Source of the DNA: Akkermansiaceae bacterium
Lineage (GTDB): Bacteria > Verrucomicrobiota > Verrucomicrobiia > Verrucomicrobiales > Akkermansiaceae
Length of the DNA stretch: 39,024 nt
Reading direction: 5' to 3'
NCBI GenBank assembly: GCA_947491475.1
Contig: CANLKN010000028.1
Span: forward strand, 1 to 39,024
The notes beneath the pieces are model-generated. The model was not told the origin of the DNA. It searched no databases and saw only the letters and a list, made by a program, of their open reading frames with translations. Shown piece by piece: positions 1 to 39,024 of the stretch. The translations under genes and the position numbers were made by a program. Numbering within the stretch: position 1 is the first letter of the stretch; each line of letters begins with the position of its first letter.

Positions 1-1589
1 CTGAAGCCGAACGCGTGCCGCATCTCCGGCACAAACGACGGATAGATGTGGAATTTGTCATCCTTCCACGGTGAGCCGGCTCCATGTGCATCCGGCCGAC
101 GCATATAACTGTTGAGAAACGTCGTCACCTGCTTGATCGGCTCGAACCCTTGTTCGCGCAGGAAGACCTCGTCGCGGGAATACATATAATGCCACCACAG
201 GCTCTGCACCGTCCAGGGCGGCACGCACATCATCATGTTCCATGGCGGCGACGGCACCGGCGGCGTGTCGCTCACCTCCGGATAGAGCGACACGGTGTAA
301 GCCGCGCCGGGCAGATCGTAGAACGCGCGGGCATAGCGCTCGTGACACGGCAGCCAGTCGCGGACCATCTGGACGTATGGCAGATGCAGATCCTGATGGT
401 TGCAGGAAAACACACCCCAGATGGTCTGCTGCGCGTTGTAGTCCAGATGATAATCGCTGTGCCATGCCCAGCCAAATTTCTCGGCGACCCATGGGCCATA
501 CAAGCCGGGCTGGACTCCGCCGGGTCTCGCGGAGCAACCGTGCAAATACAGGCAGCGATACCAAGCTCGTTCGAGAGCCTGATCCTCCAGGCAAACCTCT
601 GAACGGCTCCAGAAGGCATCCCAATGCGAACGCGCCGCCGCCATCGCCTCGTCGATGGCCACATCGGTCGGTTCCGGCACTTCGCCTGCGTCATGACCGA
701 TGGCCGTATCCAGCCCGTGCTCCAACTGAACGCACATCCGGACCCCTCCGTGCCAGCGGACGTTGGGCAGGACCGGCACAATTTCGGCCCCGAGCGAGTT
801 GGGCTCGTCCTCGATTGTTTTTCCGCGCGCGCCGTATTTGGCCATCGCCGCATGGACGCGCTGCAACGCCGCTGCATCAAACGTTCCGGCCACACGCGCG
901 GTCACACGCAACGCGCGGTCCCGCATGGGATCGGAGGGCATGGTCGGCAGAGTCTGGCGAAAAAACAAGTGCCCGCCGGACTCACCGAGTTCCGTCTGTT
1001 CCCACGGTTCGGCCTGCCACTCCACGCGGTTGATGATACCGGCGAATGGCAGCCCATCCCCACGCACGACGCGCACCCACAACCGGTCGGCCTGCGGATC
1101 GGGGATCGCCTCCAACCGCGCGGCCACACCATCAGCGGTCCGCAGGTTTACCTGGCACACGCCATCGGCCAGACGCACGCGATGGCCGAGCACCTCCAGG
1201 GTCCGTCCATCAAATCCCAGCACGAGCGTGCCGCAGGGCCACGGCCGGGGGAACTTCTCGTCGTAGCTCGCATTGGTTTTTTTGGAGTATTCCTCGGTCC
1301 ACGCGAATGCCCTCTCATCGCCCTGCTCGCGGGCCTTCCACTGTTTCCAAAAATCTTCGAATGTGCCGTAGAGTTCCTCCGGCACCGCGGCCGTGCGAAT
1401 ATCCCACACCGAGTTATGGCCGAAATGCAGCAGCACCGCATCCGGCCGCGTGCGCACCGCGACGCCCAGCGCGCCATTGCCGATCAGCCCGGCTTCCGAG
1501 ATCCGCACGGCCGGCTTGTCCAGAACGATGTCATGCAGGGAGTAATGATGTGGCCTCATCATCATTTCAGAAAGTATTTCCGAGGGCAT
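1..1589 (-). CDS. GH95-like glycoside hydrolase (alpha-L-fucosidase/L-galactosidase type), C-terminus cut by window edge
   Basis: Hand translation of the minus strand from ATG at 1589 (MPSEILSEMMMRPHHYSLHDIVLDKPAVRISEAGLIGNGALGVAVRTRPDAVLLHFGHNSVWD...) stays open to position 1; contains GPWVAEKFGWAWHSDYHLDYNAQQTIWGVFSCNHQDLHLPYVQMVRDWLP, typical of GH95/GH65-like (alpha/alpha)6 enzymes. Missing from the ORF track because it has no stop inside the window; the listed ORFs at 58-1477 are in other frames. Confidence 0.8.
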   Translation of the reverse strand, partial: MPSEILSEMMMRPHHYSLHDIVLDKPAVRISEAGLIGNGALGVAVRTRPDAVLLHFGHNSVWDIRTAAVPEELYGTFEDFWKQWKAREQGDERAFAWTEEYSKKTNASYDEKFPRPWPCGTLVLGFDGRTLEVLGHRVRLADGVCQVNLRTADGVAARLEAIPDPQADRLWVRVVRGDGLPFAGIINRVEWQAEPWEQTELGESGGHLFFRQTLPTMPSDPMRDRALRVTARVAGTFDAAALQRVHAAMAKYGARGKTIEDEPNSLGAEIVPVLPNVRWHGGVRMCVQLEHGLDTAIGHDAGEVPEPTDVAIDEAMAAARSHWDAFWSRSEVCLEDQALERAWYRCLYLHGCSARPGGVQPGLYGPWVAEKFGWAWHSDYHLDYNAQQTIWGVFSCNHQDLHLPYVQMVRDWLPCHERYARAFYDLPGAAYTVSLYPEVSDTPPVPSPPWNMMMCVPPWTVQSLWWHYMYSRDEVFLREQGFEPIKQVTTFLNSYMRRPDAHGAGSPWKDDKFHIYPSFVPEMRHAFGF

Positions 1590-1626
1590 AGTATTGATTC
1601 ATAAGCTGATTTCATAATGCCATCGG

Positions 1627-2901
1627 CTATTTGATGATTTTGAAAAGTCTTCCGTCGCCGCCTTCAAACGGAAACTGGAAGCTGCTGCTTTTGCCGAGAT
1701 CCGCAAACGATCCGTCGCTGTGGGACACTTCCTTCAGGCTAACCGGCGCGTCGAACGCGATCGTCAGGGTTTGCACCTTGGCGTTTTCCTTGTTGACCAC
1801 CATCAGGTAGCGCGCTCCAGCGGCATCCTTGAACAGGCTGACAATGGCATTTCCGCCTTCCACCTTGGGAATCGATCCTCCCGACGGCAGGGGCTGGCAG
1901 GAACCGGTGATTTCGCCGACATGGTAAACCGCCTCGCACTCCAGCCCGAGCAACACTTTCGACAGCGCACCGATTTCCTGATTCAGTTTTTTCGCCACCT
2001 CATATTCCGGGGTGGGTGCCCCGTCATTGACAAGAAATGCGGGCCAGGCATTCCAGTAGGTGAAGTAGAAAATGCCCCGCGCACCATACGCAAGACAGGC
2101 CATCACCCTCAGCCGCGTGTCGTTGGCGTCCGGGTGGATGCACACCGCCCAGGTCTGATGATGCTTCGCCGCAATCGGGCGGAAGATCTCGAGGTTGTTG
2201 TAAAAATCCGGCCCAGGAGGCAGTCCCTTTCCCTTGTCGCTGCCCTCGTTCCATTCTTTGAACCCGTTGTAGTTGTCGTAACCGGAAAGGTCGCATTTCA
2301 CCGTGGACAAGAATTTCTCCACATACTCCTGATAAGTGGCGGTCTGCAACTGCTGGTGCACCGATGCGTAAGTGGGCAGCAAGTTGATGTAGGTGATATG
2401 CGTCGGATCTTTTTTCCGGAGGTATTCCACTGTTTCGGCGATGCGCGGGAACAGGCTGGCTCCCGGCTCGTCGTCCACGATGTAACCCAGCAGCGCCGGA
2501 TGCGAGGCATAGTCGGCGATTGCGGCATCGAGATACTGTCCGATGGGTCCCGGATACTTCTCCTTGTCCCGGACCATCTCCCAGATCCGAGGGTCGGCAA
2601 CCAGCGCCTTGATGCCGACCTTCTGGCACATGTCCAGGTATTTCAGGTTCTTCTCCTTGGTAAAATCCGTGAGCTTGGTGCCGTCATGATAGGGCATGGC
2701 CGCGTTGAATCCGCCGTCCTTGATGTTTTGATAGAGTAGTTCTTCGGTTCGGGCGGAGGGTGGACCGCACCAATAGCTGATGATCAGGTTGTTCTTCAGC
2801 CAGTCCTTCGTTGATGCCGGGGTCTCCTGTGCCTTTCCGTCTCCGCTCGCTGCGAAAACCAGGACGGTAGCCAGACAGATTCTGTGGATATGTTGATTCA
2901 T
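1627..2901 (-). CDS. secreted putative TIM-barrel glycoside hydrolase-like protein (424 aa)
   Basis: N-terminal signal-like MNQHIHRICLATVLVFAASGDGKAQ; barrel-like segments GYIVDDEPGASLFPRIAETVEYLRKKDP and GARGIFYFTYWNAWPAF; ATGA overlap with the upstream gene. Confidence 0.75.
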   Translation of the reverse strand: MNQHIHRICLATVLVFAASGDGKAQETPASTKDWLKNNLIISYWCGPPSARTEELLYQNIKDGGFNAAMPYHDGTKLTDFTKEKNLKYLDMCQKVGIKALVADPRIWEMVRDKEKYPGPIGQYLDAAIADYASHPALLGYIVDDEPGASLFPRIAETVEYLRKKDPTHITYINLLPTYASVHQQLQTATYQEYVEKFLSTVKCDLSGYDNYNGFKEWNEGSDKGKGLPPGPDFYNNLEIFRPIAAKHHQTWAVCIHPDANDTRLRVMACLAYGARGIFYFTYWNAWPAFLVNDGAPTPEYEVAKKLNQEIGALSKVLLGLECEAVYHVGEITGSCQPLPSGGSIPKVEGGNAIVSLFKDAAGARYLMVVNKENAKVQTLTIAFDAPVSLKEVSHSDGSFADLGKSSSFQFPFEGGDGRLFKIIK

Positions 2902-4871
2902 GGTTGGTTATTTATGTGAAGGACGACTACTTCGTTGCTGTGCAGGGTAATGGTGTTTCCTGAGATCCTGGCACCCTTAGACCACGGGCCGGGCACCTCG
3001 TTCACCATAGGTTGGTGGTTCTTCAGCGATACGGTGGCGGTCCTAATCTCATGGGTTGGATTGTAAAGACACACCGTGTGCTGTCCTTCGCCAATCTCAT
3101 TGATGGCATAGTAAATGCCGTCGCCGCCGACCTGGATCGGGAGGTGCTTCCGCACAGTTGCGCGCAGGTAACGTTGGACACAGTGCAGCAGCTCAAAGGG
3201 CGGGTCAGGCCGGTATTGCAGGCGTTTGATCATGTCGAAACCCGGGGCGGTCATGTCATCGGTGAGGCCATGATCGGCAAGGATCATGGTGACCTTGCCG
3301 GAGCCAAGGGCTTTTTCCATGATCACGGGATCATGTCCTTCGGTGGTCGCCACGACGTCCCAGCCATCATGGGTCTCCGGCTTGCGCACGGAATAAAACG
3401 CTTCGCGAACCTCCTCGTCGGTGGCGGGAATGAAGCTGTGGAAAGCCGGGTGTTTCTCCGCGCTGATGCGCAGTGCGAACCACTGTTCCGCGATTTGCTC
3501 CATGACTTTGGAACTGGCGACCAGATGTCCGCCTCCCTCGACATAGGCCCGCAGCCGTCCAAGGAAGTCGCTGTCGGGAGTGTCGTCAGACAGCAGCCAG
3601 ACAACCGGATAGTCCGCGAGGACGTCGCCGCCCGCATCACTTAGCAGAACATCCACCACATCGCCCTCCGGCGTGGGGGTGATGAACCCGCGCTCATCGC
3701 GATAGAATCCCGACCAGGTATAGCCGGGGTAGAACAGGTCGTAGGCCTGATCCATTCCGTGATCCGACGGCCCATACGGAAGGCAGTGCCACACCACGCG
3801 ATGCTCAAACGAATAGAGATGCCGGGGTGGTGTCCATCCGGCGTAATAATCCAGCATCAGCGCCAGCGGACGGAGCTGCCGGCCTCGCGGATGCGGGCTC
3901 CTCGCCCACTGGGTGAAGTCGCGGAGAGCTTCGCCCAGAGGGCTCAACTTGCGCACGCCGGCCTCGTCCAGATCATCGGTATAGAACCCGCCATCCAAGC
4001 CGACGACCGCCGCCTCGGCGAAGTAGTTGATCACCCATGTGGCCATGATCAACCCGATGGAATGCCCCTGGAATTTTCCGGCCTTCCAAACGCCCATCTC
4101 GCCATCCTCAATCGGCTGCACGACATCGGCGGAGTCGGTATAACAACGGTATCCCCAGCGGTCGAACACCGAGGTGATCATTTTATATTGCAGGCCATAC
4201 TGTCGGCAGGCACCGCGCAGAAACGAGGTGTAAACCTGCACGTTGAGAAGTGCCTGTCCGATCTCGGCCCCCACCATCCGGATTCCTATCTCATGGAAAT
4301 AGTGCGGGAAGGTGCAGCCCACGATCGTGCTGGAATTGCCATGCAATTTTTCCATGAGGTCGGCCAGGTAACCGACCAGCAGGTCATGACCTTCCCTGCG
4401 GGTCTTGGGCCGTTTGTCGGCATCCAGATATTGCATGACATCGCGCCCGAACAGGCCGTCCCATTCGCCCATATCCCAGCCCCAGAACAGGTCGCCGACC
4501 TGTTCTTCGATGTAGCGGTTTTCTTCGCTTGTCAGTTGGCAGGCTATCTTTGCATAACCCGGGCCGTCAGCCAGTTTATCGGACTTGAAAATCGCCCAGA
4601 AGTCGAAGGGTTTTCCGAGTTCCCGCAACTTTTTGATCTGCCCGTGCCAGCGTGCGATCAACTCACTTTCGCCCACTGGCGGAAAGGGCACGCCGGGTGT
4701 GATGTTAAGAATGAACCCGCCCAGATCCCACGAATCGCCCAGACCCAGGTTGGGAGCCATCAGGTGCATGGCATCCGCCAGATCGTAGTGGAGGAACTCC
4801 CGGTCGAAGTTGTGCCAGCTATACTGGGCGATCGTCATGAACCGCCCGAGCTTGATTGTCATTGGTTTCAT
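2898..4871 (-). CDS. putative glycoside hydrolase-like protein with possible beta-galactosidase trimerisation-like domain (657 aa), no evident signal peptide
   Basis: Long ORF with ATGA overlaps at both ends; motifs WGWDMGEWDGLFGRD, TDSADVVQPIEDGEMGVWKAGKFQGHSIGLIMATWVINYFAEAAVVGLDGG, LADYPVVWLLSDDTPDSDFLGRLRAYVEGGGHLVAS. Confidence 0.7.
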   Translation of the reverse strand: MKPMTIKLGRFMTIAQYSWHNFDREFLHYDLADAMHLMAPNLGLGDSWDLGGFILNITPGVPFPPVGESELIARWHGQIKKLRELGKPFDFWAIFKSDKLADGPGYAKIACQLTSEENRYIEEQVGDLFWGWDMGEWDGLFGRDVMQYLDADKRPKTRREGHDLLVGYLADLMEKLHGNSSTIVGCTFPHYFHEIGIRMVGAEIGQALLNVQVYTSFLRGACRQYGLQYKMITSVFDRWGYRCYTDSADVVQPIEDGEMGVWKAGKFQGHSIGLIMATWVINYFAEAAVVGLDGGFYTDDLDEAGVRKLSPLGEALRDFTQWARSPHPRGRQLRPLALMLDYYAGWTPPRHLYSFEHRVVWHCLPYGPSDHGMDQAYDLFYPGYTWSGFYRDERGFITPTPEGDVVDVLLSDAGGDVLADYPVVWLLSDDTPDSDFLGRLRAYVEGGGHLVASSKVMEQIAEQWFALRISAEKHPAFHSFIPATDEEVREAFYSVRKPETHDGWDVVATTEGHDPVIMEKALGSGKVTMILADHGLTDDMTAPGFDMIKRLQYRPDPPFELLHCVQRYLRATVRKHLPIQVGGDGIYYAINEIGEGQHTVCLYNPTHEIRTATVSLKNHQPMVNEVPGPWSKGARISGNTITLHSNEVVVLHINNQP

Positions 4872-7210
4872 TTTGTTACCTTCAAATATCGTTTGATTCC
4901 CATCACGTTGTTGCCCTTGATCGAAACCCCATACAGCCCGGGGAATGCATCCTCGGGCACACGGATTTTGAAAGCTTGGCCCGCAAGCAACTCCGGCGGC
5001 TTGGTGATGGTCAGTCCGGGGGCAATAACCTCCAGCTTGGTCCCGGGATTTTCTCCGGCGAGGGAGCAGGTTTTGACTTCCAACTCATCGCCGGGTTTGG
5101 CGGCGGGAAGCGCGTCGAAGCCCACGACGCTGTGGCCGGGCTTGGGAAGCACCGCGAGCATCCAGTTCGACATGCCGGGAATGACGAGCCTGCCGTCCTT
5201 CCTCTCCGGCTTGGCACTTGTCCATTCGAGCTTCTCGATGTCGCAGACGGCCATGTCTGGTGAAGCGATGCCGGATTGGGGAAGAGACAGATCGTAGGCG
5301 GCACGCTTCGCCGACAGCTTGCCGAAATCTCCCCACGACGAGGTTTGCTGCTCCGGCCTTGCCGCGACGAGCAGGTTGCAGGCGTCACTGCTGAAGTGCC
5401 GCGTGTGGATTTCCGGGTCGATGGAGGCAGGTTTCTCTAACACATTGCCCCAGACCAGCGTGTTATGCACCGGAGATTGCGCGCAAAACCAATTCGCTTC
5501 TTCGTCGGCAAAGTCACGCTCCCACTGCGAACGACCGCCGGGCAGGCCTGCCAGCGACGGCCACACAACACCGGCCGTGGTCAGGGCGAACGGACGGTAG
5601 GATTTCATTGCGATCCGCATCGGCGGGACGTCCTCGGCATAGAACTTGTGCTGGGTATAGGCTGTCGGGCAGTAGCGGCTGTAGAAATCCACTGGTCCCT
5701 CCGTCCAAAACATGGCGTCCGCCTTGACCGAATGGACCGCTTTTTCGACCTTGGAAAGAAGCTGCTTCATCCATTGATTGTAGTCATAAGGAGACGCATG
5801 ATTGTGTTCCGGATTGTAGCAGTCGCGGTAGGAAAACCCCAGCGAGTCCAGCCGAATGCCATCCGCGCCGGTCTCTTGCATCACCCGAGTCGCCACGTCC
5901 ACAAGATGGTCCTGCCATTCCACGCTGCCCGGGCACATCATATAGAAGCCCTGGTCGGTATAGGGGCCTGCCGTGCCGCCGTCGGCATTGATCACCTGCC
6001 ATCGCTGGGCCTTGCCCGCTTTCGCCAGCTCGCTTTGCAAAGGGACAATATATCCCTCGATATACAGGCAGGTCCGCAGGCCCAGCTTGCGCGCCGCCGC
6101 GATGCCCTCCCTCATCGCCTCGGCACCGCCCAGATCCTCGCGGATCACGTTGTCTCCATCCGTGTGCTTGTTATAGATCATCGACCCGCGGCACCAGAAG
6201 GCATACTCGGTCAGATCGACGGGAATCCTGATATTTGCCTGTGGAATATCGCGAAAGCTGTCCAGGAGCCATTGTCCGCCGTGGTCGGCAACGATCCCCG
6301 GCCCGGCCTTCTTGAAGTGGATGCCGTTCGCGCTGTCCAGTTCCCTGACCCACTGCGGCACGGGCGCGGGCTTGAACGCGATCTCCGACCAGTCGGCGAA
6401 GTCGCGCGCGGTGGCCTTCCAATCGCCACTGTAAACTTTCATCAGGGTCGTCGGCAGCGTGCGGGACTCGCCGGCTGCCAGCATGCGCGGCGGATAATAG
6501 CTCACTTTGACCACCGGCTTGTGTTGGATCAGCTTCTTGGCGAGCGACTCGGGATCCTTGATGACCAGGCCGAGCGCGGAGCCAGATGCCGGGTCAAACA
6601 GCGAATGCCACTGCATGGACCACTCGGTGGACAGCCCGTAGGTGCGGTCCGGGAATGCCCATGCGTCCATGATCAGTCCCGCCTGATTCAGCCATGTCTG
6701 CTTCATCGCCGCATCGGGCGCGCCAAGCTGCACGCCGTCGAGCACGGGAAACTCAACCAAAACGTCCTGCTCACCCGCGCCGACATTTCTCACCATCAGT
6801 TGCCATTCCGAGTCTCCAGAATCATTCCGCAGGACCACTTTCAAAACGAACTCAAAGCCCGACGCGGCGTAGTTCATGGTGAGCGATTGGCCTACGTCTT
6901 CGCTGAGGGCTTTGGCCGATACCAGTCGGATGCTGTCGGTCCCCAACTGGATGGCCGCCTCGTTGTTGCCTGATGGCAGCCACGGGCTTTTGAATCCAGA
7001 AGACACGCGAAACGGTATTCCCGGGCGCGGGGACGCCTTGAGAATATTGTCGCCCAGCTTGCGGTTTTCAATCTTCACCAACTCGCCGGAAGTGCCGTCG
7101 AATTCAATCCGGCAGGCATCGTTTTCCAGAATGGCAGGCTCTCCGGCTTGTGTGATAAACGGCGTGACCAGCAGGAACAGCGCCGCGAGGTTGTTCTTCA
7201 TGTGATTCAT
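4868..7210 (-). CDS. secreted putative glycoside hydrolase (alpha-galactosidase-like TIM barrel, DUF6259-like)
   Basis: Start assigned to MNHMKNNLAALFLLVTPFITQAGEP (ATG at 7210, signal peptide); motifs LRTCLYIEGYIV, ETGADGIRLDSLGFSYRDCYNPEHNHASPYDYNQWM, DAMFWTEGPVDFYSRYCPTAY. The ORF-track extension to 7438 is out of frame with the real upstream gene. Confidence 0.75.
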   Translation of the reverse strand: MNHMKNNLAALFLLVTPFITQAGEPAILENDACRIEFDGTSGELVKIENRKLGDNILKASPRPGIPFRVSSGFKSPWLPSGNNEAAIQLGTDSIRLVSAKALSEDVGQSLTMNYAASGFEFVLKVVLRNDSGDSEWQLMVRNVGAGEQDVLVEFPVLDGVQLGAPDAAMKQTWLNQAGLIMDAWAFPDRTYGLSTEWSMQWHSLFDPASGSALGLVIKDPESLAKKLIQHKPVVKVSYYPPRMLAAGESRTLPTTLMKVYSGDWKATARDFADWSEIAFKPAPVPQWVRELDSANGIHFKKAGPGIVADHGGQWLLDSFRDIPQANIRIPVDLTEYAFWCRGSMIYNKHTDGDNVIREDLGGAEAMREGIAAARKLGLRTCLYIEGYIVPLQSELAKAGKAQRWQVINADGGTAGPYTDQGFYMMCPGSVEWQDHLVDVATRVMQETGADGIRLDSLGFSYRDCYNPEHNHASPYDYNQWMKQLLSKVEKAVHSVKADAMFWTEGPVDFYSRYCPTAYTQHKFYAEDVPPMRIAMKSYRPFALTTAGVVWPSLAGLPGGRSQWERDFADEEANWFCAQSPVHNTLVWGNVLEKPASIDPEIHTRHFSSDACNLLVAARPEQQTSSWGDFGKLSAKRAAYDLSLPQSGIASPDMAVCDIEKLEWTSAKPERKDGRLVIPGMSNWMLAVLPKPGHSVVGFDALPAAKPGDELEVKTCSLAGENPGTKLEVIAPGLTITKPPELLAGQAFKIRVPEDAFPGLYGVSIKGNNVMGIKRYLKVTK

Positions 7211-7251
7211 AATGTGTTTCGGAGCTTGTGATGCATTGAATGTTGATGCCG

Positions 7252-9954
7252 CTAAAATCCGTTCGTTTTCCCGTCCGGCGGGCGGTTGTGGATGTTGACG
7301 TTGTCGAGGTGGAAAACCGCCGGGCCCTCCGCATTGCTGATAAACCCGAGCCAGTCGAGCGACTTCCAACCAGCTTGGTGCGGGAGTGCGGTGAAGCGGT
7401 GCGCGGGCTCGCCGGGCACCTGCACGGTCATGTCCCATGTGCCGGCGGACTGCTCCCCCAGCCCGGCCTTGATCTCAAAGTGGATCCATTGATCCTGCGG
7501 TAGCGGCAGGGTTTTGTCCGCCACGCGCAGGACGCCGCCGCTAATGACAAAGCTCGGCCCGGTTAGATACGGCGAGGCATTGTCACGCCATTCTTGCTGG
7601 AGTTCAACGCCGGGGCCGATCCGCAAATCGAACGAGCACTGCGACAGTCCTTCCCGGTGCCGCGGCGCAAACACCAGATGCGGATCAAAGCGGGAATTCA
7701 GTCCCGCTTGATCGGCAAACTTTAGGCTGCGCCGTCCGCTGGCCGCCGCTTCCTCCGTGGGTGCCAGCGTCCCAGCTTCGCCCCCATTGGAAATGGTGCA
7801 AGCGAACTAGGCCGTGTCGGATTCGAAACCCTCTTCGATGTCAAGCGGTGGCACGGGCGGCATGCGCGGAACGAGTGTGAAATCGGCGAATGATGGCTCG
7901 GCTGCCAGCTTCCGCCAGGCGGGGCTGCCCTGCACACCGGCTTTGGCATAATCAAACGGCACAAAACCAAGACCCAAGACAGGGGAATCGTCGGCGAGCT
8001 TGAAATCCCGCTGTGCCAGGTCGGCAAACCCCGGATCGGCCACCAACGAGTGGGCGTCCTGCCCGCCCGCCTGCCATTCACTGAAACTCTTTCTGTCAAA
8101 GTCAGCGCCCTGCCCATCCGCCCGCCAGTATAGGTTCCGGTCGAGCGTCATCTGTCCTTGATGCATTGTGCCTGAAACGAAAGGCCCGGACTGGCTGACC
8201 ATGATGTTCCGCTCCGCGCGAAACGATTCGTGCGGTTCCACCCGGGAACGCCGTAATACCCCGCCTTGAGAGAAGGCCAGAATATTGTTCTCCACCATAT
8301 TGTCCCGCCCGTAATGCTGGTAGAAACAGGAATAGAGGATGTCGTGGACCAGATTGTCCCGCACGGTTATCCCCGTGCTGCCCTCGTCCAGATAGATGCC
8401 GAAGACCGTAGCAGGGCTGCTGCGCAGGTGATGAATGTGATTGCCGCGAATCACCGTGCCCTCGCTCATGCCCAGCGTGTAAATGCCAGCCATGTCACCC
8501 AACACACCACTGCCTAGGTGGTGAATGTGATTGTATTCGATGCGGTTCCGCTTGGCCGCGCTCTCGCCATAACCCCAGCTCCAGCCCACCGAGATGCCGC
8601 TGTAAACGAAGTCCGAAATGTCATTGTGTGCGACGACGTTGTCGGAGCTGTTACCGATCCAGACGCCAATCGCTCCGTAGTGAATCCGGCCGCCGCCGCG
8701 GATGATGTTATGCTCCACCACGTTGTGGTTGGAAACGCGCCGGGACGGGGCAGAGTCGTTGTCCCAGCCATTCCCAATCCTCACCCCGCCCGCACCGAGA
8801 TCATGCAGGTAACATTGGCGCACGACGTTGCCGGAGCAGCCGCTGCGAAACCATATGGCATTCAGCCCGACATGTGCGATCTCGCAGTTCTCGAACGTGA
8901 TTTGCCTGGCGTCGTCCGCCATGACCACCGCCGTGATGCCATGTGCCGCCTGGGCATCCGAGTGGCCGCCGGGCGGCAGGAGGTATTGCCCGTGCAGAAA
9001 GCGCAGGCCTCGAAACGTCAGATTTTCCACCGGCTTCTCCGCCTCGCCGGTGATGTGGATGAACTGTTCGACACGCGGGGCGATGACTTCAGCGCGATTC
9101 ATATCTTCGTCCGGCAAGGGCCAGTAGAGCAAGGTGCCGGCGCGGTCCAGGAACCATTCACCCGGTGCGTCCAGAGCCTCGCGGAAGTTCTCCAGATGAT
9201 AACGGGATCCAGCGGTGAATTTGATGAACGGCAAGGTGTGGTCATCATCGGTAATGGGCGTCACGTAGAAGTCAGTGTTCTCCGCGTCGTAGATGCGCCC
9301 ACGATGGCGTGAGATTTCCCAAAAGTGATAGACGACGGCTGTGACATCTCCTATCCGGTCCGCCGGCACCTGGGCCAGCGGCGCGAGGATGTCAGGAAAC
9401 CCCTGAATCAGCCCATGGCTAAGATCGGCATCTTTTCCCGTTACCGGATCCCTGCCTTTTGCCAGTGCGCCCCGCAGGTAGCTCCAATCCTCGTTCGGCG
9501 TGCGCGCGCGGATCGCGCGGCGGCCATTGATCCAGAGTTGCTCGAAATACCACTCACCTGCGGCGACTTCTGGGAACGTGGCCTGCCAGAGGTGCTCCCC
9601 CTGTTTTTCCCAGCCGGTGATGCGGGTTCCTCCTGAAAACACCGGCTTCGCGCCAGGGGCCGCCTCGTAGGTCACGCCGGAATCCTCCGGCGTGAATTCC
9701 ACCGTGCCACGCAAGGGATACGTCCCATCCGCAATGATCACCCGCGCGTCTATCCCGGGTTGCTGCTGCCGCTGTTTTCGGATGGCATCGCGCGCGGCTC
9801 CAAGAGTGGCCAGCGGTTTCTCCACCGTGCCGGGATTCGAGTCGCTGCCGTCCACCGCAAGGAAGAGGATGGCTGCTTGGTCGTCCGCTAGGGCGGGCAG
9901 ATCCATGCACGCCGAAACGAGAAATAGGATAAGCGCGAAAAGTGTTTCCTTCAT
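7252..9954 (-). pseudogene. right-handed parallel beta-helix protein, GH141-like, interrupted by an in-frame TAG at 7807-7809
   Basis: ORF 9954..7807 (MKETLFALILFLVSACMDLPALADDQAAILFLAVDGSDSNPGTVEKPLATLGAARDAIRKQ...FSGGTRITGWEKQ...LWINGRRAIRARTPN; many beta-helix N/V/G repeats). After the TAG the same frame continues FACTISNGGEAGTLAPTEEAAASGRRSLKFADQAGLNSRFDPHLVFAPRHREGLSQ... to the stop at 7252. Start 9954 and internal ORF start 7674 differ by 2280 nt (760 codons), confirming the shared frame. Truncated product may still be expressed. Confidence 0.8.
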
Positions 9955-10207
9955 GGGGATGTCTCCTTTCGATGCATCCTCATCCAGATGCGGCTTCGCC
10001 GGGTCGTTCGGCTGATCTCTTTATTCATCATGTGTCTCGCTGAGTTGTGAAAGAGGGATTGGGTTCGTATCCTTCCCGCCGAGGGAACACGCAAAAATGC
10101 TGGCATACAAAGGGAGTAGCCCCCAATCGTATTTACCCTTATTTTGAGCCATGCTTGATGCGATTTACGTTTGAAAATCGCTCTTCCTTCAGATTCTTTT
10201 ACTTTTT

Positions 10208-10528
10208 ATGAGCCTTGCTCAACCATTCCGCCACGCCCTGCCGGTCAACGAATCGCTGTTTCGCACCGCCTTCTAACTGACGCATGCCGGCTGGGATCCG
10301 TTCAAGCCCGGCGACTCATCCCGGCGTGGCGACGGGCCGATGTATCGCTTTGAATGGAATGACGGACGCATCCTGCCGGAATTCTGCCTCGCGCTACTGA
10401 TCGCCGGCAGCGGGGAGTTCGAGACCCGCGAGCACCGCTGCCGCATCCATCCCGGCGATGGTTTCCTGTTTCGCCCGGGCGAATGGCACCGTCCGTCACC
10501 AAAGACAGGATGGACAATCCGCTGTTAG
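10208..10528 (+). pseudogene. AraC-family regulator, N-terminal cupin-domain fragment (in-frame TAA at 10274-10276)
   Basis: MSLAQPFRHALPVNESLFRTAF*LTHAGWDPFKPGDSSRRGDGPMYRFEWNDGRILPEFCLALLIAGSGEFETREHRCRIHPGDGFLFRPGEWHRPSPKTGWTIRC*; typical AraC ligand-binding cupin interrupted by TAA and then truncated at the insertion boundary. Confidence 0.85.
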
Positions 10529-10544
10529 GAAATTGCTTTTGGCG
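10521..10544 (+). repeat. left copy of 24-bp direct repeat
   Basis: gctgttaggaaattgcttttggcg, matches 12564-12587 with one mismatch. Confidence 0.85.
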
Positions 10545-10578
10545 GGAGGCTACTGAAACAGCCGTTGGGCCGGACCGG

Positions 10579-10610
10579 CCTGCCTGTCGTAGCCTTGGCG
10601 AAGACTGGAG
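10579..10610 (+). repeat. possible dispersed intergenic (REP-like) repeat
   Basis: cctgcctgtcgtagccttggcgaagactggag; minus strand reads SSLRQGYDRQAG, resembling the xLRQGYGGQA translation artefact produced by a repeat seen in many environmental bacterial genomes. Not verified by search. Confidence 0.35.
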
Positions 10611-10787
10611 GGCGGGGAAAAGGGGGGGCAAGGTTCCAGTCTGGCTTCGAAACGGTAAAAGGCAACGCCAGCGACTTGGATGGCGTTACCGGTGTTGGCG
10701 GCGAGGGTGAAGATGAGGAAAATTGCGAGGAAGTGGCGGAGATGTGAGTGCATTGGGAGGTGCTTGAAGGCGTGGTGATTCCGTGCC

Positions 10788-12602
10788 TCATTGGGGATCC
10801 AGCACGGCCTCGAAGCGATAGAATCCGCCACCGGGCAGTGGGTTCCCATCAGTGACGGTGACGCGCTCGGTTTCTCTGTCAACTGGGGTGATGATAAAAC
10901 TCACTCCGGGTTTGGAGGAGGCTCCATATGGGGTGAAGCGATAGATCTCACGCCAACTTTCGGGAGTGAGATCGGATGAGCGCATGAGACGCCAGGATGT
11001 GTGGGTCTCGGGGACGGCGGTATTTCGAGAGGTTATGAAGGTGAGGACGGGCTTGCCTTCGGAATTGTGGACGGGGGAGCTGAGGGCGGAGGTGCTGGAG
11101 GCGTCCGGCACGAAGGGATTGGTGCCGTGGAGGCGCTCGATGGCGTAGGGGAGGCCGTCGCCGTCGGCATCGGCATTCCAGAATAGCGGCATGTGTTGAT
11201 AGATGATAGAGGCGTCGTCGTAGGGATGACGATCGCCTTGGTATTCGACGGCTCCGATGTCTCGTGGGCCGATGCACGGGTAGCCGCGCTGGTCATAGTA
11301 GAGGGGGGAATAGCCGGGGGAATCGATGGCAGGGCTGCCGATAAGGGGCGGCATGGTCTGGGTGGGGCCTCCGTAGTTCCCGAGGGGTGCGAGTGAGAGG
11401 ATGGGTGTGATGAGATTGGTTTCGGGGTTCACTTTGTCGCGCAGAAGGACATCGGGTGAGGAAGGAGCGCCGTTTCCACAGACGAGGGTGGCTCGCAAGT
11501 AGGCGACTCCCTCGGCGAGTCCGCCACCGGCGATTTTGGCGGTGTTAGCTGCGATGGTGCAGTTCTCAGCACTGAGTGTGTTGTGAAAGAAGATGCCTCC
11601 ACCGTAGTCGTTCGCGGTGTTGAGGGCGATGGTGCTGTTTTCGAATATGTTGTAGCCACTGTAGATGAAGATGCCGCCGCCGGAGATTTTGGCGGAGTTT
11701 CTGGAGACGGTTGAACTCTTGAGCAGGATGGCATTGCCAGAGCAGTAAACGCCGCCGCCATTGAAAAGAGCGGAGTTTCCGTCAACGGTGGAGCGCTCGA
11801 GCAGGATGGATCCATCGGCCAGGTAAATGGCTCCGCCATCTGAGGTAGCGGAGTTGCCGGTGAAAACGCTGTCTTTGAAGTTGGAGGTGGGGCCGGTGCC
11901 TGCTTGCATAAAAATCGCGCCACCGCGTCGCCCGTTATTCCCGGTGAATGAGCAACTCTGAATCTGGATCGGGTAAGTCGCATAAATGGCACCACCCTCT
12001 AAAACGGCGGAGTTCCCGGTGAAGGTGGAATCCTGGAGGGTAAGAATGGGTAGGCCTGGGCCCGAAATCCTGGAGAAGTAGATGGCACCGCCGACGCCCC
12101 GGGCGGAGTTTCCGGTGAAGTGGCATTTTTTTACGGTGAGAATGGTCGTGTCGATGTTGGAGATGATGCCACCTCCTTGTGCATTGTGACCACCGGAGAT
12201 GATGAGCGAGTCGAGGACGATGGTGCCGGGACCGACACGGAAGACCGTGGTGTCATCGGAGGTTTTTCCGTTGCCTGATTTATCGCCGGAGAGGGTGATG
12301 CGGACAGGAAGCGATGAGCCGTCGATGGTGAGGGACTGAGTGATGAGGAGCTCGCCGAGGATGAGTCGGATGGTCTGGCCGGAGAGAGCGGGGGCGAAGG
12401 TGACGATGTCTCCGGCGGGCGAATATTTCACGGCCTCGCGGAGGGAGATGCCGGTGCCGCCGCCGAGAATGCGGTTGTCCTCGTCCACCTTGGTGGTGAC
12501 GAGGGTGCCTTGGGCCGAGAAAGGGATGAGGAGAAGCGCCGGGAGGAGGCGAAGGAGGATGGAGCTGTTAGGAATTTGCTTTTGGCGCACGGTGGAATTC
12601 AT
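10788..12602 (-). CDS. secreted polymorphic beta-helix (CSLREA/PMP-like) surface protein carried by the inserted segment
   Basis: Start MNSTVRQKQIPNSSILLRLLPALLLIPFSAQG (ATG at 12602; the track start at 12833 reads antisense through the AraC HTH fragment); ISLREAVKYSPAGDIVTF, repeated FTGNSA..GGAIY motifs; C-terminus DADGDGLPYAIERLHGTNPF...PGGGFYRFEAVLDPQ. Confidence 0.75.
   Translation of the reverse strand: MNSTVRQKQIPNSSILLRLLPALLLIPFSAQGTLVTTKVDEDNRILGGGTGISLREAVKYSPAGDIVTFAPALSGQTIRLILGELLITQSLTIDGSSLPVRITLSGDKSGNGKTSDDTTVFRVGPGTIVLDSLIISGGHNAQGGGIISNIDTTILTVKKCHFTGNSARGVGGAIYFSRISGPGLPILTLQDSTFTGNSAVLEGGAIYATYPIQIQSCSFTGNNGRRGGAIFMQAGTGPTSNFKDSVFTGNSATSDGGAIYLADGSILLERSTVDGNSALFNGGGVYCSGNAILLKSSTVSRNSAKISGGGIFIYSGYNIFENSTIALNTANDYGGGIFFHNTLSAENCTIAANTAKIAGGGLAEGVAYLRATLVCGNGAPSSPDVLLRDKVNPETNLITPILSLAPLGNYGGPTQTMPPLIGSPAIDSPGYSPLYYDQRGYPCIGPRDIGAVEYQGDRHPYDDASIIYQHMPLFWNADADGDGLPYAIERLHGTNPFVPDASSTSALSSPVHNSEGKPVLTFITSRNTAVPETHTSWRLMRSSDLTPESWREIYRFTPYGASSKPGVSFIITPVDRETERVTVTDGNPLPGGGFYRFEAVLDPQ
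12564..12587 (+). repeat. right copy of 24-bp direct repeat
   Basis: gctgttaggaatttgcttttggcg, matches 10521-10544 with one mismatch. Confidence 0.85.
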
Positions 12603-12912
12603 CTGGAACTTCAGCCATGATATTGTGGATGTGCCGGCCGTGGCGGAAAAAACCGGCATTGCGCGGCGCACGCTCGACCGCCGGTTCCAAGCCGCAACCG
12701 GACACAGCGTGCTGGACGAAATCCAGTTCTGCCGCGTGTCGCGCGCCGTCACCCTGCTTGAGGAGACACGCCTTTCCATCAAACACATCGTCCACCGCGC
12801 CGGCTTTCGCAGCGAAGAACACCTGCGGCTCACGTTTCAGAAAACCTTCGGCAAAGCGCCACTGGCATACCGTGAAAACCCGTGTCAGCCTCTCAGAGGC
12901 AAACTGCCATGA
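12588..12912 (+). pseudogene. AraC-family regulator, C-terminal HTH fragment
   Basis: VDVPAVAEKTGIARRTLDRRFQAATGHSVLDEIQFCRVSRAVTLLEETRLSIKHIVHRAGFRSEEHLRLTFQKTFGKAPLAYREN = tandem HTH of AraC/XylR family; no start or N-terminal domain directly upstream. Confidence 0.85.
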
Positions 12913-12972
12913 ATGCTCGCGGGAGGATTCGATGAAACCCATGAGCACACTTCCCGAGTTGCGCAGCAGCCG

Positions 12973-13596
12973 TCATGGCCGGAAGCGCGATACTGCCTGC
13001 GTGCGCGAGCGGACGTGCAGCTTGGCGTAGATGTGCTGGAGGTGGGTTTTGATGGTGTTGATGCTGACAAACATCTTTCCGGCGATTTCCTTGTCGCTGA
13101 AGCCGCGCGCGAGGCAGTCGAGCACTTCGCGCTCGCGCTCGGTGAGTTGTTCTCCCGGCGGCGAAGCGGGGCGGCTGTCTTCATGAAACGAGGCCACCAC
13201 CTTGCGGGCGATGGGCGCGCTCATCGGCGAGCCGCCTTCCTTGACGTCGCTGATGCCCGCGAGGATTTCCGCAGGAGAAGCCCGCTTGAGAAGATAGCCG
13301 TTTGCGCCGGCTTTCAGCGCGTTGAAAATCGATTCGTTGTCCTCGTAAACGGTCAGGATCAACACATGGATGGCCGGGCAGAGCTCCTTGAGCTGGCGCG
13401 TGCATTCGATGCCGGAGCGGTTCGGCAGGTGGATGTCCATGATCACGACCTCCGGTTGGCAGCGCGGGATTTCCAGCACGGCTTCTTCCGCGGAGGCGAA
13501 CGCGCCGAGGCAGCGGTAGCCACGCGCCTTTTCCAGGATGGCTACCAGGCTGGCGCGCAGTTCGCGGTTGTCTTCAACAATGGCGACGGTGGTCAT
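12973..13596 (-). CDS. NarL/FixJ-family response regulator (REC + LuxR HTH)
   Basis: MTTVAIVEDNRELRASLVAILEKARGYRCLGAFASAEEAV...VVIMDIHLPNRSG...LTVYEDNESIFNALKAGANGYLLKR...LTEREREVLDCLARGFSDKEIAGKMFVSINTIKTHLQHIYAKLHVRSRTQAV. Confidence 0.92.
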   Translation of the reverse strand: MTTVAIVEDNRELRASLVAILEKARGYRCLGAFASAEEAVLEIPRCQPEVVIMDIHLPNRSGIECTRQLKELCPAIHVLILTVYEDNESIFNALKAGANGYLLKRASPAEILAGISDVKEGGSPMSAPIARKVVASFHEDSRPASPPGEQLTEREREVLDCLARGFSDKEIAGKMFVSINTIKTHLQHIYAKLHVRSRTQAVSRFRP

Positions 13597-13740
13597 GACT
13601 TGCACTTGGGTGGTCTGTCCGGCGGGGGGTGAATCCGCCGCAAGGAATGGGGCAGGGGACGCATGCATCTGCCGCCAGCCTATCCGCAGGAAAACGGGCG
13701 TGAATCCCCCAAAAGAATGATTTTCGAGCAAATCGTCGTT

Positions 13741-16700
13741 TCATTTCAGGGGAACTTCAAGCGTCACGCGGGTGCCGCCGCCGGGCCGCGGGGTGAACTC
13801 CAGTTTCGCGCCAAGACTCCCGGCGCGGTGGCGCATGTTTCCCATGCCGTCACCGCCCGTTTCGACGGAGGGCGGCAGGCCGATGCCGTCGTCCTCCACC
13901 ACGAAACGGATGCCGCCGGGCATGGTGGAAACCCGCAGCCAGACTTCGCCGCCGTGCGAGTGGCGGGCGGCATTGTGCAGGGCTTCCTTGAGCACCAGGA
14001 AAAGATTGTGGCGGATCACGCTGTCCAGCGCGTGCTCCGGCAGCGGCTCCTCCAGATCGATGCGGCAGCGCATCCGCGCCGTGCCGAGCAAGTCCTGCGC
14101 GAACTGGCAGATGTAGGCGATCACCTGGCTCAGGCAATCGTTCTTGGGATTCACTGCCCAGACGATCTCGTCGATGGCGCGGACCATTTGCTGCGATTTG
14201 CGCCTGATCTCCGAGAGTTGGTTCTGGCTATCCTCGCTGCCGGATGGTTCCGCACCGGTGGTTGAGCTAAGCCATGAAATCTGGGTAAGCGTGGCCCCCA
14301 GATCGTCATGCAAATCTTGAGCGATGCGGGCGCGCTCGGTCAAAATTGCCTGCTGGCTGCGGAAGCGCTCGATCTGGATTTGATGTCGGCGGCGGATGGC
14401 CAAAAGCGTGAAGCCTGCGACCAGTGCGGCCCCCGTAAGCGGCAGGGCGAAGCGGAACCACCGCGTTTGCCAGAAGAACGGCTTCACCACGATGTCCATC
14501 GCGCTGCCCGCCTCGTTCCAGACGCCGTCGTTGTTTGCGGCCAGCACGCGGAAAGTGTATTCGCCCGGTGGTAGCAGGCTGTAGCTGGCCGAGCGCTGGT
14601 CGCCGCCATCGACCCAATTCGATTGCGCCCCTTCCAGCTGCCATCGGTATCTGACTTTTTCCGGAGCGCTCAGACTAAGTCCGGCAAAATGAAACTCGAT
14701 GTGCCCGGGCCCGGGGCCGATGACCCACGAGCTGCGCGCAGCGCCGGGAACGGATGAAAACATGGGTGTGAAATCCGGTAGGCGCGATCCATCCACCCGG
14801 ACTTCCTCGATCACCACCGGCGGCGGCCGCGGATTGACCGTCACCGCCTTTGGATCGATGGCAACAGCTCCGGCGCTGGTCGCAAACCATAGCTGCCCGT
14901 CCCGCGCCCGCCAGCAGGCGGGTTGAAAACCCGCCGAGCATTGAGCGGTCGGCAGGCCATCCGCCATATCGAAGACCAAGGCCGTTACCTGCGGAATCCG
15001 GCCAGAGAAAAAGCCGCGCAATTCGGCTTTATGCACCCGGGCAATACCATTTTGTGTGCCGAGCCAGAGATGGCCCGCGCCGTCATCGAGAATCTGGGAG
15101 ATATTGTCGTCCGGCAGTCCGTCATCTTTGGTGATACGTTTGAAAACGCCATCCTTGAAATGGAGCAAGCCCGCACCCAGCGTGCCGATCCATAGCCCGC
15201 CTTCCTGATCTGGCTGCAGGGCTTGGAAACTCATCCACGGCGCGGCCCAATCCGGCCGGTAGCGTGTGAACACGCGGTCTTTGAAACAGCGCAACTCGCC
15301 CTGCTCCAGACCGATCCACAACGCGCCATCCGCATCCTCCGCCAATGCCAGGACAAACGGCGGATTCTCACGGGTGGCCGCACCTCCGGGAACCACCGGC
15401 GAGCGCACCGGGACAAAGCCGTCCGCTTCCTGAAATAACTTGAGCTGGCCTCCCTGCCACAGCCACAAGCCGAACTCATTGCCGATCCACAGTCCTCCAC
15501 TGCGGCTTTGCAACAGGACACGCACGGCGGAGTTGAACGATCCGGGAAACAGTGCCCGCGTGAAATCCCCCGTGTCGCGCTGCCACAGCCCGCCGAGAAT
15601 CGCCCCCACCCATAGTCCGCCGCCTTTGCCGGGAAAAGCCACGGTTTCCATGCCTTCGAAATCCGCCGGCATGGAGAAGCGCCGGAAGCCGTCCGCTTCC
15701 AACCGCCAGAGCGAATGTTGCGCGCCACCCAGCCAGATGTTTCCCCGTTCGTCCTCGCACAACGAGTGAATCGGTGTAGGAGTGTTGTCGGGACCGGCCG
15801 GAAAACTGCGGATGAAACGCGCTCGCAACATGGCCAAACCGCCTTGTTCAAGAGCCGCCCACACATTGCCTTCCTGATCGACAGCCAGCGAGTTGACTTG
15901 ATGGTCAAGTGGCTCGCGGGAGACCGATCCATCACCGCGCACGTGCCACAGGCCGTGCCCGAGATTTGCGCACCAGACACCGCCATCAGCATCCGGCACC
16001 ATGAGCGCCTGCGCCGCCTGCGCCGCCTGTGGCACCAGCAGTTCGCGCCAAGGCTCCACCTTGCAAGACCAATCGCCATCCCGCCATTTCCAGAGTTCTT
16101 TTTCAAAGCGCACCCAGACGCCGCCATCGGCCGCCGCCGCAAGTTGCTCCACCCGGCCGCTGTCGGATCCGTTTGCCACAGGTTTGAACTCTCCATCAGT
16201 CCAGCGGGCGAAGCCTTTCTCAGTTCCCGCCCAGATCATGCCCTCGCGGTCCGAGGCCAGCAGATGAACTACACCGCTGGTCTCGGTGGCGCTGGCCGAC
16301 AGCGCCACGAACCCGTTTTTCTCCAATTGGAAAACCTGGCCACCACTTGTGCACAGCACCCGCCCCTGCCCATCCACCGCATACCGGGTCAGATGCGAGG
16401 CACCGGGCGGTTCCAGATCATCCCATTGCACTGCGCCATCCACCATTCTGCGTCTCAGCAGGCAGCCGCCGAAGGTGGTGAACCACTTCTCGCCGGGACG
16501 GTCCCACAACAATTGCATCAGCCAGTCACCCGGTGGCGTCCTAACGCCCGCCCTTTCGAAGTGGAAACTTCCGTTCTGTTGTGTGATTACCGCCCCGCTT
16601 AGCAGACTGATCCACAGCGTTCCCTCCCGGTCCACCAACAGCCGGTGGATGCCCGTTTCCAGAATCGCCGGCGTGTTCGCGGGGGTGAAACGCTCGAAAT

Positions 16701-16929
16701 TCATCCCGTTGAACCGTGCCAGCCCGCCACGCGCGGTCCCGATCCAGAGATACCCGTCCGGCGTCTGCGCCACCGTGCGCACCGTGTCTTCCGGCAGGCC
16801 GTTGTCGGTCCGCCAAATCCTCAGCAGTGACTCGGCGGGCAAGCGCATCGGCGACAACAGCGCCAGCGCGGCGCAGCACCCGGCCAGGATCCTGGCAAGC
16901 GTGCGAAACTGGCGGGAAAGCGTCACCAT
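13741..16929 (-). CDS. two-component sensor histidine kinase with N-terminal propeller repeats, Y_Y_Y-like domain, TM segment, HisKA_3 and HATPase
   Basis: Repeated GYLWIGTARGGL/GTLWISLLSG/GGLWIGNEFG propeller motifs; GEYTFRVLAANNDGVWNEAG; TM FALPLTGAALVAGFTLLAI; ERARIAQDLHDDLGATLTQISWLSS; NAARHSHGGEVWLRV...VEDDGIGLP...GNMRHRAGSLGAKLEF. Confidence 0.93.
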   Translation of the reverse strand: MVTLSRQFRTLARILAGCCAALALLSPMRLPAESLLRIWRTDNGLPEDTVRTVAQTPDGYLWIGTARGGLARFNGMNFERFTPANTPAILETGIHRLLVDREGTLWISLLSGAVITQQNGSFHFERAGVRTPPGDWLMQLLWDRPGEKWFTTFGGCLLRRRMVDGAVQWDDLEPPGASHLTRYAVDGQGRVLCTSGGQVFQLEKNGFVALSASATETSGVVHLLASDREGMIWAGTEKGFARWTDGEFKPVANGSDSGRVEQLAAAADGGVWVRFEKELWKWRDGDWSCKVEPWRELLVPQAAQAAQALMVPDADGGVWCANLGHGLWHVRGDGSVSREPLDHQVNSLAVDQEGNVWAALEQGGLAMLRARFIRSFPAGPDNTPTPIHSLCEDERGNIWLGGAQHSLWRLEADGFRRFSMPADFEGMETVAFPGKGGGLWVGAILGGLWQRDTGDFTRALFPGSFNSAVRVLLQSRSGGLWIGNEFGLWLWQGGQLKLFQEADGFVPVRSPVVPGGAATRENPPFVLALAEDADGALWIGLEQGELRCFKDRVFTRYRPDWAAPWMSFQALQPDQEGGLWIGTLGAGLLHFKDGVFKRITKDDGLPDDNISQILDDGAGHLWLGTQNGIARVHKAELRGFFSGRIPQVTALVFDMADGLPTAQCSAGFQPACWRARDGQLWFATSAGAVAIDPKAVTVNPRPPPVVIEEVRVDGSRLPDFTPMFSSVPGAARSSWVIGPGPGHIEFHFAGLSLSAPEKVRYRWQLEGAQSNWVDGGDQRSASYSLLPPGEYTFRVLAANNDGVWNEAGSAMDIVVKPFFWQTRWFRFALPLTGAALVAGFTLLAIRRRHQIQIERFRSQQAILTERARIAQDLHDDLGATLTQISWLSSTTGAEPSGSEDSQNQLSEIRRKSQQMVRAIDEIVWAVNPKNDCLSQVIAYICQFAQDLLGTARMRCRIDLEEPLPEHALDSVIRHNLFLVLKEALHNAARHSHGGEVWLRVSTMPGGIRFVVEDDGIGLPPSVETGGDGMGNMRHRAGSLGAKLEFTPRPGGGTRVTLEVPLK

Positions 16930-17076
16930 ACGGGAATTTCAGATTCCAATGACTTGTGGCCGCCCCGTCCTTCAGCAAGGCCAAAATAAAAAATCATACT
17001 TTCGGGCGATAGACAGGACAGGGGGAGCCAAACCACATTAGCCAAACCAAAAGAACCCCCCAATCCCAACCAACCC

Positions 17077-19347
17077 ATGAAATCCAAACTCTATCTGCGC
17101 GCCTTCGGCTTCGCCACCTGCATCGGCTGCCTGCCCCCCCAATCCGCTTCCGCCCAATCGTTTTTTGACAACGGCGGCGGCGACAACCTGTGGTCCAACA
17201 ACCTGAACTGGAACGGCGACGCGCCACCATCCGGCAACATCGCCATCGCTGGTGGGCTCACCGCCATCTCCAACGGCAATGTAAGCCTCTCCATTGGAGA
17301 TCTGACCATCGGCGCGGATGGCTCCTTCGGACTGAACGCAGGCCCGGCAGGCGACGGCACCTTGGAAGTGACCGCCGGCACCTTCTCCACCAGCATCGGC
17401 ATGCGCCTCGGTGTGGCGGCCACCACCACCACCGGCACCCTCACCGTGAAAAACACCGGCACGGTGGACATCACGGCCGGCAATCTTCTCGCAGGCAACT
17501 TCAATGGAATCGCCGCGACAGGAGTGATCAACGTGCAAACCGGCGGCACGCTCAACCTGAGCACCACCGGACTCCAGCGCATCGGGCACGGTTCCAGTGG
17601 CACCTTGAATATCTCCGGCGGCACTATGAACCAAAGCAACGCCATGCTCGAAATCACCGCTGCCGGGGCACTCAACGGTGCTTTCAACATGTCGGCGGGC
17701 ACGCTCAACGTGAACCAGGAAATGCGGGTGGGAAATGCCTTCTCGATCACCACGGCCACCCACTCAGGCGGCACGATCAACAAGCTGGCCACCCAGGTCG
17801 GCAATTATGTGGTGGGAGCCAACAGCGCTCCGGTCAACTACTCCCACACCGGGGGCACACTCAATGTCGAGGACGGGGCCGGGAGTTTTATTCTGGGCTG
17901 GAACAGCGGTGATGTGGAGGGTTTCGGCGGCCAGGTTTACACGCTCAACGGTGGCGACATCAACATCGGCCAAACGTCGAGCACCGGTTTGCGCATCGGC
18001 CTCGGCGCTTTCAAGGCGGTCATGAACGTGCAGAGCGGCAACCTGACCATCGGTGTGGGATCCGGTATCGGGCTCCGGATGGGTGAAGACTTCAACGGCG
18101 TGGGCAATGCGATTCTGAACGTCTCCGGCGGCACCGTCACGGTCAACAGCGGCAACATGTTTGTGGGCGTTCAAAACACCGTCAACGGCAACAGCAGCGG
18201 TCTGGTGACCCAGACCGGCGGCACGGTGACGCTGGCCCCGGGCCAGACCCTGTGGGTGGGAGCCCCGTTCACGACCGCTGTCGGCACTTACAATCTGAAT
18301 GGAGGCACACTTGTCACTAACAGCTTCGGCATCGGCAGCCCCAACGGCGCTATCAACTGGGGCAGCGGCACCCTCCAGAACAACGGAAACATGACTTTCA
18401 ACTCGTCAGTGAACATGACAGACACCGGCATCTGGGACACGGCGGGATACACCGCAACCCAGTTGGCGGGCGTGGACATGTCCGGCACCGGCGGCCTGAC
18501 CAAGACGGGTGCTGGCACGCTCGTTCTCCAGGCAAACAACAGCTACTCCGGCACCACCTCTGTGAACACCGGCACGCTGCTCGTTGATGGAGCCCTGACA
18601 GGCGCAGGCGCGGTCAATGTCGCTTCAAACGCTGGCATTGGTGGCAATGGCGACATTTATGGAAACCTGTCAATCGCCGCCGGAGGCAAATTCGCTTTCA
18701 TTCCGGCAAGCACACTCGGCGTGGTTGGTTCGGTGGTAATCGACGGCACCTTCGGCGTGGCCAGCCTGGTCAATGCGGATCTGACCGCTGTTGACTGGAG
18801 CGCGGTTGCCCCTGACACCTATCCGCTCATCGATACGACGCCCACCGACTTCTCGACACTGGGCATCCAGAACTGGGGGGTGGCGAACGCCTATAACCTC
18901 GGCGGCGGCAAGAGCGCCTACTTCGAAACCCAGGGCGGCGCGGATCTGGTTCTGGTCGTGGTCTCCGGTGGTGCGAACTACTCGTCCTGGGCCAGCGCCT
19001 TCACCAGCCCGGCGCTGTCCAACACCGCATCCACCGCGGATCCTGACTACGACGGCCTGACCAACGCCATGGAATACGCGCTGGGCCTTGATCCCCGTTT
19101 CTCCTCCGCCTCGCCCGGCGTCGCCAGCAACGGCGGCAAGACCATCACCTTCACCAAGGGAGCCGAGGCCAAGGTCAACGGCGATGTTACCTATCAGATC
19201 GAAACCTCCATCTCGCTCGGTGCGGCGCCAAATCCATGGACGCTGGATGTCACGAATGTCACCGAAGACGTCGACACCATCTCGATCACCTTCCCGGCAG
19301 GCCCCTTGAAGAACTTCGCCCGTCTCAAAGTCACCCTCGCCCCTTGA
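17077..19347 (+). CDS. autotransporter-associated beta-strand repeat surface protein with C-terminal EYALG-DP module (paralog A)
   Basis: Signal MKSKLYLRAFGFATCIGCLPPQSASAQS; GGLTKTGAGTLVLQANNSYSGTTSVNTGTLLVDGAL repeat; C-terminus DPDYDGLTNAMEYALGLDPRFS...FARLKVTLAP. Confidence 0.88.
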   Translation: MKSKLYLRAFGFATCIGCLPPQSASAQSFFDNGGGDNLWSNNLNWNGDAPPSGNIAIAGGLTAISNGNVSLSIGDLTIGADGSFGLNAGPAGDGTLEVTAGTFSTSIGMRLGVAATTTTGTLTVKNTGTVDITAGNLLAGNFNGIAATGVINVQTGGTLNLSTTGLQRIGHGSSGTLNISGGTMNQSNAMLEITAAGALNGAFNMSAGTLNVNQEMRVGNAFSITTATHSGGTINKLATQVGNYVVGANSAPVNYSHTGGTLNVEDGAGSFILGWNSGDVEGFGGQVYTLNGGDINIGQTSSTGLRIGLGAFKAVMNVQSGNLTIGVGSGIGLRMGEDFNGVGNAILNVSGGTVTVNSGNMFVGVQNTVNGNSSGLVTQTGGTVTLAPGQTLWVGAPFTTAVGTYNLNGGTLVTNSFGIGSPNGAINWGSGTLQNNGNMTFNSSVNMTDTGIWDTAGYTATQLAGVDMSGTGGLTKTGAGTLVLQANNSYSGTTSVNTGTLLVDGALTGAGAVNVASNAGIGGNGDIYGNLSIAAGGKFAFIPASTLGVVGSVVIDGTFGVASLVNADLTAVDWSAVAPDTYPLIDTTPTDFSTLGIQNWGVANAYNLGGGKSAYFETQGGADLVLVVVSGGANYSSWASAFTSPALSNTASTADPDYDGLTNAMEYALGLDPRFSSASPGVASNGGKTITFTKGAEAKVNGDVTYQIETSISLGAAPNPWTLDVTNVTEDVDTISITFPAGPLKNFARLKVTLAP

Positions 19348-19399
19348 AATTCCCGTCATTCACATCTCCAAACCACGATTCCAAAAATAAAATCCGAAT

Positions 19400-21334
19400 A
19401 TGAAATTCAAACCATTCCGCACCTCTGCATTCGCCATCTTCATGGGGGCCGCCTTGTCTGGCGTTTCCTCCGCCCAAAGCTATTTTGACAACGGCGGCGG
19501 CAACCAATTGTGGTCGAACAACCTGAACTGGAACGGCGACGCGCCACCTTCAGGCAACATCGCCATCGCCGGTGGACTCACCGCCATCTCCAACGGCAAT
19601 GTAAGCCTCTCCAGTGGAGAATTGATCATCGGCGCGGATGGCTCATTCGGATTCAACGCAGGCCCGGCAGGTGACGGCACCTTGGAAGTGACCGCTGGCA
19701 CCTTCTCCACCGACGTGGGCATACGCCTCGGTCTTTCGGTCGGCGGTCACACCGGCACCCTCACCGTCAAGGACAGCGGCACGGTGAACATCACGGCCGG
19801 CAATCTTCTCGCAGGCAATTACAATGGTGTTGCCGCAACTGGAGTGATCAACGTGCAAACCGGTGGCACGCTCAACCTGAGCACCACCGGTCTCCAGCGC
19901 ATCGGGCACGGTTCCAGCGCCACCTTGAATATCTCCGGCGGCACCATGAACCAGAGCAACGGCACGCTCGAAATCACCGCCGGCGGTGGGCTCAACGGTG
20001 CTTTCAACATGTCGGGGGGAACGCTCAACGTGAATCAGGAGATGCGGGTGGGCAATGCCTTCTCGATCACCTCTGCCACCCATTCCGGCGGCACGATCAA
20101 CAAGCTGGCCACCCAGGTCGGCAACTATGCGGTGGGTGTGAACAGTTCCCCGGTCAACTACTCCCACACCGGCGGCACGCTGAATGTCGAGGACGGGGCC
20201 GGCAGCATGATCCTCGGCTGGAACAGCGGTGATGTCGAAGGGTTCGGCGGCCAAGTTTACACGCTCAACGGTGGTGACATCAACATCGGCCAAACATCCA
20301 ACGCCGGTTTGCGCATCGGCCTCGGTGCCTTCAAGGCCACCATGAACGTGCAGAGCGGCAACCTGAATATCGGTGCGAATTCCGGTGTCGGACTCCGGAT
20401 GGGTGAAGACTTCAACGGTGTCGGCAATGCGATTCTGAACGTCTCCGGTGGCAACGTCACCGTCAATGGCGGCAACATGTTTGTGGGCACCCAAAACACC
20501 GTCAACGGCAACAGCAGCGGTCTGGTGAACCAGACCGGCGGCACATTGACTCTTGCCGTTGGCCAGACCTTGTGGGTGGCCGCTCCAGCCACCACGGCCG
20601 TCGGCACATACAACCTCAACGGCGGCACACTCGTGACGAACAGCATCGGCATCGGCGGTGTCAACGGTGCCTTCAACTTCGGCAACGGCACGCTCAAGAA
20701 CAACGCCAACATGACCACTGCCGCCGCGATGAACCTGACGGCCACCAGCACCTGGGACACCAACGGATTCAATGCCACGCAACTGGCCGCCATGAACGGC
20801 ACGGGCGGCCTGAACAAGGCGGGCGGCGGCACACTCGATATCCAGGCAGCCAACAACTACGCCGGCACCACCCTGGTAAGCGCCGGAACGCTGCTCGTCA
20901 CCGGAAGTCTCGGCGGTGGAAATACCGTCACTGTGGGATCATCCGGCACCATCGGCGGTTACGGATCAATCACTGGCAGCCTTGCCTTCCTGGCAGGCGC
21001 GGACTTCCTGGCAGGCGCGGACTTCCTGTTCGATCCGCTCACCACGCTCACGGTGAACGGCGGCACAGTCTCTTTCGGTGGCTTCAGCGTTGCCGACCTC
21101 TTCGGGTTGACCAACGCAGTGTCGGAGGGCACCTACACGCTCATCGACGGCTCAGCGACCATTAACTTTGCCAACGTCGCCAACTTCGGTCTGGCCAACG
21201 CCTATGATCTGGGTGGCGGAAAGAAAGCCTACTTCGAATCCGGTAGCATGAATCTGGTGGTCATTCCCGAGCCCAGCGCCGCGCTGCTCGGCGGGCTGGG
21301 CCTGTTCGCCCTTTTGCGCCGCCGCCGCGCATGA
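19400..21334 (+). CDS. autotransporter-associated beta-strand repeat protein with PEP-CTERM sorting signal (paralog B)
   Basis: Near-identical to the N-terminal two-thirds of 17077..19347; C-terminus VVIPEPSAALLGGLGLFALLRRRRA is a canonical PEP-CTERM signal. Confidence 0.9.
   Translation: MKFKPFRTSAFAIFMGAALSGVSSAQSYFDNGGGNQLWSNNLNWNGDAPPSGNIAIAGGLTAISNGNVSLSSGELIIGADGSFGFNAGPAGDGTLEVTAGTFSTDVGIRLGLSVGGHTGTLTVKDSGTVNITAGNLLAGNYNGVAATGVINVQTGGTLNLSTTGLQRIGHGSSATLNISGGTMNQSNGTLEITAGGGLNGAFNMSGGTLNVNQEMRVGNAFSITSATHSGGTINKLATQVGNYAVGVNSSPVNYSHTGGTLNVEDGAGSMILGWNSGDVEGFGGQVYTLNGGDINIGQTSNAGLRIGLGAFKATMNVQSGNLNIGANSGVGLRMGEDFNGVGNAILNVSGGNVTVNGGNMFVGTQNTVNGNSSGLVNQTGGTLTLAVGQTLWVAAPATTAVGTYNLNGGTLVTNSIGIGGVNGAFNFGNGTLKNNANMTTAAAMNLTATSTWDTNGFNATQLAAMNGTGGLNKAGGGTLDIQAANNYAGTTLVSAGTLLVTGSLGGGNTVTVGSSGTIGGYGSITGSLAFLAGADFLAGADFLFDPLTTLTVNGGTVSFGGFSVADLFGLTNAVSEGTYTLIDGSATINFANVANFGLANAYDLGGGKKAYFESGSMNLVVIPEPSAALLGGLGLFALLRRRRA
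20987..21022 (+). repeat. exact 18-bp tandem duplication inside paralog B
   Basis: ttcctggcaggcgcggac x2 (20987-21004, 21005-21022), encoding FLAGADFLAGAD. Confidence 0.9.
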
Positions 21335-21372
21335 TAAGAATTTCCGGAGTTTCCTGGATTTCTCCGGAATCG

Positions 21373-21410
21373 AAAGGGACCGTCGGTGGGGATCGGCGGC
21401 CCTTGTTATT
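21373..21410 (+). terminator. putative rho-independent terminator after the PEP-CTERM gene
   Basis: aaagggaccgtcgg-tggggat-cggcggcccttgttatt: imperfect GC stem with T-rich tail. Confidence 0.55.
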
Positions 21411-21436
21411 GCAGCAGTCTGCCGCAACTTCTCACA

Positions 21437-24400
21437 ATGATCCGACACATGATGCACCGTTGTTTGTTTCCCGCCTTGGCCGCATGCGCCATCTTCAGTT
21501 CCACCGTTCCCGCCGCCGCAGAGGCGGCTCCTGCGGAATCCGTTCTATCAGAACAAGGCTTCCTCAATCCGCCTGATTCCGCCCGTCCGTGGGTCTATTG
21601 GGTCTGGCTGCGGGCAAACCTCGACCGCGAGGGATTGAAGGCGGACCTGCAGGCGCTGCACCGCGCGGGCATCCGCGGCGTGCTGGTCATGATGATCAAC
21701 TTCGGACCGATCCCGCAGGGGCCGGTGGAAATGCACGGCGATGATTTTCATTCCATCGTTCAGGAAACGCTGCGCGAGGCGGCGAGACTCGGCATCGAAG
21801 TGAGTTTTTTCACGCAGGAAGGATGGAGCACCACCGGTGGGCCCTGGGTGCCCGTGGAAGACAGCATGCAGATGAAGGTGTGGAGCGAACTGCAAGTCAC
21901 AGCGGGAACCACCAACCCGACCCTGATGACTCCCTACCAGCGGCACGGGTTTTACCGGGACGTCCGCGTGTTGGCATTTCCGACTCCCGCGAGCGAAAAG
22001 AATCCGTTGAGCAAGAGACATCCCGTGGTGCGATTGGCGGATGGCACTGTGGCAAATGCCGCCGCGCTTTGGGATGGCGATGCGGCCACCTCGCTGTCTG
22101 TGCCGTCAGGTGATGGCGGAGCGCAGCTGACGATCGAGTTAAGTGAACCGATGGATGCCGGACGGCTGCGTTTCACGCCTGGATCCGGTCCCGTTCTGCA
22201 AGGCCAGCCCGCAACGCTGCAGGTATCGGACGATGGCGTGCATTTCCGCGATGTCGCCGCTGCGATCTGGCCCTACTATCATCCGGCGGCGCTGGCGTAT
22301 CCGTGCGGCGACAGATGGCAGGGTGAGGCGGATTTCAAGCCGGTCTCGGCCCGTTGGTTCCGGCTCGTGTTGCCACATCCGGAGCTGAGCCTGTCCGCAC
22401 TGGAAATCCTTCCTCCGGCAGCCGGAGATGCGCCGATTCCGGCTGCGGACGTAATTGATCTAACAGCAAAACTCGGACCCGACGGCCGCCTCGACTGGAC
22501 GGCTCCGGCGGGTGACTGGACGATTCTGCGATTCGGCCACACCGCCATTGGCAGCATGAACCATCCGGCCACGCCGCAAGGAACCGGTTTCGAGGTGGAC
22601 AAGCTGAATGGTGACGCGCTGGAGAAACACGTCGAAACCGGAATGCTCGGTCGAATCCTCCGGGAGGCAGGGCCACTCGCTGGAAAGACGATCAAGTTCG
22701 CACACATCGACAGTTATGAAAACGGCGAGCAAAACTGGACGCATGGCATGGAGACCATATTCCAGAAAACGCGCGGTTATGATCCCACCGCATGGCTGCC
22801 CGCGCTGACCGGTCGCACCGTTGAATCGGCGGGCAAGACCAAGGCTTTCCAACAAGATATCCGCCGAACGATCGCCGACCTGTGGGAGGAAAACAATTAT
22901 GGCAAACTGGCGGAGGTGATGAAGCGCCATGGCATGGGAATGTCCAATGAGCCTTTCGGCGAATTCGTGGCGGACGGCATGCGCGTTTCCGGGTTGGCGG
23001 AAATGCCGATGGGCGAGTTCTGGTATCGCTTCGGCCTGCCCGGCGACGGCTACATGACCGGCCCGGTGAAGTCCGCCTCGGCGGGTGCGAATCTTTACGG
23101 GAGGAAATATGTCGGCATGGAGGCCTTCACCACCGGCGATTGGTGGGACTCGAGCCCCGCCACCCTCAAGCCGCTCGGCGACCGCGCGTTTGCCGACGGG
23201 GCCAACCGGATGATTTTCCATAACTCGCCCGCGCAGCCATCCACCGATCCCCGCGAGAAGCCGGGTTTGCTCTGGACCAATGGGATCTATTTCATGCGCA
23301 ACCTCACATGGTTCGAACAATCGCGTGCCTGGCTCGATTACCTCAGCCGCTGCCAGTTTCTTCTTCAGCAAGGCCACGCGGTCGTGGATGTGGTGTATTA
23401 CGACGGCGAGGGCGGTCACCAGTATTTCAACGGAGCCGCCGGCCTGCAGGACGCCATCGGACATGGTCGCAAGTTCGATCCCGCCGACAAGTTATCATTA
23501 TCCCGCATGTCCGTACGCGACGGCCGTCTCGTGCTTCCCCACGGCCAGGAATACCGTGTGCTCGCCCTGCGGGATGAACAGACCATGAGTTTGGCCGTGC
23601 TGGAAGACGTCGCCCGCCTGGTTCGTGAGGGAGCGACCGTCGTCGGAGCGCCGCCCAAAGCTCCGTCCGGAATGGGCGCTACAGAGGAACAGAAAAAACG
23701 CTTTCATGAATTGGTGGAAGCGCTGTGGGGCCCCGTTACCGAACACAAACAACCTGTTCGCATCACGGCTAGCAGCACATTTCATGGATTCGATGCGCAA
23801 AACCTGGTGAATCGCGCTCAGTTAAACATTCCGCGTGATGGAGTGATGGATCACGCGCTGCTCCAACCGGCGCTCGCATGGTTGAGCCTCGATGAAACGC
23901 AGCCGGTCATCGAGCTCGATCTCGGCAAGAGCCTTCCTTCCGACCGCTTGCTGATGTGGAACCATAATGCCCCCGGCGAAAGGGCTAGGGGTATTGCCAA
24001 GGCCCGGATATTTACCCGGGAAAGTGATACGGCGGAATTCGAGTTGCTCGGCGAATTCGACTTGGCTGCCGGTCCGAATGACGGCTCACCTGCTTCCGTG
24101 GCGGCCACGATTCCGCTCGGGGGACGCTCCGTGCGCCAGGTGCGCATCGAGGCTCTCGAAAATCACGGCGACGCACAATACACAGGGCTCGGCGCGATCG
24201 AAGTAATTCCGGTTGAGGATGGTTCAACCGGCCGCGCCTATGGCAAGGGCATGGTTTTTTCCAGCGGAACAGGGTCGCCGTGGAATAACGCGTTTGCCCG
24301 CCTCAAGCTGGCGCCGGACTTCGAATCCGAAACCACCAATCTGGTTTTCCATCATCGCAAACAGGCCGGAGAAGATTGGTATTTTGTTTCCAATCAACTC

Positions 24401-25528
24401 GACCGCCCGCTGGTGACGGATGGTGTCTTCCGTGTTGCCGGCAAAGTTCCCGAGTTATGGGATCCGGTCACGGGCAACCGGATGGACGCTCCGGTTTGGA
24501 GTGACGAAACGAATGGCCGCACGCGCATCCGGCTTGAGTTGGAACCCTTCGGCTCGGTGTTTGTGGTGTTCCGCCGCGAGCCGGATTCCAAGCCGCACCT
24601 GACTGGAGTGATGGAGGAGGAGATGAATCCTGTTAGAGGAACCGTCGAGGTGCGAAGCGCGATCCTCCACAATCTTGCCACCGGTCAAACCCTCGCCGAT
24701 CTCACCGGGCAGCTGCGTGGCAGGATCGAGGACGGCAAGCTGGCCGTGGATGCGCTTACGGTGGACCGCTGGTTCAACACGGTCGCCGAACGCAATCTGC
24801 GCATCGACATCGACGCGTCGTGGAATGGCGAGCCGCTGAAGCTGCAACTCATCCGCGGCGACACCCTGCAAATCCCGCCGCCACCGAAAGAAGCCGCCGC
24901 CGGATTCTTTGCCGCAGGCGCGGACGGTAAGTGCCGCTTGCTGGCTCGCGAAAACGGGGATTTCTCCCTCGCGTGGAGTGATGGCAAAACTACCCGCCAG
25001 TCTGTGAAAAACCTTGTCCCGCCGATCACGCTGGATGGGCCGTGGCAGGTGAATTTCGACCCCGCATGGGGCGGACCGGAATCGATTTCATTCCCCGCAT
25101 TGTCGGACTGGACGAAGCACGATTTGCCCGGCGTCCGCTACTATTCCGGCACGGCCGAATACATGATCCGCTTCCAGCTTCCGCCGCAGTGGATTGAGAA
25201 AAACGGAGCGGTCGAGTTGGATCTCGGTGCGGTGGAAACGCTGGCGGAAGTCCAGCTCAACGGAAAGGATCTGGGCATATGGTGGAAGCCGCCTTTCCGT
25301 GGAATCATCACCCCGGCGCTCATTGCCGGTGACAACGAGCTGCGCGTGCGCGTCACCAACCAATGGACCAACCGCCTCATCGGCGATGCCGCCCTGCCGG
25401 AGGAAAAACGCATCACACGAACCACCATGCGCCCGTATGGCGCGGACTTCCTGCTCGAGCCCTCAGGCCTGATGGGCCCCGTGAAGCTGCGCCGCCTGTC
25501 AGTGGTTCACACTCAGCCAAATCCATGA
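21437..25528 (+). CDS. GH106-like alpha-L-rhamnosidase (first copy)
   Basis: Start MIRHMMHRCLFPALAACAIFSSTVPAAAEA (ATG 21437); PWVYWVWLRANLDREGLKADLQALHRAGIRGVLVMMINFG; HIDSYENGEQNWTHGMETIFQKTRGYDP; C-terminal galactose-binding-like VELDLGAVETLAEVQLNGKDLGIWWKPPFRGIITPALIAGDNELRVRVTNQWTNRLIGD. Confidence 0.88.
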   Translation: MIRHMMHRCLFPALAACAIFSSTVPAAAEAAPAESVLSEQGFLNPPDSARPWVYWVWLRANLDREGLKADLQALHRAGIRGVLVMMINFGPIPQGPVEMHGDDFHSIVQETLREAARLGIEVSFFTQEGWSTTGGPWVPVEDSMQMKVWSELQVTAGTTNPTLMTPYQRHGFYRDVRVLAFPTPASEKNPLSKRHPVVRLADGTVANAAALWDGDAATSLSVPSGDGGAQLTIELSEPMDAGRLRFTPGSGPVLQGQPATLQVSDDGVHFRDVAAAIWPYYHPAALAYPCGDRWQGEADFKPVSARWFRLVLPHPELSLSALEILPPAAGDAPIPAADVIDLTAKLGPDGRLDWTAPAGDWTILRFGHTAIGSMNHPATPQGTGFEVDKLNGDALEKHVETGMLGRILREAGPLAGKTIKFAHIDSYENGEQNWTHGMETIFQKTRGYDPTAWLPALTGRTVESAGKTKAFQQDIRRTIADLWEENNYGKLAEVMKRHGMGMSNEPFGEFVADGMRVSGLAEMPMGEFWYRFGLPGDGYMTGPVKSASAGANLYGRKYVGMEAFTTGDWWDSSPATLKPLGDRAFADGANRMIFHNSPAQPSTDPREKPGLLWTNGIYFMRNLTWFEQSRAWLDYLSRCQFLLQQGHAVVDVVYYDGEGGHQYFNGAAGLQDAIGHGRKFDPADKLSLSRMSVRDGRLVLPHGQEYRVLALRDEQTMSLAVLEDVARLVREGATVVGAPPKAPSGMGATEEQKKRFHELVEALWGPVTEHKQPVRITASSTFHGFDAQNLVNRAQLNIPRDGVMDHALLQPALAWLSLDETQPVIELDLGKSLPSDRLLMWNHNAPGERARGIAKARIFTRESDTAEFELLGEFDLAAGPNDGSPASVAATIPLGGRSVRQVRIEALENHGDAQYTGLGAIEVIPVEDGSTGRAYGKGMVFSSGTGSPWNNAFARLKLAPDFESETTNLVFHHRKQAGEDWYFVSNQLDRPLVTDGVFRVAGKVPELWDPVTGNRMDAPVWSDETNGRTRIRLELEPFGSVFVVFRREPDSKPHLTGVMEEEMNPVRGTVEVRSAILHNLATGQTLADLTGQLRGRIEDGKLAVDALTVDRWFNTVAERNLRIDIDASWNGEPLKLQLIRGDTLQIPPPPKEAAAGFFAAGADGKCRLLARENGDFSLAWSDGKTTRQSVKNLVPPITLDGPWQVNFDPAWGGPESISFPALSDWTKHDLPGVRYYSGTAEYMIRFQLPPQWIEKNGAVELDLGAVETLAEVQLNGKDLGIWWKPPFRGIITPALIAGDNELRVRVTNQWTNRLIGDAALPEEKRITRTTMRPYGADFLLEPSGLMGPVKLRRLSVVHTQPNP

Positions 25529-28500
25529 CACCTGGATACCTCAGACATCTGGTTCTTGTTTCCGCGAGCGCCATTTTATTTTCCAACCTTCACGCTGCGG
25601 AGAATGCAGGCAAGCAGCAGCAGCTTGAGCAGTCGTTCGCAGCCCCCACGGAAACACGCAAGCCGTGGTGTTATTGGTATTGGATCAACGACCACATCAC
25701 CCGGGAAGGAATCACCAAGGATCTTGAAGCGATGGCGCGCGTCGGGATCGGCCAGGCGGTCATCGGCAATATTTATCTGGTCGGGATCTACGGCTACAAC
25801 GAACCGGCCGGAAACGTGAAAGTGCTGACTCCGGAATGGTGGCGCATGGTCGATCATGCCCTGACAGAGGGCAAACGCGTGGGCGTGGATATTTCAATGT
25901 TCAATTCGCCCGGCTGGGGGCAGGCCGGCGGACCGTGGGTGAAACCGGAGGATTCCAACCGTTATCTCGCGTTTTCCGAACTCCGGGTGATGGGACCGCA
26001 GAAGTTCATTGGAACTGTGCCTGCGCCTGGTGAGAATTTTCAGGATGTCGCACTGCTGGCCGTGCCGATGGCCGATCCCGCCAGCCTCGCGGAAGCGGGC
26101 GCGGCGCTCACCAGCACGCCGGCGATTCCAGAACCGGAAAACATGATCGACGGCAGCCGCGAAACAAGCGCCACCATTCCGGCCGGCAACTCGTCGCTGG
26201 ACATCACATTTCCCGAAGCGCGTGAAATCCGCAGTCTCGTGATTCAATTGGCGAAGCACGGCTGGAAGGGCGATGTCAAAGTGCAGTCGGAGCTGCCGGA
26301 TGGCACATGGCAGGATCTCGGCCACGTGAACGCCAACCGCTGGGATCCGAATCCCGCCGTGGGATTCCTCCCGGCCGGCCCGGTCTCGCTCGCGATTGAA
26401 CCGACCACCGCAAAACGGTTCCGGATTCAGTTTCTCGGTGTGGAAGGTGCCATGGAAATCTCAAACCTCCTGCTCACTCCCGGTGTCTGGATGGAACAAT
26501 TCACCGAGAAACAGCTTGGCCGCATCCATCCGGGGCCGCTCACCCCATGGAAGGAAAACATGTGGCCGCAACAGGCGGATGCCACGGGCAAGGCGTTCAC
26601 GACAGGCGACGTGATCGACTTATCTAACAAGATGTCACCTGACGGCTCGTTCACCTGGGATGTCCCGCCCGGCAAGTGGGCCATTCTCCGCGCCGGAATG
26701 CTTCCCACCGGAGCAAAAAACGGCCCGGCCTCGCCGGAAGGCACCGGTCTGGAAGTGGACAAACTCAATGCCGGCGCGGTGCGCAGGTTTTTCGACGCCT
26801 ACATGGGCAAGGCCGTCAGCATGGCGAGCGCCAGCGGCCATGAATCGCTGGCCTATGTGCACTCGGACAGTTGGGAAACCGGACCACCGGGATGGACGGA
26901 CGATTTCGAGAAAACGTTCGAGGCGCGTTACGGCTACAGCCCGCGCCCGTGGCTGCCTGTCCTTGCGGGGCGCGCCGTGAACAGCCGCGCGGATTCAGAC
27001 CGCTTTTTGTGGGACTATCGCCGCCACATCGCCGACCGCACCTCATCGGATTATGCCGGGGAACTGCGCCGCGCCGCCAATGAACACGGACTGCGATTCT
27101 CCTATGAGAACTACGGGCACTTCGGCTTTCCCGGAGAATTCCTCCAAATGGGAAAGAATGCCGATACCCTGCTCGGGGAGTTCTGGAAAGAGGGCGAACT
27201 CGGCACCATCGAACTGCGTGCGGCGTCTTCCGCCGCGAATATCTATGGGAAAAACCAGGTCTCGGCGGAAGCCTTCACTGCTGGCGGCCCCGCATTCCAA
27301 ATCACTCCCGCCGCGCTGAAAGCACGGGGCGACTGGGCATTTTGTGAGGGCATCAATCACTTCGTCCTGCATCTCTTCATCCATCAGCCGTGGAATGACC
27401 GCGTGCCAGGCATGAATGCGGAATTCGGCTTCGAATACAACCGGAGCAACACATGGTTTGAAAACAGCCGGTCCTGGATCGACTACCTGCGGCGCTGCGG
27501 CTTGATGCTGGAGCAGGGATTCCGGGTGGCGGACGCGGCGTATTTCATCGGTGAGGACGTGCCCAAGAATACCGGCATCCGCGATCCGGCCCTGCCGCCC
27601 GGCCGCGATTTCGATTATATCAACTCGGAGGTTCTCGCGACGGCCACCGTCCGCGATGGGCTGATCACACTGCCGCACGGCGTCGCCTATCCGGTGTTGG
27701 TGCTGCCGCCTCTCGATACGATGCGCCCGGAAGTCCTGCGCGCCATCCGCAACCTCGTCCTCGCCGGCGCCACCGTGCTCGGAAATCCGCCGGAACGCTC
27801 GCCGAGCCTGGAAAACCAGCCAAAAGCGGACGCCGAAGTCCGCCAACTGGCCGGAGAACTCTGGGGCAACGCTGCCGAACCGCTGCGCCAGGTCGGCAAA
27901 GGCCGCGTCGCGCGCGGCATGAGCATGGAGCAGGTTTATGCTTTGCTCAAACTGCCGCCCGATCTGGAAACCACCGTTCCAATCCTCCACACCCACCGCA
28001 GGGATGATCATAAAGACATCTACTTTCTAACAAACCAAGCCAGCGCCGATGTCTCCTTCGATGCGACCTTCCGCATCGATGGCAAAGCGCCTGAAATCTG
28101 GGATCCGGTGCATGGAACCATCATCCGTCCGGCGAATTATGACTTTGTCGATGGCCGGGTGCGCATGCCCATGCACCTCGGCCCGGCCGGTTCCGCGTTT
28201 GTCGTTTTTCGCGAGGGTAATCCGGCACCCGCCGCCGGGCAGCGTATCGTCGCCTTGCACAAGGACGGCCAGGCAGTTTCCACTTCAAAATCCAGTAACA
28301 ACGGCATGGAAATTATTTCCGCGAAATACGGGATTCCCGGAGATGATGCACGCACACTCGACGTCCGCGAAACCCTTTTGAAAGCGCTGAAGAGCGGTCA
28401 ACGTCAAATCCCAATCGCGTCGTTCGCCACGCCAAGTGATCCCGCGGTCGGTGTCGTGAAAACACTGCGCGCGGAACTGCGGGTGAATGGTGCATCCGTT

Positions 28501-29181
28501 CTGCTGGAGGGCACGGACCCCGAAACCATCGAACTGCCGCGCCTCCCGGCCGCGCCATGGCCGGCGGAGGCATTAATCAGTGCCGATGGCAAATCCACCC
28601 TGCGTATTTGGCAGCCCGGAATCTATGACATCTCGCTTGATGGCGGGAAAGTCCGGCAGATCGATACCCGCAATCTGGCCTCCCCACTCATCATCAACGG
28701 CCCGTGGCAGATTGCTTTTGAGCCCGCACGAGGCGGACCGGAGACCATCACATTTCCAGAACTCATGGATTGGACAAAACATGAACTGCCCGGAATCCGC
28801 AACTATTCCGGCAAGGCGCGCTACCACACCGAGTTCACGCTGTCGGCGGAAGTATCCAAACAACCGCTGATGCTGGATCTTGATGATGTGCGTGATCTTG
28901 CCACCGTGACACTGAACGGAAAAACATTCGCCACACTCTGGTGTGCCCCATGGCGGCTTGATGTCACCAGCGCCGTGCGTCCGGGAAATAACATCCTTGA
29001 AATCCAGGTCGTCAACACCTGGAACAACCGCCTCGTCGCGGACCATCCACTTCCACAAAACGAGCGGCTGACATTTCTCGCCGCCCCTACGGTCCGCCAA
29101 ACCGACCTGCTGCCCGCAGGTCTTCTCGGCCCTGTAAAGCTCCGCGCCGCACACGTGTTTTCATTGGCTCCATCTCCATGA
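25525..29181 (+). CDS. GH106-like alpha-L-rhamnosidase (second copy), ATGA-coupled to first
   Basis: Start MTPGYLRHLVLVSASAILFSNLHAAEN (ATG 25525 overlapping upstream TGA at 25526-25528); KPWCYWYWINDHITREGITKDLEAMARVGIGQAVIGNIYL; YVHSDSWETGPPGWTDDFEKTFEARYGYSP; C-terminal LDLDDVRDLATVTLNGKTFATLWCAPWRLDVTSAVRPGNNILEIQVVNTWNNRLVAD. Confidence 0.88.
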   Translation: MTPGYLRHLVLVSASAILFSNLHAAENAGKQQQLEQSFAAPTETRKPWCYWYWINDHITREGITKDLEAMARVGIGQAVIGNIYLVGIYGYNEPAGNVKVLTPEWWRMVDHALTEGKRVGVDISMFNSPGWGQAGGPWVKPEDSNRYLAFSELRVMGPQKFIGTVPAPGENFQDVALLAVPMADPASLAEAGAALTSTPAIPEPENMIDGSRETSATIPAGNSSLDITFPEAREIRSLVIQLAKHGWKGDVKVQSELPDGTWQDLGHVNANRWDPNPAVGFLPAGPVSLAIEPTTAKRFRIQFLGVEGAMEISNLLLTPGVWMEQFTEKQLGRIHPGPLTPWKENMWPQQADATGKAFTTGDVIDLSNKMSPDGSFTWDVPPGKWAILRAGMLPTGAKNGPASPEGTGLEVDKLNAGAVRRFFDAYMGKAVSMASASGHESLAYVHSDSWETGPPGWTDDFEKTFEARYGYSPRPWLPVLAGRAVNSRADSDRFLWDYRRHIADRTSSDYAGELRRAANEHGLRFSYENYGHFGFPGEFLQMGKNADTLLGEFWKEGELGTIELRAASSAANIYGKNQVSAEAFTAGGPAFQITPAALKARGDWAFCEGINHFVLHLFIHQPWNDRVPGMNAEFGFEYNRSNTWFENSRSWIDYLRRCGLMLEQGFRVADAAYFIGEDVPKNTGIRDPALPPGRDFDYINSEVLATATVRDGLITLPHGVAYPVLVLPPLDTMRPEVLRAIRNLVLAGATVLGNPPERSPSLENQPKADAEVRQLAGELWGNAAEPLRQVGKGRVARGMSMEQVYALLKLPPDLETTVPILHTHRRDDHKDIYFLTNQASADVSFDATFRIDGKAPEIWDPVHGTIIRPANYDFVDGRVRMPMHLGPAGSAFVVFREGNPAPAAGQRIVALHKDGQAVSTSKSSNNGMEIISAKYGIPGDDARTLDVRETLLKALKSGQRQIPIASFATPSDPAVGVVKTLRAELRVNGASVLLEGTDPETIELPRLPAAPWPAEALISADGKSTLRIWQPGIYDISLDGGKVRQIDTRNLASPLIINGPWQIAFEPARGGPETITFPELMDWTKHELPGIRNYSGKARYHTEFTLSAEVSKQPLMLDLDDVRDLATVTLNGKTFATLWCAPWRLDVTSAVRPGNNILEIQVVNTWNNRLVADHPLPQNERLTFLAAPTVRQTDLLPAGLLGPVKLRAAHVFSLAPSP

Positions 29182-29328
29182 GCGAACCGCTCATTGCTCA
29201 CGGAATCCACTACTTCGCGCCGACATTCGCGGACATGGACCTTCGCACATTCAACTGCCATCTCGGATGGTCCCTCACGTAAAAGCGTTTGCGGATCAGG
29301 GTATAGGCAGTAATCGTCACTCAAACCC

Positions 29329-32300
29329 ATGACACAAACGCTCTTTTTTCGCCATTTCAGGCAAGTTTCATACATGCTGACCGCCGCCCTGGTGCTGGGC
29401 GGCCAAGCACTGAACGCGCAAACCAACCTGCTTGCCAACGGCGGCTTCGAACTCGGCAATACAAATGGTTGGACCACCTTCGGCAACACGCTCACGGCAT
29501 CTACGGCGCAGAAGCGCACCGGAAGCTATTCCGGCGCGGCGACGAATCGGACGGCAACCAATCAGACGGCGGTCATTAACGCGCTGCCGCTGGTCACGGC
29601 GGGAAAAACCTACCGGTTTTCCGTGTGGGTGCGGCTCGCATCCGGATCGGCTTCAATGAGCCTGGTGCTGGCCCGGCAGGATGCCAATCCGCGGACCATC
29701 ACGACTCTGCATACCGTCACCGCGAACACGGGGTGGACCGAGCTCACGGGCACATTCACCCATGATCCGGTGGGTATTGCCACGGAACTTAACATTTATC
29801 CCACCTGCGCGAACGCCTCACGCAACCTTTATCTCGACGACGCCCAACTGGTGAGGGTGGACAACCTGCTGGCTAACGGCGGCTTCGAACTCGGCAACAC
29901 CAGCGGCTGGACGGCAGCAGGCTCGGCGATCAACGCATCCACCTCCGAGAAGCGCAGCGGTCAATACGGCGGCTTTGTTTCCGGCCGCACGGTGGAGTGG
30001 CACGGGGCATGGCTCAATGGTTTGCAGACGGTTCTGACGCCGGGCAAGACCTATCGGGTTTCCTTGTGGATCAAGCCGGCTGCCGGGACGGACATCGAGG
30101 TGCAATTGACGACCAAGCAGACGAACGGCGGCGCTGAGCCTGTATATGGGCCGGTCTTGCAACAGCGCGTCTGCACGGCAGGGGAATGGTCGGAGCTTTC
30201 CGGCGGATTCACTTATATCAATCCCGGGAACACCACTGAGTTGAGCTTTTTCGTTTACTGCTTGGACACCACACGCAGTTATTCCATCGACGATGCGGAG
30301 GTGCGCATTGACGAGTTGAGCGTGGACCTGGCGGTGACGGGGGCTCCCGTGACGCAAAAGGCGACGGGATTCCTCCATGGCCTGGGAGACACCGCGCCCT
30401 CGACTTCGTTCTATGAACCGCTGAAGCCGCGTATCCAGCGCTTTCCGGCATTCCTCGCCAACCCGAACATACTCGGCATCCCCACCGGATTCGGCTCGCC
30501 CGCCTACATGAACCGTCTGAAAGCCGTCGGCGCCAGACAGCAGGTCTTAATCTCCGATGAGTATATGTGGTTCGGTCATCACAATTCGTGGGGTTGGCCC
30601 GGAGATGCCGCCCACGATGGATACACCTCCTATCAGCTTTTGGATGAAAAAATCGACAGTCTCTTGGATCACGCGCTGGCGAATTTCCCGTCCTTGGCCG
30701 GCTGGCAGATCGAGTGGGACATCTGGAACGAGCCAGACTATGAATATTTCTGGGGAAGGTCCCAGGCGCAGTTCTTCGAGACATGGAAGCATGCCCACCA
30801 AAGGGTGCGCGCCAAGGATCCGAATGCGGTGATCGTAGGCCCGAGCATTGCTTTTTTTGTGACAAAGGGCGCAACCCAGATTCGCGGAGGTTGGCTCAAA
30901 GATTTCCTGATTTATGCCCGCGACAATAACGTGCTGCCGAACATCGTCAGTTGGCATGAGATGATGAACCCCAAGGAAATTCCCGCGCAGGTGCAGATGA
31001 TCAGGGATTTCATGGCTGCCAACGGCATCGCCGACCGTCCGATCGACGTGAATGAATACCAAGGCCCGGGCGAAAACCTGATGCTCAGCCCCGGCAACAC
31101 GATTTCGTTCCTAAGCAGTTTCGAGAGCACTGATGTCCGCCACGCCATCCGCGCCTGTTGGAATGAGGATGCCGCACAGACCGACGGAACCACCAATGGG
31201 CTTTTCCCGGGCCGATTGGACAATATTATGACCATGGCACCCTTCCAGCCGCGGGCGCAGTGGCATGTCTATCGCTCCTATGCTGATATGAGCGGCCGCA
31301 TGGTGCCGGTTGGCAGGGGTGGCTTTCTCAGCGGCCTGGCCTCGGTGAATGTCGCCACCGGCAACGCGCACATTCTCGTTGGCAATGATGGCACGCAGGC
31401 ATTCACCACGAATGTGACGATCCAAAACCTCTCCCAACTCGCGAATTTTTCCACCACCGGAAATGTGCGGGTGCGGGTGCGGGAGATTCCCTATTCCGGC
31501 CTGAACGCGCTGGGCGCTCCCACTGAAATCTCCAATGCCATTCTCACCCCGGCCGGCGACCAACTCGTGCTGCCACTGAGCGTCACCTCGCGCGCGGCCT
31601 ATGAAATCACCTTGCAAGCAATCGGACCGAAAACAGCATCCGCGGCAGACGACGATTGGAACGCACCCGCCACTTGGACCAACGGCATGCCCGTCAGCGG
31701 CGGCGCGACCGGTGTCATCCACAACGTGAGCTTCCAGACAGGAGATTCATGGACCGGCGGCGGATGGGAAAACGGCCTGCTCATCGGCTATGATTCGTGG
31801 GGCGCGAACTGGGAACTGAGCGGCAGCGGTTCGGGAATCCTCAATATCACCGGCGGTAATCTCACCACCGGTTATCTTGGCCTCGGGGCGGGTTTAAATG
31901 GCGGTTCGCAAACTGGCACCCTCAACATCTCCGGCGGCACGGTCACCGCCAATGACACGATGTTGATCGGTTGGTCGGCCGCAGGCGGGTCGTCCGTCAA
32001 TGTGAGCGGCGGCATTTTGAATCTTTCAGGAAACGCCGACACATTTGTGGTCGGTCATGGTGCCGCGGCAGCCATGAATGTCACCGGTGGCACGGTGAAC
32101 CTCGATCGCTCACTGGCTTTCAACAATGGCTCGATCCTCAACATCGGCGGCACGGGCCTTGTGAATCTCAATGCCGGCGGCAGCCTGAGCGCCTCGCCGA
32201 CGATCCAAAGCGGCGGCACACTCAGGTTCAACAGCGGAGCCGGTAATTCTAACAACAACCTGTTCGTCCAAGGTGGTACGGTCGATGTCAACGGCCTGAC

Positions 32301-33153
32301 CCTGGCTGCTGGAACCTGGGCCAACTATCTTTCCACCGCCGATGGCAACCGCATCCTCAACTCCAGTGCCTCGCCCGCCGTCATCGCCGATGGCAACACG
32401 CTGTGGCTATGGAACACTGTCTCGATGACTACCACCATCGAAACCATCGGCGATCTGACCATTCATTCGTGGATTACCGGCTCGCAAGGCCACTATGGAG
32501 GCATCACGAAAAACGGCTCCGGCATGCTCACTCTCACCAATCCCGCCAATGACTACACCGGCCACACGGTGGTGGGCGCGGGCATGCTCCGCCTGAACCA
32601 ACTCAGGCTGGCGGACATCGCCGATGTCCGGATCGCATCCGGCTCTCTGCTGGACTTGAATTTTTCCGGTACGGACAGCATCCGCAGTTTGTATATCAAC
32701 GGCGTGAAACAGGCCGGCGGGACCTGGGGTGCGACCGGTTCCGGCGCGCAAAACAACAGCGCCCTCATTGCCGGCGGCGGCATGTTGCTGGTTTCCGCCG
32801 GTGCGAAGTATGCCGACTGGGCGAACGACAACGGCATTCCCGGCGAACCCGCCACCGATGATCATGACGGCGATGGCATCAAGAATCTGGTCGAATACGC
32901 GCTGGGCTCGGATCCCGTTGTGGCATCCGGCTCACCATCCAGCGTGGTTGAAACCACGGTCACTTACCAGAAAGGAGCCGCCGCCGTGGCCAATGGCGAT
33001 GTGGGTTATGTGATCGAAACCTCCACCACTCTCGCCGCAGGCTCATGGACCGCAGTGACACCCGATGTGAACAACTCTACGTTGATTTCTTTCACTCTGC
33101 CTCCCAACTTGGATCGCGTCTTCGCCCGTCTGCGGGTCACCCAGTCGAATTGA
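29329..33153 (+). CDS. multidomain surface glycosidase: 2x CBM4_9-like + clan GH-A (GH39/GH5-like) catalytic domain + autotransporter-associated beta-strand repeats + C-terminal EYALG-DP module
   Basis: Two LLANGGFELGNT(N/S)GWT modules; IEWDIWNEPDYEYFWGR (WNEP acid/base) and PIDVNEYQGPGEN (candidate nucleophile); GGITKNGSGMLTLTNPANDYTGHTVVGAGMLRL; C-terminus DGDGIKNLVEYALGSDP...VFARLRVTQSN. Confidence 0.88.
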   Translation: MTQTLFFRHFRQVSYMLTAALVLGGQALNAQTNLLANGGFELGNTNGWTTFGNTLTASTAQKRTGSYSGAATNRTATNQTAVINALPLVTAGKTYRFSVWVRLASGSASMSLVLARQDANPRTITTLHTVTANTGWTELTGTFTHDPVGIATELNIYPTCANASRNLYLDDAQLVRVDNLLANGGFELGNTSGWTAAGSAINASTSEKRSGQYGGFVSGRTVEWHGAWLNGLQTVLTPGKTYRVSLWIKPAAGTDIEVQLTTKQTNGGAEPVYGPVLQQRVCTAGEWSELSGGFTYINPGNTTELSFFVYCLDTTRSYSIDDAEVRIDELSVDLAVTGAPVTQKATGFLHGLGDTAPSTSFYEPLKPRIQRFPAFLANPNILGIPTGFGSPAYMNRLKAVGARQQVLISDEYMWFGHHNSWGWPGDAAHDGYTSYQLLDEKIDSLLDHALANFPSLAGWQIEWDIWNEPDYEYFWGRSQAQFFETWKHAHQRVRAKDPNAVIVGPSIAFFVTKGATQIRGGWLKDFLIYARDNNVLPNIVSWHEMMNPKEIPAQVQMIRDFMAANGIADRPIDVNEYQGPGENLMLSPGNTISFLSSFESTDVRHAIRACWNEDAAQTDGTTNGLFPGRLDNIMTMAPFQPRAQWHVYRSYADMSGRMVPVGRGGFLSGLASVNVATGNAHILVGNDGTQAFTTNVTIQNLSQLANFSTTGNVRVRVREIPYSGLNALGAPTEISNAILTPAGDQLVLPLSVTSRAAYEITLQAIGPKTASAADDDWNAPATWTNGMPVSGGATGVIHNVSFQTGDSWTGGGWENGLLIGYDSWGANWELSGSGSGILNITGGNLTTGYLGLGAGLNGGSQTGTLNISGGTVTANDTMLIGWSAAGGSSVNVSGGILNLSGNADTFVVGHGAAAAMNVTGGTVNLDRSLAFNNGSILNIGGTGLVNLNAGGSLSASPTIQSGGTLRFNSGAGNSNNNLFVQGGTVDVNGLTLAAGTWANYLSTADGNRILNSSASPAVIADGNTLWLWNTVSMTTTIETIGDLTIHSWITGSQGHYGGITKNGSGMLTLTNPANDYTGHTVVGAGMLRLNQLRLADIADVRIASGSLLDLNFSGTDSIRSLYINGVKQAGGTWGATGSGAQNNSALIAGGGMLLVSAGAKYADWANDNGIPGEPATDDHDGDGIKNLVEYALGSDPVVASGSPSSVVETTVTYQKGAAAVANGDVGYVIETSTTLAAGSWTAVTPDVNNSTLISFTLPPNLDRVFARLRVTQSN

Positions 33154-33209
33154 TTTGAGACTGTTGCGTGAGGAGCAAAGAGCTTTGTCATTATGATTTC
33201 CAACACCAG

Positions 33210-33480
33210 AACCCGCGCTGGGCGCTCCCACCGAAATCTCGAATGCCATTCTCACCCCGGCCGGCGACCAACTCGTGCTGCCATTGAGCGACACCTCGCG
33301 CGCAGCCTATGAAATCACGCTGGAGTCCGCTGCACCCAAGGTGGTCTCGATCACGCCGATGACGGGCGCTGGCAGCGGACAGGTCCGGTGCCGCGTGATT
33401 TTCGGCCGGGCGGTGGCGGGCTTCGATTCGGCGGACGACGTGACCATCACGGGAACCGGAGCCAGCGTGGCCCGGCGCTT
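33210..33480 (+). pseudogene. 3' fragment of a paralogous GH-A gene joined to a truncated Ig-like segment
   Basis: 33213-33323 matches 31505-31615 nearly base for base (gcgctgggcgctcccac[c/t]gaaatct[c/g]..aatgccattctcaccccggccggcgaccaactcgtgctgcca[c/t]tgagcg); then PKVVSITPMTGAGSGQVRCRVIFGRAVAGFDSADDVTITGTGASVA. No start region present. Confidence 0.8.
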
Positions 33481-33498
33481 TCTCCGCATGCCTGTTCA

Positions 33499-36400
33499 TT
33501 ATTGGATTTTTGCGGCTTCCGCTGCGGTGTTGGTATAGGGATCGATGGCGAGCCAGCGCAGGCTTGCAGCGCCATCGCCCTGGACGGCGAGTTCGGCAGC
33601 CTGGCCCGGTTTGAGAAGTTCGGAGGGAAGCGTGAGCACGAAGATGCCCGAGGCGTCCTGGTCGTTTGCCCAGAGCGGAAACCATCGCAGGTTCGCGAGA
33701 CGCGGCTCGCCGACGAAGTTGGTGGTATCTCGCACCTGCGTCCACTCGGCGCGTTTGGTCGAGCTTTCGAAGCGCAGGGTTTCCCTGCCGTTCACGGAGA
33801 GCGCGAATTTGCCGGCCGGCTGGGAGGCAAACCCCATGGCTCCGGCGAAGACGAGGTTGACGCGGTCATCCAATTTACCCGGTAGAACCGGAGTGCGCCA
33901 GATGACGGGTGGCGACGCGGCGTTGAGGCGGCAGAAACGCAGAGACTCGCTTTCCGCATGCCAGGTGCGAAGCGCGGCCCCCTCTCCGCCTGCGACTGTC
34001 GCGGCATCGACACCGGCGAGCAGCGGTCCCTTTGGCACGCCGATGAAATCCTTGAGTAGAAAATCCCGCGGGACGACCGGCAGATCGTCCATCGGCGCGG
34101 CGGCGGCCTCCAGCAGACGCGCGATGGCCCAGGCCCGGCTGGGCTCGGGTGTGGCGGCATTCCACTTTTCCGGCTCGAAGACCAGGCCGCTGAGAACCAC
34201 GCGTCCTTTGCCCACGGCGAATTCACTGAGCGTGGCGAGATCGGCAAGCCTTTGCCATGTATCAATATTGCGGATCAGCAGACGGGGTTTGAGCGGCCAT
34301 GTCTCCAGCGGATAGGTGCGGGAACCATCGAGCAGGTGATACCACCCGGCATCGCACCAGCCATCAGGCGCAAGCTCGCGGGTGAGTGGCGTGTTGCCAT
34401 AGGTCATCGTTCCGCCATTTTCCATGCCGGCGACCGATCCATCCCACCAACCTCCGCCCCAGCGGCGGGTTTGAGAGGGGACTCCGCTGGCAGGCGAAAG
34501 CAGCAGCAGCCGCGCGCCGCCCTCCACGGCGGCCAGCACATCGGGCGTCGCTTTGGACGTCACGTAGATCGCCTGGGTTGGGAGAACATTTGTTCCGGTC
34601 GGGATCGGCTTGGCTGCCACGTTTGCAAGCATCGGCAGCAGGAGTTCCTCCGCAAACACCGGCGCGGGCAGACTGGTCTTGGGGACGGCGGCCGGATAGA
34701 TCCAGCAGTTCCATTCGTTTTCGGCCTTGCCGCCCGCTGTGGACAGCCCGACCTGGAAACTCACCGGCGTGGGTTTTGTGACGGACGGGAAACCGATTTT
34801 GAGTTCCGCCAGGAGCGTGACATCGCCCTGCTTCAGAACGGCTGTCGCCGCGTCCCCGCTTGCGAGCGTTTGGCCGCCGGAGAAAAGCTTCCACTCCAGC
34901 TTGCCGGCCGCCCAGTCCTGCGGGTCGAAATTCGAGCCGAAAATCCGCACGTCCGCTTGGGTTCCCGCCAGGACGTTGCTCGCAGGAAAGCCCTTCTGCA
35001 GCACGGCCACCGGGCTATTCCAACGCAGCACCTCGGCGTCCGTGGGGAAGGGTTTGCGCTGCATGCGGATGTCGAAAAGGCCGTCCGTCGCGTTCCAGAA
35101 ATCCACGATCTGCCAGAAATGGTAGCCGGACCAGCCGGGGTTCAGACGCAGGGCCTCGATCGACATCTTGGCACCCGCCCCGTAAAGGCGCTCGCTGCTC
35201 TCCGCCCATTTTTCGGACTCGTCGAGCAAGCCCCGGGCCTGGAGCTTTTGCATCGCCTCCTGGAACCAGTGCATCTTCACTGCGCCGTCATAGCCATCAA
35301 ACATCCGACGGAATCGCGGAAACGTGAAGTGGTTGACATCCTCGTGCGAGATCGAGGGTTTGACCGGAAAGGGAGCGAGTTCGTAGCGGCGGGGGTTCCC
35401 CATCGGGAGATCGCTCACCCCGATGAACTGCACGAAGTAGTCGAGCGTGCCGCGGTCCAGCACGCCGCTGGAAAACTGCACGCCGGGATCCGGCGGCGAG
35501 ACGCCGAGCATGTGGATGCCATCGCTGTCAATGACCGGCCGACCGGGGTCGAGATCCTTGGCCACGGCATAGAGCTGCGCCGCCAGCGGGAAGATCCAGC
35601 GCTTCGTCTGCGGATAGTTCCATGCGGGATAGCCGTAGAGTTCGTTTCCCATGCTCCACGAGAAGACGGAGGGATGGTTTCTGAAACGCTCGATCATGTT
35701 GCGCCAGACGCGCTCATAAACCGCCAGCGTGGCGGGGAATTCGGTCTCGGCTTTGCGATAGTATTGCTCGTAGGCAACCGGCATCTCATAGGTAGCAAGA
35801 AAGCCCAGCTCATCGCAGACTTCGAGATACTCCTCCGGCAGCGCATGGCTGTGGTGGCGCGATGAGTTGAACCCAAGCCCCTTGGCCGCCGAGATCAACT
35901 TATGGTAAAACTCCTTGTCCGGCTGTGGAAGGATCTGGCTGGGAAAATTCGATCCGTCACTCTCGCCGCGCAGCATGATGCGCTTGCCGTTGAGAAGGAT
36001 CTTCTCGCGTTCGAGCCGGATTTCGCGCCAGCCGAAGCGTTCCTTCACGCTGTCCACCACGTTTCCTCCATCCACGATCTCAACCAGACAATGCTGAAGC
36101 GTGGGTTTTTCCAAAGACCACAACTCGGCGTCCGGCACTTCGAACTGCGCGAACAGGATCGGCATGTGGCCCGCCGTGGACTGCGCGACCTCCTGCGTGG
36201 CGATTTCCTTTCCCGACGGACCAATCAAGGTGAAGCGAACCCGCGCCGATGGCGGAATCGGGGCGTTCAGCGCGGCGATTACCGTCGCCACGCGCGGCTC
36301 GTGCCAGGTCCGGACAATGACCGATTCGATCCAGTTCGTCGCACGGGCCTCTAACCAGACGTGGCCCGAGAAGCCGCCGCCCAGAAATGGGATCGGAATA

Positions 36401-36927
36401 TACTCGGGAAAATCATATCCCGCGCCCATCAGCGGGTCCTCCGCCGGACGACGCACCGAGTCCACCTCCATCGCGAACCCCTGTGCCTGTCCGGGTTTGA
36501 TATAGGGCGTGATGTCCCATGCAAACCGCTCCGCATAGGTCTGCGGCGGCGCTTCCACCAGCTTGCCGTCCACCCAGAGCCGCAGATATCGGTAAACTCC
36601 TCCGCAGCGGAAAAAGACCCGCTTGCCGGCAAAATCCTGCGGGATCGTCACATTGCGGAAATACCAACCCTTGCCGTGCGCCGTATGGCGGGCCTCCTTG
36701 GTCTCTTCCCCGAAGCCCTGCGCGGCCCAGTGGCCGGGGACTTGGATCGCGCCGTCCGCCGTTGGAACCTGCTCATGCCAGCGCCGGGCCTCGCCCTCGC
36801 CTTCGGGGTCCAAACGGAATTGCCATTCCCCGTTCAGCACGACTTTCGGGCGGGATGTCGTTTCCGCCTGGAGCGGAGCCGGCAGGCAGAGAAGTGCTGC
36901 GCCAAGCGCGATCATTTTCAAAATCAT
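33499..36927 (-). CDS. GH2-family glycoside hydrolase (beta-galactosidase/beta-glucuronidase-like), secreted
   Basis: MILKMIALGAALLCLPAPLQAETTSRPKVVLNGEWQFRLDPEGEGEARRW; VPGHWAAQGFGEE; GVYRYLRLWVDGKLVE; RFGWREIRLEREKILLNGKRIMLRGE; GFNSSRHHSHALPEEYLEVCDELGFLATYEMP; NHPSVFSWSMGNELYG. Confidence 0.92.
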   Translation of the reverse strand: MILKMIALGAALLCLPAPLQAETTSRPKVVLNGEWQFRLDPEGEGEARRWHEQVPTADGAIQVPGHWAAQGFGEETKEARHTAHGKGWYFRNVTIPQDFAGKRVFFRCGGVYRYLRLWVDGKLVEAPPQTYAERFAWDITPYIKPGQAQGFAMEVDSVRRPAEDPLMGAGYDFPEYIPIPFLGGGFSGHVWLEARATNWIESVIVRTWHEPRVATVIAALNAPIPPSARVRFTLIGPSGKEIATQEVAQSTAGHMPILFAQFEVPDAELWSLEKPTLQHCLVEIVDGGNVVDSVKERFGWREIRLEREKILLNGKRIMLRGESDGSNFPSQILPQPDKEFYHKLISAAKGLGFNSSRHHSHALPEEYLEVCDELGFLATYEMPVAYEQYYRKAETEFPATLAVYERVWRNMIERFRNHPSVFSWSMGNELYGYPAWNYPQTKRWIFPLAAQLYAVAKDLDPGRPVIDSDGIHMLGVSPPDPGVQFSSGVLDRGTLDYFVQFIGVSDLPMGNPRRYELAPFPVKPSISHEDVNHFTFPRFRRMFDGYDGAVKMHWFQEAMQKLQARGLLDESEKWAESSERLYGAGAKMSIEALRLNPGWSGYHFWQIVDFWNATDGLFDIRMQRKPFPTDAEVLRWNSPVAVLQKGFPASNVLAGTQADVRIFGSNFDPQDWAAGKLEWKLFSGGQTLASGDAATAVLKQGDVTLLAELKIGFPSVTKPTPVSFQVGLSTAGGKAENEWNCWIYPAAVPKTSLPAPVFAEELLLPMLANVAAKPIPTGTNVLPTQAIYVTSKATPDVLAAVEGGARLLLLSPASGVPSQTRRWGGGWWDGSVAGMENGGTMTYGNTPLTRELAPDGWCDAGWYHLLDGSRTYPLETWPLKPRLLIRNIDTWQRLADLATLSEFAVGKGRVVLSGLVFEPEKWNAATPEPSRAWAIARLLEAAAAPMDDLPVVPRDFLLKDFIGVPKGPLLAGVDAATVAGGEGAALRTWHAESESLRFCRLNAASPPVIWRTPVLPGKLDDRVNLVFAGAMGFASQPAGKFALSVNGRETLRFESSTKRAEWTQVRDTTNFVGEPRLANLRWFPLWANDQDASGIFVLTLPSELLKPGQAAELAVQGDGAASLRWLAIDPYTNTAAEAAKIQ

Positions 36928-37469
36928 ACGGTCATGATGATAGGGTAGGGGTTCAATATCAATGCGGTTGTCTGTCTAGCTATGTTCATGGTTTTTGGTT
37001 GGATTTTCCGGGTTGAGTGCAGGGGTATTCGGCCACGAAGGAGTGCCCAGTGTCTGGCAGACTTCCCCTTGTTCTGAATCTTCAAGCGAACGGAAAATAG
37101 CCCGAATCGAGGCGCAAGGGAATGGCTCGCAGCACAATTTTCATATCCTTCACCCCTGTGTTCCCGCACGGTCGAAACCCACCACTCGTGGTGCAAGGTC
37201 AAGCTCGGCCATATGTCGTTAGAGATGCGCGACGCCCTCGAGCGCGGCCCGCGGTCCGCAAAACCATCACCCATCTGGCTGCAGATCAACACCCTCGATC
37301 TGATACGGATGGCCAATCCATCTTCTGCAAAGCCTTGCCTTCTGCGAGCGCAGGCGTCGCGCCTTTATCCCACGCGCTGTCGATTTCCGCTATGCGTGAC
37401 CGCCATGTCTCTCGGCCATGTCAACGACTCCGTAATCCCGCACCGGCGATATCATCGCAGCCCGACCGC

Positions 37470-38312
37470 TCACACCAACTGACTCTGGTGGAGACGGCGG
37501 TAGCGGTGGGGTGGCATGCCGTAGCGGGTTTTGAAGCGGGCATACAAGTGGCCGGTGCTCTCGAAGCCGACGAGCATCCCGAGCTCGATGATGGGAATCG
37601 ATGTGGAGCGCAGTTGCCGCTCGAAGAACTGGAGACGTGCGTCATTCACATATTCCGTCGGCGAAACACCGAGCCAGGCGCGGGTGGTCCGCGCCACATG
37701 CTCGGAGCCACGGCCGCAGAGGCGCACCCATGCCGGCACGCCTTCACGCATGGCCTCAGGCTCCCGGATGCCACGGCAGGCGCGTGCGAGCCAGTCGGGC
37801 ATTCCCACCGGTAGCACCTCTCCTCCGGCGCTCGGCGCGAGCAGGTTCAGGAGATTGAGCAAAAACCGATCCAGTTCGCGGGAGCTTCGCGGTACCGTGG
37901 CCAGTTCGCCGGTCCAGTCTCCCAACAGGTCGAGATGTGCGGGTTTCAAGGTTCTGACCTCCGGCAGGCTGGAGTTTGACCATGGCCAGAGCGGATCATT
38001 CTGGAAATATCGGCGCTCAACGCCGCTCAAATGTTCGGAAGAAAAGGCCAGGTTGACAAAGCCCAGAGGCCCTTGTGGCAGCTTCTCCACACTGTGCACG
38101 TCGTGCGCGCGGATGAAAACCACCGATCCCGCCGCCAGATCGAGAGTCGCTCCGTTGACGTGGTGGCGGGCGCTGCCTTTAAAAATCCAGAATACCTCGG
38201 CAAAGCGATGCGTGTGCTGCGGAACGCCCCAGCGGCTCGTGCGCAGATCGCTCTGCAAATGGAAATGCTCTCCCGGGCGGAGAAATCCGGCTAGTGTCAA
38301 AACTTTGGCCAT
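37470..38312 (-). CDS. AraC-family transcriptional regulator (cupin + HTH)
   Basis: GEHFHLQSDLRTSRWGVPQHTHRFAEVFWIFKGSARHHVNGATLDLAAGSVVFIRAHDVHSVE; VRLCGRGSEHVARTTRAWLGVSPTEYVNDARLQFFERQLRSTSIPIIELGMLVGFESTGHLYARFKTRYGMPPHRYRR. Confidence 0.93.
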   Translation of the reverse strand: MAKVLTLAGFLRPGEHFHLQSDLRTSRWGVPQHTHRFAEVFWIFKGSARHHVNGATLDLAAGSVVFIRAHDVHSVEKLPQGPLGFVNLAFSSEHLSGVERRYFQNDPLWPWSNSSLPEVRTLKPAHLDLLGDWTGELATVPRSSRELDRFLLNLLNLLAPSAGGEVLPVGMPDWLARACRGIREPEAMREGVPAWVRLCGRGSEHVARTTRAWLGVSPTEYVNDARLQFFERQLRSTSIPIIELGMLVGFESTGHLYARFKTRYGMPPHRYRRLHQSQLV

Positions 38313-38383
38313 GTCAACAGGGGGGAAGAATTAATCAGAAGCCGGGAAGAATTCCATTCCGAATGTGGAGTAGGTTTATCCCG

Positions 38384-39024
38384 ATGAATCCAAGACTCAC
38401 CGCAGATCAGGTCGCCCACTACCAACGCGAGGGCTATGTCATTCCACAGGAAGCCATTTTTCCAGAGGAAAAATACCAGAAACTCAAATCCCACTTCGAG
38501 GCGAAGCTCGCCGCGCTGCCGTCCGATCAGCGCCCGGAGGGGATGGATGTCCCGCATTTCACCGATCCGGCCTTGTTCGAGTGGCTGTTCGCCGATGAGG
38601 TTCTCGATCTGGTAGAACCGATCATCGGACCTGACATCGCGCTGTTTTCAAGCCACTTCATCTGCAAGCCCAAGGGCAACGGCAAGCGCGTGCCGTGGCA
38701 CGAGGACTCCGCCTACTGGAGCACCATGCTGCCTGCCTCCATGAACGTCGTCACCGTCTGGTTCGCGATTGATCCTTCCCGTTTGGAAAATGGCTGCATG
38801 CAGGTGATCCCACGCACCCACAACACCGGGAAAATGGGATTCTCCGACTACGACCCGGCAGATGTTTCCAAAAACATCTTTCCGACGGAAGTGACCAAGT
38901 CCCAGCGCGACGATAGCAAGGCGGTGGCCATCGAGCTGGAACCCAACCACGCCAGCCTGCACGACGCCCGCATCATTCACGGCAGCGAGCCCAATACCTC
39001 CACACTGCGCCGCTGCGGCTATAC
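38384..39024 (+). CDS. phytanoyl-CoA dioxygenase (PhyH)-family protein, C-terminus cut by window edge
   Basis: MNPRLTADQVAHYQREGYVIPQEAIFPEEKYQKLKSHFEAKL...FICKPKGNGKRVPWHEDSAYWSTMLPASMNVVTVWFAIDPSRLENGCMQVIPRTHNTGKMGF...; HxD Fe(II)-binding pair WHEDSAYW. Open to the window end, absent from the ORF track. Confidence 0.9.
   Translation, partial: MNPRLTADQVAHYQREGYVIPQEAIFPEEKYQKLKSHFEAKLAALPSDQRPEGMDVPHFTDPALFEWLFADEVLDLVEPIIGPDIALFSSHFICKPKGNGKRVPWHEDSAYWSTMLPASMNVVTVWFAIDPSRLENGCMQVIPRTHNTGKMGFSDYDPADVSKNIFPTEVTKSQRDDSKAVAIELEPNHASLHDARIIHGSEPNTSTLRRCGY

Follow-up and report, generated by a model that had tools for sequence, protein, structure and literature searches.

Glycosidases of family GH141, including BT_1002 (PDB 5MQP), Xyn141E and the endo-fucanases Wf141, are built on a parallel beta-helix with a GH141 insertion domain, and in BT1002 two residues, D523 and D564, have been reported as essential (PMC12786026). 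In stop-codon readthrough genes, of the viral gag-pol type as well as in mammals, the frame continues beyond the stop into an extension whose domain is conserved. Among nonsense-truncated paralogues and young bacterial pseudogenes, one copy out of several has a single premature stop while the remainder of its frame is intact and alignable. The literature on readthrough and on GH141 supplied this background and nothing about the gene studied here.

This gene lies in the window, by which we mean the whole stretch of 39,024 nucleotides that was analysed, from the 3.89-Mb draft genome (182 contigs) of an environmental bacterium. Our analyses favour, with a probability of about 0.86, a nonsense substitution in a hinge between two domains, which would leave a short, probably working enzyme devoid of its tail domain.

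Architecture of the interrupted gene

Translation of 7252-9954 on the minus strand yielded 715 codons, a TAG at 7807-7809, 184 further open codons and a second stop at 7252-7254. An earlier note, made from the letters alone, had claimed that an in-frame TAG splits a beta-helix gene, with the catalytic beta-helix 5' and a compact beta domain 3' of the stop; the translation bears out the split, the peptide it quoted (EEGFESDTA) is exact, and the layout is confirmed. The features are as follows.

7810..9954, minus strand: GH141-like secreted right-handed beta-helix glycosidase, 715 codons up to the TAG (Pfam, PDB 5MQP, aligned Asp residues)
7807..7809, minus strand: in-frame TAG within the variable hinge that joins the beta-helix to the tail domain (sense codons in both intact paralogues)
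7255..7806, minus strand: C-terminal domain severed by the TAG, 184 codons, predicted concanavalin/LamG-like beta-sandwich (paralogue homology, AlphaFold, Foldseek)
7252..7254, minus strand: original terminus of the full-length frame, a TAG (translation)
7409..7516, minus strand: 108-nt tract inside the tail, identical to paralogue C150 and gene-conversion-like (20,000 column shuffles)

The first 715 residues matched the Pfam families Beta_helix (1.4e-19) and GH141_M (7e-9, above the cut-off) and, among PDB sequences, 5MQP (BT_1002, E = 4.9e-52). Asp487 and Asp523 of the window protein, both well before the TAG, align to D523 and D564 of BT1002 on the assumption that the PDB chain numbering is offset by five from the published one, an offset that fits both residues. 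Judged by its sequence, the gene is a member of GH141, with the beta-helix, the GH141 insertion domain and two Asp aligned to catalytic positions. The catalytic part of the 715-residue truncated product appears whole, and this product is probably still an active enzyme.

The tail had no significant family match among Pfam and PDB sequences and no match in a phage collection. Its AlphaFold model (pLDDT 82, pTM 0.81) is nearly all-beta, and the best Foldseek matches were lectins, polysaccharide lyases, CBM4 and a domain of the sialidase BT_1020, at TM-scores of 0.4-0.6, which therefore indicate the broad fold alone; from these matches, a carbohydrate-binding role can be proposed.

Downstream of the gene, on the same strand, 1627-7210 encodes a DUF6259/GH66-like protein followed by two proteins without Pfam match; these genes overlap by a few bases and have an operon-like appearance, and the ORF listed at 856 aa probably starts near 7210, not at 7438. 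Between 13741 and 36927 lie a propeller histidine kinase, PATR/PEP-CTERM proteins, a GH106 alpha-L-rhamnosidase and a GH2-type enzyme, surroundings that look like a polysaccharide-utilisation region.

Paralogues and relatives across the stop codon

The same genome holds two close intact paralogues, on contigs C95 and C150, with uninterrupted frames of 890 and 895 codons. Their identity to the window gene is 76% (C95) and 74% (C150) in the helix part, and 66% and 76%, respectively, in the tail, so that the homologous C-terminal domain claimed to continue in frame is indeed there. In both, this domain starts directly after a shared hinge (EEGFE...SNGGEA), and the position aligned to the TAG at 7807-7809 is a sense codon. 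Since two intact paralogues read straight through, the frame after the TAG belongs to the gene. The chance of a 184-codon open stretch after a stop (about 0.003, raw, from composition at 60.5% GC) is not needed for this argument, because homology to the paralogue tails decides. The homologue alignment across the TAG that the earlier note had proposed gave the same picture: no tail-bearing homologue has a stop at the equivalent position, and the hinge around it varies in sequence and length across the family. Another copy in this genome, on contig C152, which also matches the tail domain in a shorter frame, is cut by the contig end, helix and tail being fused.

Most homologues have helix and tail in a single frame of roughly 880-990 codons. 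Natural short homologues of 670-744 codons (L003, L007, L009, L010, L011, L016 and L022) end in or just before the hinge, at the equivalents of window residues 673-713 or thereabouts, ahead of the position of the TAG. Because the hinge is variable and several homologues naturally end there, loss of the tail is probably tolerated, and the domain would accordingly be dispensable. Regarding the possibility, raised in the earlier note, that homologues normally end at the equivalent of the TAG, this does not hold as a rule, most of them being fused, although some do end before the domain.

The tail domain of C95, searched against 290 genomes of the order, gave 97 matches; for 84 of these the frame spans 815 codons or more. 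Eleven matches in shorter frames were inspected: seven run into a contig end and retain the fusion of helix and tail, two are too fragmentary for a verdict, and one (G264) has a shortened helix joined to the tail. G105 (L123:248-2972) has a single TAA inside the beta-helix, after which the helix end and the tail continue in the same frame. Three further interrupted relatives (G021, G023 and G038) carry TGA or TAA, and such differing stops are what random nonsense changes or errors would produce. In a further relative (G035, locus L025), about 150 internal beta-helix residues, around 369-517 of the window protein, appear to be missing in frame, through a deletion or an assembly collapse.

No separate intact gene for the tail domain occurred among the 97 matches in 290 genomes, the two fragments being too short to judge, and the case raised in the earlier note, homologues with the 3' domain as a gene of its own, was thus not encountered. 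Across these relatives, the domain appears to be normally fused to the helix and sometimes absent. That the tail is made separately, as a 140-aa protein from the GTG at 7674, we regard as highly improbable. A mechanical ORF is present, yet the listed start at 7674, as given in the earlier note, is merely the first GTG past the TAG, and the true extent of the tail is 184 codons; this GTG lies about 45 residues into the conserved domain, so that a protein begun there would lack the initial strands of the predicted fold; it has no plausible ribosome-binding site by eye and no signal peptide, and none of the relatives surveyed carries the tail as an intact gene by itself. A separate tail gene was rejected on the frames of at least 815 codons and on the shorter frames checked, which are contig ends or interrupted copies with the helix end.

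Origin and consequences of the in-frame TAG

The tail shows no sign of decay. It contains no frameshift, the window copy has no private departure at 21 strongly conserved tail columns, and in comparison with the paralogues the tail has a dN/dS of 0.17-0.24, the N-terminal (helix) part one of 0.20-0.26; these values are averages over the whole period after the copies diverged and give no age for the TAG. Taken with the absence of departures at the 21 columns, the constraint on the tail indicates that, until recently, this domain was evolving as a translated protein sequence. An undecayed tail would fit a stop that is young, polymorphic, erroneous or masked by recombination between paralogues, and is not proof of continuing translation.

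Recombination may have left traces. Positions 7409-7516 are identical over 108 nt to C150 (locus L066), the tails being 77% identical overall, and none of 20,000 column shuffles reached 108 (maximum 56). C150 itself has a dS of only 0.36 to C95 in the helix, against 1.16 in the tail. The identical tract and the mosaic C150 suggest gene conversion or sequence exchange between paralogues, which may itself have refreshed the tail of the window gene.

The main rival of a nonsense mutation is an artefact, in which a wrong consensus base, or the mixing of a minor strain or of paralogues in the assembly, produced the TAG, the real gene being intact at about 900 codons. The perfect preservation of the tail, under the same constraint as the rest of the gene, would be expected if so, and in a draft of 182 contigs the 108-nt tract common to paralogues could confuse assembly; these points, zero decay and the draft state, were counted against the nonsense reading, zero decay also fitting low-level use of the tail. 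Against an artefact, the TAG is a lone substitution with no adjacent frameshift, and errors in a short-read consensus seldom take this form. Moreover, some 290 nt separate the identical tract from the TAG, and at the hinge the sequence departs from both paralogues, so the TAG is not a plain copy from either of them. We consider an artefact unlikely.

Far less probable still is programmed amber readthrough, whereby leaky termination at the hinge would give, from one gene, a mixture of the short enzyme and a longer one with the sugar-binding-like domain. As readthrough would have it, the stop falls exactly in the hinge between the domains, and beyond it the frame stays open and conserved, but the stop is unique to the window copy, an inter-domain stop being found in none of the other frames examined among the 97 tail matches. 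The RNA 3' of the TAG is not unusually structured (fold z = -0.80 against shuffles, 38 of 200 folding as well), on which ground a downstream stimulatory RNA element was rejected. The termination machinery also speaks against readthrough: RF1 is present in the genome, above the curated cut-off; a search for an amber suppressor, as proposed in the earlier note, found 40 tRNA genes and none with a CUA anticodon, in a genome 96.6% complete in which a missed tRNA is possible; and TAG is an ordinary stop, terminating 8 of the 74 long ORFs counted in a 150-kb sample of the genome, the window gene and intact paralogue C150 among them. On the same three grounds TAG recoding or amber suppression was rejected, and the note's judgement that global recoding is unlikely is upheld.

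Past the TAG of C150 the same frame is open for 739 codons (L066:4262-6481), and this is a separate neighbouring gene with its own ATG and a signal-like N-terminus; a shared frame alone therefore proves nothing.

Among the three explanations offered at the outset, nonsense mutation is thus the best supported, amber readthrough is without support, and a base-call error keeps a small share of the probability. Under the nonsense reading, the gene would be one of three close paralogues for a secreted GH141-like beta-helix glycosidase with a C-terminal beta-sandwich, and a substitution in the window copy would have created the TAG in a short, poorly conserved inter-domain hinge. RF1 would end translation there, and the product would have 715 residues, a signal peptide and both catalytic aspartates, and no sugar-binding-like domain. 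Such a product would resemble the naturally short homologues and would probably still be catalytic. The tail, presumably now untranslated, would be undecayed either because the change is young or a strain polymorphism, or because recombination has masked it. An annotation should mark the 715-aa protein as the truncated form of a two-domain family member and should not treat the 140-aa ORF as a gene of its own. The locus would then offer a small natural case of accessory-domain loss within an expanded polysaccharide-degrading gene family.

Comparison with known systems

The window gene shares with the described GH141 glycosidases the parallel beta-helix and the insertion domain of that family, and with BT1002 the Asp at both positions aligned to the essential residues; in contrast, overall similarity to BT1002 is only modest (E = 5e-52), and its full-length relatives bear an extra C-terminal beta-sandwich to which 5MQP, of 624 residues, has no sequence match. 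With readthrough genes it shares an in-frame extension bearing a conserved domain, and it differs from them in that its stop is not conserved, no suppressor tRNA was found and the downstream structure is unremarkable. Like nonsense-truncated paralogues and young bacterial pseudogenes, it has one premature stop in one of several copies, followed by a frame that is intact and alignable. Unlike that of such pseudogenes, its stop lies in the hinge between two domains and leaves a complete catalytic domain that is, from its sequence, probably functional.
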